From Atopobium sp. oral taxon 416 (GTDB taxonomy: Bacteria; Actinomycetota; Coriobacteriia; Coriobacteriales; Atopobiaceae), in the NCBI RefSeq assembly GCF_018128285.1, contig NZ_CP072380.1, forward strand, positions 124,001-188,000: a stretch of 64,000 nucleotides of DNA, given 5' to 3'. Shown one piece after another: positions 1 to 64,000 of this stretch (position 1 is its first letter; each line of letters begins with the position of its first letter). The translations under genes and the position numbers were made by a program. The notes beneath the pieces were generated by a model that searched no databases, was not told the DNA's origin, and worked only from the letters and a program-made list of their open reading frames with translations.

Positions 1-165
1 CCGGGAGCTTCCGTCACCAATGCGATCCTGGTCCGCAGCGTCCATGTTGGAGCTGGCGCCCACATTGAGAACGCGATCATCGACCGCAGCAACGATATCG
101 CTGAGGGCACTGAGATGCGCGGTACGCCTGAATCGGTGTTGGTGCTTCCAAAAGGCAACGACTAG
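1..165 (+). CDS. Glucose-1-phosphate adenylyltransferase family protein (GlgC/GlgD), C-terminal fragment
   Basis: The reading frame is open from base 1 and stops at TAG 163-165, so only the last 54 residues are present. They show the hexapeptide-like repeat of the left-handed beta-helix that closes ADP-glucose pyrophosphorylases (alternating V/I-x-G/N-A steps such as VHVGAGAHIENAIID), followed by a short tail ending LPKGND. The family makes ADP-glucose for glycogen synthesis. The next gene is glycogen synthase, which fits. GlgC and GlgD subunits cannot be told apart from this fragment. Confidence 0.8.
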   Translation, partial: PGASVTNAILVRSVHVGAGAHIENAIIDRSNDIAEGTEMRGTPESVLVLPKGND

Positions 166-215
166 AACAACAAGTAGGCGTAAGCGATACGTTCTCAAAA
201 CAAATGGAAGATAAG

Positions 216-1682
216 ATGGGTGATTCAAGACAACTCAATGTACTCTTTGCCTCTTCCGAGGTTGTTCCGTTTGTGAAGACAGGCGGATTGGCGGATGTGG
301 CAGGCTCACTTCCGCGGGCCCTCAAGGACGCCGGATGCAATGTGTCGGTGATCATGCCGAAGTACTCTCGCATCCCGGATGAGTACAAATACAATATGCA
401 GCACATCTGTGAGTTCTACGTGCCGCTGAGCTGGAGGAACGTCTGGTGTGGCATCGATAAACTCGCCTACAACGGTGTGGACATCTACTTCGTTGACAAT
501 GAGGGATATTTCAAGCGCGACGGTATCTACGGATACTTTGACGACGGGGAGCGCTTCGCGTTCTTCTCCAAGGCGATCCTCGAGTGCCTGCAGTACGTCC
601 CTGAGCTCAACAACATCGACATCCTGCACTGCAATGACTGGCAGACTGCGTTAGCCCCGGTCTTCCTGTGTGAGTTCTACCATGGGGTCGGGAACTACGA
701 CAACATCAAGACGGTCTTCACCGTCCACAATGCGAAGTTCCAGGGCCAGTTCTCCAACCGGATGCTCAACGATGTCCTAGGGCTCGGCGGTATCCCGGCT
801 GCGGCAGATCAGCTCTACTGCGACCGCGACTCGATCAACTTTATGAAGGGCGCGCTGTGCTACGCAGACAGGCTCACGACGGTGAGCCCGACCTACGCTT
901 GCGAGCTGCAGATGCCGTTCTACGGCGAAGGCCTTGACGGTATATTTCGCAGAAGGTCCAATGTGCTCTCCGGCATTCTCAACGGTATCGATACCCAGGC
1001 CTGGAACCCCTCCAGCGATTCGCAGATCGCCGCCTACTACTCTATCTACGATATGAGCGGCAAAGCGGAGTGCAAACGTGCGCTGCAGGAGGAGCTCGGC
1101 CTCAGACAGGATCCGTTGCGGCCTCTGGTCGCGATGGTCGGCCGTCTGACCGAGCAGAAGGGCATCGGGTTGGTCCGGTACGCAATGGACTACCTGATGA
1201 GCCGCAGTGTCCAGATCGCCGTCCTCGGCACCGGCGACAAGGATCTCGAAGATTCGTTCAAGTACTTCGATTGGAAGTACGGCGACATGATGTCTGCCCG
1301 TATCACCTTCGACAGCGCGTTGAGCCACCGCATGTATGCAGGTGCGGATCTCTTCCTGATGCCTTCTGAGTTTGAGCCCTGTGGCCTCTCTCAGATGATC
1401 GCAATGCGTTACGGCACCCTGCCGGTTGTCCGTGAGACTGGCGGCCTTAAGGATACCGTGAAGCCGTACAACAAATACACGGGCGAAGGAACCGGCTTCA
1501 GCTTCGCCAATATCAACGGCGATGAGATGGTGGGAGCCCTAATGGACGCCTGCGAGGTATTCTGGACTGACCAAGACGCGTGGAAGAAACTCCAATATCA
1601 AGCCATGACTCAAGATTTTAGTTGGAGAAGAGCTGCAAATGACTATGTAGGCTTGTATCATAGTCTCCACCCGGAAGTATAG
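216..1682 (+). CDS. glgA: Glycogen synthase (ADP-glucose, GT5)
   Basis: Cytoplasmic GT5 enzyme that transfers glucose from ADP-glucose to a growing alpha-1,4-glucan. The N-terminus carries the KTGGLADV motif that binds the nucleotide sugar. Near the C-terminus FEPCGLSQMIAMRYGTLPVV and the following ETGGL form the conserved donor/acceptor site. About 488 residues is the usual family length. An in-frame ATG at 204 would add four residues, but GGAAG at 206-210 is spaced correctly for the ATG at 216, so I prefer 216. It lies 50 bp after an ADP-glucose pyrophosphorylase-family gene and 47 bp before an amylase/glucanotransferase fusion, so the three form a glycogen operon. Confidence 0.93.
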   Translation: MGDSRQLNVLFASSEVVPFVKTGGLADVAGSLPRALKDAGCNVSVIMPKYSRIPDEYKYNMQHICEFYVPLSWRNVWCGIDKLAYNGVDIYFVDNEGYFKRDGIYGYFDDGERFAFFSKAILECLQYVPELNNIDILHCNDWQTALAPVFLCEFYHGVGNYDNIKTVFTVHNAKFQGQFSNRMLNDVLGLGGIPAAADQLYCDRDSINFMKGALCYADRLTTVSPTYACELQMPFYGEGLDGIFRRRSNVLSGILNGIDTQAWNPSSDSQIAAYYSIYDMSGKAECKRALQEELGLRQDPLRPLVAMVGRLTEQKGIGLVRYAMDYLMSRSVQIAVLGTGDKDLEDSFKYFDWKYGDMMSARITFDSALSHRMYAGADLFLMPSEFEPCGLSQMIAMRYGTLPVVRETGGLKDTVKPYNKYTGEGTGFSFANINGDEMVGALMDACEVFWTDQDAWKKLQYQAMTQDFSWRRAANDYVGLYHSLHPEV

Positions 1683-1729
1683 AGGTAAAATATTTTCCGG
1701 AATTCATTCGGAGAGAAAGTTGAGTCAGT

Positions 1730-4700
1730 TTGCGCGTTCAACACACGAGCTCTAATGCGTATTTCCGCAATCCTGTCGGTGCTGTCCCTGTGGGCAGCAC
1801 CGTTTACTTGTCTCTAGACATTTGGGATGACCCCAACGCCACAGCCCAGATCCGTACCTGGGTCGACGAGCGCGGAGAGACGCTGATTGATATGGATAGA
1901 CATCAGGAGGGCGATCGCCTGCATTTCACTGGCACGATCACTCCTGATACGCCGGAGCTTCTTTGGTATTACTTCAAAATCAAAGCCGGAGATGGTGGGA
2001 CGTGCTATTACGGCACGCTCAATAACGCTACAACTGGAGAAGGCATACTCTATGGGCATGAACCTTCCAGCTGGCAGGTAACGGTGTATCTGACCCGGCA
2101 GGTCAGACCAAAGTGGTGGTTAAACGGAATTGTCTACCAGATTTTCCCGGACCGGTTTAACCGCGGGAAGGATTGGAAGGCGCGTGTCCAGAAGGGACTC
2201 GTCGAGGACTGTAAGGACCGCAAAGGCCCCGGCCACTATCTTGTCGAGGATTGGAACCAACCGGTCCGCTATCAAAAAGATGGGGATGGGCGTGTCACCA
2301 GTTGGGATTTCTATGGGGGTACCTTGGAAGGCATCACCGAGAAGCTCGACTACCTGGCGGCGCTCGGTATCACGGTTCTCTACATCAACCCGATCTTTGA
2401 GGCCTCATCCAACCACCGCTATGACACCGCGAACTTTATGAAGATCGACCCATTGCTGGGCGACGATGAGAGCTTCGAGCGTCTGTGCTCCGAGGCTGCC
2501 AGATACGGCATCTCGATCATGCTGGATGGCGTATTCAACCACACCGGCTGCGACTCGGTCTATTTCAATAAGTACGGCAACTACCCGGATGTCGGCGCCT
2601 ACCAGAGCGCTGACTCCCCCTACCGCAGCTGGTACCAGTTCGATGAGAACGGCAACTATGCCAGCTGGTGGGGCAACGGGGATCTGCCTGACGTCAATGA
2701 AAAAGACCCCGGCTACCATGAGCTGATCTGCGGCAAAGACGGCGTAGTCCGCCACTGGATGCGCCTCGGCGCCCGGGGATGGCGGCTCGATGTCGCCGAC
2801 GAGTTGCCGGAATCCTTCATCCAGGACATCTACAGCGCGGCTAGAGCTGAAAAATCTGACGCCTGCGTGATCGGCGAGGTTTGGGAGGATGCCTCCAATA
2901 AGATCTCCTATGGATATCAGCGCCACTACCTCTTAGGTAACGAGCTTGACTCCACAATGAACTATCCCTTCAGGGGAGCGGTGCTCGACTTCCTGCTGAA
3001 CAAGGTCGGTGCCCCGGAGACCGTGCAGCGTTTTGAGCAGCTGTTCGAAAACTATCCACACGACGCTTTCTACGGCGCCCTGAATCTGCTCGGAAGCCAT
3101 GATCGGTCGCGTGTACTCACGCTTTTGGGTGGGGCGCCGAACCCGGATTCGATGGACGACAATGCGAAGTTCAACTTCCGTCTCAGCGACGGTCAGCTGA
3201 GCCTAGCGAAGAGTCGCCTGTGGGCTGCGGCGTTGATGCAGATGACGATGCCGGGTGTGCCGAGCGTCTACTACGGAGATGAGGCAGGCTGCCAGGGCTA
3301 TACCGATCCGTACAACCGTGGGACCTTCCCCTGGGATCGCATCGATCGGGACTGCTTCAACATCTACCGCAACGCGATCGGCCTGCGCAAGACGCTCCCG
3401 GTTCTCACGAGCGGTGACTTCAAGCCCTTCGCAATCAACGACAACGTCTTCGGCTACACCCGCTACAACGACGACTGCTGCGTGATGGTCCTCGTCAACG
3501 CAAGCCTGAGCGAGCGTGCGGACTTCACCGTCGATATGCGCTACGACCTCGTCGATGACGTCGTGAGCGGCAAGAACGTCGAGGTAAAGGACGGCAAAGT
3601 CCAGGTCGGCATGTGGCCGCTGGGCACCGTGGTCCTCTATTTCCGTAAAGCCTCGACGCTGGCAAAGCCGCTTGAGCCCGGCGCCGGTGTCCTGTGCCAC
3701 ATCACCTCGCTTCCCAACAAAGCGGGGCACCAGGGCACGCTCGGCAAAAATGCACGGCGCTTCGTCGACTACCTCGCCGACACGGGGGTGCGCTATTGGC
3801 AAGTCTTGCCGGTGAGTCCCTGTGATCAATACGGGAGCTCGTATGCGGGACTTTCCGCCTTTGCGGGCAACACCGCGCTGGTTGAAGGCGGGGAGAAGGA
3901 GCTTAAGAAGCAGGCTGAGCGTATCAGCTGCCTTGACCCCGGCTTCAGGGACTTCTGCAAGCGTGAGGAAGTCTGGCTCACGCCCTATGCGCTCTTCAGG
4001 GCAATCAAACACCTGTGCAGAGAGCTTCCCTGGCAGAAGTGGCCTAAGAAGTGGCGCACCTATGATCCGGAGCTTGAGCACGATCCGAAGCTCAAAGCCG
4101 AGGTGGCAAAACACAGGAAGCGCCAGTACATCTTCTCCCGTGAGTGGGGGGATCTCCACCGCTATGCCAACAGTAAAGGCATCTCCATCATCGGTGACAT
4201 GCCGATGTACGTCTCGCTCGACTCCTCCGACGTGTGGAGCCACCCTGAGTACTTCATGTTGGATGAGGACGGCTATGCCGCGGAGATCTCCGGCTGCCCA
4301 CCTGATCAGTTCAGTCAGGAAGGGCAGGTCTGGGGCAACCCCTGCTACAACTGGCAGAAGCTGAAAGAAGACAACTACGCCTGGTGGCTCAACCGCCTGC
4401 ACCATGCAAGCAGGCTCTACGATTACGTACGGCTTGATCACTTCCTGGGATTCTCGTCCTACTACACGATCGCAGAGGGTAAATCCGCTACCGAAGGGCA
4501 GTGGAAGTATGGCCCGGGAGCGGATCTGTTTATCCGCTACTGCAAAAAATACGGGCCGCTCAGTGCTATCGCGGAGGATTTGGGGAATATAACCCCTGCG
4601 GTGAGAGCACTGCTCGCCCGCACCGGATTTGCCGGTATCGACGTTATCCAGTTCAGCGATGAGGACGTGCGGCAGGGCTACACTCCAGCGCACCACAAGA

Positions 4701-5026
4701 TCAGCTACACTGGCACCCACGACACGCAGACGCTCAGGGGCTGGGTCACCACCTGCTTTCCAGATGCGGATGCCGATGAGCTGACCGCTCAGCTGACTGA
4801 GCGGGTACTCAAGAGTGACGCTCCGGTCGCGATCATGCCCCTGCAGGATGTCTTGGGGCTCGGCGATGACGCGCGTATGAATGTGCCGGGTGTCGCCGAA
4901 GGCAACTGGGCATGGCAAGCTACCTGGGAACAGATTGACGGTGCCAAAGATCATCTGACTGAGTTGATCGAAGCATCGGGGCGTTCGACACACAAGCGCG
5001 AAGGCGCACCATCGGACGAACAGTGA
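1730..5026 (+). CDS. Fused GH13 alpha-amylase/neopullulanase-like and GH77 4-alpha-glucanotransferase
   Basis: A single 1098-residue protein with two catalytic halves. Residues about 1-130 are a beta-rich N-domain of the kind found before neopullulanases. Residues about 135-640 are a GH13 barrel with region I GVFNHTG, region II GWRLDVADE (nucleophile Asp), region III VIGEVWED (acid/base Glu) and region IV NLLGSHD. From about residue 650 a complete MalQ-type GH77 domain follows: SLPN start, IGDMPMYVSLDSSDVW, VRLDHFLGF, IAEDLG and YTGTHDTQT. One half should cut alpha-glucans and the other should disproportionate maltodextrins, so the protein likely handles glycogen turnover with glgA. The start is TTG at 1730; no in-frame ATG with a better ribosome site is visible. 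GH13 and GH77 are normally separate genes. Confidence 0.88.
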   Translation: MRVQHTSSNAYFRNPVGAVPVGSTVYLSLDIWDDPNATAQIRTWVDERGETLIDMDRHQEGDRLHFTGTITPDTPELLWYYFKIKAGDGGTCYYGTLNNATTGEGILYGHEPSSWQVTVYLTRQVRPKWWLNGIVYQIFPDRFNRGKDWKARVQKGLVEDCKDRKGPGHYLVEDWNQPVRYQKDGDGRVTSWDFYGGTLEGITEKLDYLAALGITVLYINPIFEASSNHRYDTANFMKIDPLLGDDESFERLCSEAARYGISIMLDGVFNHTGCDSVYFNKYGNYPDVGAYQSADSPYRSWYQFDENGNYASWWGNGDLPDVNEKDPGYHELICGKDGVVRHWMRLGARGWRLDVADELPESFIQDIYSAARAEKSDACVIGEVWEDASNKISYGYQRHYLLGNELDSTMNYPFRGAVLDFLLNKVGAPETVQRFEQLFENYPHDAFYGALNLLGSHDRSRVLTLLGGAPNPDSMDDNAKFNFRLSDGQLSLAKSRLWAAALMQMTMPGVPSVYYGDEAGCQGYTDPYNRGTFPWDRIDRDCFNIYRNAIGLRKTLPVLTSGDFKPFAINDNVFGYTRYNDDCCVMVLVNASLSERADFTVDMRYDLVDDVVSGKNVEVKDGKVQVGMWPLGTVVLYFRKASTLAKPLEPGAGVLCHITSLPNKAGHQGTLGKNARRFVDYLADTGVRYWQVLPVSPCDQYGSSYAGLSAFAGNTALVEGGEKELKKQAERISCLDPGFRDFCKREEVWLTPYALFRAIKHLCRELPWQKWPKKWRTYDPELEHDPKLKAEVAKHRKRQYIFSREWGDLHRYANSKGISIIGDMPMYVSLDSSDVWSHPEYFMLDEDGYAAEISGCPPDQFSQEGQVWGNPCYNWQKLKEDNYAWWLNRLHHASRLYDYVRLDHFLGFSSYYTIAEGKSATEGQWKYGPGADLFIRYCKKYGPLSAIAEDLGNITPAVRALLARTGFAGIDVIQFSDEDVRQGYTPAHHKISYTGTHDTQTLRGWVTTCFPDADADELTAQLTERVLKSDAPVAIMPLQDVLGLGDDARMNVPGVAEGNWAWQATWEQIDGAKDHLTELIEASGRSTHKREGAPSDEQ

Positions 5027-5038
5027 CTGTTTGGTATG

Positions 5039-5066
5039 GAGCCACAAACCGAAAGGCTTGTGGCTC
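5039..5066 (+). terminator. Hairpin after the glycogen cluster
   Basis: A perfect 9-bp inverted repeat, GAGCCACAA / TTGTGGCTC, with a 10-nt loop lies 12 bp after the fusion gene stop. No clear T-run follows, so it is either a weak terminator or an RNA-stabilising 3' end. Confidence 0.5.
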
Positions 5067-5139
5067 TCGTGCCCCTGTCGGCCGTGAGAATCCGGCTCTA
5101 GAATATCTATGGAACCCTTAAGTGAGGTAATTCTTCTCT

Positions 5140-8100
5140 ATGTTTATTAACCGTGTGGCGAGAAAGCTCTATACGGCTCCTGAACTGCGCAAAATCTTGC
5201 CGGATTTTGATCACGGAAACGACGTGACCCTCTCGGTCGGACAGAGCGCCCGACCTTTGGTCTTAGCTGCTCTCTGGTCGCGCAGTCCCCGCCCTACGCT
5301 CTTAGTTGTTTCAGGGGAGGAATCCGCGGAGCGCAGTGCCCACGCCCTCGCCGCTTGGCTCGGTATGGAAAACGTGCTGCGCTACCCCGAGCGCCCGGAC
5401 TATCCCTGGTCTGACAGAGCGCCGGACATGGCGCTGATTGGCAAACGTTGCCAAGCGGTTGACGCGCTCTCCGAAGGCAAGCCCTGCGTCGTGGTGGCAA
5501 GCGCGAGTGCCCTGATGCGCCGCGTGCCGCCTAAAGGCTCAGGCTACTTCGCTTCGAGCACCTTTAAGGTGGGCGACGTGGTACCTCTCGAAGAGGTCTC
5601 ACCCTTGCTGGTCGGTATGGGCTACGCGCAGGAGCGCGATGTGGATGCCCCAGGTGAATTCTACGTGCATGGGGACAGCGTCGATGTCCATCCCGCTCAG
5701 GCGACTTCGCCGGTGCGCCTGGAGTTCTTCGGGGATGAGATTGACCGCATCCGTCGCATGGTGCCTTCAACCGGTCAGACGATTGGTGAGCTCAAAGAGG
5801 TCACGATCCTGCCGTGTCGGGAGATGGCGTACTCGCCTAAGCGCATCGCCCGCGCCACTGAGAAGCTCTATGCGCAGGCGCAGATGAATACGAAGGTGGC
5901 GGAGGATCTTGAGCTGATCAAGCAGGCCTCGAGCGCCCCTGCGCTTGACTGCTATATGCCGGTGCTCTATGGGGGATCTGCCTCTCCTTTGGAGTTCATC
6001 GCGACCGACACCTTGGTGTGCCTCGCTGAGCCGCGGGCGCTCTTCGATAACTGTCAGCGAGCCTTCGACGATATCACCTCCGCCGCGCAGAGTGCGGGCG
6101 AGCATATCGAGGGGCTGTATACGGCTCCGCGTGAGATGGACTTCGGCAAGCAGCAGCGCCTGTCCTTTGCTTCGATCCTGCAGCAGAAGACACGCTTGAG
6201 TGCTACGCTTCGAGTCCATCATCCCAATATCGCGGGATCAGACACGAAGCTCATAGGCTCAGTGCGCCAGATGCTCAACGATAAGATGTCGGTGATCTTC
6301 GCGGTGCCTGACCGTGGGGCACGCGAAGCGTTGGAACTTACCTTCAACGACGAATCCATCCCCTTTATCGAGTCTTTGGGCGCCGATCCGAAGAACAGAG
6401 TTCCTGTCCTGGATCCCATGGCGAACACCGATGTGGTGCCGCTGCCGGAAGCTGAAGTCACCTTCTTTGACGCGCCGGTCCCGGCGGGCATCATTATTCC
6501 CACCGCCAAGTTGGGCGTGCTTTCGATCTCCGACCTGACGGCCCATATGGCCAAGCACCATCACCGCGTGCGCCGGATCGACCCGACGAGCGTGACCTTC
6601 CCATTTAAGCCGGGCGACTACGTCGTCCATGCGACGCACGGTATCGCCCTCTTCAGCAAGATCGTGCGTCAGGAAGTTGCGGGCAAGATGCGCGACTATT
6701 TCCTCTTGCAGTACGCCGGAGGGGACAAGCTCTACGTGCCGCTCGAGCAGGTAGACCGCATCACTCGCTATGTGGGACCCGACGGGGAAGCCCCACGGCT
6801 CACCCGGCTCAACACCGCTGACTGGTCACGGGCGACTGGTAAGGCGCGCAAGAGTGCCAAAAAGCTGGCCTTCGACTTGGTCGATCTCTACACCCGCCGT
6901 GCCTCGGTTGCTGGATTCGCTTTCGGTCCCGATACTCCGGCCCAGGAAGAGATGGAGTCAAGCTTCCCCTATGAGCTGACGCCGGATCAGAAGTCAGCGA
7001 TCCAGGACATCAAAGCGGACATGGAATCCCCCAAACCGATGGACCGTCTTCTATGTGGGGACGTGGGGTTCGGGAAGACCGAGGTCGCGCTGCGCGCGGC
7101 CTTCAAGTGCTGCACCTACAAGAAGCAGGTCATGGTCCTCTGTCCGACGACGATCCTGGCTGAGCAGCACTTCCAGACCTTCTACGAGCGCTTCACGCCC
7201 TTTGACCTCACAGTCAAGGTCCTGAGCCGGTTTGTCACGCCGGCCCAGCAGAGAAAGACTCTGAAAGGCTTTGAGGACGGATCGGTGGACGTGCTGCTCG
7301 GAACGCACCGCCTACTCTCCAACGATGTGAACCCCCACGATCTGGGATTGGTCATTATCGACGAGGAGCAACGCTTCGGCGTGCAGGCAAAGGAGCAGCT
7401 CAAGAATCTCCGTGAGCAGGTCGATGTGCTGACCCTCACCGCTACCCCGATCCCGCGCACGATGCAGATGGCGATGAGTGGGGTGCGCGACATGTCGCTG
7501 ATCATGACGCCGCCACTGGGAAGAAAGCCGGTCAAAGTGAGCGTCTCTGAGTGGGACCCTGATGTGGTGAGTGCGGCGATCAGGCGTGAGATCCAGCGCA
7601 AGGGACAGGTGTACTATGTCTCGAACCGTGTGCAGACGATCGACGATGCGGTCGAGCGCGTGCGCCAGGCGGTGCCGGAAGCGCGCATCGGTGTAGCGCA
7701 CGGAAAGATGAGCCCCCGTGAGGTTGAGGATGTTATGATGCGCTTTGAGGAGCACGAGATTGACGTGCTTGTCTCAACCACGATCATCGAGTCCGGCATC
7801 GATAATCCCCACACCAACACTCTGATCATCGAGGACTCACAGCGCTTAGGATTGGCTCAGCTCTATCAGCTGAAGGGTCGCGTGGGCCGTGGCGGAACGC
7901 AGGCGTACGCCTACTTCATGTTCCCCGGAGCGGTGTCGCTCACCCCTGAGGCACAGGACCGCCTGACCGCGATCAATGAGTACCAAGATTTGGGAAGCGG
8001 CATGCGCGTCGCAATGCGCGACCTCGAGATCCGTGGCGCAGGTTCACTGGTGGGAGCCGAGCAGCACGGCAACCTTTCCTCGGTGGGTTTCGACCTCTTC

Positions 8101-8610
8101 ACCCAGATGCTGGGTGAGGCGGTGAGCGAAGCGCGCGGAGAGGCGCCCTCGATGGATCAGGACGAAATCACGATCAATCTGCCGGCCGACTTCTATCTGG
8201 CTGAGGAGTACGTCCCGGCAATCGATAAACGTGTCCTCATCTACCGGCAGTTGGCTTCCGCACAGGAGCTGCGCGTCGTGGACGAACTGCAGGAGCATAC
8301 CGAACATGGATTCGGGGCACTCCCGACAGCCGGAAAGAACCTCTTCGACCGGGCTCGGATCCGCATCCGTGCACAGCGCATGGGGATCTCGGCGATCTCG
8401 CTGATATCAGGCAGATTGGTCTTTCAGGGCATCGAAGTCCCACGGAACAAAGCGCGGGATTTACGGGCAAAGCACGCGCTCTACTACGCCAAAAGCAAAC
8501 TGCTCCGCTATCCCTTCCACAAGGAAAGTGAGGACCTCCTCCCCGCCGCTTTGGGCATATTGGAAGACATTGGCGGAGGAGACGACGAGGACGAAGAGGC
8601 AAGCGCGTAG
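5140..8610 (+). CDS. mfd: Transcription-repair coupling factor
   Basis: A 1156-residue superfamily 2 translocase that removes RNA polymerase stalled at DNA lesions and recruits UvrA. The N-terminal UvrB-like region (about 1-400) is followed by the CarD-like RNA polymerase-interaction domain (about 485-565, FKPGDYVVHATHGIALF). The motor then shows Walker A GDVGFGKTEVA, the DEEQ box in VIIDEEQRFGV, LTATPIPRTMQ, and motif VI within QLKGRVGRGGTQAYAY. The TRCF domain closes the C-terminus. Length is normal for the family and the frame is intact. It stands about 113 bp after the glycogen genes and is probably transcribed separately. Confidence 0.96.
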   Translation: MFINRVARKLYTAPELRKILPDFDHGNDVTLSVGQSARPLVLAALWSRSPRPTLLVVSGEESAERSAHALAAWLGMENVLRYPERPDYPWSDRAPDMALIGKRCQAVDALSEGKPCVVVASASALMRRVPPKGSGYFASSTFKVGDVVPLEEVSPLLVGMGYAQERDVDAPGEFYVHGDSVDVHPAQATSPVRLEFFGDEIDRIRRMVPSTGQTIGELKEVTILPCREMAYSPKRIARATEKLYAQAQMNTKVAEDLELIKQASSAPALDCYMPVLYGGSASPLEFIATDTLVCLAEPRALFDNCQRAFDDITSAAQSAGEHIEGLYTAPREMDFGKQQRLSFASILQQKTRLSATLRVHHPNIAGSDTKLIGSVRQMLNDKMSVIFAVPDRGAREALELTFNDESIPFIESLGADPKNRVPVLDPMANTDVVPLPEAEVTFFDAPVPAGIIIPTAKLGVLSISDLTAHMAKHHHRVRRIDPTSVTFPFKPGDYVVHATHGIALFSKIVRQEVAGKMRDYFLLQYAGGDKLYVPLEQVDRITRYVGPDGEAPRLTRLNTADWSRATGKARKSAKKLAFDLVDLYTRRASVAGFAFGPDTPAQEEMESSFPYELTPDQKSAIQDIKADMESPKPMDRLLCGDVGFGKTEVALRAAFKCCTYKKQVMVLCPTTILAEQHFQTFYERFTPFDLTVKVLSRFVTPAQQRKTLKGFEDGSVDVLLGTHRLLSNDVNPHDLGLVIIDEEQRFGVQAKEQLKNLREQVDVLTLTATPIPRTMQMAMSGVRDMSLIMTPPLGRKPVKVSVSEWDPDVVSAAIRREIQRKGQVYYVSNRVQTIDDAVERVRQAVPEARIGVAHGKMSPREVEDVMMRFEEHEIDVLVSTTIIESGIDNPHTNTLIIEDSQRLGLAQLYQLKGRVGRGGTQAYAYFMFPGAVSLTPEAQDRLTAINEYQDLGSGMRVAMRDLEIRGAGSLVGAEQHGNLSSVGFDLFTQMLGEAVSEARGEAPSMDQDEITINLPADFYLAEEYVPAIDKRVLIYRQLASAQELRVVDELQEHTEHGFGALPTAGKNLFDRARIRIRAQRMGISAISLISGRLVFQGIEVPRNKARDLRAKHALYYAKSKLLRYPFHKESEDLLPAALGILEDIGGGDDEDEEASA

Positions 8611-8701
8611 AATGCTTGCGGAGATCATCTCCACATACCCGTTCCTGATATACAGTAAGTAGGCACAGGCTGTAGACAAACACTAAACGAAGCAGGCAGC
8701 T

Positions 8702-9475
8702 ATGAGTTTTAATGGGGATACAAACACGATGAGGCTCCCGCACCTGTCAGCCCAAAGCCGCAGTGATCGCAATGCGGTCTCCCGGCTCAGAGCAGAGGGT
8801 GGCACACAGAAGGAAATAGTTGGTTGGAGGCCCGCGGTTTTTGTGGGACCCAACAATCATGGAGTTCGGCTGTCAGGTGACCGCACGAGGTCTGTCCGAC
8901 GTCCCCGTGAGCGGACGTCTGCCCGCGATGTTGATCCTGAGGTAGCTGAGCGTCGCTCACGTCGGCGTGAGCGTGCTGCCCAGCACCACGCGATGCAGGT
9001 GCAGACTCAAGACGGGACACGACGGGATACCAGAGGCGCCTCGCGGTCACGCACCCATCGGAGATCCTCACCGTCATTTTCTGAGATTGCCTCTCAGCAC
9101 AAGGGGCTTGTCGCCCTCATTATCGCCGCACTGGTAGCTCTTTCGCTCTACGGGCCGTTGCAGGGTTGGTATGTCGCGCAGCGCCGGAATCAGGATCTCC
9201 AAGCACAGTTGGATGCGTTATCTGCTTCCAATGAGGATCTGCAGGCAGACGTAGAGGACCTGCAGTCAGAAGAGGGCATCGAAGACGAAGCCAGGCGGCG
9301 TGGCTATGTCCAGGAGGGGGAAACCCCAGTGGCGATTGAGGGCTCCCAAGGCCAAGACGCTTCAGACAACAGTGTGCAGGATAATTCCCTGGCGGACGGT
9401 CAGGCAACCCGCGCTCAGACGAATATCGGAACGGATATCTTGGACTTTATCTTCCAGTATCACTTTCAGGAGTGA
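8702..9475 (+). CDS. FtsB/DivIC-type septum formation protein
   Basis: A 257-residue bitopic membrane protein. A basic, low-complexity cytoplasmic part (about 1-130, many Arg and Ser) precedes one transmembrane helix at about 135-157. A coiled coil follows at about 160-195 (repeated LQA/LDAL/EDLQ heptads), then the family signature EEGIEDEARRRGYVQEGE and an acidic tail. FtsB/DivIC proteins join FtsL and FtsQ/DivIB at the division septum. The cytoplasmic extension is much longer than in E. coli FtsB, as is common in actinobacteria. It sits upstream of a Ppx/GppA gene with only 6 bp between them, so the two are co-transcribed. Confidence 0.82.
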   Translation: MSFNGDTNTMRLPHLSAQSRSDRNAVSRLRAEGGTQKEIVGWRPAVFVGPNNHGVRLSGDRTRSVRRPRERTSARDVDPEVAERRSRRRERAAQHHAMQVQTQDGTRRDTRGASRSRTHRRSSPSFSEIASQHKGLVALIIAALVALSLYGPLQGWYVAQRRNQDLQAQLDALSASNEDLQADVEDLQSEEGIEDEARRRGYVQEGETPVAIEGSQGQDASDNSVQDNSLADGQATRAQTNIGTDILDFIFQYHFQE

Positions 9476-9481
9476 AGGGCT

Positions 9482-10468
9482 ATGAGAATCGCGGCCATAG
9501 ACATCGGTACCGTGACAGCGCGCCTGGCGGTCGTGGAGCAGCTTGGAGCGGAGCCCCCGCAGCTGTTAGTCAAGCTCTCTAACATCTGCAATATGGGCGA
9601 AGGCGTCGCGAAGATCAGCAAGCTGGCTCCGGCGGCGATTGACCGGGTGCGTGCCTGCGTCGAGGACTACGTGGCTCAAGCTCGCAACTATAAGGCAGAA
9701 TCCATCGCTTGTACACTGACCAGTGCGGCCCGTGATGCTTCAAACTCTGATGAACTCTTGGATGCGCTGAAGCAAGCCGGGGTAGCGCCCACGGTGATAC
9801 CCGGTACCCTTGAGGGGCGCCTGGCGTTGCTCGGGGTCGCTCAGGATTTCCCTGATCAGGAGATTGCTGTAATCGATTCCGGGGGAGGCTCAACAGAGTT
9901 CTCGAAAGGCTGCCTCGATACGCACAACCACGAACTTTCTGTCGCTGACGTTATCTCCGCCCAGGTAGGAGCGCGTCGTTTGACTGAACTCTTTCTTTCA
10001 GAGGAGGCCCCCGACCCTGAGGCGATCTCACGGGCGCGTGACTTCTGCGATCAGGCCTTCAGAGGCGCGGTTGATACGTTGCGCAAATACCTGCCGCGTG
10101 CGCAGGTACCGGTGTTGGTTGGCGGCAGCGCAACGTCCCTGGTTGCAATGCGCGAAGCGCTTGACCCTTACGACAGCCGGAGGGTACATCTCTCAACGCT
10201 GACCCGTAGGGATATCGAAAAACAGATCAAGCGGTTGGCGGGAATGACAGTAGCAGAGCGTGCCCAAATCAAAGGGCTGCAAGCAAAGCGAGCCCCGGTG
10301 ATCCTAGGCGGGTCCCTCGCGATCAGCGAGGCGCTCTCCTGCGGCGGCTTTGAGTCCGCCCGCGTCAGCGAACGGGACCTTCTGTGGGGACTTTCGCTCG
10401 TCTGCCTCGATGAGGCTCAAAGCAAACCCGAACCGCTCAAGTGGGCTCCGACGCTGCAGTCGCTGTAG
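9482..10468 (+). CDS. Ppx/GppA family exopolyphosphatase / pppGpp phosphatase
   Basis: A 328-residue member of the ASKHA-fold Ppx/GppA family, which hydrolyses polyphosphate or the gamma-phosphate of pppGpp. Phosphate-1 motif: AIDIGTVTARL at the N-terminus. Phosphate-2 motif: IDSGGGSTEF near residue 135. VGGSATSLVA near 220 is the adenosine-side loop. The length matches short, single-module actinobacterial Ppx proteins without the C-terminal HD domain. A ribosome site GAAGGG lies just before the ATG. Polyphosphate and pppGpp specificity cannot be separated from sequence alone. Confidence 0.88.
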   Translation: MRIAAIDIGTVTARLAVVEQLGAEPPQLLVKLSNICNMGEGVAKISKLAPAAIDRVRACVEDYVAQARNYKAESIACTLTSAARDASNSDELLDALKQAGVAPTVIPGTLEGRLALLGVAQDFPDQEIAVIDSGGGSTEFSKGCLDTHNHELSVADVISAQVGARRLTELFLSEEAPDPEAISRARDFCDQAFRGAVDTLRKYLPRAQVPVLVGGSATSLVAMREALDPYDSRRVHLSTLTRRDIEKQIKRLAGMTVAERAQIKGLQAKRAPVILGGSLAISEALSCGGFESARVSERDLLWGLSLVCLDEAQSKPEPLKWAPTLQSL

Positions 10469-10541
10469 AAATTCCGCCGTTTTGTTCGTCTGTGCTTCAC
10501 CCAAGGCGCACACTTGCGCTATTCTTAAGCAGTGCGCCTGT

Positions 10542-10626
10542 GGGGGCGTGGTGAAATTGGCATACACAAGAGACTTAAAATCTCTCGCTGCAAAGCTTGT
10601 GGGTTCGAGTCCCACCGCCCCTACCA
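10542..10626 (+). tRNA. tRNA-Leu (anticodon UAA)
   Basis: An 85-nt cloverleaf with 3' CCA encoded. The anticodon stem AGAGA/TCTCT holds the 7-nt loop CTTAAAA (anticodon TAA). The long class II variable arm is present and the T-loop is GTTCGAGTC. The acceptor pairs GGGGGCG with CGCCCCT, with a G-T at the first pair. Confidence 0.95.
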
Positions 10627-10754
10627 GCTTCTATTGTGTATAGAGCGCACTTCCCAAAGCCGGAGATATTGCGAACTTTAGCCGTGAGGCCCACGTGGAG
10701 CTGTGTTCACGCTATCATTTTCTGCAAGTTGTACAGAACCTGTCCTGTCCATAA

Positions 10755-10776
10755 GTTGTCTCTTCGAGAGACCAAC
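10755..10776 (+). promoter_or_regulatory. Inverted repeat just before the GntR-transketolase gene
   Basis: GTTGTCTCT and AGAGACCAAC form a near-perfect palindrome around a 3-nt centre, directly before the ribosome site AAGGGAG and 18 bp from the ATG. It could be an operator for the encoded GntR-type domain or a 5' UTR hairpin. Auto-control is inference. Confidence 0.4.
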
Positions 10777-10794
10777 CGGTAAGGGAGTGTTCGT

Positions 10795-12510
10795 ATGGAA
10801 ACAGAAAATATCGGAATACAGTCACACACTGTACCCGCCTTTGATCAACAGACTCCATCCAGCACAGCCTCAACGACGTTGAGAGCAAGCAATGAGAGCC
10901 AATTGCTGCATGAACTGCTTGCGCATGTGCTGAAGGATCGGATCATCTCAGGGGAGTGGCCTGCTGGCAGTCGCATCATGAGTGAGCATGCCCTCCAGGA
11001 GTGCTATGGAGTCTCTCGGGGCACGGTACGCCGTGCCTTGGCGCAATTGGTGCAAGAGGGGCTTTTGGTGCAGAGAAAAGGCAAAGGGACGTTTGTGACC
11101 CGCTCTGGCGTCGCCCATCCCGCCAGCGCCCGCCCGCTTTCGTTTGCCCGTGCCCTGAAAGAGCAGGGCTATGACTTTGTGACGCGCGTGCTGACCAAAG
11201 AGGTCCTCCCGGCACCAGCAGAGGTGACCAAAACCTTAGGTTTGGCTCAGCGTACCCCCGCGCTGTTCATGCGCCGCGTGAGATATGTTCAGGACCGCCC
11301 AGTGGTGTGCCAGGAGAGCTGGGAAAATCTCAACGCGTGCCCTGACCTGTCGACGCATGACTTTGAGCACGAATCGCTGTTTGATGCGGTGGAGAGAAGC
11401 TCGGGTCATACCATCGCTGCTTCACAGATTAAAAGTACCGCTCAGAAGGCTGGGCGTGAGCATGCGGGCTACCTGGGTATTGCACCTGATGAACCGGTCC
11501 TAGTCCTCGAGCAGGTTATCAGCCTGGACAACCATGTACCGATCGAGTGGAGCCTTACCTGGCTCTGTGGCGGACAGGGCGTGTTCGGGGTGGCCTCACA
11601 GCAGGAAATCAGCCCGGTAAAGGTACCGCACGCCGCAATGCCGCAACCTGCCGCAGAAGAGGGTCTCTCAAAAGAGAAAGAACAGGAACTGCGCCTTGCA
11701 GCCCTCGATATCAGGCAAGCTGTTGTCAACACCGCCCATCGCTATCGCGACCTCGCCTTCCACTTCGGTGGAGCGTTGAGCGCCGCTGAGATCTTTGCGG
11801 CCCTCTTCTTGGATGTCATGCACACCGGCCACGACGGAACACCGTGGGAGCAGCGTGACCGCTTTGTGCTCTCTAAGGCACACGCGGCGATCGGGCTGTA
11901 TCCCGTGCTCCTCAAAGCAGGCTTTATCAGCCAGAAAGACATTGACCGCGGGCTCTTCGGAAAAGATGCGGTCCTCTTCAAGCATCCGCAGCGGGACCCG
12001 AGCCGAGGCCTTGAGACTTCTGGAGGATCTCTCGGTATGGGCTTAGGCTATGCTGCAGGATTGGCGTTGGCTCTCCGCAAGAAACAGCCAAAAGTACGGG
12101 TCTTCTGCCTGGTCGGTGATGGGGAGTGCAATGAGGGAAGCATCTGGGAGGCAGCCTCCTTTGCAGGGCACTACAAGCTTTCCAACCTCGTGTGTATCGT
12201 CGATGCAAACGGCATGCAGTTGGACGGTACGACGGCGAAGGTCTCAGATTCTGGACCGCTGGCGGCAAAGTTTGCAGCCTGCGGGTTTGAGGCTCTCGAC
12301 GTCGATGGCCAATCGGTGCAGGAGCTGCATCGGGCCCTAACGCATCCACATACGCTTCCGCTGGCGCTGATCGCCCACACCACCAAAGGTGAGGGCTTGA
12401 GCTTCAGCGAAAACAAGGTGGAATGGCATGACCACAAGCTGGACGAGGGTCTCTTCGAGCAGGCCTGCGCAGAGATAGAGCGGCAACGGGAGGCAATCGA
12501 GCATGCTTAG
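10795..12510 (+). CDS. GntR/UTRA transcription regulator fused to transketolase N-terminal subunit
   Basis: One uninterrupted 571-residue frame. Residues about 36-102 are a GntR winged helix (LKDRIISGEWPAGSR ... CYGVSRGTVRRALAQL ... KGKGTFV). Residues about 112-255 are a UTRA effector-binding domain. After a linker of about 40 residues, residues 295-570 are a full transketolase N-terminal half with KAHAAIGLYP (catalytic His363), GGSLGMGLGYAAG, and the thiamine-diphosphate motif starting GDGECNEG (441) and reaching Asn472. No start codon with a ribosome site lies at the domain junction, so it does not look like two genes. It overlaps the next gene, which encodes the matching C-terminal half, by 8 bp. 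The arrangement suggests a regulator that is also an enzyme subunit, but this is inferred. A frameshift artefact in the assembly is the main alternative. Confidence 0.87.
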   Translation: METENIGIQSHTVPAFDQQTPSSTASTTLRASNESQLLHELLAHVLKDRIISGEWPAGSRIMSEHALQECYGVSRGTVRRALAQLVQEGLLVQRKGKGTFVTRSGVAHPASARPLSFARALKEQGYDFVTRVLTKEVLPAPAEVTKTLGLAQRTPALFMRRVRYVQDRPVVCQESWENLNACPDLSTHDFEHESLFDAVERSSGHTIAASQIKSTAQKAGREHAGYLGIAPDEPVLVLEQVISLDNHVPIEWSLTWLCGGQGVFGVASQQEISPVKVPHAAMPQPAAEEGLSKEKEQELRLAALDIRQAVVNTAHRYRDLAFHFGGALSAAEIFAALFLDVMHTGHDGTPWEQRDRFVLSKAHAAIGLYPVLLKAGFISQKDIDRGLFGKDAVLFKHPQRDPSRGLETSGGSLGMGLGYAAGLALALRKKQPKVRVFCLVGDGECNEGSIWEAASFAGHYKLSNLVCIVDANGMQLDGTTAKVSDSGPLAAKFAACGFEALDVDGQSVQELHRALTHPHTLPLALIAHTTKGEGLSFSENKVEWHDHKLDEGLFEQACAEIERQREAIEHA

Positions 12511-13531
12511 TGTGGATACAAAAGAGTCGACCATGGATACTGCCCAGGCCCGGGCGCTCGACGCACTCGATGCCCGCGCCGTATTCGGCTCCACAATGGA
12601 AGAGCTGGCCAGACAGTATGAGGACCTGCGCGTCGTGGTATCCGACTATGGGAGACGCCTCGAGTTGGGTAAGCTGCAGGCACAGCATCCCGATATGGTG
12701 GTCCAATGCGGCATCGCGGAGCAGAACCAGATTGAGATCGCCTCAGCCTTAGCTAACGAGGGGTCACTGGTCTTTGCGGCTTCCTATGCCCCCTTTATCA
12801 CAGCACGGGTGCTTGACCAGATACGGGTGAATTTGGGGATGATGAAAAGCCCGGTGATCCTGGTTGGATTGGGCGGTGGCTTTAGCTCAGGGGAGTTGGG
12901 AACCTCCCATATGGGTCTTGAGGATATCGCTGATCTGAGAGCGATCCCTGGTATCTCGGTGATTGCCCCCTCTGACAACGCCCAACTTAGCCTGGTCCTG
13001 AAGGATCTGGCACGGCATCCCCGTCCCTGCTACGTGCGTATCACTACCGGGCATGATGCAATAGCCGCCTCAAGCGAGGGGACTCGGTTTGGCTTCGGCA
13101 AAGCCCGTACCCTGAAGGCATTCGATACAGGAAAGCCCCACAGTGTCGCCATCCTTGCCACCGGTACGTTAGCCGGAAGCGCGCTCCGCGCGGCACATCA
13201 GCTCACAGACCAGAGTATAAACGTCTGTGTTACGGAAGTCGCTACGATCAAACCGCTGGATACTGCAGCGATCGCCTCGCTTACTCACGGTGTACGGTTG
13301 ATCGTCACGGTTGAGGAGCACAGCATCATCGGCGGGCTGGGAGGGGCTGTCGCCGAATATCTTGCTGGCATCCCCGCAGGAGCACCGCTGCTGCGCCTCG
13401 GTGTGCCGGACACCTATCTGGAAGCGGATGTTCAGGAACATCTTCTAGAGCGCTGTGGCCTTACTGCTGATGGCATCGCACAGGCAATCAGCGCTGCTTT
13501 GGTCAAACAGAGCGCCCCTTCACTCCGATAA
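12503..13531 (+). CDS. Transketolase C-terminal subunit
   Basis: A 342-residue protein with the pyrimidine-binding domain of transketolase, including GIAEQNQIEIA with the catalytic Glu (about residue 73), followed by the transketolase C-terminal domain (VTEVATIKPLD ... VTVEEHSIIGGLG). Split transketolases work as heterotetramers with the N-terminal partner, here part of the preceding fusion gene. The ATG at 12503 overlaps the upstream stop and has GGGAGG 9 bp upstream. An ATG at 12533 is possible but has no such site. The pair transfers two-carbon units in the non-oxidative pentose phosphate pathway. Confidence 0.9.
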   Translation: MLSVDTKESTMDTAQARALDALDARAVFGSTMEELARQYEDLRVVVSDYGRRLELGKLQAQHPDMVVQCGIAEQNQIEIASALANEGSLVFAASYAPFITARVLDQIRVNLGMMKSPVILVGLGGGFSSGELGTSHMGLEDIADLRAIPGISVIAPSDNAQLSLVLKDLARHPRPCYVRITTGHDAIAASSEGTRFGFGKARTLKAFDTGKPHSVAILATGTLAGSALRAAHQLTDQSINVCVTEVATIKPLDTAAIASLTHGVRLIVTVEEHSIIGGLGGAVAEYLAGIPAGAPLLRLGVPDTYLEADVQEHLLERCGLTADGIAQAISAALVKQSAPSLR

Positions 13532-13540
13532 TCGGAAGAA

Positions 13541-13579
13541 AAATGACCCCGGCAGATCAGAGATCTACCGGGGTCATTT
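13541..13579. terminator. Rho-independent terminator, transketolase / tRNA-Glu
   Basis: A 12-bp stem AAATGACCCCGG / CCGGGGTCATTT sits 9 bp after the transketolase stop. A-rich 5' and T-rich 3' arms let it work in both directions, and the tRNA on the opposite strand ends just beyond it. Confidence 0.85.
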
Positions 13580-13590
13580 GCGTTCGAAAA

Positions 13591-13665
13591 TGGTGCCCCC
13601 AACGAGATTCGAACTCGTGTCGCCGCCTTGAAAGGGCGATGTCCTAACCGTTAGACGATGGGGAC
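13591..13665 (-). tRNA. tRNA-Glu (anticodon UUC)
   Basis: Read on the minus strand, the 75-nt cloverleaf starts GTCCCCATCGTCTAACGG and ends with encoded CCA. The anticodon loop is CTTTCAA (TTC) and the T-loop is GTTCGAATC. The acceptor stem pairs GTCCCCA with TGGGGGC. Confidence 0.95.
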
Positions 13666-14118
13666 CGCGAAACAGAGTATACCAGAGTAGTGGACACAAA
13701 CGAAGTGCGACTCAGCCGAAACTGAAGTTCCACAGACAGTTTCCCGTCTGTGGCACACGCGTATCCGGAATCTACTGTGATAGCAACAAGGGACAGTAGT
13801 TCCCACCGCACGGCAGCGCGAACGGTAGCGAAAGCCTCCGATATGTATACAGAAATGTGGTCATTTACCTGGTCTTATATATAGGTAAGATTCATATTAT
13901 AGCGGACCCTATGCCAAAGCTCTATCCCACAACCGCTCGCCCAATAACGGAATAGAGGTGCATAAATCACCTGGGGTGGGATAAATAATAGTACTGGTGA
14001 GGATCTTGTGCATAGAACGTTATGCGCCTGGTCCTCGATTAGAGAGGCGCCGATCGCAGCGAGACGTATCGGCGTAAAGCCGTTGCACATGCAGCGGGTA
14101 CGAAAGGATGGGCTGTAT
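13666..14118 (+). promoter_or_regulatory. Long intergenic region / leader before the alcohol dehydrogenase
   Basis: About 450 bp without a convincing gene. It holds an 8-bp hairpin CCACAGAC / GTCTGTGG at 13730-13753, an AT-rich stretch at 13870-13905 that could contain the promoter, and two further foldable pieces nearer the gene: AGGTG / CACCT at about 13956-13973, and GCCGAT / ATCGGC at about 14049-14074. A regulated leader is possible. I could not match it to a known riboswitch. Confidence 0.35.
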
Positions 14119-15345
14119 ATGGGCCGTTATACCAATCCACGTGATATCTATTTTGGAGAGGGCTCTCGTCACGAAGTAAAGAATCTTAAAGGCAAGAAGG
14201 CATTTGTTGTCTCTGGCGGACACTCTATGCGTCGTGGGGGCTTCCTGCAGGAGCTGCAGAAGGACCTCGAGGATGCCGGCTTTGAAGTAAAGCTGTTTGA
14301 GGGCGTTACGTCTGATCCTTCTGTCGATGTTGTTATGGAAGGCGCCAAGGCAATGCAGGAGTTTCAGCCTGACTGGATCGTTGCAATCGGCGGTGGCTCC
14401 CCGATTGACGCTGCTAAGGCTATGTGGGTCTTCTACGAGTATCCTGATGAGAAGTTCGACAACATTCTTCAGCCGTTCAGCTTCCCTGAGCTCCGCCACA
14501 AGGCTCACTTCTGTGCAATTTCCTCTACGTCCGGCACCGGCACTGAGGTGACTGCATTCTCCGTCATTACTGACTACAAGAAGGGTATCAAGTACCCGCT
14601 GGGTGACTTCCAGATCACCCCGGATGTCGCAATCGTCGACCCTGAGCTCACCTACAGCATGCCTGCAAAACTCGCTGCCCACACCGGCATGGATGCACTG
14701 ACGCACTGCATTGAGGCGTATGTCTCAACCGCCGCTTCTATGTTCACCGATGCAGACGCACTGCACGGCATTCGTGAGGTCACCGAGTGGCTGCCGAAGA
14801 GCTACACGGGCGATCATGAGGCTCGTCAGCATATGCACGGAGCACAGTGCCTCGCTGGTCTGGCATTCTCCTCTGGCCTGCTCGGCATCACCCATTCCAT
14901 GGCCCACAAGACTGGTGCAGCCTTCAGCGGCGGCCACATTATTCACGGTGCTGCTAACGCAATGTATCTGGGTAAGGTCATTCAGTGGAACTCTCACGAC
15001 AGCCGTGCGAAGGAGCGCTACGGCTACATCGCCAAGGAGATCCTGCATCTCCCGGGCGACACCGACGATCAGCGTGTCGCGAACCTCGTCCAGTATATCC
15101 GTGGTATGAACGATAAGATGAACATCCCTCAGGCAATTGACAACTACGCTGAGGGCGGCGTTAAGGCTGACGCAACTGGCAAGCCAGTCATGGTCTCTGA
15201 GAAGGAGTTCCTCGAGAAGCTGCCGAAGATCGCTGAGAACGCTGTCGGCGACGCCTGCACGCCTGAGAACCCGCGCAAGACTGATGCTGCTGACTTCGAA
15301 AAGCTGCTCAAGTGCTGCTACTACGATGAGCCGGCCAACTTCTAA
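14119..15345 (+). CDS. Iron-containing alcohol dehydrogenase
   Basis: A 408-residue group III (Fe-ADH) dehydrogenase, similar in style to the C-terminal half of AdhE. The NAD(P)-binding loop is AIGGGSPIDAAKAM, followed by the family motif STSGTGTEVTAFSVI. The metal ligands are seen as Asp and three His in HTGMDALTHCIEAY, GITHSMAHKTGAAF and HGAANAMY. It should reduce acetaldehyde or another aldehyde to an alcohol with NAD(P)H, re-oxidising the cofactor during fermentation. The frame is open further upstream, but AAAGGA at 14103 serves the ATG at 14119 and homology begins there (YTNPRDIYFGEGS). Codon use is strongly biased, as in highly expressed genes. Confidence 0.93.
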   Translation: MGRYTNPRDIYFGEGSRHEVKNLKGKKAFVVSGGHSMRRGGFLQELQKDLEDAGFEVKLFEGVTSDPSVDVVMEGAKAMQEFQPDWIVAIGGGSPIDAAKAMWVFYEYPDEKFDNILQPFSFPELRHKAHFCAISSTSGTGTEVTAFSVITDYKKGIKYPLGDFQITPDVAIVDPELTYSMPAKLAAHTGMDALTHCIEAYVSTAASMFTDADALHGIREVTEWLPKSYTGDHEARQHMHGAQCLAGLAFSSGLLGITHSMAHKTGAAFSGGHIIHGAANAMYLGKVIQWNSHDSRAKERYGYIAKEILHLPGDTDDQRVANLVQYIRGMNDKMNIPQAIDNYAEGGVKADATGKPVMVSEKEFLEKLPKIAENAVGDACTPENPRKTDAADFEKLLKCCYYDEPANF

Positions 15346-15371
15346 TTGAAGCTAGAGTATAAGCGCTAAAC

Positions 15372-15412
15372 AAAAGGAAGGAATCCTCGTGGCAATGTCA
15401 TTAAGTTAAGAC
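15372..15412. repeat. Left copy of a ~40-bp inverted repeat bounding an 8.2-kb IS/bgl island
   Basis: AAAAGGAAGGAATC ... ATGTCATTAAGTTA here is repeated in reverse orientation at 23608-23648 with a few differences in the middle. The two copies lie 27 bp after the alcohol dehydrogenase stop and about 50 bp after the murE stop. They enclose everything of foreign look between those genes. In each copy a ribosome-site-like GGAAGGA precedes ATG TCA TTA AGT and an immediate stop. Confidence 0.7.
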
Positions 15413-15439
15413 ATTGAAATTTGGAAACTGATCTTTTTA

Positions 15440-15472
15440 GGAATCGAATCATTTAGATTCGATTCCTTTTTT
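15440..15472 (+). terminator. Rho-independent terminator of the alcohol dehydrogenase
   Basis: An 11-bp perfect stem GGAATCGAATC / GATTCGATTCC with loop ATTTA is followed at once by six T. Confidence 0.92.
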
Positions 15473-15489
15473 ACAAAACTCGCTGTTAG

Positions 15490-15826
15490 ACCATGATTGA
15501 CCTGACGCCCCTGTCCTTCCAATAGCTCCAGAAGGGCTGCTCCATGTCTATGAGCGCACGCCTGGTATAGAACATACCTGCCTCCTGCAAGCTGGCCTGA
15601 GAGTATATCCTTCTTCTCCCGCTCAGAATGCCTTGCCTGCTCTATCCACAGGAAGCAGGCAAGACAAGTGCCCCAGCCACTTCGTAGAAGACCCCATGGG
15701 AAAAAGCAGGAACTCGCGCAGCCTTCGCTGCATCGCATTGACGAGGCTAAGCTCGCTGTGCACGGCCTTCTTCGCCACGCTCGCCGTGTGCTTGATGAGC
15801 CCTGTCCATTATATTGACAGGGCTCA
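15490..15826. mobile_element. Unclassified IS debris ending in an IS3-type terminal sequence
   Basis: No intact gene. Broken minus-strand frames read like transposase fragments but I could not assign a family. The right part (15796-15826) is a palindrome, TGAGCCCTGTC ... GACAGGGCTCA. Its arm is the same terminal sequence as one end of the IS3 element at 45609-47016, so this is a solo or rearranged IS3 end. Confidence 0.5.
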
Positions 15827-15837
15827 CCCAGCTGCCG

Positions 15838-16118
15838 CGGGGTGGCGGAGCGCATATTCCAGTCGTATGCGTTCGAGGAGCAGGCATTCAATGCGTGGCC
15901 TCGCAGTGCTGAGGCTCTCGCGCAGATACGGGAGCGCCCGGCTCGAGAGGGCATGCGGGATGGCGCTCGCATCCGGCAGGAGGTCGCCGCGCTACCGCGA
16001 CATAAAGCCGGTCCTGAGGTCGGGGCAGGATTCGGCAGCGGTGCAGCAGCCAGCGCACGAGGAAGGCGGATGCCTCCGCGGAGAGGACTGGTACGGAAGG
16101 GATGGTGCACGATGAACA
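15838..16118 (+). pseudogene. IS21 istA transposase, C-terminal remnant
   Basis: Shifted frames give the usual IstA ending: a segment like YGSARLERACGMALASG, then YRDIKPVLRSGQDSAAV and a Gly/Arg-rich tail, stopping shortly before the IstB-like frame at 16142. Only about the last 90 residues remain, without the catalytic DDE core. Confidence 0.6.
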
Positions 16119-16141
16119 TCGGATAGCAGACGCGCAGGAAG

Positions 16142-16880
16142 ATGAGGGACATGGGAGCGGACGGGCTGCTCGAGGCGCTCCTTGCCCAGGACGATTCCGT
16201 CTGCATGGGGATGCCCCTCGAGCAGAAGATGCAGATGGCGGTCGGTAAGGCGCATGCAGGATATGTCGCCGACAAGATCTACAACCTCGTGAAGAGGGCG
16301 AACCTCAGATATCCGCAGGCAGACGTGCGCCGCATCGACTATGCAAAGGAGCGCGGGCTCGACCGCGTGCTCTCAGGCGAGCTCGCGACCTGTGGGTTCG
16401 CCACGAGAGGCCAGGACGTCGTGCTCTTCGGGCCTGCAGGCACGGGAAAGACCTATCTCGCCTGCGCGCTTGCAAAGGAGGCGTGCGCCTGGAAGGATGC
16501 GCACGAACTACATCAGGTGCCCCGACCTTAAGGAGGCCTGGAAGAATGCGCAGGAGCGTCCGGGAGGGGTCGCGAAGGCCGTGAGGAAATACGGGGCCTT
16601 CCAGGTCCTCGTCCTCGACGAATGGCTGCTCAGCAGGCCGGACGACGGCTTTTGCCGCTTCCTGCTCGAGATCTTCGAGCTGCGCTACGACGAGAGGTCG
16701 ACGATCTTTTTGCACCCAGTACCGGCAGAAGGACTGGCATGCCCGCCTCGGCGCGGATGTGACTGCCGAGGCGGGCATGGGCCGCATCGTCCACAAGACG
16801 GCATGGGTCGACATGGGAGAGATGAACATGCGTGCTGCTGCCAGGGCTGCAGCATCTTCCGGTCCCAGATCCTGATGCAG
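16142..16880 (+). pseudogene. IS21 helper ATPase IstB, frameshifted
   Basis: IstB proteins are AAA+ ATPases that assist IS21 transposition. The first frame (16142-16531) contains the helper domain and Walker A GPAGTGKTYLACALAKEA. A shift near 16500 moves the frame to one reading RTNYIRCPDLKEAWKNAQER and Walker B VLVLDEWLL. A second shift near 16710 gives the conserved end CTQYRQKDWHARLG ... GRIVHKTAWVDMGEMNMR. With two frameshifts the gene is dead. It follows an istA remnant in the normal IS21 order. Confidence 0.85.
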
Positions 16881-16964
16881 TGAGCTGAGCCCTCATGAGG
16901 GGGCGGTGCTGCATGGCACTGCCCCCGGTGCCGATTCGCGACGCAGCCGGTGCTCAGCCGCAAT

Positions 16965-17352
16965 AATCACTGGTGCCTACACGCGCAAATGCTCGACCTT
17001 CTGAATGAGTTCGCCGTTGCAAAAGCTATGAACACACAGGACAAAGTAAAGGCGGTATACAGAAAGTTTGACCTACTGATCAATGATGAATGGCTGCTAA
17101 GGCTGCTTCCGGAGGCTAAGGTGTATAATCTCCTTGAAATCATCGAGGCCTGCAGCCGCAAAGGGGCTATGATTCTTTGCACCCACTACGACACAGATGA
17201 CTGATACCTCAGGATTGACTGTGACCGTGGAGAAGATGAAGACTGCGCTGTTGCTGAAGCCATCCTTGACCGGATTATTCACAACAAGTATTCGATCGAT
17301 GTTCAAGGCAGAGTATCCATGCGCAAACGCCATGCCTTCTCAGAGTCATAAT
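16965..17352 (+). pseudogene. Second IstB-like remnant with an in-frame stop
   Basis: A different istB copy, lacking the N-terminal part and Walker A. It keeps Walker B (LLINDEWLLRLLPEAKVYNL), then CTHYDTDD. A TGA at about 17202, where W is expected, is followed in the same frame by YLRIDCDRGEDEDCAVAEA and a C-terminal MRKRHAFSES. Base composition is less GC-rich than in the copy just upstream, suggesting a separate origin. Confidence 0.7.
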
Positions 17353-17466
17353 AAAGCGGTGGTCAATGCCTATCATAGTTAAGTAAGATTATGGCTGTTC
17401 TGCTTGGGTCGGCAAGAAATGCTTACTCAGGCAGAACTGCCGCTACTGATCTCTTGTCCATGACAA

Positions 17467-17517
17467 GTGATCTAAATCTCCGCTAAAGGTGATCTATTCG
17501 GCCGTGCAAAGTGATCT
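17467..17517. repeat. Three GTGATCT repeats at exact 22-bp spacing (IS21-type end)
   Basis: GTGATCT starts at 17467, 17489 and 17511, each preceded by A/G-rich bases. IS21 family ends are known to carry several spaced transposase-binding repeats. The position, just after an istB remnant, fits a right end of that element. Confidence 0.6.
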
Positions 17518-17539
17518 TCTCAAGCGGAATATACAAAGA

Positions 17540-21290
<3,751 letters not shown>

Positions 21291-21407
21291 TTCTTATTCC
21301 TCTCATCCTGTGCAATCTTATCGAATTGGCTGAAGTAGTGAGACACAGAAGCTCTATTCCTCCCGAGTCCCTGGCTTTCGCAACCTTACCATTGTAGGCT
21401 TATGCAG

Positions 21408-21640
21408 TCTCAGCTATGCCGCTCATGTACCATTTTCTTCCAGCGTGTCGTAGCTAAGCGTATAGTGGATCCGCCTGCTGTTGTAGAACTCGACGAACTT
21501 TGCGATAGCGTCCCTAAGCTCTGGCAGGCGTGCTGTATTTTGTCTGCCTTTAGGCATTCGCTCTTGAGGGTCTTAAACCGGTGCTTCGCCAGAGCGTTGT
21601 CCCTCCATCTCGCCCTGCCGTCCATGCTCTGGGATATTCC
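21408..21640 (-). pseudogene. IS3-family transposase (OrfB), C-terminal remnant
   Basis: The minus-strand frame GRARWRDNALAKHRFKTLKSE, then a frameshifted LSQSSSSSTTAGGS region corresponding to the usual integrase end, matches IS3-group OrfB C-termini. Only about 70 residues remain. Confidence 0.65.
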
Positions 21641-21707
21641 CTCTGGATGTGAGCAGGAAGACGTATTCCTTAGAGTCGGAAGCGCTCCTATGATGCCTTT
21701 CTAATTG

Positions 21708-22720
21708 TCAAGTCGTTTTGAGCATGCGACTCTGGGCAATGATGTCATAGTACAGCTCGCGCACTATGTATCGCTTGACGCATCGTATCGCCTCGAGCTT
21801 GGAATGCCCCTTAGACATCTTGCGGGCCACCTCAGCGCGAGTCCTGTCGTCCGTCCTCAGCCTTCCTGGTGCAGCGATGTGTATCGCGCTGTTCGCTGCC
21901 CTGCCAGCGCCCCTGTTGAGCCTGTGGAGTGTCGTGAGCCCCAACGACGCAGGACGCGCTGCCACCCCGCACAGCAATCGCGAACGACGACTCGTTGCTT
22001 GAGCCTCTCCGGATTGTCCCCCACTCTGATCATCAGCTGGACAGCGCCCTGCGAGCTGGCGCACTTCTCCTCGAGCAGGAGCGGCGCCACCTCCTCGAGG
22101 ATGGCCCCGATGGCTGCATCGAGCTCGCCCACCTCGTCGAGATCCTGGTAGCGACTGGCGAGTGACTTGAGGGCGATGCGACCGGTGAGCGCGGGGCCAC
22201 GCTAGCCGGACGCGCCCGGCCTTGATGCAGCGTGACCTGGGGACGAGGCGGGCGGTTGTCATCGCGCACTACTGGTCTCGCACAGCGTTGGGGGGCCGAG
22301 ACGATCAGGGAGCGGATCTGCTCGATTGCGGCCTTGTGCGCCTTCAGTGCGGATGCCCTCGCCCTGGTCAGGACCCGCAGGCTCTCGACCATGTCGTCCC
22401 TACCCTTCAGCGTCGCGCACCACACCTCGCTCCTGGCGGCCTTATGCGCCATCGCGGCGTCGTCCTTGCCCCTGCTGCGCCTGACGAAGCGGTCGGGGGT
22501 GCTCACCTCGACGACCTGCACGTGCTCGCGCGAGAGGTGCTTAAAGCAGCTCCGGCACCGTAGGTCCCTGTGCACTCCACGCCGAAGCGGGCCACCTCGC
22601 CGCCTCGAGCGGGTCCACGCGAGCATCTCGGCGCACCCCCGCCTGCTCCTCGGGAAGAAGGTACGCTCGACCTCCGTCCCGCCGGTGTCGACGCCAATGT
22701 AGATGACCCTTTCCACCTGT
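21708..22720 (-). pseudogene. IS110-family transposase, multiply frameshifted
   Basis: Read on the minus strand over several frames. An N-terminal DEDD-type start (VIYIGVDTGGTEVER) is followed by a middle section with FVRRSRGKDDAAMAHKAAR and LTRARASALKAHKAAIEQIR. The Tnp_20-like C-terminal domain follows (LCGVAARPASLG, LHRLNRGAGRAANSAIHIAA, VKRYIVRELYYDI). At least three frame changes make it inactive. IS110 elements move by a DEDD/Tnp_20 recombinase guided by an element-encoded RNA. Confidence 0.75.
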
Positions 22721-22789
22721 CCTTGTTGCATGGGCGACTGCGATCCCACCTTGGCGGCGGGCCTCTGGCTCGCCCGCCTTTTACACCAC

Positions 22790-22981
22790 TTTACGGACAC
22801 GACCAACTTCTGAAGACGGAGATGTTCAGGAAGCGCAAGTGGGATAGCGTGACCCTTAAGGAGCTGGAAAACGCATCGACCGCTACATCGTCTGGTACAA
22901 CACGACAAGGCGCAAGCGCTCGCTTAAAGGAGTGAGCCCGATGGAGTTCAGGCAGAGCCTCGGCCTCGCACTGGCAGCTTA
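22790..22981 (+). pseudogene. IS3-family transposase C-terminal fragment
   Basis: After a frameshift near 22875 the plus strand reads RIDRYIVWYNTTRRKRSL, then KGVSPMEFRQSLGLALAA and stop. This is the typical end of an IS3 (IS150 group) integrase. Nothing upstream of it survives. Confidence 0.7.
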
Positions 22982-22986
22982 GGTTT

Positions 22987-23607
22987 GTAGGTGGAATGGT
23001 ACGGAAAGCAGTTACCACCCTCATCTGGCGCATTCCTCTGTCCTGATTGGCAGCTTCTAGATTGCCATTAACACGCTGCGGTGCTTGAGGGAGCACTGTC
23101 TCGAATGAGCCTGCCCCATCGTGGCCGGCCAGGCTCTTTGCGAAGTGTTTGCCGACGGCGCGCAACAACTTAAGCCTTAACGCTATCGCCTCACATGCGC
23201 GCTGGCACATGAACCAGGCGCTGTACACTCACCCGCCGCATCTCTTTGCACACCTGTGCAGTGTGAGCCTGCCAGCCAGGCACTGGGTAAGCTCCATCCA
23301 CTGGGATGCTGCTGGCTTCGACTGCGCGAGCAGCTTGCCTGTCCCTGCTGTGAGTGAGCACCCGTGCCTGGTGAGCTGCAGGCATGTGGCGGACTTGTCG
23401 GCCTGCAATGTTAGCTTCTCGGCTATCATGCGCTTGAGATCGGCGGTAAGCGCGACCTTCTCCTTGCGGGTCAGCTACTTTGCTAGTTGTCGTATCGTGT
23501 CGAGCATGCGGGGCCTTCTTCAGGTCGGTTTCTTAGTCGAACCCGATTGTAGGGTGACCCCGTGACATCTTTTCGCTTCCCTATATCTACAGTGGTCTAA
23601 CAGAGTC
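22987..23607 (-). mobile_element. IS1249/IS256-like element, truncated, one terminal repeat kept
   Basis: The end at 23589-23607 (ACAGTGGTCTAACAGAGTC) is the terminal inverted repeat seen at both ends of the small element at 30796-31164. The adjoining 130 bp is also nearly identical to that element's left part. On the minus strand the frame begins with the same N-terminus (LTRKEKVALTADLKRMIAEKL), then decays. A distal fragment reads LPQAPQRVNGNLEAA, like the C-terminal TNN/E region of IS1249 transposases. The other end is missing. Confidence 0.6.
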
Positions 23608-23648
23608 TAACTTAATGACATTGATCCCCGTAGATTCCTTCCTTTTTT
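23608..23648. repeat. Right copy of the ~40-bp inverted repeat bounding the IS/bgl island
   Basis: Reverse complement of 15372-15412 with a few changes in the centre. It begins exactly where the IS terminal repeat ends, and its first eight bases, TAACTTAA, would be the 8-bp target duplication of that element. Confidence 0.7.
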
Positions 23649-23699
23649 ATTGCGCGTTAACGAGCGAACAGTTGTAGGTGATAGCGAGGGCCTGTGAAC

Positions 23700-25235
23700 T
23701 TAGGAGTGGCGTTTCACAGCGTCGTTGAAGAGGTCTGCATCGAGCGGGGCAGGTACCAGTTTGCCTTTGATGTGCTCAGCGCCTTCAGTCCCCCGTGCCA
23801 AGAGGCATACGAGGGTGGGCTGGTCGCACGAGTAGGCGAGATCGACGGCCCGCTGCACCGCATGTGCGCGGTCAGGGATGATCTCATAGTCAGCTCCTGC
23901 CGGGGTCGCCTCTGCCATTGTCCTACAGATGTCTTCCACCTTTTCATAACCCGGGTCATCGAGCGTGTAGATCAGTTTGTCCGCGTAGGGTGCTGCAGCC
24001 TTGGGCAGCTCGTAGCGCCGTTCGACTGCTTTGTCGCCAGTGGCCCCAAAGACCGCGATCACCTTGTAGCCCGGGAATTCCTTCTTCACATTGGGGAAGA
24101 ACTTCTCAAAAGACATCTTGTTGTGCGCAAAGTCGACGATTCCCATCACCTGGCGGCCCGGGGTGGGGATAAGCTCCATCCTGCCGGGGACCTTCGTGTG
24201 GGCGAGGCCTTCAGCGACCTGCTCATAGGGGATATGCAGATACTCGCAGATCGCGATTGCGGCAAGCGCGTTATCGACGTTGAAGAGGCCGGGCATCACC
24301 AGTTTGATCGGGTCCTTCCAGCTGGGGGTGGTACACACGAACTGGATGCTTCCGAATGAGGATTGAATGTCGCGCGCTGAAACAGTCGCCGTTGAGTCCG
24401 TGGTGCTGAAGGTCAGTACTTGCGTACACTCGTGGGAGCGCGCCAGGATACGGTCCGCATGGTCCGAGTTGAGGTTGACGACCGCCGCCTGTGCATGGTC
24501 AAAGATCTTGAGTTTGCTCTGGAAGTAATCCTCCCAAGTGGGGTGCTCTAAAGGGGAGATGTGGTCATACCCAATATTGAGGAACGCGCCGACATCGAGA
24601 CTTAAGTTATCCACACGGTTGTATTTGAGCGCCTGGCTTGAGATCTCCATTACCGCATAGGGAAGGCCGCTGTCACGCATATTTGCGATGTGGCGCCAGA
24701 GGTCCGGAGACTCCGGGGTGGTGTTGACCGCTTCCTCCTGCACGATCCCGTCGAAGTATTCGACCGAGCCGATTAAACCGCAGGTGGGATGCTGAGATCC
24801 CGCTTCAAGCACCGAGCGCACCATGTAGCCTGTGGTCGATTTGCCTTTGGTGCCGGTGATACCGATGGTGGTGAGCTCCCGGTCAGGGTGTCCGAAGGCC
24901 GCAGCGCTGACGTCTGCCATTGCGGGACGCAGCTGGTTGGTGACGAGCGCGGGAAGCGTCGGCTCTATCGCCTTGAGCTCGTCTGCGCGTTCCTCATCGC
25001 ACAGATACGCTACAGTACCTGCCTGTTTGGCGGCGCTCAGATAGTTGCTCTTGAACTGTGCACCCTTACAGATAAAGAGGTGGTGGGGCTTAACGACGCG
25101 GGAGTCACAGTCGGCTCCGGTGATGGTCAGCGCCGCCTCTTCTGCAGTAAGGGGCTCACTGACCGGAGAAAGGGAGCCCTTCTCCTGCAGCAGACGGGAA
25201 AGGTCTGCCAGTGTAGGTGTCTTTGCAGTGTTCAT
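23700..25235 (-). CDS. murE: UDP-N-acetylmuramyl-tripeptide synthetase (MurE ligase)
   Basis: A 511-residue Mur ligase that adds the third amino acid to UDP-MurNAc-L-Ala-D-Glu in peptidoglycan synthesis. The N-terminal UDP-binding domain is followed by the ATP loop GITGTKGKSTTGY (about 125-137) and the central and C-terminal Mur ligase domains. The amino-acid selectivity loop reads DDPGYEKVED, not the DNPR of diaminopimelate enzymes, so an L-lysine or other diamino acid is more likely. That is inference. No ribosome site is visible before the ATG; a TATACT-like -10 box ends about 9 nt upstream, suggesting a leaderless message. Confidence 0.93.
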   Translation of the reverse strand: MNTAKTPTLADLSRLLQEKGSLSPVSEPLTAEEAALTITGADCDSRVVKPHHLFICKGAQFKSNYLSAAKQAGTVAYLCDEERADELKAIEPTLPALVTNQLRPAMADVSAAAFGHPDRELTTIGITGTKGKSTTGYMVRSVLEAGSQHPTCGLIGSVEYFDGIVQEEAVNTTPESPDLWRHIANMRDSGLPYAVMEISSQALKYNRVDNLSLDVGAFLNIGYDHISPLEHPTWEDYFQSKLKIFDHAQAAVVNLNSDHADRILARSHECTQVLTFSTTDSTATVSARDIQSSFGSIQFVCTTPSWKDPIKLVMPGLFNVDNALAAIAICEYLHIPYEQVAEGLAHTKVPGRMELIPTPGRQVMGIVDFAHNKMSFEKFFPNVKKEFPGYKVIAVFGATGDKAVERRYELPKAAAPYADKLIYTLDDPGYEKVEDICRTMAEATPAGADYEIIPDRAHAVQRAVDLAYSCDQPTLVCLLARGTEGAEHIKGKLVPAPLDADLFNDAVKRHS

Positions 25236-25306
25236 AGTAATGAGTATATATACTTATGCGCGTGGATGACCTGAAACTTAGACTGTGATACACTGATTCC
25301 TCGTAC

Positions 25307-25382
25307 GGGCGTTTGGCGCAGTGGTTAGCGCAGGTGCTTTACACGCACAAGGTCGGGGGTTCAAATCCCTCATCGCCCACCA
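25307..25382 (+). tRNA. tRNA-Val (anticodon UAC)
   Basis: A 76-nt cloverleaf with encoded CCA, starting GGGCGTTTGGCGCAGTGG. The anticodon loop TTTACAC gives TAC. The T-loop is GTTCAAATC. Two imperfect pairs are visible (T6-T67 in the acceptor stem, G27-A43 in the anticodon stem), but the overall fold is clear. Confidence 0.9.
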
Positions 25383-25451
25383 TATGATCTGATGAGAGGT
25401 TGGAAGCCACGTACGGCTTTCAACCTCTTTTGCTATGAGGGGGACCAATAC

Positions 25452-26181
25452 ATGGATAGTGGACGCTCCTACAACCGTGCCGCAGACGAGACACGTACGG
25501 TGACCATCACCCCAAAGGTGCTAGACAATCCTGCAGGAGCCTGTTTCACTGCGACCGGAAAGACCAAGGTTCTGTATACTGCAAACTTTGAGGCAGGCGT
25601 ACCTCGCTGGCGGGAAGGGTAGGGCTTAGGCTGGGCCACCGCTGAGGTCGCGATGCTGCCGGCGGCCACCAATACCCGGACCTGGCGCGAGCACCTCAAA
25701 CGGAAAGGGCGCTCCATGGAGATCGAGCGGTTGATTGGCAGAAGTCTGCGCAGCGCTGTGGATATAAAATCCTTCAGGAAGAACACGATTACGCTGGACT
25801 GTGACGTCCTGCAGGTGGATGGAGGTACGCGGACCGCTTCGATAACTGGAGCCTGAGTGATACTGAACCTGGCACTTCAGAAGGAAGTCGCCGCCGGAGC
25901 GGTGAAGCCTGGGGCTTTTGGTACAGGTTGCGGCAATCTCGTTGGGAAAGGTGGGTGGGAAGCTGCTGTGCGATCTGGACTATTCGCAGGACAGTCAAGT
26001 CGATGTCGACCTCAACGTGGTAGAGCAACCCAACGGCGGCATCGTGGAGATCCAAGACACCGGGGAGCGCTCACTGCTTACGCGTTCGGAGCTCACTTCC
26101 CTCCTCGATATGGCCGAACCTGCTCTCATAAAACTCCCTGAGAAACAGCGCGAGGTAGTCGCTGCCGCAGGCGTACAGTAG
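25452..26181 (+). pseudogene. rph: Ribonuclease PH, inactivated
   Basis: RNase PH trims tRNA 3' ends by phosphorolysis. The frame starts GRSYNRAADETRTVTITPKV and keeps the family path TKVLYTANFEAGVPRW. It is cut by TAG at 25620 in the GxGxGW segment, resumes in the same frame ([53 protein letters not shown]), and is cut again by TGA at 25854 where Trp or another residue is expected. A frameshift near 25915 then leads into the intact end (QVAAISLGKVGGKLLCDLDY ... VEIQDTGERSLLTRSEL). Two stops and one shift mean the gene is dead. rph directly upstream of rdgB is the usual gene order. TAG and TGA are ordinary stops in the neighbouring genes, so recoding is unlikely. Confidence 0.88.
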
Positions 26182-26207
26182 GGGTGAGAGACATCAGGAG
26201 GAACAAA

Positions 26208-26837
26208 ATGAAGAGCGGATATACCCCAAACAACACGATTGTCGTGGCAACCGGAAACCTCCATAAGGTCACTGAGATTGAGGCGATTCTGGGCCCGATC
26301 CTGGCCGACAAACACTTTGTCGCGCTGGGGGAGCTGGGTGACTTCCCGGACCCTGAAGAGAATGGGACGAGCTTCGACGAGAATGCCTTGATCAAGGCAC
26401 ACGCCGCCCTCGATGAGACTGAATTTACCCAGGCGATTGCGGATGATTCGGGTCTGTGCGTCGACGCCTTAGATGGTGCGCCAGGAATCTTCTCTGCCCG
26501 CTGGGCCGGAGAGCACGGTGACGACAAAGCGAACAACGAGAAGCTCAAGCGTGCGATGCAGGAGGTACCTGACGGTAAGCGCCAGGCTCACTTTCACTCC
26601 TCAGTGGTCTTGGTGACCCGCGGTGAGGATGGGGAGGAGGATCTCTTCGGCGAGGGCGACTGTGTTGGCACGATCGGATACGAGTGCCGCGGTATGCACG
26701 GCTTTGGCTACGATCCACTCTTTCTACCGACGGATGCGCCGGGGAAAACTATGGCGGAACTGACACCGGAGGAGAAGAACACAGTCTCCCACCGATTCCA
26801 CGCCCTGGTGGATTTGGCCCAGAAGCTCAAGGAATAG
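26208..26837 (+). CDS. rdgB: Non-canonical purine NTP pyrophosphatase (RdgB/HAM1)
   Basis: A 209-residue house-cleaning enzyme that hydrolyses dITP, ITP and XTP so they are not built into DNA or RNA. Family motifs: TGNLHKVTEIEAIL at the N-terminus, EENGTSFDENALIKA, the active-site block ADDSGLCVDALDGAPGIFSARW, and GFGYDPLFLP followed by SHRFHAL near the end. The ATG at 26208 has AGGAGG about 6 bp upstream. A GTG at 26184 in the same frame is less likely. It is intact although its usual partner rph, just upstream, is broken. Confidence 0.94.
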   Translation: MKSGYTPNNTIVVATGNLHKVTEIEAILGPILADKHFVALGELGDFPDPEENGTSFDENALIKAHAALDETEFTQAIADDSGLCVDALDGAPGIFSARWAGEHGDDKANNEKLKRAMQEVPDGKRQAHFHSSVVLVTRGEDGEEDLFGEGDCVGTIGYECRGMHGFGYDPLFLPTDAPGKTMAELTPEEKNTVSHRFHALVDLAQKLKE

Positions 26838-26908
26838 GCTAAAGAGACGGGTTTGCCTCTCGAACTCGACGAAATTGGTATTAAAAAGTGGAAACTTGGT
26901 TTATCGTG

Positions 26909-26935
26909 TTGCTTCGGATGTGAGCTCTCTATAAT
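26909..26935 (+). promoter_or_regulatory. Candidate promoter of nagB
   Basis: A consensus -10 box TATAAT (26930-26935) lies 47 bp before the nagB ATG. TTGCTT at 26909 could be the -35 box at a short 15-bp spacing. The region is AT-rich compared with its surroundings. Confidence 0.5.
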
Positions 26936-26982
26936 CAAAATTGATATGAGAGACGCCCACTAATTTCGTGAGAGGGGCAATC

Positions 26983-27717
26983 ATGCGCGTCATTCGTTGC
27001 AAGGATTATCACGATATGAGCCGCAAGGCCGCCAACATTATCTCCGCTCAGGTCATCCTGAAGCCGGACGCAATCCTCGGCCTGGCAACCGGTTCTTCCC
27101 CAATTGGAACCTATCAGCAGTTGATCGATTGGTACAAGAAGGGGGACATTGATTTCTCCCAGGTCCACACCTATAACCTGGATGAGTACCGTGGCCTTAC
27201 GTATGAGGATCCCCAGTCCTATCACTACTTTATGCGTAAGAACTTCTTTGACTCCGTGAACATTGATCTTGCCAATACCCATGTGCCTGACGGCGCGGAT
27301 TCCGACATCGAGCATGCCTGCACAAGCTATGACGCAATGGTCAAAGCGGCAGGGTACGTTGACCTGCAGCTTCTGGGCATCGGACGCAACGGTCACATCG
27401 GTTTCAATGAGCCGGATGAGGTCTTCAGCAAGGGCACGCACTGCGTCGATTTGACCCCGAGCACGATTGAGGCTAACTCCCGTCTCTTTGATTCCCCTGA
27501 TCAGGTGCCAAGACAGGCTTATACGATGGGCATCCAGACGATTATGCATGCCCGTCGCATCATCCTGGTTGCCTCCGGCACTGAGAAGGCTCAGGCGGTC
27601 AAGGATATGATTTACGGTCCGGTGACGCCGAAGGTACCGGCCTCAATCCTGCAGCTTCACACTAACTGCACCGTCGTCGCAGATGCTGCGGCACTGTCCC
27701 TGTGCCCCAATAGCTAA
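26983..27717 (+). CDS. nagB: Glucosamine-6-phosphate deaminase
   Basis: A 244-residue sugar isomerase/deaminase that turns glucosamine-6-phosphate into fructose-6-phosphate and ammonia, feeding amino sugars into glycolysis. Visible family features: GLATGSSPIGTYQQLI (phosphate loop), HTYNLDEYRGL with the catalytic Asp, and GIGRNGHIGFNEPDE with the catalytic His. The protein is short, like Bacillus NagB, and lacks the allosteric C-terminal part of the E. coli enzyme. GAGAGGGG lies before the ATG at 26983; the GTG at 26968 is not favoured. No nagA is adjacent. Confidence 0.94.
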   Translation: MRVIRCKDYHDMSRKAANIISAQVILKPDAILGLATGSSPIGTYQQLIDWYKKGDIDFSQVHTYNLDEYRGLTYEDPQSYHYFMRKNFFDSVNIDLANTHVPDGADSDIEHACTSYDAMVKAAGYVDLQLLGIGRNGHIGFNEPDEVFSKGTHCVDLTPSTIEANSRLFDSPDQVPRQAYTMGIQTIMHARRIILVASGTEKAQAVKDMIYGPVTPKVPASILQLHTNCTVVADAAALSLCPNS

Positions 27718-27759
27718 GTTTCTTCTGCGTATAAGGATTTGATCTCACACAGTGGATTC

Positions 27760-27796
27760 AACTCCCAGGTTCCGAATGCAAGCCTGGGAGTTTTCT
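27760..27796 (+). terminator. Terminator after nagB
   Basis: 10-bp stem AACTCCCAGG / CCTGGGAGTT with a T-rich 3' side (TTTTCT). Confidence 0.85.
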
Positions 27797-27835
27797 ACTG
27801 CAGAAGCCAGGTAGCCTCTCTCTTGACGCAATGAG

Positions 27836-27873
27836 TTAAAAAAGCCAATCTCACATTGAATGTGGGATTGGCC
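27836..27873 (-). terminator. Terminator of the M24 peptidase gene
   Basis: Read on the minus strand, GCCAATC / GATTGGC with an inner CACATT / AATGTG pairing is followed by TTTTTTAA. It faces the nagB terminator from the opposite side. Confidence 0.85.
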
Positions 27874-27911
27874 CTGAGATCCGAGGACAGTCTGAAGACC
27901 TATCCGTAGGG

Positions 27912-28991
27912 TTAGTCAACAGAGACGATCGTGAGGTCCTTCGGATAGGAATTGAGTACCTCGCAACCATGGTCAGTGACGAGGACTAGGTCCTCGATTC
28001 TGACACCGAAACGGCCGGGGATGTAGATGCCCGGCTCAATCGAAAAGATCTGGCCCGGCTCAACCGGATCAGTGTGAGTGGAGGACACATCCCCTGGCTC
28101 ATGGTCGGAAAGGCCGATCTGGTGCCCTAAACGATGCGTAAAGTACTGCCCATACCCGGCATCGGAAATAATAGAGCGGGCACAATCGTCTAGTTCAGCG
28201 AAGGTGACGCCTGGCGCCACTAAACTCTCCGCAGCCTCATTTGCTCTGCGCACGGTCTCATAGGCCTTCTCTTGCTCATCCGTTGGTTCGGCGGTAAAGA
28301 AGGTGCGGGTCATATCGGAGCAGTACATATCCTTCTTGCAGCCGACATCGAAGAGTATCATATCACCAGGCTTGAGCTTGGTATTATCCGGCATATGATG
28401 GGGGTCAGCGCTATTGGCTCCAAAGCTCACAATCGGACTGAAGGAGTGGTTCTGTGCGCCGAGTGAGCGATAGGTCCCTAAGAGCCCCTCAGCGATCTCC
28501 TGCTCGGCCACGCCGACACGAATCTGGCCCTGCAGCCAGCCCATCGCTTTATCGTTGATGCGGGAGGCGTCACGCATCAAGTTCCGCTCTTCCTTATCCT
28601 TGTGGGATCGTGTGTCATCTACGGCGAAGGAAGCGAGGATGAACTGCTTTGCGACGTGGTTGTTGATCAACGGCAGCGTCCAGCGGGCTGGAAACATTTT
28701 ATCCAAACCCAAGGTCTCATCCCTGTGTATGTGCTTTACCACGGCGGGCAGCGGGTTGTCCGTATCATCGTGAACCTCGATGCGGTCGCAGTACTGCTCA
28801 GCTGAAGGGAACAGCTTGTTGACAAAGAGAGTGCAGTCATCGGGGCTGATATAGAGGGCCAAAAAGCGCTCATAAGGCTCAGCGTAGTAGCCCGTAAGGT
28901 AAAAGATCGACAGTGGGTCGGCGATGATGGCCTGCCGGCAACCCTTTGTTGCAAGGTTGTCGAGTACGCGTTGAACACGATTCTGATACAT
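27912..28991 (-). CDS. M24 family aminopeptidase (Xaa-Pro aminopeptidase-like)
   Basis: A 359-residue pita-bread-fold metallopeptidase, cytoplasmic, expected to remove N-terminal residues ahead of proline. The N-terminal creatinase-like domain (about 1-130) precedes the catalytic domain. All five metal ligands can be seen: two Asp in LFDVGCKKDMYCSDMTR, His in FTHRLGHQIGL, Glu in SIEPGIYIPG and Glu in VRIEDLVLV. It stands alone on the minus strand with its own terminator. The exact substrate (Xaa-Pro dipeptide or longer peptide) is not decided by sequence. Confidence 0.9.
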   Translation of the reverse strand: MYQNRVQRVLDNLATKGCRQAIIADPLSIFYLTGYYAEPYERFLALYISPDDCTLFVNKLFPSAEQYCDRIEVHDDTDNPLPAVVKHIHRDETLGLDKMFPARWTLPLINNHVAKQFILASFAVDDTRSHKDKEERNLMRDASRINDKAMGWLQGQIRVGVAEQEIAEGLLGTYRSLGAQNHSFSPIVSFGANSADPHHMPDNTKLKPGDMILFDVGCKKDMYCSDMTRTFFTAEPTDEQEKAYETVRRANEAAESLVAPGVTFAELDDCARSIISDAGYGQYFTHRLGHQIGLSDHEPGDVSSTHTDPVEPGQIFSIEPGIYIPGRFGVRIEDLVLVTDHGCEVLNSYPKDLTIVSVD

Positions 28992-29188
28992 AGTGTTCCT
29001 TCCTCTGCAGAGCCAGGTAGTTTCTCTGCCGCCGTAACTATATACCCGTTGCAGCGGGGTCCTACTTTGTGCATAAGAACCTTTAAAATCTCCTATAAAT
29101 ATGGAGAAATAGTGGGTAGGTGTAAACTAACAATTTGTGAAAAAATCAAACTTTTAGATAGAGCTCACTCGCACTCAAGGAGGTCGCT

Positions 29189-29479
29189 ATGGATATCGAC
29201 ATGCCGCCAATCAATCGTGTCGATCAGATTCGTGAAAAGCTAGCTACCTTAGAAGGCAAACGCATCAAGGTACGCGCAAATATGGGACGCTCACGCATCA
29301 ACGAGGGCACTGGTGTATTGGTACAGGTCCATCCCTCGCTGTTCGTCGTGGAGGTCGAAGAGCGCCGCGGCCGCAAGAGCCGTCAGTCCTACCAGTACGT
29401 TGACATTCTGACCGGCAGCGTAGAGGTCTTTGATGCAGATACCGGTGAGAAACTGTTCAACTACTCTGCCGAAGAATAA
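29189..29479 (+). CDS. veg: Veg family protein
   Basis: A 96-residue protein of the Veg (DUF1021) family, known in Bacillus subtilis as a small abundant protein affecting biofilm matrix expression. The core KLATLEGKRIKVRANMGRSR followed by a strand-rich stretch (GVLVQVHPSLFVVEVEER) and SYQYVDILTGSVEV matches the family. AAGGAGG lies 7 bp before the ATG. ispE follows after a terminator; veg and ispE are also neighbours in Bacillus. Confidence 0.88.
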   Translation: MDIDMPPINRVDQIREKLATLEGKRIKVRANMGRSRINEGTGVLVQVHPSLFVVEVEERRGRKSRQSYQYVDILTGSVEVFDADTGEKLFNYSAEE

Positions 29480-29493
29480 ACCGCTGTGAAGGG

Positions 29494-29533
29494 TACCCCG
29501 GAAGCTGTGTAGCGACTTCAGGGGTATTTTTCT
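29494..29533 (+). terminator. Terminator between veg and ispE
   Basis: TACCCCGGAAG / CTTCAGGGGTA stem with one mismatch, followed by TTTTTCTT. Confidence 0.85.
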
Positions 29534-29560
29534 TCTGCCTGCACTTCGAAGGGCCCTCTG

Positions 29561-30445
29561 ATGAGAAACCTGTTTGCCCCTGCAAAAATCAACCTCTATC
29601 TCGGCGTCCACACCGAGCGCGATGAGCGTGGCTATCACCGTGTCGATTCAGTAATGACAACACTGGATTTCGGTGATGAGATAACTATCGAGCCGTCAGA
29701 TTCGCTGACGCTTAAGTTCAGCCCGGCGATCCAGGCCGCCACTGAGAAAACGACAACCTATCGGACGGTTGAGGCGTTGGGGAAGGCCTTCCAGCGTCCG
29801 ACCAATTTCGAGATTCACGTGAAGCGCGGAATCCCCGAGCGCAGCGGTTTGGGCGGCTCTTCCACCGATGCTGGGGCAGTATTGAAGGCAATCTGTATGG
29901 GCTGGGGTATTGGCCCGCTTGACCCCCGTGTAGTTAAAGTTGCGCAGCGTGTAGGCGCGGATATCCCCTTCTTCCTAAGCCCACACACGAGCTATCTGGC
30001 AGGGACAGGGGATACCTTAGTAGAGCAGTTTGAGGCGCCGAAACTTTCGGTCGTAGTAGTGAGACCACCGATCCATGGATCCCATGCGCAGGAAGCCTAC
30101 CAGGAGTTTGATCGGCACCCTGAGAAAGCCGGGGATCTCGAAGTGATGCTCGAAGCGTTGCGCGCGCATGACACGGCACGGATTATGGAGAACATCTCAA
30201 ATAATCTGCAGACGGCGTGTGAGCGGCTGGAACCGGACCTTGCAGCGGTCGTGGTGTGGCTCAATCAACAGGAAGGTGCAGTCAGTGCCGCAGTCAGCGG
30301 ATCAGGTGCCTGTTGCTTTGCTCTTTGTGAGAAAGATGAAATGGCAAAAGAGATTGCTGATAAAGCGCACAAAGTTCAGCATTGGTGGTCAAAATCTGCT
30401 AAAGTAGTCGACGCAGACAGTTTTGGAATAGGATGTCTGTCATAA
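29561..30445 (+). CDS. ispE: 4-diphosphocytidyl-2-C-methyl-D-erythritol kinase
   Basis: A 294-residue GHMP kinase of the MEP isoprenoid pathway. The N-terminal APAKINLYLGV with the conserved Lys, the ATP loop GIPERSGLGGSSTDAGAVL (about 92-110), the acidic GADIPFFL segment, and the C-terminal glycine motif AAVSGSGACCFAL are all present. The stop codon ends one base before a tRNA-Pro gene, so the mRNA and tRNA probably share a transcript that RNase P separates. Confidence 0.94.
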   Translation: MRNLFAPAKINLYLGVHTERDERGYHRVDSVMTTLDFGDEITIEPSDSLTLKFSPAIQAATEKTTTYRTVEALGKAFQRPTNFEIHVKRGIPERSGLGGSSTDAGAVLKAICMGWGIGPLDPRVVKVAQRVGADIPFFLSPHTSYLAGTGDTLVEQFEAPKLSVVVVRPPIHGSHAQEAYQEFDRHPEKAGDLEVMLEALRAHDTARIMENISNNLQTACERLEPDLAAVVVWLNQQEGAVSAAVSGSGACCFALCEKDEMAKEIADKAHKVQHWWSKSAKVVDADSFGIGCLS

Positions 30446-30522
<77 letters not shown>

Positions 30523-30533
30523 GAAATGTTTGA

Positions 30534-30566
30534 AGCCAGAGGCGGTGAGCCTCTGGCTTTCGTTTT
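30534..30566 (+). terminator. Terminator after tRNA-Pro
   Basis: Stem AGCCAGAGG / CCTCTGGCT with the loop CGGTGAG, followed by TTCGTTTT. Confidence 0.88.
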
Positions 30567-30795
30567 ATACATAAGCACTACCCAAAATATGAGGGGAAAT
30601 ACGCGTATATCAGGTGCTCAAAGATCTAAGGCTCAATGCTGTATAGTCCGCTACGGCCTCGCAGATAGATACGTAATGCTCTCGTGGGTGAAATAAAACA
30701 TAGGGCGACCATTGACTGCTGTAAGGCTCACTGTCAACGCTTAAACCTCTATGTGCCTATACGCTCTGATGGAGCATGTAGACGGCCTTTTATTA

Positions 30796-31164
30796 GACTC
30801 TGTTAGACCACTGTGGGTATAGGGAAGCGAAAAGATGTCACGGGGTCACCCTACAATCGGGTTCGACCAAGAAACCGACTTGAAGAAGGCCCCGCATGCT
30901 CGACACGATACGACAACTAGCAAAGTAGCTGACCCGCAAGGAGAAGGTCGCGCTTACCGCCGACCTCAAGCAGATGATAGCCGAGAAGCTAGCATCGCAG
31001 GCCGACAAGTCCGCCACATGTCCGCACTGCGGATGTCCTGAGTCCACCAGGCGCAACGGCGTCTACCACACCGCCCAGAGAGGCTACGTGGGTATGCCGA
31101 TTGCGTTCCCTAAGCACTGGGAACAGGCGACATGACCTCATATCCACAGTGGTCTAACAGAGTC
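30796..31164 (+). mobile_element. 369-bp MITE-like element with 8-bp target duplication
   Basis: Starts GACTCTGTTAGACCACTGT and ends with its reverse complement. It is flanked on both sides by TTTTATTA (30788-30795 and 31165-31172). Inside is only the first part of a transposase: a frame with an early stop, then RKEKVALTADLKQM, the zinc-binding CPHCGCPESTRRNG, and an abrupt jump to the other end. It is an internally deleted derivative of the same element left in truncated form at 22987-23607. No other gene fits. Confidence 0.88.
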
Positions 31165-31235
31165 TTTTATTATGACAAGGCCTTACCCGAAGCCGTACTT
31201 GCGGCATTACAATCATGGGAGAGTGTACACGATAG

Positions 31236-32171
31236 ATGGGGATGGGTAGTGACATGCAAGAGGGCAAAACCGTAAGCAGTTTGATGCTGGCAAATTATGA
31301 TACGTTGACTGCTTCCGAAAAGCGTATTGCGGATTATATGTTGCACCATACGGCCGAGGCCACCACGCTCAATGCCTCAGAGATCGCCGAGCGCTGCTCC
31401 ACGTCGAATACGACGGTCACGCGCTTCGTCAAAGAGCTGGGCTTTGAAAGCTTCTCACAGCTCCGTTTGAATCTCGCCCGTGAGACGGCCCGTGAAACCG
31501 TACCGCAGAGCGATGATGTGTCGTTTAGCAGCTTTGAAAGTTCGGTCAGACTGGTGCTGCGCAACAAAATTGCCGAGCTGAACGAAACTGTCGTAAACCT
31601 CGACGTCGATGCCTTAAAAGATGCTGTCCAGGTTATCGTGCATTCCGATAACGTGTTGGTTGCGGGCGTCGGCACTTCGCTTTCCTTTGCCCAAATGTTT
31701 GCCCTCAAACTCTCACACGTGGGGGTTAAGGCGGTTTCTAGTGCTAGCATCGACGCGGAGATGGTTTTGGCGCAGCTCTACTCCACAGAAGACTGCATCA
31801 TCTTCGTCTCCAATTCCGGAAGTTCTCGTCGGCTCAGTACCCTGATGGGCATTGCTCAGGATGCTTCGATCAAGACCATCGCTATTACCGGAAACGGGGA
31901 GTCCCCGATCGCACAAGCAGCGGATATCTCCATCTCTGTCGTGAGACGTGACCGTATGCTTACCCCTGATTTTGATTCTTCCCACAATGCGCTTAACTTC
32001 ATCGCCGACGTAATCGTGACCTTGCTCTTCCATATGAACCAGGACGCAAGCGAATATATCCGGCTGTTCCACAAGACCTTCGGCGAGGAGAAGAACGAAA
32101 TGGGTGAGGAACAGGGCCAGTCTGAACAGGGCGTATCCCCACTCCGAGTGCAACAGGAAAATACGAGCTAG
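31236..32171 (+). CDS. MurR/RpiR family transcription regulator
   Basis: A 311-residue sugar-phosphate-responsive regulator. The N-terminal HTH_6 domain (about 10-85) contains LNASEIAERCSTSNTTVTRFVKELG. The SIS domain (about 125-265) shows VLVAGVGTSLSFAQMFALKL and IFVSNSGSSRRL, where sugar phosphates bind. The tail of about 30 residues is rich in Glu and Gln. ATG codons at 31236, 31242 and 31254 are all possible starts. The gene lies directly behind the MITE-like element, which may have displaced its promoter. No target operon is adjacent, as IS debris follows on the right. Confidence 0.88.
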   Translation: MGMGSDMQEGKTVSSLMLANYDTLTASEKRIADYMLHHTAEATTLNASEIAERCSTSNTTVTRFVKELGFESFSQLRLNLARETARETVPQSDDVSFSSFESSVRLVLRNKIAELNETVVNLDVDALKDAVQVIVHSDNVLVAGVGTSLSFAQMFALKLSHVGVKAVSSASIDAEMVLAQLYSTEDCIIFVSNSGSSRRLSTLMGIAQDASIKTIAITGNGESPIAQAADISISVVRRDRMLTPDFDSSHNALNFIADVIVTLLFHMNQDASEYIRLFHKTFGEEKNEMGEEQGQSEQGVSPLRVQQENTS

Positions 32172-32227
32172 CCGTCCAGGCGCGACCTATGATGATGCTT
32201 GCAAAGACATGCATCATTGGAGGCACG

Positions 32228-32470
32228 ATGGACGGCTACAGCCATCTTAGCATCGAGAAGCGCGAGGACATCATGGTTTGCTGGAAGGGTCACGAGAGGG
32301 TCAGCCAGATGCGAGGGAGCTTGGACGGGACAAGTCGACCATATCCCACAAGATCAGGCGCAACGGATGGGACGGCCCTGCCGCGCATCGAGCGCGCAAA
32401 GGGGTGCTCGAAAGATTGCTGGCGCCAGGTGGGGCACGACCAGCTCTGCCATACATCGAAGATAAGGGCG
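32228..32470 (+). pseudogene. IS30-family transposase, N-terminal remnant
   Basis: The frame starts DGYSHLSIEKREDIMVCWKG, the IS30 HTH opening, and after a shift continues ARELGRDKSTISHKIRRNGWDG in another frame. It then runs into sequence related to IS1595. The catalytic part is absent here; a matching C-terminal fragment exists at 50216-50396. Confidence 0.75.
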
Positions 32471-32499
32471 GATGGCTGGAGCGGCAAAGCTTGCCGGCC

Positions 32500-32850
32500 T
32501 CTCCTCGTTTTGCGGGCTCGTCTAAAGAAAGTACGACAGAGCGGACGGGGATGCATCCCTTCCCATGGTCCACAGGGTGATATCCAACTTCAAGGCCTAC
32601 GTTGAGGGCGCCTTCCATGGCCTTCCCAAGGCCCACATGCACTCCTTGCGGACTCGTTCAGCTAAAGATACAGCCACAGGGATGTAAGGGATGGTTGCAT
32701 GGAGCTGCTGCACGAGATGTGCCTTATCCATGTCTTGCTCTTCGGCATCGCAGCCACCGCGACGGTCCAGCCGAAGATGCCTTCGATCTTGCCTTAAGCC
32801 GCTTACAGTTCAGGGAGCCTAACTATGCTGGAGGTACTCAGCCATTTTAC
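32500..32850 (+). mobile_element. IS1595 (ISXO2-like) 3' remnant, copy 2
   Basis: Frames read VISNFKAYVEGAFHGLPKAH and then a shifted end, followed by the same ~190-bp tail as at 17740-17925. The tail finishes in CTTACAGTTCAGGGAGCC and CTCAGCCATTTTACG. Confidence 0.65.
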
Positions 32851-33034
32851 GTTAATAGGAACTGGGCTAAATCAGCCCTGATCTCTATAAATTCATCTGC
32901 CGACTTTCAGCAGGTGGTGAAAACACCTTGAAAATACGCTGTTTGTGCCATATGCAGTACTACTTTGTGTTGATTGAGAACTATATCTGAGGTGTATTTA
33001 TTACGTAGATTACGTATATATGTGAGGTGTTGTA

Positions 33035-34519
33035 ATGAGTATTCCAGAAGCTATTAAACAGAAGAGGCCTACCCAGTTTGGGGCGGTGGAGATCCGCTGT
33101 ATCGGCGGTCATTACTATACATATCTTGTCTCCTCCAGATGGAATGCTGTGAAGCAGCGTCCTCAGAAAGTGACCGGACACAGCATCGGAAAAATTACCG
33201 AAGCGGACGGATTCATTCCGAACGCAAACGGCCTTCGTCTGATGCAGTCCATGAGGCTTACTCTGAATGTCGCTCCTTGCGTCAAGAACTATGGCGCTTA
33301 TGAAATGTTGCAGCAGCTCTCGCCTGATCTTAACAAACAGCTAAAGAAACACTTTCCGGATACGTTCCGAGAGATAGAGACCATCTCGCTTCTGCGTCTT
33401 GTGGACAGTATCTCCTGTGTCAGGATGATCCAACCTATGTTCCTTGATTCCTACATGAGCGATATATGTGCAGATATCGCCGTCTCAAAGAACTGCGTAA
33501 GAAGGTTTGTGGCTGAACTCGGTTCGAAACAGGACCAGCTGGACGAATTCATGCGAGATCAGGTCATGCCTGTCTCGACACTTCTGTTCGATGGGACATC
33601 TATCTTCATGCGCGGTGCGGATTCACTTGCAGACAAAGGTCATAATCCTAACCATAGCCTGGATCCACAGGCAAGGATTGTGTATGTTTTTGAAAAGGAT
33701 TCCCACCGGCCGGTATTCTGTCGTGTGGTACAAGGATCCATCGTCGATAAGACGGCCTTTATGGATACCGTGCAGGCTGCAGGATGCAGGAACTGCATCA
33801 TCATTGCCGATAAAGGCTTCTACTCCAAGAAGAATGTTTCGGCACTGCTGAGTGCCGGAATGAAGTATATCCTTCCGCTTCGTAAAGACACCGTCAATGT
33901 CGAGACTACGTTTTACGAGAACAACGATGACAACAAGTGGGACGATGTCTTCACCTACAACAAGCGAGCCATATGGTATCGGAAGAAACCAAGCGGCAAC
34001 AAGGGAAACTTCATCTACACGTTCCGCGATGATTCCAGGAAGGCAGAACTTGTAGGCCACTGTGTCGAGCGTGTCAAGAAGGACTATGGCGAAGAGAAGC
34101 ACACGCCCAAAGATGTCATCCGGCAGACCCGGATGGGATATTTCTCGTTCTGCAGCAACCTTGATCTTCCAGCGAAGGAGATCTATCTCGACTACAAGAA
34201 GCGATGGGACATCGAGCAGTGCTTCGACTATCTCAAGAACAGCACTATTTCAAGTGCTTCCCATGCACACACGGATGATTACTTTCGTGGCTGGGCATTC
34301 CTGAACCACATCAGCCTGCTGTACTACTATGGTCTGCTGAACGCTCTCAGAAACGCAGGGCTTACGGATAAGTTTTCTGCGGAAGATGTCCTGAAACTCA
34401 CAAAGAACATTTACCGTGTGGATAACGGAGACAAGCAGGGGTTCAAGGTATCCGCAATCCAGAAGAAGACAAAGAACGTGCTGGATAAGCTCGGCGTCGA
34501 CTTATTACGTAAAATTTGA
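33035..34519 (+). CDS. IS1634-type transposase, apparently intact
   Basis: A 494-residue DDE transposase of the IS4/IS1634 group. An N-terminal domain of about 180 residues is followed by the RNase H-like core: first Asp region in STLLFDGTSIFMRG, second Asp in IIIADKGFYSKKNV, and the Glu helix in YKKRWDIEQCFDYLKN. The frame is complete, in contrast to every other transposase in the window. GAGGTG precedes the ATG. Direct TTATTACGTA copies occur on both sides (32997 and 34502), but I could not fix the terminal inverted repeats. Its composition is less GC-rich than the neighbouring IS debris. Confidence 0.9.
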   Translation: MSIPEAIKQKRPTQFGAVEIRCIGGHYYTYLVSSRWNAVKQRPQKVTGHSIGKITEADGFIPNANGLRLMQSMRLTLNVAPCVKNYGAYEMLQQLSPDLNKQLKKHFPDTFREIETISLLRLVDSISCVRMIQPMFLDSYMSDICADIAVSKNCVRRFVAELGSKQDQLDEFMRDQVMPVSTLLFDGTSIFMRGADSLADKGHNPNHSLDPQARIVYVFEKDSHRPVFCRVVQGSIVDKTAFMDTVQAAGCRNCIIIADKGFYSKKNVSALLSAGMKYILPLRKDTVNVETTFYENNDDNKWDDVFTYNKRAIWYRKKPSGNKGNFIYTFRDDSRKAELVGHCVERVKKDYGEEKHTPKDVIRQTRMGYFSFCSNLDLPAKEIYLDYKKRWDIEQCFDYLKNSTISSASHAHTDDYFRGWAFLNHISLLYYYGLLNALRNAGLTDKFSAEDVLKLTKNIYRVDNGDKQGFKVSAIQKKTKNVLDKLGVDLLRKI

Positions 34520-34671
34520 GGTTACAGTGTTACAGATAGGGTATCTTTCATCATGGCAGTATGAGCTGAGAAACCAATACGATTTGAATAAACTCTGTTA
34601 GATAGTTACTGCAGATGATTCATAGAGTCCTGCAATGCCGATTCCTTCATCTGGAGATATAGGACAAAATA

Positions 34672-36076
34672 GGCTCTTCGCTGTTTCTAGTGGGTAGCGC
34701 ATGCCAGCTGCCTCTGGGCTGTGAAGTCCAGACGGCTTAGCCTGAGGAAGATCATCGTCCTGAAGTAGGCGATGCTCCTGAAGCCCCTGGCGATGCTGCG
34801 AACGGACTGGACGACCGAGTTGAGGCCTTCGAGGAACGAGTTGGTAGATCCCCTCTTCCACCAGTTCAGGATCCCCTCCCGCTCCTTCCTGAGGGTCCTC
34901 GCCACGCTCTTCATCTCGGCCACGGCAGAGTGCATCATCCACGAGCAGAGGCGCTCCAGGGCCCTGGCTGCCGATTGTCTGTCTGCGCATGAGTACACGT
35001 CCTGCAGCGCCTCTGCTATCTGGCAGGCGCGTGCCTCCCTGAGATGGGTCTTCGCGGGGTCGAGCTCCTCCCTCTTGGCGAGCTGGCGCTTTGTGAGCGA
35101 CTCCTTCTTCTTCAGCCATACGTACTTCGTCTGGGCAAGCTGCCTTGTGCTTCTCGGCGGACTCGCGCCTCTCTTGGCACCTCACAGGGTCTGTCGCCCT
35201 CATCAGGAGCTGCACCACATGGAAGCTGTCCCACGCTCTGTGTGGCCTGGGGCATCTGCGCGGCGACCCCCAGCGAGTATGCCCCGGCCATGTCGCGTAT
35301 GACCTCCTGGACCTTTGACCTGTCCCCTCCTGTGCTCCTTAAGCTCGGCGCAGAGCCTGCCTAAGGCCCCTTGTCCCTGCCTTGCGTGACGGCTATGGCA
35401 CGCTGGTGGTCGAGGTTGGCCATGATGCTGATGTAGCTTTGGTTGCACCTTTTGGCGGTGTCGTCTGTACCCACACGCACGACATCCGAGTAGTCGGCGG
35501 CATCCCTCGCCTCGTCGACGGCCTTGCCCAGCAGCCTCCATATGCGCGTGGGCTGTCTCGTGCATCAGATACGCTATCGCCGCCACGGTCATTCCCGAGA
35601 GCGCCATCACGATCACCTGCGCCTTAAAGAGCGCTGTGAAGTGCGAGTTCGGCCGCACCTCCCAGGGCATCCTTGTGGCATGCACGCCGTCTTTGGGGCA
35701 GTCGGCCCTCGGCACGGCGCAGTGCACGATTGTCTCGTATTGCCAGATGCTAAGATGCCACAAGGTCCTCTCGCGCGTGTCACAGGTGCCGCACTTCCTG
35801 TGGCATACGGGGCTCACCACCACCTGGCCCTTCCTGTGCGCGACCCTCACATGGAGCTCGTCCTGCGCTTCCTCGCGCTCCTTAAACCAGACACCCGTGA
35901 CCTCCCATTCGTCCTTAAGTCCCATCGACCTCTTAAAGAGCCTTGCCAGCATGCCTGCCTGAATATCCATATCGCGCCTCCAGAACGCAGCCTCCTGTCG
36001 GGGAAAATCCTACCGTTTAAAGGCCACGCCCTCAAGGGGATGCAGATATGCTACCCACCATAAGTAGCGAAGAGCC
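34672..36076 (-). mobile_element. ISL3-family element, degenerate copy A
   Basis: Both ends carry GGCTCTTCGCT in inverted orientation, followed by a related TAGTGGGTAGC / TGGTGGGTAGC block. The flanks read ACAAAATA and ACAAAATG, an 8-bp duplication with one change, as expected for ISL3. On the minus strand the transposase begins MLARLFKRSMGLKDEWEVTG, keeps the zinc finger CDTRERTLWHLSIWQYETIV, and then falls apart through several frameshifts to the final LQEHRLLQDDDLPQAKPS region. A second copy in opposite orientation is at 55380-56787. Confidence 0.85.
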
Positions 36077-36104
36077 ACAAAATGACTCCGATTATGTCTG
36101 GAAT

Positions 36105-36220
36105 TCCTCAATGTGATATGCCTCATGCATATCCTACTCTTGGGTATCGTTGCTGCCATCGCTTTGCGGTAGAACCTGGCAGAGAAGCTTATAGTTCACG
36201 AGCATAGCCATGCCGCATGC
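36105..36220 (+). mobile_element. IS1595 tail remnant, copy 3
   Basis: About 115 bp matches the tail of the copies at 17740 and 32690 (shared pieces include TATGCCTCATGCATATCC and AAGCTTATAGTTCACGAGC, with changes). No coding part remains. The rest of 36077-36285 shows nothing recognisable. Confidence 0.45.
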
Positions 36221-36285
36221 CCCTCGTCAATCAACAGAAATCTAATATAAAGATACAGAGTCGTTAGCCCTGAATGGTACACGGA

Positions 36286-38235
36286 TTAGTCTATTAGGGC
36301 ATCAAGGAACTCTTCAAGAGTATCTGACTTCAGAGCGTGTGACATCACGCTAGTTGATGAGAATCGATCGACTAGGAAGTCGAATATGGGGCGGAACTGC
36401 TTCATGTCTTGTTGGGCTAGCCCTATAAGAAGGACGATATTTACACTGCTCCTGCCCCATGGAATCGGCGTGTCATTGTGCAGAATGCAAACGAACGAAG
36501 TACTGGGAAGGAGACTGATGCTATGTGGGATGGCAAGACCATCGACGAATGAGGTTGATGAAACCTTTTCGCGTAGTATGATATCCTCGATGAACGTTGC
36601 ATCTATGAGTCCACACTGCTGTGCAATGCTGCCTAGATAGCGGATACAAGCTTCCGGTCCGTCGAAGTCGACATTTCGGACGAAGCAGCCTGGTTTGATG
36701 AGATGTAGGAGAAACTCCTTTGCATTGCGTGCTAGTTTTTCTGACTTTATTAGTTCGATTTCCTCACGAATGACGCGGATATCACGTATACCGAGAAGTG
36801 GGCTCACGAGCACCTTATGGGGGTGCATATATGGGATGTCGGTCGTCGTGATGAGCAGATCGGAATCGATGGGATAGGAAAGGAATGACCGGATGCCTCC
36901 TGTTCCTTCGATGATGAGGTCTTGACCGAACGAGCGCTCGATAGTGTTGATGAACTGCTGCCCAAAATCGTGGTATTGCTCTACAACGATTGAGCAGCTG
37001 ATGAAGTCATGTATCCGTTCTGTACGCTCTATATAGGCGCCCATATGGAACGCAATGAAGGCTATCTCGTTTTCGGAAAGCTCTATGCCGTAAGCAGACT
37101 CGATTTGATGTGCAAAGTACACTGCCATGTCATAGACGGGTGCATAGCTCTTCTTGATTTGAGGTCCGATCGGATTTGCTATGCCGACATGATAGATTGC
37201 GCGCTGATAGGCGTTGTAAACATGCATAGCAAGCTGCAGATTGAACTCTTCTGTGAAGGCTGGTATGCCATAGCGCTCGCAGAGGTCTGTGCCGGCTGAG
37301 ATGACACAGTCGAGGAAGGGCCTGTCGGTTATGCGTGCTACAGTATCGAAGTCGAGCTTGTCATAGTCGTATCGGTCGATGGACAGAGCAACTAGCAGAA
37401 TGACCTCCTGAAAGTCGCGGTTGGGCATCGCAATGCCATATTCGTGTTCAAAAAGGGCGCTCATCGCTTCGGCGCATCGTAGGATGGCGGATTTCTGGGA
37501 AGAGTGTCGAAGCAGCTCAGGTATATCTGCAAACTCGTCAGTATCTTCGAGGGAATTGTGATCTTGGAGCCTAATTAGGATGATCAGGACATGAATCAGC
37601 AGGTTTTGGAGTGCATAGTTGTTGAGAAGCAGTCCGGAATCCTGACAGATTTTTACCAACCTTGCTAGCATATAGCTGCAGTCGATGTTGGGGAACATCG
37701 CCTCGATAGTGTGTTCAGAGCTGAAAAAGCCAGTTGCGTTGCTCCGTGCAAGATAACCCAGCACGCGTCTCTTATCGGTCTCCGTACCCTCGAGTGACAG
37801 ACGGAAATCCTGTTCTATGAGCTTAATGTTGAAGCGCATCAGTATGGTCCGCATCTTCGGCATGACCTTTGTGAGAATGGTTGACTCGCTTACTGCAAGG
37901 CTATTCGCTATATCGAATATTGACAGTGTCTCCTTGCTTGAGATAAGCCTGACCACGATATCGCGTGCCCGACTGTCATTGTCGGCTGGGCTTGTTCGAA
38001 CGGTGCCGTCAGGATCATCTGTTGGTGCGCTACCTTTATGAGACGATTCCCCAGTCAGCCGGTATCCAAAGGATGAGGATTCTATATCGTAGCGGGGGGT
38101 AAGCTCGTGAATGTAGTTGCGGATTGTTCGTTCGGTCGTGCCAAGCATCCGGGCAAGCGTCGCAGCTGAAACCCAAGAATCTGCAGTCGAAAGAAGGGCA
38201 ATCAATCGGTTTTGCCGGTCCAGCTTTTTCGACAT
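36286..38235 (-). CDS. PRD-domain PTS-responsive transcription regulator with EIIA domain (LicR/CelR type)
   Basis: A 649-residue activator of the BglG/LicR class. Order: DeoR/HTH_11-like helix-turn-helix (about 1-70, TLARMLGTTERTIRNYI), a second HTH of Mga type (about 90-150), two PTS regulation domains (about 180-390), an EIIB-like segment, and a C-terminal fructose/mannitol-type EIIA (about 500-649, with LAIPHSISLLPS as the phospho-His site). Phosphorylation by PTS proteins should set its activity. It is divergent from the EIIB-EIIC-EIIA-GH1 genes, which are its likely target. The ATG at 38235 has GGGAG upstream; an ATG 39 bp earlier lacks such a site. Confidence 0.88.
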   Translation of the reverse strand: MSKKLDRQNRLIALLSTADSWVSAATLARMLGTTERTIRNYIHELTPRYDIESSSFGYRLTGESSHKGSAPTDDPDGTVRTSPADNDSRARDIVVRLISSKETLSIFDIANSLAVSESTILTKVMPKMRTILMRFNIKLIEQDFRLSLEGTETDKRRVLGYLARSNATGFFSSEHTIEAMFPNIDCSYMLARLVKICQDSGLLLNNYALQNLLIHVLIILIRLQDHNSLEDTDEFADIPELLRHSSQKSAILRCAEAMSALFEHEYGIAMPNRDFQEVILLVALSIDRYDYDKLDFDTVARITDRPFLDCVISAGTDLCERYGIPAFTEEFNLQLAMHVYNAYQRAIYHVGIANPIGPQIKKSYAPVYDMAVYFAHQIESAYGIELSENEIAFIAFHMGAYIERTERIHDFISCSIVVEQYHDFGQQFINTIERSFGQDLIIEGTGGIRSFLSYPIDSDLLITTTDIPYMHPHKVLVSPLLGIRDIRVIREEIELIKSEKLARNAKEFLLHLIKPGCFVRNVDFDGPEACIRYLGSIAQQCGLIDATFIEDIILREKVSSTSFVDGLAIPHSISLLPSTSFVCILHNDTPIPWGRSSVNIVLLIGLAQQDMKQFRPIFDFLVDRFSSTSVMSHALKSDTLEEFLDALID

Positions 38236-38390
38236 GTAGGTGCTCCCGGGATAGTCGTGTATCTCTGCGTACAAGTACCGCAGTCTTCATCTTAACATCT
38301 AGTTTCGTTCAACCGCAGACTAGGTGCGTATCTAGAATCTTCAGGGGATCAGGAAAAACCGGAGGATGTATTTAAGCGCTGAACGGTACT

Positions 38391-38407
38391 TTTCCGTTGG
38401 GCGGAAA
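38391..38407. promoter_or_regulatory. Palindrome in the regulator-PTS intergenic region
   Basis: TTTCCG / CGGAAA around TTGGG lies midway between the divergent regulator and EIIB genes. It may be the operator of the PRD regulator or a short leader hairpin. Assignment is inference. Confidence 0.35.
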
Positions 38408-38514
38408 TTTCGAGAGTGGAACATGGCTGTGTATCTCCGTATCTTGAGCATCAACACAGGGGCCCAATGTTCGATGTACATCATGAACGAGCCGGAGTAC
38501 TAAGGAGATGCGTT

Positions 38515-38850
38515 ATGGCTGTGCAAGAAGGAACGATAAGGATTCTGCTTGCCTGCGGTATTGGAGCCTCAACTGGCTTCATGGCGGCGAACATGCGCAA
38601 GATGGCAAAGAAGAAGGGCCTGAACGTCTCGGTCCATGCAGTTAGCAAATCTGAAGTGATGGAGTTTGCGGACAAGATCGACGTTCTGTTACTGGGTCCG
38701 CACTTCTCTGGAGAAGTGCCTGAGTATCAGGAGAAACTCAGTCCTTATGGCGTTGTGGTTTCCTCTATCAATCCCAAATACTATGGCTCGCTGGATGCGG
38801 AGCACATCTTGGAAGATGCTGTCAAGCTTTATGGGCAGAGGGGTGCATGA
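38515..38850 (+). CDS. PTS lactose/cellobiose-type EIIB
   Basis: A 111-residue soluble phosphotransfer subunit. ILLACGIGASTGFMAANM near the N-terminus holds the phosphorylated Cys, here followed by GIGAST instead of the usual sequence with a second small loop. DVLLLGPHFSGEVPEY is the second family block. AAGGAG sits 7 bp before the ATG. It hands phosphate from EIIA to the incoming sugar on EIIC; the EIIC gene starts inside its stop codon (ATGA overlap), so they are translated together. Confidence 0.92.
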   Translation: MAVQEGTIRILLACGIGASTGFMAANMRKMAKKKGLNVSVHAVSKSEVMEFADKIDVLLLGPHFSGEVPEYQEKLSPYGVVVSSINPKYYGSLDAEHILEDAVKLYGQRGA

Positions 38851-40133
38851 TGAGCGAATCAGGAACAGCTAAAACTGAAAGCAAGTTGCAACAGGCCATC
38901 GAAACCAAGGTTGTACCTGCACTCAACAAGGTGACATCGAATTATTGGTTTAGTCTCGTTGCCGATGCCGTTCTAATCATTGTACCTTTCTCTATGGTAA
39001 GCGCTGTACCGAGTCTCTGGTCGGTCATACGCAAGTTTCTCCTTCCGGATTCTCCCGATCTTACGCCAATCACCACTTACTCCTTTGGCCTCATCGGCCT
39101 TTTCGTCTCCTTCATCATCCCTTATAACTGCATGGTGAAGGAGGGGCGCAAGGAACGGAGCCTCATTGCCGGCTTCACGGGGCTAGGTACGTTCATGCTG
39201 TGTATGAAGGCCCAGACCACTGATGTGGGAACCGTCTTTACGATGGCACAGTTCGGAGCAGGCGGTATGTTCACCGCTATGTTCCTTGGGCTCATCATTG
39301 CGTTCATCTACAAAATTTTTGCTACTCGTTCGTTCTTCGGCGAGGATTCCCTCATCCCTGATTTTGTACGCAACTGGTTCGATAATATTATCGCTATCCT
39401 TATTAGCCTCTTCCTCGGATGGATTGTCACCTATCTTGCAAACGTCAACATCTTCTCTCTCATCACTTATGTCATGAGCCCGCTGACCTATTTCGCCCAG
39501 ACGCTCCCTGGCGTCATCTTCATGACCTTTATCATGGACTTCTTCTATTTCTTTGGTGTCTCCGGCTGGGTCTTTACGCCAGTCACCCGCACCATCCAGC
39601 AGATGGGCATGGCTGAAAATATGGCTGCCGTGGCAGCCGGTGGCGTCGCTACCAATATCAATGCCTATGGTTTCACCCGTTACACCATGATTGGTGGTGA
39701 AGGTGCAACACTTCCGCTCGCTTTCTACTTAACCTTCCTTTCGAAGAGCAAGAAGAACAAGCTCGTGGGTAGGGCTACGTTCGTTCCGGTTCTCTTCAAT
39801 ATCAATGAGCCGATCTGGTTCTCAACAGTCGTTGATAATCCCTACATGCTTGTGCCGACGATTCTGGAATCGATTATTCTCCCCGCCAATGCTTGGATTT
39901 GGCAACACTTTGGATGGGCTGGCTGCCACTTCGTGAACTTCGATGCCAATCAGCTTCCGACTGCTGTTTCTGCATTCTTCATGTCAGGTGGCAACTGGGG
40001 CAATGTCGTGCTTGTGCTTGTAAATCTCGCACTTGCAGCAATCATCTGGTTCCCCTTCTTCAAGGTATATGACAAGCATCAATGCGAAATCGAAGCTAAA
40101 GAAGAGCAGGAGATTAGAGCGCAAGAATCGTAA
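38847..40133 (+). CDS. PTS lactose/cellobiose-type EIIC permease
   Basis: A 428-residue integral membrane protein of the EIIC Lac/Cel family with about ten hydrophobic segments. A cytoplasmic N-terminus is followed by FSLVADAVLIIVPFSMVSA, the loop NINEPIWFSTVVDNPYM (the family's conserved NEP motif, substrate site) and a hydrophilic tail rich in Glu. It transports a beta-glucoside or oligosaccharide of the cellobiose type. It overlaps EIIB by 4 bp and is separated from EIIA by a hairpin. Confidence 0.92.
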   Translation: MMSESGTAKTESKLQQAIETKVVPALNKVTSNYWFSLVADAVLIIVPFSMVSAVPSLWSVIRKFLLPDSPDLTPITTYSFGLIGLFVSFIIPYNCMVKEGRKERSLIAGFTGLGTFMLCMKAQTTDVGTVFTMAQFGAGGMFTAMFLGLIIAFIYKIFATRSFFGEDSLIPDFVRNWFDNIIAILISLFLGWIVTYLANVNIFSLITYVMSPLTYFAQTLPGVIFMTFIMDFFYFFGVSGWVFTPVTRTIQQMGMAENMAAVAAGGVATNINAYGFTRYTMIGGEGATLPLAFYLTFLSKSKKNKLVGRATFVPVLFNINEPIWFSTVVDNPYMLVPTILESIILPANAWIWQHFGWAGCHFVNFDANQLPTAVSAFFMSGGNWGNVVLVLVNLALAAIIWFPFFKVYDKHQCEIEAKEEQEIRAQES

Positions 40134-40143
40134 TACGGCAAAG

Positions 40144-40173
40144 ACGCTGGCTTGCCTCTTGTGGGGCCAGCGT
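40144..40173 (+). terminator. Intercistronic hairpin between EIIC and EIIA
   Basis: ACGCTGGC / GCCAGCGT stem with a 14-nt loop, followed by TTTGCTCTTTCC. It lies within the operon, so it may act as a partial terminator or protect the upstream mRNA. Confidence 0.55.
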
Positions 40174-40201
40174 TTGCTCTTTCCAAAGAGACGAGTATTC
40201 C

Positions 40202-40540
40202 ATGGAAGAAGAAACAGACTTGCTTACTCAGGTAGCCTTCCAAGTCATCCTGAATGCAGGCGATGCACGCAATACTCTCGACAAAGCGCTGGATGCTGCA
40301 GCTGAATTCAGGTTTGATGAGGTGCGGCAGATGATCGAGGATGCTGAGAGTCTCATAACGAAAGCCCACAATGCACAGACTGGTCTCATCCAGCGTCAGG
40401 CAGCAGGAGAGCAATTTCCGTATTCGCTTCTGTTTGTCCACGCACAGGATACGCTCATGACCATCGATTCGGAGATTCATTTCCTGAAGCGTCTCCTGCC
40501 CACGCTCGAGGCTCTCCATGTAGCAGCTATTAACCATTGA
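40202..40540 (+). CDS. PTS lactose/cellobiose-type EIIA
   Basis: A 112-residue helical protein that passes phosphate from HPr to EIIB. The trimeric EIIA-Lac/Cel signature is complete: FQVILNAGDARNTLDKAL at the start and LLFVHAQDTLMTI with the phospho-His near residue 80. It is encoded between EIIC and the first GH1 enzyme and completes a full cellobiose-type PTS. Confidence 0.92.
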   Translation: MEEETDLLTQVAFQVILNAGDARNTLDKALDAAAEFRFDEVRQMIEDAESLITKAHNAQTGLIQRQAAGEQFPYSLLFVHAQDTLMTIDSEIHFLKRLLPTLEALHVAAINH

Positions 40541-42109
<1,569 letters not shown>

Positions 42110-42132
42110 CACACATCCACGATGGGAGGCTC

Positions 42133-42393
42133 ATGAAATCCTGCACTGTCGTCGTGCATGATGTGCTTGGTCTTCATGCGCGGCCCGCTGCGCAGCTTGT
42201 CGAAGAGACATCGAGATTCGTATGCGATATAGCGCTTTGCCGGTACGGTGATGAAGCTATCATACAAGCAAATGCCAAACGGATATTCGATGTACTGAAA
42301 CTCGATATCAGACGAGGGGAACGAATCGAGTTCATTGCTGATGGACTAGATGAAGATGCTGCCATTACTGCTCTTATAAAGCTCTTTGCTTGA
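42133..42393 (+). CDS. HPr-like phosphocarrier lacking the regulatory serine
   Basis: An 86-residue HPr fold protein. The phospho-His loop GLHARPAAQLVEE is intact (His15, Arg17), so phosphate transfer from Enzyme I should work. In HPr of low-GC Gram-positives the next motif is NLKSIMGVMSL with Ser46, the target of HPr kinase. Here it reads NAKRIFDVLKL with Arg in that place and altered partner-binding residues. It is therefore probably a dedicated carrier for this PTS, outside Ser46-based catabolite control. It sits between two GH1 genes, with a terminator after it. Confidence 0.88.
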   Translation: MKSCTVVVHDVLGLHARPAAQLVEETSRFVCDIALCRYGDEAIIQANAKRIFDVLKLDIRRGERIEFIADGLDEDAAITALIKLFA

Positions 42394-42402
42394 CCTGCAA
42401 TC

Positions 42403-42438
42403 AGCCCCTTCTGGCTTCTCTGGCCGGAAGGGGCTTTG
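42403..42438 (+). terminator. Hairpin between HPr-like gene and second GH1
   Basis: AGCCCCTTC / GAAGGGGCT with inner GGC / GCC pairing, followed by TTTG. It could reduce read-through into the second GH1 gene. Confidence 0.65.
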
Positions 42439-42463
42439 ATGATGAAGAGAAAGATGGACGGAG

Positions 42464-43942
42464 ATGTACCAGACAAATCAGATGGACTGTCTAAAGAATT
42501 TGGCTGCTAAGCCATTCGAGGGCTTTCCTGATGGCTTTCTTTGGGGAGCTGCTCTAAGCGCAAAACAGTATGAGGGAGAAGAGGGAAGAGGAACCACAGT
42601 TGCGGATTTACAGGAGTATGATTCAGAAAATACCAAAGGTGCACGAGGGGATTTGAGTTTAGATGAGATTGAGGAGCGGCTGGACCACCCAGAACGTTTC
42701 TGCTTTCCGAAAAAGCTTGGAATCGAGGGATTTAAGAGGTTTGAAGAGGACCTTTCGCTTCTCGGCACATTGGGCCTTAAGGCATTCCGATTCTCTCTAA
42801 GTTGGTCACGGATATTTCCGAATGGAGACGACAGGGTCCCAAATGAAGCTGGACTTGCATATTACGATAGGGTGATAGACTGCGCATTATCGCATGGCAT
42901 GCAGCCAATTGTCACCATCTATCATGATGACATGCCAGTATCGCTTGCGCTCCGATATAATGGTTTCTTAGCTTCTGAGGTTGGCGATGCCTATATGCGT
43001 TTCGCAGAGCTTGTTCTCGATCGCTATGGCAGCAGGGTGCATTGGTGGATTCCCTTTAACCAGCCGAACCTGACCAGAATCAGTCTTTCATCTCTAGGCG
43101 TAGTCAAAGATCGAGTGCAGAATCTGGAAGAGGCTAAGGTGCAGGCATTGCATAATAAGCTGGTACTTGGCGCCCGGGTGGCCGCATATGGACGGGGCAA
43201 GCATCCTGATATTCATTTTGGCGCGATGCTGGCAGATTTTCTGGTTGACCCTCTTAGCTGTAAGCCTGATGATGTTCTGCTGGCAACTCAGAAGAATGAA
43301 GTTACCATGTATGCGTCAGCAGATATACAGTTGAGAGGCGGCTATCCAAGGTACTATTGCAGATTATTGGCCGACAGAGGCATTGAGTTACGCGTTGCAC
43401 AACAGGATCTGGACATTCTGTCTGAGAATAAAATGGACTTCCTTGCAGTGAGTTATTACAACTCGAATGTAGTGGAAGCTGGTACGAATAGCATAGCAAT
43501 TGGTGATGCTCTTCCGAATCCATATCTTGAAGCCACTCCTTGGGGTTGGACTATAAATGAGAAAGGGCTACTAGATCATTGCCTTAAGTATTGGGATCGA
43601 TATGGAGTGCCCATAATGATTGCGGAGAATGGCATAGGGGAAGTCGAGACTCTCGGTATTGGTCGAACTGTGCATGACGGCTATCGGATTGACTACATGA
43701 AACGGCATCTGCTGAAGCTTGAAGAGGCGCTGCGCCAAGGGGTGGATATCTTTGCCTACTGCTGTTGGTCTCCTCTGGACATGGTCTCTTCGGGAACCAG
43801 CGAGATGAAGAAGCGTTATGGTCTCATCTTTGTCGACCAGGATGAATATGGAAATGGCACACATGACAGATACCCCAAGGACTCCTATGCTTGGTATAAG
43901 AAGGTTGTTGGAAGCAACGGCAAGGTTTTACATCTTGTGTAG
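42464..43942 (+). CDS. GH1 family glycosidase with Glu-to-Gln at the acid/base position
   Basis: A 492-residue GH1 protein about as long as its neighbour and colinear with it. The nucleophile Glu388 is present in IMIAENGIGE and the phosphate-binding end SSGTSEMKKRYGLIFVDQD is similar. In the acid/base motif, which should read (T/P)FNE, the sequence is WWIPFNQPN: Gln200, encoded by CAG at 43061. The nearby H-(W/F)-D motif is also changed (YHDDMP). Plant myrosinases carry the same Glu-to-Gln change and cut only substrates with good leaving groups, so this protein may be a thioglucosidase-like enzyme, a lectin-like relative, or inactive. The ribosome site GGACGGAG is very close to the ATG at 42464; ATG 42482 is an alternative start. 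Confidence 0.88.
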   Translation: MYQTNQMDCLKNLAAKPFEGFPDGFLWGAALSAKQYEGEEGRGTTVADLQEYDSENTKGARGDLSLDEIEERLDHPERFCFPKKLGIEGFKRFEEDLSLLGTLGLKAFRFSLSWSRIFPNGDDRVPNEAGLAYYDRVIDCALSHGMQPIVTIYHDDMPVSLALRYNGFLASEVGDAYMRFAELVLDRYGSRVHWWIPFNQPNLTRISLSSLGVVKDRVQNLEEAKVQALHNKLVLGARVAAYGRGKHPDIHFGAMLADFLVDPLSCKPDDVLLATQKNEVTMYASADIQLRGGYPRYYCRLLADRGIELRVAQQDLDILSENKMDFLAVSYYNSNVVEAGTNSIAIGDALPNPYLEATPWGWTINEKGLLDHCLKYWDRYGVPIMIAENGIGEVETLGIGRTVHDGYRIDYMKRHLLKLEEALRQGVDIFAYCCWSPLDMVSSGTSEMKKRYGLIFVDQDEYGNGTHDRYPKDSYAWYKKVVGSNGKVLHLV

Positions 43943-44123
43943 AGGTAGATGCCCTTTCCCAGTATCATCCGTTAATCTACTTGTATTGTGAGGATATCGT
44001 CAGTTATCTGCATGTCTGTAGAACTAAATAAAAGAATGCATAGAGTGCTGTTTCTTGCGCTTAAAGGTACTCCGCTGCTTAAAGATAAGATAAAGTAGCC
44101 TCGATGGGACAAAGCTGAAAGAA

Positions 44124-44153
44124 CCCTATTCCCTGAAGCCATGTGGGATAGGG
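44124..44153 (+). terminator. Possible hairpin after the second GH1
   Basis: CCCTAT and CCC pair with GGG and ATAGGG across a loop of about 11 nt, without a T-run. The stretch 43943-44172 holds nothing else I can name. Confidence 0.35.
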
Positions 44154-44172
44154 CCCTCTGCCCCGCTGTAGC

Positions 44173-44276
44173 GGTCGTGTCGAGAATGACGCTCCTATGC
44201 TGTGTCAAGCCATTTTCAGGTTCGCTAACTTGCTCTTCATGAATGCGGAGTACCTATCGCGAATCTCGTAATGCTT
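44173..44276. repeat. IS256-type 3' end, inverted copy of 50112-50215
   Basis: About 104 bp is nearly identical, in reverse orientation, to the end of the IS256 transposase gene and its terminal repeat at 50112-50215. It starts with GGTCGTGTCG and includes the coding end YEIRDRYSAFMKSKLANLK. Here it is joined directly to the end of an IS110 transposase. Confidence 0.85.
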
Positions 44277-44978
44277 GCTGGCCTCGCGCTCGATCTTACT
44301 TATGCGGATGTGGTCGGTGCCGAGTGCGGCGGCGACCTCTTCCTGCGTCATCGCGGCTTCGGCCCTTTTCGCCCTGAGCGACCTTTTGTCCTCGTGGGTG
44401 TTAGCTGTTGGGTTCATCAGTGCGCAATAGACTTCCCGGGCGATGTATCTCTTGAGGCATCTGATTGCCTCGCGCTTCGATGTGCCCTCGGCCATCCGCT
44501 TCGCGACATACTCCTGCGTGCGCCCATCGTACTTCATCCGGTTGAGAGCAATGGTGTGCAGGGCCCTGTTGGCCTGCCTGTTACCTCCCCGGTTGAGCCT
44601 GTGCCTGACGATCTTGCCGCTCGACGCCTCTATCGGCAAGGCGCCGCAAAGCGAGGCGAGTGCCGCTTTTGAGCGAAGCCTTTCGGGGTTGTTGCCCGCG
44701 GCGCCGCCGAGCGCCACAGCCGTCGATCTCCAGCAGGGCCGGCGCGTTGTCGCGCACCAGGTCGGATATGAGCGCCTCGAGCTCGTCGGCCCGTTGCTTG
44801 GCGTCGATCCACGTCTTCGCGAGAACATGGAGCGAAGTGTGCAGCGCATCCGTGACGGCACTGCCGGTTGCGGACCTTTTCCTGGCGAGCGACTTCATCA
44901 TCGCCGAAACGCTCATCTTTTCGTACTTCGACCTTATGGGCTCCGGCGCGATGTTGACTAGACACAGCAACCAGGATT
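44277..44978 (-). pseudogene. IS110-family transposase, C-terminal half, with HTH-like extension
   Basis: On the minus strand the sequence resumes LCLVNIAPEPIRSKYEKMS, shifts frame near 44690, and continues with the Tnp_20 region LHRLNRG-type block (NRGGNRQANRALHTIALNR) and CLKRYIAREVYCALMNP. It then carries an unusual tail, MTQEEVAAALGTDHIRISKI, that looks like an XRE helix-turn-helix. The N-terminal half lies at 47988-48464, cut off by the insertion between them. Confidence 0.8.
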
Positions 44979-47900
44979 TCTAGGTAGACAGTCAGCATTT
45001 GGGGAGTACCTCCAATGGCGTGTTGAGCTTCTCGAAGAGCTCGACACGCCTCTTCTTGCAGTTGCAGGCCATCCAGACACCATGGCGCTTGGCAGCCTTG
45101 ACCTTGCGGGCCTCGACGAGCATCTCGGGGAGCGAGATGCCGAGCTCCGAGACCTCCTGGTGGACGAGGGCGCTCACGAGCAGGATGAACGCCAGCCCCT
45201 GCATCCTGTGGTAGTCCTGCTGGCACAGGGTATGCGCGTCTTAGCCGTTCTTGAAGTAGTCGAAGTAGGTCTTAATCGCCCAGCGCTTCTTGTAGAGCGC
45301 GAAGACCTCCTCGGCAGGCGTGTCCTGCAGGCTTGTCTGCAGGACGCTCACGCCCATCAGGTCCTTGGCCTTTAGGAAGCCCTCCTGGGTGTAGGTCCTG
45401 TCGCCGCGCTTCATGTGGCAAAGGTAGTTCACCTTCATCAGCCCAGCCTCGGCGGTGTTACGGAAAACGAGGACGCGCCTGCTCCCAACACGGCACTGCT
45501 TGAACTCGACGCTCGCCGACTTGCGCCCCTGCTCCCAGACGAACGCGCCGGGGAGGGCCAGGCCCGAGGTTGCCTGTCTGCAAGCCGAGAGCCCCTTGGA
45601 GAGCGGGATGAGCCCTGTCAATATAATGGACAGAGGAATCTCAGATTTTTTATGCGGTCTGCATCGCCTTTGGATCGTACGCAAGGCCTCTCTCGAGGCG
45701 CTCGAAGAACTCCTGCATCACCTCTGCCGGTACGCGATCTCCTATGGACTTATGCGGGCGGAAGCGGTTGTAGTACGACTCGATTAAACTCGTGTGCCTT
45801 GTGCTTGGTCGTGGATGCATCGAAGAGGCGCTTATGGTAGTACCATTCGTTCTTGAGCGTGGCGAAGAGCGATTCGGCGAGCGCATTGTCGTGACAGCTT
45901 TCGGTTCTCCCCACGGAGAGCCTCACGTCGGGTACGGCTGAGCAGGCGGCCAGCTTTGAGCTTATGTACTGGCTGCCTGGGCTGCTTAGAATATGGCCCC
46001 TTTGGCCACGTATCCGCGCGAATATGCCATCTTCAGGGCAAAGACGACAAGGCCTGCCCTCATGTTGTCCTGTATGCTTCAGCCCACCACCATGTGTGTG
46101 CACAGATGGTGCACGACGGTAAGATATATAAAGCCTGCCGTGGTCCTGCGATAGGTTATATCACCCACGAGCTTGGCTGTCGGGACGGGACACGAAAAGC
46201 CACGCCGGGTGAGGGCAGCGCGCTCGGGGGTATCAGGTGCGGGCAGCGTCGTCTTCTTCGATGCATTGGATCAGATACCGCAGATGCCCAAGCTCGACCA
46301 TGCACCTGCGCACGCGGTAGCGGGTCGTCACTGTAAATTTTGCGTAACTTTGGATCTCCTGTGAGCTTGGATCAGACCTAGCAAAAGCTAAAGCGCCTGT
46401 CGCTTTCCTCCCATATCGCGCAGATAGCTTCCTTAAGGGGACCCCACGGGTCCTCACCGCCTTTGGCCTTGAGCCATCTGTAGAAGTGAGCCCTGCTCAC
46501 CTCCAGTACGCGTGCCATCATCGAGACGCTGTAGGTTGCCCTCTTCTCCAGCATGAGCTAAAACCTGTCCTTCGTCAGAGGCTTCCGGCGAAGAAGGCTG
46601 CCACTTTTTTAGGAACTTATTTTCGCTTTCGAGCTCGTGCATGTGCCTGTTTACTGCGTCGAGCTGCTTGTGCTCGTCTATCCTTTCCTGGGTGACCCTT
46701 CCGGTCTTTGAGTGCTTGATGATCCAGTCGTTTAAGGTCTTGTCGTTGGCCTCAAGCTTCGCGGCGCATCCTTTGATGCTCTTCTTAGGGTTGGCCTTAC
46801 GTGCCTTCCTGTAGTAGTCGATAGCCTCGAGGCGGTACTCCTCAGTGTAGTGCCTGGGTGTTTCCGGCTTCGTGCGGGACTTTGCCTTCTCTATCTCGCT
46901 TGCGCTTAGCGACATCTCATCTCTTCAATCTGTTGACTGTGCTGGGTGGGTATCTGGACAGAGCATATCTGTTGTTAGTCCCTGAATCCCACTGTCTACC
47001 AAAAGATTACAGCTCAGGATGATGTAGTTTGAGCCGCCGGCGGTGAACAGGGCCAGGTTCTCCTCGCTGTAGAAGCCCCTGTCCACCAGGAACAGCAGAT
47101 CGTGCAGGTCGGCCTGGTCCACGAGGTCGCCTACGCACACCCTGTCGGCGGCACCCCCCCTCGTAGAAGCGGGACATGAAGGGGATGGCGGTGTTGACGT
47201 CTAAGGCCATCAGGAGGTTGGCCTGCTCCTCGCCGAGCTTTACGAACTTGTATCCCTTGTCGGCGAGGTCCCCCTCCCAGGAGCGCGTGCCTATGGCGTG
47301 GCCGTCGATGGCGATCTGCCCCGAGCACCTGTCGATCAGGGCCTGCTCGAAGGACAGGACTTGAGCCCCTGCCTCCTCCCCAGGTCCCCATAAGAGGCAC
47401 TCGAGCGCGTCGTAGCTAAGCCTGAGGCACGCACAGCGCAGCTGCAGCGCGCTCATCTCGTAGAGTGGCGCCACGTCGCGCATGTAGATGAAGCCCTGCA
47501 CGAAGTGGATGAGGGCGATGGCATATATGCGCTCAGCGTCGCAGGCCGAGAAGTGCTAGCGCAGCATGGCGAGCGTCTTCTTCGAGTTCGCGAGCGCCAC
47601 CGCCCACTCGCCGAAGTCGAGCGCCGAGACCTCCTCGTCGCGCAGGGACCCCGCATTGGGGACGAGCTCGCGCGCAAGGTCGATCTTTCCCACGCAGCGC
47701 CCCATCCTGTTGCGCCACTTCCCGTCGGGGCGCTTCTCGCATGCGTACTCGTAGACGTAGTAGCCGCCGGAGATGGCCTTGACCATCGTGTGCTGCGGCC
47801 TCATCGCCCTGATCTCGGCCGGCAGCGAGTATTTTCCCATGTCTGCTCTATTCACCACCTGAACTACTACCTATGCTATATCACCTCCGATAAGGAATGG

Positions 47901-47984
47901 GCCCTAAGATAAAAAAGAAAGGCCCACGTAAATGGGCTTTTCTTTGCAGAGGCAGCATGTGGAACAGGCCGACATCTACCTAGA
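44979..47984 (-). mobile_element. IS1634-like element inserted in IS110 and itself split by IS3
   Basis: Bounded by TCTAGGTAGA at 44979 and its reverse complement at 47975-47984. Outside these ends the two halves of one IS110 gene can be joined. The transposase reads leftward: N-terminus at 47556-47858 (MGKYSLPAEIRAMRPQHTMV), an amber stop near 47557, continuing HFSACDAERIYAIAL, GQIAIDGHAIGTRSWEGDLA and LLFLVDRGFYSEENLALFTA. After the IS3 insertion comes the end (GLMKVNYLCHMKRGDRTYT, VFALYKKRWAIKTYFDYFKN) down to 45241. A stop, a frameshift and an insertion make it inactive. Confidence 0.85.
45609..47016 (-). mobile_element. IS3-family element with 3-bp target duplication GGA
   Basis: A 1408-bp element with ends TGAGC ... 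GCTCA and GGA duplicated at 45606-45608 and 47017-47019. Removing it restores the IS1634-like reading frame (NYII joined to PLSKGL). On the minus strand OrfA (46915 leftward) has the HTH start TPRHYTEEYRLEAIDYYRKA and the coiled-coil end HMHELESENKFLKK. It meets an AAAAAAG slippery site at 46604-46610, typical for OrfA-OrfB frameshifting. OrfB contains stops and shifts but keeps LSVGRTESCHDNALAESLF and YYNRFRPHKSIGDRVPAEV. Confidence 0.88.
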
Positions 47985-47987
47985 TAT

Positions 47988-48464
47988 TCAAAAGGTTGTG
48001 TCCAGGGACTTCGCAGCGCTGGATGCCGCCGTCGGAGTCCTTACGCATAGCTCTCTTAAGTCCAGCAGTGCCCTGACGGCTTCGGACCACCCATCCCTCG
48101 ACTTTAGGATACAGGTACCGTGCCCCGCTGCCGCGTTCCGCGCGGTGGTCCCCGCGTCTATGGCGTCGTTTTTGCTGGAGCCCCTGCGCCTCTTGTCGCG
48201 CTTGGACCGCAGGATCTCCATGACAGTGTAGCCGCGCTCACGCAGGTAAGAGCAGATCCCAGCGCCGTATAAGGCTGTACCCTCGATACCGACGAGCGCG
48301 CAGCGGCCGGCGTCGCTGATGGTGTGGGCGAGCGATCGGTAGCCGGCGCCGTCGGCGGCAAACCCGCCCTCGTAGACGAGCCTGCCGAGCGCGCCCAGCA
48401 CACACAGCACGTGCGCCTCCTTGTGCGTGTCGATGCCGGCGTAAACGACAGACGTGCCTTCCAT
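47988..48464 (-). pseudogene. IS110-family transposase, N-terminal half
   Basis: Starts VVYAGIDTHKEAHVLCVLG, the DEDD-domain opening of IS110, and keeps ALVGIEGTALYGAGICSYL and RGSSKNDAIDAGTTARNAA with acidic residues of the active site. The frame ends at the insertion point of the IS1634-like element. The rest of the protein is at 44277-44978. Confidence 0.85.
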
Positions 48465-48840
48465 GCAGCTTCCCTGTCTTCACCGGGCACCCCGCCGGTG
48501 GGCCAGACATAACACTGAAAGGGGCGCTAGAATCAGGCTGTTCGGCCTGCTGGCAGCGCCTATGCTCCTGTGAAGTCATGGCGGGCCTTCGGGATGCCCG
48601 CGGCAGGGCGCGGCAAGTCATTTCAAGGTCAGTCCTTGTGACGACGGTTGGTGTATGGGCCAGCGCCCTGTCGCAAGCTACTACGATGGGAGTATGCGCT
48701 CCCACGGTCGACTTTGCGCGAGTGTTGGCGCAATTGCAACCGCGATATCATTATCAGTGTTGGTGTAAGCACCTGACTGCCTGAAGGGCATTCCTGCGGG
48801 AAAGAAGGAGGCCTGCGTCCTGGAATTTGGAATCGCAACA
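48465..48840. other. Non-coding stretch upstream of the IS110 gene
   Basis: No gene is apparent. For IS110 elements the non-coding end before the transposase can encode a bridge (guide) RNA, so 48465 to about 48640 is a candidate. GGGAG / CTCCC at about 48689-48704 can form a small hairpin. The boundary with the neighbouring IS256 remnant is unclear. Confidence 0.3.
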
Positions 48841-50183
48841 TAACAGGTCTATGGAAAGGACAAAGACCAAAGGACAGCATAGCAAAGCAGGCCGTGTGCG
48901 CGGCCGCGGCGGCAGAGATGCCGAAGCTGGCAGACGGATCAATCAACCTCCAGGAGCTCTTCTGCCAGCTCGCCGAGATGGTGGTAAACGCCGTGATGGA
49001 CGCCGGAGACGAAGGAGATATGCTCGGCCCGTGGCAACAGTAGGAACGCATAGCGTTCGAGGACGCTCAACACCTGTGTGGGAACACTGAACCTCAAAAT
49101 CCCCAGGTTCAGGGGCGCAAGCTTCTTCCCCGACGACATCCTCGAGCACTACCAGAGGATGGACAGGGCGCTCATAGCCGCCGTGACCGAGATGTATGCG
49201 ATGGGCACGAGCACCAGGAAGGTCTAAAGGATAGCCGAGAGGATGGGCACAAGACAGGCTCTCGAAGGACCAGGTGAGCAGCATAAGCCAAAAGCCTCGA
49301 TGCCGATGTCGAAGAGCTGCTGGAACGTCCCCTGAAAGACCTTGACATGCCCTACATCTGGCTCGATGCTACCTACGTGAAGTGCAGACGGGAGGGCCAT
49401 GTCTCTCCACGGCTATCGTCACTACCATAGGCTGCGATGCTAACGGCTGGAGGTACATCTTGGGGCCTTGCCGTCGTGGATAGCGAGTCGTACGGCTCCT
49501 GGAAGGGGTTCTTGGAGAAGATGCGCGACAGGGGTGTCTCGGGCGTGCAGCTCGTGACATCCGATGCCCATGAAGGCCTCAGGCAGGCGATATCGGAGGT
49601 GTTCCTGGGAGCTGCATGGCAAAGATGCGCCGTTCATCTCATGAGGAACTGCATAGCCGCCGCAGGCTCCAGGAGCCTGAAGAAGAGGGTGGCAAGGATC
49701 ATGGCTCCCATCTTTCGTGCCAAGGACACCAACCAGGTGCGCGCCCTTTTCCACCTCGCGGCTAAGATGCTTGAGAAGTGCTGCCCCAAGGCGGCAGAGA
49801 TCTGGGCGGATGCCGAGGTAGATGCCCTTGCCTACCTGGACTTCCCTGCATCCCACTGGAAGCGCCTGCGCACCGACAACCTACAAGAGCGCACCAACCA
49901 CAAGATCAAGCGCCGCACGAAGGTCGTGCAGGTGTTCCCCTCGCAGAGGTCGCTCATGAGGCTTGTGGGATCGGTCCTCGCAGAGCAGGACGAGATATGG
50001 GCAGGCGAGCGCTACTTCTCTGAGAAGGTCATCGCAGAGCTCTTCGAGAAGCGCAGACCTTCTCTGCCTCCCACGCCGGAGAGGCTGGCAGAACTCAGGG
50101 AGCTCTCCAGGAAGTATTACGAGATTCGCGATAGGTACTCCGCATTCATGAAGAGCAAGTTAGCGAACCTGAAAATGGCTTGA
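48841..50183 (+). pseudogene. IS256-family (mutator type) transposase, N-terminus decayed
   Basis: From about 49437 a long clean frame gives the catalytic and C-terminal part: GVQLVTSDAHEGLRQAISEV with one catalytic Asp, AAWQRCAVHLMRN, the region DNLQERTNHKIKRRTKVVQV with the Glu, and the end YSAFMKSKLANLKMA. Upstream, 48841-49436 contains the N-terminal part in broken frames (GSINLQELFCQLAEMVVNA, LPDMPYIWLDATYVKCRR-like segment with the first Asp) interrupted by stops. The right terminal repeat CGACACGACC lies at 50206-50215. Confidence 0.85.
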
Positions 50184-50215
50184 CACAGTATAGGAGCGTC
50201 AATTCCGACACGACC

Positions 50216-50396
50216 GACCAACGAGAACGCCAACGGCCTTCTCAGGGACTGGTTTTCGAAGGGCAAGAGCCACGACGATGTCGACGAAGACGAAGCGCAG
50301 AGGACATACGATTCACTCAACCAAAGATCGCGCAAGCGTCCGAAATGGAAGTATCCCTGGGAGGTCTACCATCACCAGTCGTTGCACTTGCTCTGA
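50216..50396 (+). pseudogene. IS30-family transposase, C-terminal remnant
   Basis: TNENANGLLRDWFSKGKS and SLNQRSRKRPKWKYPWEVY are the standard last segment of IS30 transposases, ending at TGA 50394. It abuts the IS256 terminal repeat. The corresponding N-terminal piece is at 32228-32470. Confidence 0.82.
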
Positions 50397-50546
50397 GGAT
50401 TCGCCGCTGTTTACCCGGTGTTCATCAGAATTTATGTAAATATTAGTGAATAAAAATGAATACCGCAAAACGAATGTTTATAGAAAATCATTAACGTTCA
50501 CACTACTCTGTACTTAGACAGCGATTCTCGGACTAAGGGGTGTGTG
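50397..50546 (+). promoter_or_regulatory. AT-rich promoter region of the rhamnose operon
   Basis: 150 bp between IS debris and rhaB, clearly AT-rich. It contains several related half-sites (GTTCATCA, GTGAATAA, AATGAATAC, CGTTCAC), some arranged as an imperfect palindrome at about 50420-50447. That would suit a rhamnose-responsive regulator or a CRP-like protein. No regulator gene is present nearby. Confidence 0.4.
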
Positions 50547-52016
50547 ATGGATACAATACCTGAAAATTGCTACGCTGCAATTGATCTCGGAGCCTCAAGC
50601 GGACGTGTGCTCCTAGGCTGGTTTGACCAAGGCATGCTGAAGCTCCAAGAGGTTCATCGCTTTGATAACCTGCAGCAGCGATTGCATGGGCACCACTGTT
50701 GGAATATCGATGGGCTCTTTTCTGAGATCGTGAAAGGGCTTGCCCTCTGCAAATCCAAGTACGGAGTAGTGCCAAAGAGTATCGGTATCGGCACCTGGGG
50801 CGTTGACTTTGTCCTTTTGGATAAGGACGACCACATGCTCGGTGATGCGGTGGCCTATCGCGACTCCAGAACCGATGGTATCTATCCGGTAGCCGATGCG
50901 ATCATGTCCGCCTCCGAAGTCTATGCGCGCACCGGTATCCAGCGCCAGACCTTCAACACGCTCTATCAACTGTTAGCGCTGTCAAAGGAGCATCCAGAAC
51001 AGCTCGAGCAAGCCTCGACGTTCCTGATGATCCCGGATTACCTGAACTTCCTTCTGACCGGCGTCAAGCTCAATGAGTATACCGACGCTTCTACCACGGG
51101 CATGCTCGACGCCCGCATCGGTGATTGGGATAAGGACCTTATCTCCCAGTTCGGTATCCCCACCGACATCTTTCAGATTCCGTCTATGCCAAGCACCGTC
51201 GTTGGAGCGCTTACCGACGATGTTGCAAGCGACGTCGGCTACCAAACTACTGTTGTTCTGCCTGCTACACATGACACTGGATCTGCGTTCTTGGCGGTAC
51301 CTGCCCGTGATGAGAAAGCCGTGTTCCTGTCTTCTGGGACCTGGTCGCTGATGGGCGTTGAGAATAAAGAGCCTATCACGACCGAGCAGGCGCGCGGCCT
51401 GAACTTCACCAATGAGGGTGGGTATGAGCGCAGATACCGCTTCCTGAAGAACATCATGGGCCTCTGGATGATCCAGAGCATCCGCCGTGAACTCAACGGC
51501 GTAAACTATGTCCAAGCCGGAGACGAAAAGGCTCCCAAGATAGCGCCGCAGCATACCTATGGCTTCGGAGAGCTCTCCGAGATGGCACGTCAGTCTGAGA
51601 GCTTCACCTCTGGGGTGAATGTGAACGACGAGCGTTTTCTATCACCAGACTCGATGATCGATGCGGTCAAGAGCTGGTGCAAGGAGTACGACGAAGCCAT
51701 TCCTTCAACAACCGGGGAGCTTCTGCAGGTGGTCTACCGTTCGCTTGCGCATACGTACGCAATGACGGTGGATGAGCTGAAGCGGACTACCGGTAAGGAA
51801 TTCACTTCAATCAACATCGTGGGCGGTGGTTGCCAGGACACCTATCTCGATGAGTTGGCCTCTAAGGTCTGCGGCATGCCCGTCTTTGCGGGACCGGTGG
51901 AGGGCACGAGCCTCGGCAACCTTGAAGTGCAGATGATCCGGGCTGGTGAGTTCAAAGATCTTCAAGAGGCGCGCGATTGCGTCGCGCGTTCGTTCAGTGT
52001 GAAACAGATTGGCTAG
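50547..52016 (+). CDS. rhaB: Rhamnulokinase
   Basis: A 489-residue FGGY kinase that phosphorylates L-rhamnulose at C1. The N-terminal ATP-fold motif AAIDLGASSGRVLLG, the substrate segment GIGTWGVDFVLLD, LFLSSGTWSLMG-like block (VFLSSGTWSLMGVENKEP) and INIVGGGCQDTYLDELAS near the end are diagnostic. AGGGG lies 6 bp before the ATG at 50547; a GTG one codon earlier is possible. First gene of rhaB-rhaA-rhaD. Confidence 0.94.
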   Translation: MDTIPENCYAAIDLGASSGRVLLGWFDQGMLKLQEVHRFDNLQQRLHGHHCWNIDGLFSEIVKGLALCKSKYGVVPKSIGIGTWGVDFVLLDKDDHMLGDAVAYRDSRTDGIYPVADAIMSASEVYARTGIQRQTFNTLYQLLALSKEHPEQLEQASTFLMIPDYLNFLLTGVKLNEYTDASTTGMLDARIGDWDKDLISQFGIPTDIFQIPSMPSTVVGALTDDVASDVGYQTTVVLPATHDTGSAFLAVPARDEKAVFLSSGTWSLMGVENKEPITTEQARGLNFTNEGGYERRYRFLKNIMGLWMIQSIRRELNGVNYVQAGDEKAPKIAPQHTYGFGELSEMARQSESFTSGVNVNDERFLSPDSMIDAVKSWCKEYDEAIPSTTGELLQVVYRSLAHTYAMTVDELKRTTGKEFTSINIVGGGCQDTYLDELASKVCGMPVFAGPVEGTSLGNLEVQMIRAGEFKDLQEARDCVARSFSVKQIG

Positions 52017-52073
52017 AGCAGCTCCGTACAAACAGAGCTTGAAAATAGGCTGCATGTGTGAGAGGAGAAAGTC

Positions 52074-53342
52074 ATGGCAGATGTAGAGAAACAAGCGTAT
52101 GAGCTCGCAAAAGGCAAGTACGCCGAGCACGGTATCGATGTAGAGGCAGCGATGGACAAGCTTTCAAAGAAGGCAATCTCCATGCACTGCTGGCAGGGCG
52201 ATGACGTTATGGGCTTTGACCAGCCGGAAAACGCAGCCTCAGGTGGCATCCTGACGACCGGCAACTATCCGTACCGCGCCCGCAACTTCAAGGAGCTTAC
52301 GGAGGACTTCGAGAAGGCTGCAAGCCTCATCCCAGGTAAGAAACGCATCAACCTGCACGCAAGCTATGCGGTCTTCACCGATGAGAACCCCTGGGTTGAC
52401 CGTGACCAGATCGAGTACAAGCACTTTGAGCCCTGGATCATGTGGGCAAAGAAGAACGGCTACGGTATCGACTTCAATCCAACCCTCTTCTCCCATCCGA
52501 TGGTCAAAGAGGGGCTGACGGTCTCCTCACCAGAGAAAGAGGTGCGTGACTTCTGGATTCGTCACTGCATCGCCTGCAGAAAAATCGCTGAGCGCATCGG
52601 CGAAGAGATGGACGATATGGTCCTCAACAACTTCTGGATCCCCGATGGCCTGAAGGATTATCCGGCTGACCGCTATGGCCTCCGCAAGCGCCTTAAGGAT
52701 TCCCTGGATGAGATCTACTCCTTCGAGACCCCGCACGTAATCGACTCCGTTGAGCAGAAGGTCTTCGGCATCGGCCTTGAGGGCTTCACGGTCGGCGATC
52801 AGGAGTTCTACGTCTCCTACGCGGCAAAGAAGGGCGGCAACATTGTGCCGCTGATCGACCTCGGCCACTTCAACCCGATGGAGAACGTTCCTGAGAAGCT
52901 TTCCTCACTGGCACTGTTCTTCCCGTATCTTGCGCTGCACGTCACGCGCTCAATGCATTGGGATTCCGACCATGTGACGCTCTTCGACGACACGATGCGT
53001 GAGCTTTCCTACGAGATTGCTACAATTCCAGGCGCCTGGGGCAAGTCCCGTATCGGTATGGACTTCTTCGACGCCTCTATCAACCGTGTTGGCGCTTGGG
53101 CGGTCGGTATGAGAACTATGGAGAAGAGCCTGCTGTATGCGCTGCTCCAGCCTGCAAAGGAAATGAAGCACCTACAGGATACCTACCAGTTCTCTGAGAA
53201 GATGATGGTGTATGAGGCCGCCAAGACGATGCCGTTCGGTGCGGTGTGGGACAAGTACTGCCGTCGCCAGAATGTCCCGGCAGACTCGGATGTCTGGGCT
53301 GAGGTCAAGAAGTACGAGGATGAAGTGATGTCTCAGCGCTAA
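52074..53342 (+). CDS. rhaA: L-rhamnose isomerase
   Basis: A 422-residue TIM-barrel isomerase converting L-rhamnose to L-rhamnulose. The family path is complete: ISMHCWQGDDVMGFDQPE at the start, NPTLFSHPMVKEGLTVSSP, LNNFWIPDGLKDYPADR, the metal site around PLIDLGHFNPMENV and SMHWDSDHVTLFDD, and GMDFFDASINRVGAW. GGAG precedes the ATG. It lies 57 bp after rhaB and 29 bp before rhaD on the same strand. Confidence 0.96.
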   Translation: MADVEKQAYELAKGKYAEHGIDVEAAMDKLSKKAISMHCWQGDDVMGFDQPENAASGGILTTGNYPYRARNFKELTEDFEKAASLIPGKKRINLHASYAVFTDENPWVDRDQIEYKHFEPWIMWAKKNGYGIDFNPTLFSHPMVKEGLTVSSPEKEVRDFWIRHCIACRKIAERIGEEMDDMVLNNFWIPDGLKDYPADRYGLRKRLKDSLDEIYSFETPHVIDSVEQKVFGIGLEGFTVGDQEFYVSYAAKKGGNIVPLIDLGHFNPMENVPEKLSSLALFFPYLALHVTRSMHWDSDHVTLFDDTMRELSYEIATIPGAWGKSRIGMDFFDASINRVGAWAVGMRTMEKSLLYALLQPAKEMKHLQDTYQFSEKMMVYEAAKTMPFGAVWDKYCRRQNVPADSDVWAEVKKYEDEVMSQR

Positions 53343-53371
53343 TGCTGATTCGAGTGTGAGAGGACTTTACG

Positions 53372-54205
53372 ATGTCGATTGAGGAGCTTGATTTTGTCAA
53401 GGGCTTCTGCAGAATGTGCGATGACGGATTCAAACAGGGCTGGCATGAGCGCAACGGTGGAAACCTCACGTATCTGATGGATTCAGACGAGGTTACAGCC
53501 GCAAAGCCTGACTTCCTGGAGCCGCATGGGTGGGTTGATCTGGGAATGCAGGAGACGAGCCTTGCGGGCCGCTATTTCCTGACGACCGGTTCTGGCAAGT
53601 ACATGCGCAATGTGCTTGAGGATCCTGCGCACAATATCGGCATCGTAGAGATCAACGATTCCGGCACCGCATACCGGATTGTCTGGGGCCTGCTCAACGG
53701 CGCAAAGCCGACCAGTGAGTTCCCGACTCACTGTATGAACCATGCGGCCAGACTGGAAGTCGATCCGTCGAATCGTGTGATCTATCACTCCCATACCCCG
53801 GGCATCATCGAGATGAGCAACTTGGTCGAGCTTGACGACCGGACCTTCTCCCGTATCCTGTGGAAGATGATGACGGAGTGCGTCGTGGTCTTCCCGCAGG
53901 GCGTCGGCGTGGTGCCCTGGATGGTACCAGGTGGCGTCGATATCGCGAAAGCCACGAGCAAGCTGATGAAGAAATATCCCGCTGCCGTGTGGGCACAGCA
54001 TGGCCTCTTCGCCTCCGGCTCTGACTTTGATACTGCCTTCGGCCCGGCGCATACGATCGAAAAGGCGGCAGAGCTCTACATCGCTTCCCGTGCTGCAAAC
54101 GGTGGATCGGATAAGTTCCTGAACGCGATCACCGATCAGAACCTGAAGGACACTTGCTGTGACTTCCACGTCCAGATCAATCAGGACTTTGTCGACTGCA
54201 GATAA
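53372..54205 (+). CDS. rhaD: Rhamnulose-1-phosphate aldolase
   Basis: A 277-residue class II aldolase splitting L-rhamnulose-1-phosphate into dihydroxyacetone phosphate and L-lactaldehyde. The phosphate-binding RNGGNLTYLMD, the zinc ligands in VIYHSHTPGII, and the third His in WAQHGLFASG are visible. GAGAGGA precedes the ATG. It ends the operon. The lactaldehyde could be reduced by an alcohol dehydrogenase-type enzyme, but none is adjacent. Confidence 0.95.
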   Translation: MSIEELDFVKGFCRMCDDGFKQGWHERNGGNLTYLMDSDEVTAAKPDFLEPHGWVDLGMQETSLAGRYFLTTGSGKYMRNVLEDPAHNIGIVEINDSGTAYRIVWGLLNGAKPTSEFPTHCMNHAARLEVDPSNRVIYHSHTPGIIEMSNLVELDDRTFSRILWKMMTECVVVFPQGVGVVPWMVPGGVDIAKATSKLMKKYPAAVWAQHGLFASGSDFDTAFGPAHTIEKAAELYIASRAANGGSDKFLNAITDQNLKDTCCDFHVQINQDFVDCR

Positions 54206-54239
54206 CGACATAGATAAGCCAGACATAGGAATCTGATCG

Positions 54240-54273
54240 CAGGGCCCACGTGCATCAAAGCACATAGGCCCTG
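54240..54273 (+). terminator. Nested hairpin after rhaD
   Basis: CAGGGCC / GGCCCTG outer stem with inner GTGC / GCAC, followed by a short AT stretch without a T-run. Confidence 0.6.
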
Positions 54274-54449
54274 TACCTTAATAGCTAATCTAACCGTCAA
54301 GCACATGAGGGCTGATGCAGGCCGGCCGGCTAGCCCAGGTGATACAACTTTCCATGCCAAAGGGAGCTGTGCCCTGGAGCCTACTGGGCTCTGTGTTTGG
54401 TGACAACCTCTTCGGCTAGCCTTCAAGGAGAAAGTGGAACCGTCAGGAT

Positions 54450-55290
54450 CCATGGTACGCAAAAGTCCCTTCCACACCCGCAGTGCCAAGGCCGAAGATA
54501 CCAAGATCTGCCGGCCTAAGAAGGCCACAGTCGAGTGTTGCTGCTGTAAGCACATAGGCTTTGCTACCTTCGCTAAGCTAAGTGCCAAGATGGGAGTGTC
54601 CTGACTGCAGGCGCACGTACAGCTCGCTTACAGGGACAGTCTTTAAGCACACCAGGCACACACCCTGCCGAAGTAGGTATCACCCATCAGGCTCATGCGC
54701 TACAGTGTGCCCCTTAACTGCAAGAGACAAAGCGCTCAGATATCGCATCAAAAGCGCCTGGGGATGGTGGCATTGGGTCTTTCGTCCTCAAGGAAGTGCC
54801 TCTGGATCGACAAGGCCTACATCGCTGATGCGCACCTCTCCTGCGCCTTCGGGCAGGCGAGCAAGTATGCCCTGTCGGCGGGTTGGCACAGACGTCCACA
54901 CGAGCCCCTATACCGTAGTCTGTGGCCACAAGCCGTCCACGGAAAGGATCAGAAGACCTTGCGGCCACTGAGCTGAAGGCACAAGCGCGCCCACAGTAGG
55001 GTTGATGAGGGATTCAGGGGCTGTCACTGAATCCTACAAGGCCAGTTGTGCGCGATCCGCACTATCTGGACAGCATGGCGCTTGTGGACAATCTCTGCTT
55101 TTGGCTCAAGAGATACCTGTGGCACCTCACAGGGATGTCCAAGGCCAACATGCAAAAGCTACCTCAACTGGTAGGTCTAGCTGTTTTGTGCCAAACAGGC
55201 AAGGCACAGATGGGTTGAAACTGCAAGGGCACCATATGCTTGTGGCCGATGTGGGTCTTCGCAGCTCGGCATGGGTCTAGCAGCCCTCAT
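54450..55290 (+). pseudogene. IS1595 (ISXO2-like) transposase, decayed
   Basis: Broken frames cover most of the protein. The zinc-ribbon start (WECPDCRRTYSSLTGTVFKH) is followed by the first catalytic Asp region KCLWIDKAYIADAHLS, then the C-terminal LCFWLKRYLWHLTGMSKANM and a segment like HMLVADVGLRSSAWV. Many stops and shifts. It is a different copy from the 3' remnants at 17.5, 32.5 and 36.1 kb. Confidence 0.7.
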
Positions 55291-55306
55291 TTGCTTGACT
55301 GTTAGG

Positions 55307-55379
55307 CTAGGGAAACGATGATTAATTCGGCTCGATGAGGTCGCTGAGGCTGTACGCTGTATGCCGCCGGCTTAAAATG
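55307..55379 (+). mobile_element. IS5-type left end, solo fragment
   Basis: GCTAGGGAAACGATGATTAA and the next 50 bp match the left end of the IS5 element at 59131. The fragment stops exactly where ISL3 copy B begins. Confidence 0.7.
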
Positions 55380-56787
55380 GGCTCTTCGCTACTTATGGTG
55401 GGTAGCATATCTGCATCCCCTTGAACACGTGGCGCCCGGACGGTAGGATTTTCCCCGACAGGAGGCTGCGTTCCTAAGGTGCGATATGGATGCTTAAGGC
55501 AGGGATGCTGGCAAGGCTCTTTAAGAGGTCGATGGGGCTTAAGGACGAGTGGGAGGTCACGGGCGTCTGGTTTAAGGAGCGCGAGGGAGCGCAAGATAAG
55601 CTCCATGTGAGGGTCGCGCACAGGAGGGGCCAGGCGATGGAGTGTCCCGTCTGCCACAGGAGGTGCGCTACCTACGACACGCGCGAGAGGACCTTGTGGC
55701 ATCTCGACATCTGGCAATACGATACGATCGTGCACTGCGCGCTGCCCAGGGCCGACTGCCCCAAAGACGGTGTGCATGCCGTGAGGATGCCCTGAAAGGT
55801 GCGGCCGAAGACGCACTTCACCGCGCTCTTTACGGCGCAGGTGATAAGTGATGGCACTCTTTGGCATGAGCGTCTCCGCGATAGCGCATCTGATGCACGA
55901 GACAGCCCACGCGCATATGGCGTCTGCTGGGCAAGGCCGTGACCGAGGCGAGGGATGCCACCGACTACTCGGATGTCGTGCGCGTAGGCATAGACGACAC
56001 CGCCAAAAGGCGCAACCAAAGCTACATCAGCATCATGGCCAACCTCGACTGTCAGCGTGCCGTGGCCGTCACGCAAGGCAGGGACAAGGGGGCCTTAGGC
56101 AGGCTCTGCAGCGAGCTTAAGGAGCACGGAGGGGACAGGTCAAAGGTCCAGGAGGTCACGCGCGACATGGCTTAAGGCATACTCGTTGGGGGGCGGCGCC
56201 AAGATGCCCCAGGCCACACAGAGCGTGGGACAGCTTCCATGTGGTGCAGCTCCTGATGAGGGCGACAGACCCTGTGAGGTGCCAAGAGAGGCGCGAGTCG
56301 GCGAAGAAGCACAAGGAAGCTTGCCCAGACGAAGTACCTGTGGCTGAAGAAGAAGGAGTCGCTCACAAAGCTCCAGCTCGCCAAGAGGGAGGAGCTCGAC
56401 CCTGCGAAGACCCATCTCAGGACTGCAAGGGCCTGCCAGATGGCAGAGGCGCTGCAGGACGTCTATTCATGTGCTGACAGAAAATCGGCGGCCAGGGCCC
56501 CAGAGCGCCTCTGCTCGTGGATGATGCACTCTGCCGTGGCCGAGATGAAGAGCGTGGCGAGGACGCTCAGGAAGGAGCGGGAGGGGATCTTGAACTGGTA
56601 GAAGAGGGGATCTACCAACTCGTTCCTCGAAGGCCTCAACTCCGTCGTGCAGTCGGTCCGCAGCATCGCCAGGGGCTTCAGGAGCATCACCTACTTCAGG
56701 ACGATGATCTTCCTCAGGCTAGGCCGTCTGGACTTCACAGCCCAAAGAAAGCTCGCATGCGCTACCCACTAGAAACAGCGAAGAGCC
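55380..56787 (+). mobile_element. ISL3-family element, degenerate copy B
   Basis: Same ends (GGCTCTTCGCT / AGCGAAGAGCC) and same length as copy A at 34672-36076, in opposite orientation. The transposase starts MLARLFKRSMGLKDEWEVTG, has YDTRERTLWHLDIWQYDTIV, and breaks at a stop near 55793, with further shifts to the final LACATH-like end. No matching 8-bp flanks are visible, so this copy may have been rearranged after insertion. Confidence 0.85.
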
Positions 56788-56903
56788 TCAATTTAGCATG
56801 GAGATTAATGCTAAACTACAGAGCAACATTACCACTATGTTGGCATTTGTATGGGTACACTATAGCATATGTAAAGCATTATGCTCTATTTGGGGGTGAG
56901 AAT

Positions 56904-57173
56904 ATGGCGTCTACAGTAATGGTAAATATCCGTATGGACCCAGAGACCAAAAAGGGTATGGAAGAGACTTGCCGTGATCTGGGCATGAGCATGACCACAG
57001 CGTTCGTGATCTATGCGAGAAAGGTGGCACGTGAGCACCGCATCCCTTTTGAGGTATCGGTAGATCCCTTCTACTCGGATGAGAACCAGGCACACCTTCG
57101 CCAGGCAAAGGTAGACCTCGATGCAGGCCACAGCATCGTCCATGAACTGGCAGCAGACGATGGCGCTGAATAA
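56904..57173 (+). CDS. RelB/DinJ-type antitoxin
   Basis: An 89-residue protein beginning with a ribbon-helix-helix domain (VMVNIRMDPETKKGMEETCR, LGMSMTTAFVIYARKV) as in RelB/DinJ antitoxins, with a C-terminal part that would wrap the toxin. GGGGGTGAG precedes the ATG. It overlaps the downstream toxin gene by 14 bp. The RHH domain should also repress the operon. The 100-bp AT-rich region before it probably holds the promoter. Confidence 0.9.
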   Translation: MASTVMVNIRMDPETKKGMEETCRDLGMSMTTAFVIYARKVAREHRIPFEVSVDPFYSDENQAHLRQAKVDLDAGHSIVHELAADDGAE

Positions 57174-57432
57174 AGTCTGGGCCCCAGAAGCCTGGGATGA
57201 CTACATATGGTGGCAGACGCAGGACAAGAAGACGCTCAGGCGGATAAACGCTCTCGTGAAGGATATCGAACGCAATGGCGTGTCCTCGGGCACAGGAAAG
57301 CCTGAACAGCTACGAGGCGATCTTTCTGGGTTCTGGTCAAGACGCATCGACTCACAAAACCGCCTGGTCTATCGCGTCGTCGGCGCTAATCTTGAGATTG
57401 CCCAGTGCCGTTCGCACTACGGAGATCACTAA
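57160..57432 (+). CDS. YoeB/Txe-type mRNA interferase toxin
   Basis: A 90-residue RelE-fold toxin of the YoeB/Txe group, which cuts mRNA on the ribosome. The family pattern is complete: WAPEAWDDYIWWQTQDKKTL, LVKDIERNG, GKPEQLRGDLSGFWSRRID, NRLVYRV, and the catalytic C-terminal CRSHYGDH with the His-Tyr pair. Starting at ATG 57160 gives the family's normal N-terminus; ATG 57121 would add 13 unusual residues. YoeB usually partners a YefM (Phd-type) antitoxin; here the partner is RelB/DinJ-type. Confidence 0.9.
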   Translation: MALNKVWAPEAWDDYIWWQTQDKKTLRRINALVKDIERNGVSSGTGKPEQLRGDLSGFWSRRIDSQNRLVYRVVGANLEIAQCRSHYGDH

Positions 57433-57637
57433 GCAAATCATTTTTACGATGATCTTGTATCCAGATAAAACCTTATCGAGCTAATCCGTATTGGGCGCCT
57501 TCTTGAGCTGTTAGTCAGAAGCCGGAAATTTGCGAAAGCGTGGCATCGATGGCACCAAGCGCCTCGTCAACTAGGGGCGACATGCAGACGTGGTAAACTA
57601 ACATCAATTGCGGCGTGTGGCTTCGGCCCACACCTGG

Positions 57638-57668
57638 AAGAGCCCGATGTGTCGGGCTCTTCTTATAT
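57638..57668 (+). terminator. Terminator downstream of the toxin-antitoxin pair
   Basis: AAGAGCCCGA / TCGGGCTCTT with loop TGTG, then TCTTATAT. A second small stem TGTGG-CTTCGG-CCACA lies just before it (about 57615-57632). The 200 bp between the toxin and these hairpins (57433-57637) has no gene I can support. Confidence 0.82.
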
Positions 57669-57759
57669 CAAGGCAGCTTACATGAATGCATGACATGACA
57701 AGGCCCAGCCCGCCGTGTGCCGGACTGGGCCTCTTGATGCTTCTATGAGCTGCTTTGTG

Positions 57760-58400
57760 CTATCCCTCTACGACAGCACGGCCGCGACGGAAGGCTTCGA
57801 TGTTCGCCTCAATCGTCTTGGGGGCACGCAGCGCCTGATGGCAGACTCCCAGGCTTCCTCGTCGAGGGGAAGCATCGTTGAGAGGGCGCCGACAAGCACG
57901 ACATTGGTCGATTCCGACCCCCCCCTGCTGCACGTGCGATGACGCCAGCATTGATCTTCTTGGCTCCCAGAGCATCGAGCCTTGCTTCCACATCGTCCGG
58001 CATCTTGAACGTGCCGATGGCTACGGAGACCGGCGCAATCGTCTCGTCATTCACGATCACGGTGCCGCCCTCCTTCAAGTACTGCCAGGCACGAAGTGCC
58101 TCTATTGCCTCGAAGGCAACTATTGCATCAGCGCAGCCTGGATCTGCCCATCGAGTCCACATGGCTTCCCACGCGGATGACCGTGGAGACGGAGCCGCCT
58201 CTCTGGCTCATGCTGTGAATCTCGGAGATCTTCACGTCGAGATCAGCCTCTGCTGCTGTCATGGCCAGGATATTGCCTGCCAGGATCGTGCCCTGGCCGC
58301 CGACACCGACGAGCAGGACGGTACGGGTGCCTTCAAGCTCTACCTGCTTGCCGGTAAGCTCGACAGAGGAGCTCTTGGTAGATGCTGTTGCGTGCGGCAT
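57760..58400 (-). pseudogene. iorB: Indolepyruvate ferredoxin oxidoreductase beta subunit, frameshifted
   Basis: IorB with IorA oxidises aryl pyruvates from aromatic amino acids to aryl-acetyl-CoA. The minus-strand start has AGGAGAG and encodes VLLVGVGGQGTILAGNILAM and EIHSMSQRGGSVSTVIRVGS. A frameshift near 58150 leads to AIVAFEAIEALRAWQYLKEG and FKMPDDVEARLDALGAKKIN. A second near 57925 leads to the end KTIEANIEAFRRGRAVVEG. With two shifts the gene is broken. No iorA lies upstream; IS110 debris takes its place. Confidence 0.8.
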
Positions 58401-58680
58401 AGCTACTCTCCTCATATATTCTTTCTGCCACTTCTCGCGCAGTGGCCGCGCTCTTTTCCTGTAGATGTGAATATGGGATAAAGGGCGTGCATGGATCGCA
58501 GGGTGCTTGGCGTGTTCTGCTGGAGTTTGGCTCTTGCAGACGGCTGGTGCCTTTGGCCCGCAGCTGGACGCGAATTAGGCAGGATGTCGTTAGGCGATGG
58601 ATGTCCCCGTGAGGTTGCGCCTGCAAAGACCAGAGGAAAACCTTAGCCCCTCAGTCAAGTAAGAGGTAGGAGGTAGCTGC

Positions 58681-59130
58681 ATGGTATATATCGGCATAGA
58701 CATCGCTAAGCGCTTCTATGTGCTGTCAGCCGTGAGTGAGGATGGAGGGACCCTCATCGAGTCACTCAGATTTGCCAACAGCGCCGGCAGGCTTCAAAAA
58801 GCTGCTCGAGCGGCTGAAGAAGGCCGGTATCGGTCCAGAGGGCAGCCTGGCTAGTATTGAGGCCACGGGGCACTACTGGGTTGTTCTGCTTAACTTCATG
58901 GCCGCTCATGGCTATGACGCTGCGCACGCTCAAGACCGATGCGATCGGTGCAGCCCATGATCGCAGAGCTTATGCGCTACAAGCGCTATGAGCCCTGCGC
59001 ACTGGACGAGCGGAGAGCTGCTTGCGCTTGGGCGCACTACCGCGCGTCGCTTGCCGAAGAGCTCGACTATGCTCAAAAACCGCGCCACAGCCATCCTCGA
59101 CGGCCTGTTCAGCGGCTCGTTTAGGCCCAC
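58681..59130 (+). pseudogene. IS110-family transposase, N-terminal remnant
   Basis: Starts MVYIGIDIAKRFYVLSAVSE and, after a shift near 58780, continues FKKLLERLKKAGIGPEGSLA and SIEATGHYWVVLLNFMAAHG. A further shift gives MIAELMRYKRYEPCALDERR. It ends against the IS5 left end. The 180 bp in front of it (about 58500-58680) is the non-coding end typical for IS110. Confidence 0.75.
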
Positions 59131-62100
59131 CTGGGGAAACGATGATTGATTCGCCTCGATGAGGTCACTGGGGCTGCACGCTGTATGCCACCGGCTCAAA
59201 ATGTCTCGAACCACGCAGTGCCCATACCCACATAGATGCCTATCTGTCTTCTGGATATGGTATAGCTACATCCACACATTCCAGCATATCCAAGAGGAAG
59301 ATATGGATAGCCAGATGAGCTTTTAGGACCTTAAATCCTAAGGTCTGAGGAGAAAGATCAGACGAGAAGCACTCCTGGAGCGGATGGATGCGATCGTTGT
59401 GTGGGACAGCTGGATTGCACTGGTAGATACCAGCTACCGCTGACAGGCTCTTGTCAGGCATGTGCGCGCTGCAAAGACAAAGCTTTAGATAATATGAAGT
59501 GACCTCACATTAGTAGCAACGTGGATTTGCCGCTATACGATAGGTGTTTAACATAAAGTAAGCTGGTTTACCACATACAAAAGGAGATCACTAATGAATA
59601 GAGTACTCAAAATCGCAATGGATGTCCATAGTTCGAATTACACTTTGTGTGCAATGGAGCCTGTGGTTGGGGCAGAGGACAGGGTCTTTTCCAACATCCA
59701 GGTACCCCCTGATTATAAAAACGTTCTCCAATTTATTGAGAACCTTAAAAAGAAACTTGGCCTTACCGATACTTATTCTGTTGAATGCGGCTACGAAGCC
59801 GGATGTCTTGGATACTCCTTATACCATCAGCTAACGAACGCCGGTGTAAAATGCGTCATTCTTGCGCCGAGCACAATGCTAGCCCCTCAGGGCAAGCGGG
59901 TGAAGACGGATGCACGTGATGCCAACATGATCGCCCAGTGTCTTTGCTATGGCGGATATCTTGCGGTTCATGTTCCCACCGATAAGGATGACTCTGTAGA
60001 AGAATATCTCCGTATGAGGGATGACCACAAACTGGCACTCAAGAAGATCAAACAGCAGATCAATGCTTTCTGCCTGCGTCATGGCTTCTTCTATGATGGC
60101 AACAAATGGACAATCAAGCACTGGAGCTAGCTGAAGACACTTGGAACTGGATGATCTGCTGCGTAAGACCCTCGACGAGTATCTGGCATCCTATAAGGAA
60201 CACTCATCAAAGATAGAACGCTTCGACAAACGGATCGAGGAACTTGCTGGCGATGATGATTACAAGGAAAGTGTCAAAAAGCTTGGCTGTCTTCTCGGTA
60301 TAAAGACTCATACGGCACCTTCACTGATTGTAGAAACCGGCGATTTCAGTCGTTTTGCCAAAGGCAATACCTACGCTGCATTCCTCGGGCTTGCGCCGGG
60401 AGAATCTTCCAGTGGAACAAAGATCCAACGTAGCGGAATTTCAAAAGCTGGCAACAGTCATCTTCGTACGCTTCTCATTGAAGGGGCCAGAGGAATCTGC
60501 AAGGGACAGATCGGACATAAATCCAAGGAACTGCGCTGCAGGCAGGACGGGAATACAGCTGATGTCATTGCATATGCTGACAGAGCAAACACAAGACTTC
60601 GAAGCAAGTATTACCGGATGATCCGCCATGGGAAAAAAAGAAATGTAGCGGTTGCTGCAGTTGCCAGGGAACTTGCCTGCTTTATATGGGCAATGATGAC
60701 AGGCACTATCGCTTTCAGAGAAGCCTAAAAGAAGGCAGCATGAGTAACATCTGGTCCATTTGTCTGTCAAGGGTGCTATGCACCGCTTACGCGGCAAGCC
60801 CTGTGACAGCCATCTGTCCATGATGTCTATGGGCAGCCAAGGCATAAATCCACAGGAATCTGCGGATTCATGCAGTAATAAACAAGATAAATACCTGACA
60901 GCATCTGGAGGGAGCTGTGATCACTGTAAGGTTTAAGCCATCCGCGTCCATCCTATGTTGGCACTGGAAACAGTAATCCACGCTTTTAGATCGCAGGGCT
61001 CACGGCAAAACCATTAGCCTGTTGGTAGCCAATCCACGTATAACAGAGTGGCCACATGCCGGGAACTGTTAAATCAGAGCTCTTTCCAGATGCTGTCAGA
61101 GAAACACAAATGTGGCCAGCCAGGGGGGGAGGAAAATTTCCTGAAATTGCCTCTTGACAACGGTCACTTCATAACAGGATGTATCTGTTACAGGTCATGC
61201 TTGCTCTCTTAAGACGAGAGAACCTAAAGATGCTATCCTGGATTGCCACTCCTGGCAGCGCTTCTGTGCACGCAGACCTCATGCAGGAGCAGGTGCCAGA
61301 TGCAACGACGAGCGCGAAGATGCGCCATAGCCTTAAAGCGGGAGGAGTTCGGCAAGGCTTGTGCTTTACGCCTGAACTTAGAACTTAAGAAGGCAGGGAT
61401 CACGGTACAAGGCGGCTCCATTGTGGATGCGACCTTCATCTGGGCCTTAAAGTTCCACAAAGAACAAGGACCATACGCGTAACCCTTAAAGCGCACCAGT
61501 CTAAGAAAAGGGGAGCCTGGCGTATCGGATACAAGGCGCATATCGGCGTAGACGCCGGTAGCGGCCTTGTGCATGCTGTGGAGACGACCGCTTAGAATGT
61601 ATCCGACATATCCTGTGGCACACGTACTCGTAAGGGAGTATGACAGGTTCTGCTATGCAGATTCCGGCTATACCGGTATAGCGAAGCGCCCTTAAGGTCA
61701 CAGCAGACCCACACCTCTCATCTATGCGCTAAAGCGTTGCTAAGGAAACCTTCGACCATAAAGGGTCTTGCCTGTGCGCTCGCATCCGAGAAGGGCATCG
61801 AGTCCAGGAAGGCATCCGTTCGCTCAAAGGTAGAGCATCCCTTCCTTATCGTGAAGCGCCGCTTCGGCCCCTTAAGGAAGCGCTACAGGGGGATAGAGAA
61901 GATGCCTGCACACTCAAGTCTTTCTCGTCCTTGCAAACCTTACCCATGTGCATCTTTTACCGGCAGGCTGCACCTCCCGGCTCCCAGCGTCGCTTGATCC
62001 GTCTTGGAGCCTCTGCCGGATACGGTGCATGGGGCAGGATAAATGCCAAGATGGCGGCTCCTGCACGTGCTAGATGAGCATCCTTCCCTGCCTTTCCCGC

Positions 62101-62171
62101 ATGCCGGCCTAGAAAAGTCGTGTGGTCGGTCCCCTCTGGCACGTCATGGGCATTAATCATCGTTTCCCTAG
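59131..62171 (+). mobile_element. IS5-family element split by an IS110 insertion
   Basis: Ends CTGGGGAAACGATGATTGAT and, inverted, ATTAATCATCGTTTCCCTAG. The transposase N-terminus is at about 59302-59470 (REALLERMDAIVVWDSWIAL). The rest resumes at about 61179 ([56 protein letters not shown]) and ends KVEHPFLIVKRRFGPLRKRY near 61900. The part between is an IS110 element. The IS5 gene also has its own frameshifts. Confidence 0.78.
59594..60728 (+). pseudogene. IS110-family transposase inside IS5, broken once in the middle
   Basis: The first frame (59594-60130) has the DEDD domain: KIAMDVHSSNYTLCAMEPV, SVECGYEAGCLGYSLYHQL, KRVKTDARDANMIAQCLCYG. It ends in an amber codon, and one extra base nearby shifts the frame. 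The second frame (60141-60728) holds the Tnp_20 part: LGCLLGIKTHTAPSLIVETG, YAAFLGLAPGESSSGTKIQR, ISKAGNSHLRTLLIEGARG. Only these two lesions separate it from a working gene. Its composition is less GC-rich than the surrounding debris. Confidence 0.85.
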
Positions 62172-62201
62172 CTGATGCATAGATGTTGGTTCCCTATACC
62201 T

Positions 62202-63164
62202 CTAGCGGTACCGCTTAGGTTCTGAGGGAGAGAGGATCGAAAGCTCATGGGGGAGCACATCGACCGTGAACCGTGAGCCGGCCAAGGGTTCCCCATCCAC
62301 TTGGCAAGGAGGCTTGATCCCCAGAAAATCCGCCTCAAGATGCTCAAGCCGTTGCAAGTGCACGGTGTGGGAACGTGTATGGCCCCCGAAGCGTGCGAAG
62401 CAGAAGAGCTGCAGGAAGTGAGGAATGTTAGCATACTTCACGTTGAAGCAGGTATCGAGCTTCCCGTCGTCGATGTGTGCCTTCGGGCAGATGCGGAATC
62501 CTCCTCCGTAAGTCGGGCCGTTCTGCACAGCGAAGATCAGGATGGGGTAGCGATGGGGAGGCTGATGGTCAATCGATACATTGCAGACGATACCGTTTCT
62601 GCCGGTGGCGATGAGACGCAGACCTGAGGTAGCAAACAGGTGGGCCCCTCTAGCTGAGGTGTGCTCTTCTCGACGCTTAATCGTGTCCAGGCCAATCGCT
62701 GCATCGGTGCCAAAGGAGAGCGTTTCGATAAAGCAAGCGTGCTCACCGAAGTCGGTTTTCACTTCTCCTAAGTCAATCAGTTTTACCGTACTTGCATAGA
62801 GTTGCTGTAAGGCGTTGATCGGCTTATTGATGTACATGCCGATAGAGCGCGCAAAATCATTGCCGGAACCCATAGGGATTAAGCCTAAGGCAGGGCGGTG
62901 ATCACGTGGAAGTTGCATCAAACCTGCGACGATCTCGTGCACGATTCCGTCTCCGCCCAGTGCGATCACACTGTCATACCTTGCAGCCTTCGCGACAAGT
63001 CTTTCAGCCTCATGTGGGCCTTGCGTAAGTACGATGTGCGGAGGCGTGAGCTCCGTGTGCTGATCGAAGTACTGTCTTATAGTGGTAAGCGCTTCAGCGC
63101 CCTTGCCACTGTGGGCGGCGGGGTTAGCGATGAGAAGGCTATGTTCAAAAGTGAATGAAGGCAT
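62202..63164 (-). CDS. Diacylglycerol/lipid kinase family protein
   Basis: A 320-residue protein of the DagK/YegS catalytic family. The N-terminus reads SLLIANPAAHSGKGAEAL. The nucleotide motif VIALGGDGIVHEIVAGLM and the second glycine block LGLIPMGSGNDFARSIGM are complete, followed by IDLGEV and a beta-sandwich C-terminal domain with DGEPLAGSRFTVDVLP. It should phosphorylate diacylglycerol or a related lipid at the membrane. It is 4 bp downstream of a LacI-type regulator gene on the same strand, so the two are co-transcribed. Confidence 0.9.
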   Translation of the reverse strand: MPSFTFEHSLLIANPAAHSGKGAEALTTIRQYFDQHTELTPPHIVLTQGPHEAERLVAKAARYDSVIALGGDGIVHEIVAGLMQLPRDHRPALGLIPMGSGNDFARSIGMYINKPINALQQLYASTVKLIDLGEVKTDFGEHACFIETLSFGTDAAIGLDTIKRREEHTSARGAHLFATSGLRLIATGRNGIVCNVSIDHQPPHRYPILIFAVQNGPTYGGGFRICPKAHIDDGKLDTCFNVKYANIPHFLQLFCFARFGGHTRSHTVHLQRLEHLEADFLGIKPPCQVDGEPLAGSRFTVDVLPHELSILSPSEPKRYR

Positions 63165-63168
63165 AACG

Positions 63169-64000
63169 CTAATGGAGAGTGTGCTTCAGATCTGTGGACT
63201 GTCTGAGGCGCAAGGTCGTAGGGGTATAGATCTGCTGTTTTTGGCCATTGGGGTCCGCGATACGTTTGACGACGAGCTTTGCAGCCTCTTTACCCATCTC
63301 TTCTGGATCGGTCTCGTAGGTTGAGATGCCCTTGCCAAAGGTGGCGGACCAGTCCCACCCCATACGGCGGGCCCAGCCCCAGTCATCGGGGCCGCACAGG
63401 CCTATAGGGTCGGGGATTGTAAGGTTCATCTCGCGGATTGCATTGTAAGTGGCGATCATCGTTACAGTGTTTGTGGCGAGGATGCAGCAGGTCTCCAGTT
63501 TCCCGTCGTCCCCTTTGAGCTTCTCTATGAGCTTCTTGATGGCGATACCCGCACTGTTGGCATCCCAGGGGTCCACGATGTAGACATCCTCCATCGGCCT
63601 CTCCACACCGAAAGCCTCATTGTCGCACTGCACAAAAGCGTTGAGTCTGGTCTCTCGTGGTGAGTTCTCTTCGTAGGGCTGGGTGAACATCGCGATGTGT
63701 CGGTAGCCCTCGTTGTGTGCGTGCATCAGAAGGTCGATGGTTGGCTTGCTGTACGGGGCGAGCACAATATCAAAGTTGTGGTCCCTGATAAAGCGGTCGA
63801 TCAGTACGATCGGGGTGCCTGCATTTGAGAGCTCGATCAGGTTGCGGTTATCCTCGGTGGTGGTGTTGACAATCAAGCCGTCCACCTGGTGCGACATCAG
63901 TGATTCCGTCAGCCTAAGCTCGGTTTCGGGTGAATCCTCTGCATCCGCGAAGATCGGGTTATAGCCTGCATCGCGCAGGCCCATGCTGATACCGTGGAGA
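63169..64000 (-). CDS. LacI-family transcription regulator, 5' end beyond the window
   Basis: The frame is open to base 64000 on the minus strand, so the DNA-binding N-terminus lies outside. The visible part is a periplasmic-binding-protein-like effector domain: GYNPIFADAEDSPETE, QVDGLIVNTTTEDNRNL, GTPIVLIDRFIRD, DPWDANSAGIAIKKLI, and a C-terminal IGLCGPDDWGW region where LacI members carry GFDD. It ends 4 bp before the lipid kinase start. The ligand is unknown. Confidence 0.85.
   Translation of the reverse strand, partial: LHGISMGLRDAGYNPIFADAEDSPETELRLTESLMSHQVDGLIVNTTTEDNRNLIELSNAGTPIVLIDRFIRDHNFDIVLAPYSKPTIDLLMHAHNEGYRHIAMFTQPYEENSPRETRLNAFVQCDNEAFGVERPMEDVYIVDPWDANSAGIAIKKLIEKLKGDDGKLETCCILATNTVTMIATYNAIREMNLTIPDPIGLCGPDDWGWARRMGWDWSATFGKGISTYETDPEEMGKEAAKLVVKRIADPNGQKQQIYTPTTLRLRQSTDLKHTLH

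Follow-up and report, generated by a model that had tools for sequence, protein, structure and literature searches.

We report that a single open reading frame in a 64,000-nucleotide stretch of the chromosome of Atopobium sp. oral taxon 416 (the window) encodes a GntR winged helix, a UTRA effector domain and the N-terminal half of a transketolase, and that the C-terminal half is encoded by the next gene. From sequence comparison, we propose that the fused protein probably has two roles, as a GntR/HutC-type autogenous repressor acting on its own two-gene operon and as the N subunit of a split transketolase. There are precedents for GntR-UTRA regulators, for split transketolases and for enzyme-regulator fusions, and it is their combination here that is a new variant. 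We know of no characterised GntR-UTRA-transketolase protein; in the open-licence literature, judged by titles and abstract openings, no description of one was found, and that literature likewise yielded no paper on split transketolase. The locus is organised as follows.

10542..10626, plus strand: tRNA-Leu, the upstream flank in 24 of the 25 fusion loci (the contig of the remaining one is short)
10795..12510, plus strand: fused gene gntR-UTRA::tktN, defined by the 571-aa frame, Pfam and homologues in the family
10921..11097, plus strand: GntR winged-helix domain, residues 43-101
11161..11562, plus strand: UTRA effector domain, residues 123-256
11569..11682, plus strand: weakly conserved linker, residues 259-296
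11683..12447, plus strand: transketolase N-terminal half, residues 297-551
12488..12493, plus strand: ribosome-binding site GGGAGG of tktC, read from the sequence within the 3' end of the fused gene
12503..13531, plus strand: tktC, transketolase C-terminal half, 342 aa, overlapping the fused gene by 8 bp
13541..13579, no strand assigned: 18-nt inverted repeat from the repeat search, a likely operon terminator
13591..13665, minus strand: tRNA-Glu, flanking the locus

The frame runs without a stop from 10795 to 12510 on the plus strand, its start codon preceded by AAGGGAG at 10781-10787, and Pfam places in it GntR (residues 43-101, 1.6e-16), UTRA (123-256, 2.4e-30) and Transketolase_N (322-551, 8.3e-30), with PF00392 at 60.1 bits against a curated cut-off of 27 and PF07702 at 105.6 against 23.8. 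The product of tktC carries Transket_pyr (6.5e-25) and Transketolase_C (7.6e-21), and the two adjacent genes thereby show the split-transketolase architecture, a PF00456 half beside a PF02779/PF02780 half. This bears out the preliminary description, which had read three domains in one 571-residue frame and a C-terminal half encoded next with an 8-bp overlap (12503-12510). In place of the C-terminal fold-type-I aminotransferase domain that marks MocR regulators, Pfam finds UTRA and Transketolase_N; among the best 25 of 41 NCBIfam matches to the fused protein, the top names are transketolases and HutC-like regulators, all below their curated cut-offs. A match to tktC lies downstream of the fused gene in all 25 carriers, with a start codon 8 bp upstream of the fused-gene end in 18 of them. 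The inverted repeat at 13541-13579 is strong and may terminate transcription from both sides, with tktC before it and tRNA-Glu after it. Further along the window (16142-17204), pieces resembling an IstB-type ATPase are spread over several frames and may belong to a broken insertion element of the IS21 type, as judged by eye only.

Of 140 genomes of the family, which is probably Atopobiaceae, 25 have a stop-free fused frame, the window genome included, and these represent 9 of 35 genera; the counts are of species and not of fusion events, and 7 of the 25 come from one genus. Full-length matches in one open frame account for 24 of these genomes, the window's own and 23 whose proteins are 50-68% identical to the window protein, and the twenty-fifth carrier (G042), which was found through its GntR part, has an open frame of 612 residues with an enzyme half that is 44% identical. 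Chance, a sequencing error or an overlooked stop at the domain junction is excluded as an explanation because stop-free fused frames recur in this way. That an assembly or sequencing artefact joined two genes could be entertained in view of the lone forms of both genes that relatives carry at the same place; it is refuted by the 25 species genomes that share the fusion, single-contig genomes among them, and we give it practically no credence. Outside the family, a search of 395 order-level genomes and of 396 sampled from the phylum yielded no fusion at E <= 1e-66, a strict cut-off that missed even G042 in the order-level search and that distant independent fusions may escape; the out-of-family matches at this level, in four genomes, cover the GntR part only. 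Nor was there a fusion among 75 other loci for which GntR was sought at 1e-8, with 80 of 175 matches kept. Of 2033 matching plasmid records, one covers 80% of the query, the Cryobacterium plasmid NZ_MN657133.1; it carries unfused tktN, tktC and gntR genes (L208) adjoining genes for RpiB, TIM, DhaKL and a class II aldolase. The fusion is probably an extra transketolase in its genomes, because these have 2 to 4 Transketolase_N matches each (E <= 1e-10, one of them taken as the fusion); the window genome has three besides it.

Both parts of the protein look maintained, to judge from residue conservation. Mean pairwise identity among the 25 fused proteins is 0.58 in the HTH, 0.57 in UTRA, 0.67 in TktN and 0.33 in the linker. 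On the regulator side, R75 and R79 of the HTH are invariant in all 25 fused proteins and all 22 lone regulators, and so are R161 and R163, the equivalents of NagR Arg133 and Arg135, which, as stated in an excerpt of the NagR work, bind the phosphate of the ligand (PMC4333415). At the position of NagR Ser165 the fused proteins have Ser or Thr and the lone ones vary, and Glu145 is mostly replaced by Gln. The earlier suggestion that the protein may sense a sugar phosphate is supported by a UTRA pocket that keeps the NagR-type phosphate-binding arginines throughout the fused set.

On the enzyme side, where we take H37, H77 and D155 of human transketolase as labels for the catalytic and ThDP residues, all but one of the 25 fused proteins retain the two catalytic histidines and the GDG motif, and the Glu366 equivalent is present in all 25 TktC partners. 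The exception is G042, in which the H37, H77 and GDG equivalents are gone and the partner has no SDYGRRL, with the open frame, the HTH and the box before the gene retained; its fused gene and tktC (L173) may represent a natural intermediate on the way from enzyme to regulator. The case of G042, whose box scores above 95% of background, speaks for a transketolase half that would serve throughout as a non-catalytic ligand-sensing or scaffold domain, as the kinase-derived domain of BzdR does, but this reading is improbable given the catalytic residues kept in the other 24 fusions and the tktC match and Glu366 equivalent found in every carrier. The motif SDYGRRL (ADYGRRL in two) is common to the fused members except G042 and to the lone members, and presumably lies near the position of the substrate-phosphate serine of canonical transketolases. 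If the canonical substrate-phosphate residues are, as we assume, human S345, H416 and R474, the window protein departs from them, with SDYGRRL, Gly and no second Arg at the equivalent positions; because these positions are altered, the substrate may be unusual, that is, one other than xylulose 5-phosphate.

The weakly conserved linker might also suggest that two proteins arise in the cell, through linker proteolysis or an internal start, and that the fusion is a mere co-expression device; an internal start with a site resembling a ribosome-binding site is indeed seen in 8 of the 25 linkers. We nevertheless hold this reading improbable; the positions of those eight starts differ from carrier to carrier and none is present in the window, which makes separate products from an internal start unlikely.

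Upstream of the fused gene, the elements relevant to its control are the following.

10713..10718, plus strand: possible -10 element TATCAT, directly upstream of the boxes
10727..10748, plus strand: putative operator box 1, AGTTGTACAGAACCTGTCCTGT, a TGT-n8-TGT direct repeat
10744..10764, plus strand: putative operator box 2, CCTGTCCATAAGTTGTCTCTT, in tandem with box 1
10755..10776, plus strand: palindrome named in the preliminary description, unconserved, able to form a small RNA hairpin

In an alignment of three same-genus species, block 10727-10760 is largely conserved in an otherwise diverged gap, and five of the six bases of TATCAT are invariant; a scan of 10500-13700 returned no match to a sigma-70 promoter, and terminator-like matches in the same interval are at chance level, one of them (10694-10711) directly before the boxes. 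By eye, TGT-n8-TGT boxes can be recognised before fused and lone regulator genes alike. A 21-bp box matrix was trained on the 22 lone-gntR promoters alone, to keep it free of bias, with seeds from these only and 315 windows from the fusion loci as background. A box above 95% of background was found in 22 of the 25 promoters of fused genes, in 20 of the 22 used for training and in none of the 11 lone-tktN promoters, and at the 99% level in 13, 15 and 0, respectively; ten of the 11 lone-tktN controls come from one genus, and that of G123 is mostly N. The three fusion promoters that fall short at 95% are those of G039, G040 and G045, and no genus among the 9 is without a match. In the window promoter, the best match to this matrix overlaps box 1 on the opposite strand. 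When the lone-gntR matrix was seeded by the consensus, the promoter site was top of its locus in 18 of 25 cases and within the best three in 22, and the window promoter site ranked 4th in 64 kb. With a joint matrix from fused and lone promoters, the two best sites of the window are the tandem 10728-10748 and 10744-10764. The joint matrix places a box above 12.5 upstream of gntR in 15 of 22 lone-gntR loci, whose promoters are part of its training set, and the seven promoters without one include those of G001, G002 and G003, which lie at the very place of the fusion; a second box directly follows the lone gntR in four loci (G021, G024, G025, G111), and all 22 loci together hold five boxes elsewhere. 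An operator-like box goes with the regulator domain.

That the protein binds its own promoter had been proposed before, with the palindrome at 10755-10776 as its site. Autocontrol remains the most likely arrangement in view of box conservation, but the palindrome is rejected as the operator, being unconserved in two same-genus relatives; the conserved element, 10727-10764, is located for the most part farther upstream, with a partial overlap. The palindrome is visible by eye, and the repeat search found no inverted repeat of at least 10 nt in 10627-10800. RNA folding of 10725-10800 is somewhat better than that of shuffled sequences (z -2.0, 5 of 200 shuffles as good), and Rfam finds the two flanking tRNAs at the locus and nothing else.

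Control of other operons was approached with a box pattern written from three same-genus promoters, whose single perfect match in the window's genome is here, by construction. The pattern is in no excess in that genome, with 31 matches at <=2 mismatches against 30 for the control, and the lone match at 1 mismatch falls, judged by eye, in an unrelated region (L179). Strong matches to a PTS IIC occur in 7 of 25 fusion genomes (G023, G027, G042, G045, G053, G117, G120) and a weak one in G005. The PTS operons of G042, G053 and G120 have no box above 11, and those of G023, G027 and G045 have weak matches of 11.1-13.4. In G117 a strong box (24.7) precedes a lone gntR that has a PTS operon of its own (L140), and cross-control of that operon by the fused protein is conceivable from the sequence.

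The chromosomal place of the fusion is shared by genes that carry its parts. Neighbourhood maps were drawn with genes called by a simple longest-frame rule, which leaves their rows noisy. In them the tRNA-Leu upstream of the fusion loci is mostly preceded by mfd and ppx, and tRNA-Glu is near in most. In 11 genomes, of which ten belong to one genus, tRNA-Leu is directly followed by a lone tktN-tktC pair, and none of these 11 loci has a gntR match at 1e-15. The lone gntRs share 43-53% identity with the fused one. In nine genomes (G001, G002, G003, G021, G024, G025, G036, G043, G082) a lone gntR comes after ppx and tRNA-Leu, and in three further ones (G130, G134, G136) it adjoins tRNA-Glu; the remaining lone-gntR loci of the 22 sit at other places. 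Typically the lone gntR is followed by some or all of a triose-phosphate-isomerase-like gene, a YjbQ-like gene and a galactitol-type PTS IIC, and further by genes for a class II aldolase/epimerase-like protein, a ketose-bisphosphate aldolase and a PTS IIA, the names having been assigned on G003 and that of IIA on G087; no family match was obtained for a putative IIB and one membrane protein. None of the 22 lone-gntR loci shows a joint ancestral operon of gntR, PTS genes and this tktN-tktC pair; the tkt pair that lies 9 kb downstream in G024 is a paralogous one. Within genus g35, ten genomes have tktN-tktC by tRNA-Leu and others a lone gntR by tRNA-Glu (L160-L170; L143, L145, L153), as if operons had been swapped as cassettes. 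In G044 (L171) the same place holds a decayed copy, with a broken fused gene and a tktC that is matched only in part. The preliminary description had held that relatives with separate genes at this place would speak against the fusion. A lone gntR and a lone tktN are indeed found there, but 25 species keep the fused frame, and the lone genes bear on the origin of the fusion and do not refute it. Trees that place all fused GntRs (with the broken G044) in one clade have a p-AU of 0.0525, and those that do so for all fused TktNs one of 0.495; once G005 is left out, a branch with support 74/84 separates the fused GntRs from the rest. A single fusion origin is neither rejected nor proven by these trees.

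We posit that a dimer of the fused protein would bind the tandem TGT-n8-TGT boxes at 10727-10764 through its winged helices and, the boxes lying just downstream of the likely -10 element, would keep the operon from being transcribed. The DNA would be released when the UTRA pocket takes up a phosphorylated sugar, probably one that this transketolase consumes or forms, and the operon would then yield more fused protein together with translationally coupled TktC. The two would assemble into an active transketolase that consumes the ligand and brings repression back. The linker of about 40 residues would allow the enzyme half to pair with TktC and the regulator part to work apart, and the fusion would hold repressor and enzyme at one to one. 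Against this autorepressor-enzyme reading stand the seven lone-gntR promoters without a box, three of them at the place of the fusion, the window site that ranks only 4th in 64 kb and the single genus that supplies ten of the eleven lone-tktN controls, and the ruined enzyme half of G042 argues that catalysis is not always kept.

It is also possible, though we regard it as rather unlikely, that the protein is a trigger enzyme in the strict sense, in which pairing with TktC, or occupancy by ThDP or substrate, alters DNA binding, and the operon would read not just the UTRA ligand but also the assembly of the enzyme; the preliminary description had likewise suggested that pairing with the C-terminal subunit could compete with DNA binding. 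In favour of it, one chain seems to have both functions intact, the fusion is kept across 9 genera, and simple co-regulation needs no fusion, as the lone gntR bears the same kind of box; the divergent linker, with 62-100 residues between the UTRA end motif and the first TktN motif, fits loosely tethered domains. We tentatively add a more specific version, a two-sensor trigger enzyme in which UTRA would read the sugar phosphate and TktN-TktC assembly the enzyme level at one operator, and of which the family would show a path from enzyme to pure regulator; this, too, we hold to be doubtful.

The proposed autorepressor and enzyme subunit can be set beside several known systems. MocR regulators such as PdxR consist of a GntR helix fused to an aminotransferase-like domain, which replaces the effector domain. 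They resemble the fused protein in joining a GntR winged helix and an enzyme fold on one chain, and differ from it in that UTRA and the enzyme half are both present here. The trigger enzyme PutA combines an enzyme and a DNA-binding repressor in one chain, its enzyme part controlling DNA binding, and the fused protein is like it in carrying an enzyme and a predicted DNA-binding repressor together. Direct-repeat operators are recorded, in an excerpt of one source, for MocR regulators and for some GntR/HutC repressors, e.g., FarR and NagQ (PMC4494728). With NagR/YvoA-type GntR/HutC repressors the fused protein shares the winged helix and a UTRA domain with a phosphate-coordinating arginine pair; in contrast to them, it adds a C-terminal enzyme half, has a TGT-n8-TGT box and carries Gln in place of NagR Glu145. 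Both halves have their best PDB matches in the two chains of the Carboxydothermus hydrogenoformans split transketolase (PDB 6yak, 6yaj; 2.4e-54 and 1.5e-42), an enzyme whose N and C halves are likewise separate chains. Its N chain, of 309 residues, has no regulator domain, and other residues stand at the substrate-phosphate positions, occupied here by SDYGRRL. BzdR joins a DNA-binding domain to a shikimate-kinase-like domain, the enzymatic activity having been lost on the way to BzdR, according to an excerpt of its description (PMC3602430). The fused protein is like BzdR in that a regulator is joined to an enzyme-derived domain and unlike it in that 24 of 25 fusions keep the catalytic residues, with G042 resembling a step along the BzdR path.

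Arguments about how regulators evolve from enzymes, or onto them, usually have only end states to go by. The locus described here displays, at one place in related species, a lone regulator, a lone enzyme, a fusion with an intact active site and a fusion with a ruined one. The fusion also offers a clean test of whether a one-to-one ratio of repressor and enzyme changes feedback, and in the gut and mouth bacteria that carry it, such a fusion may let an enzyme control its own production.
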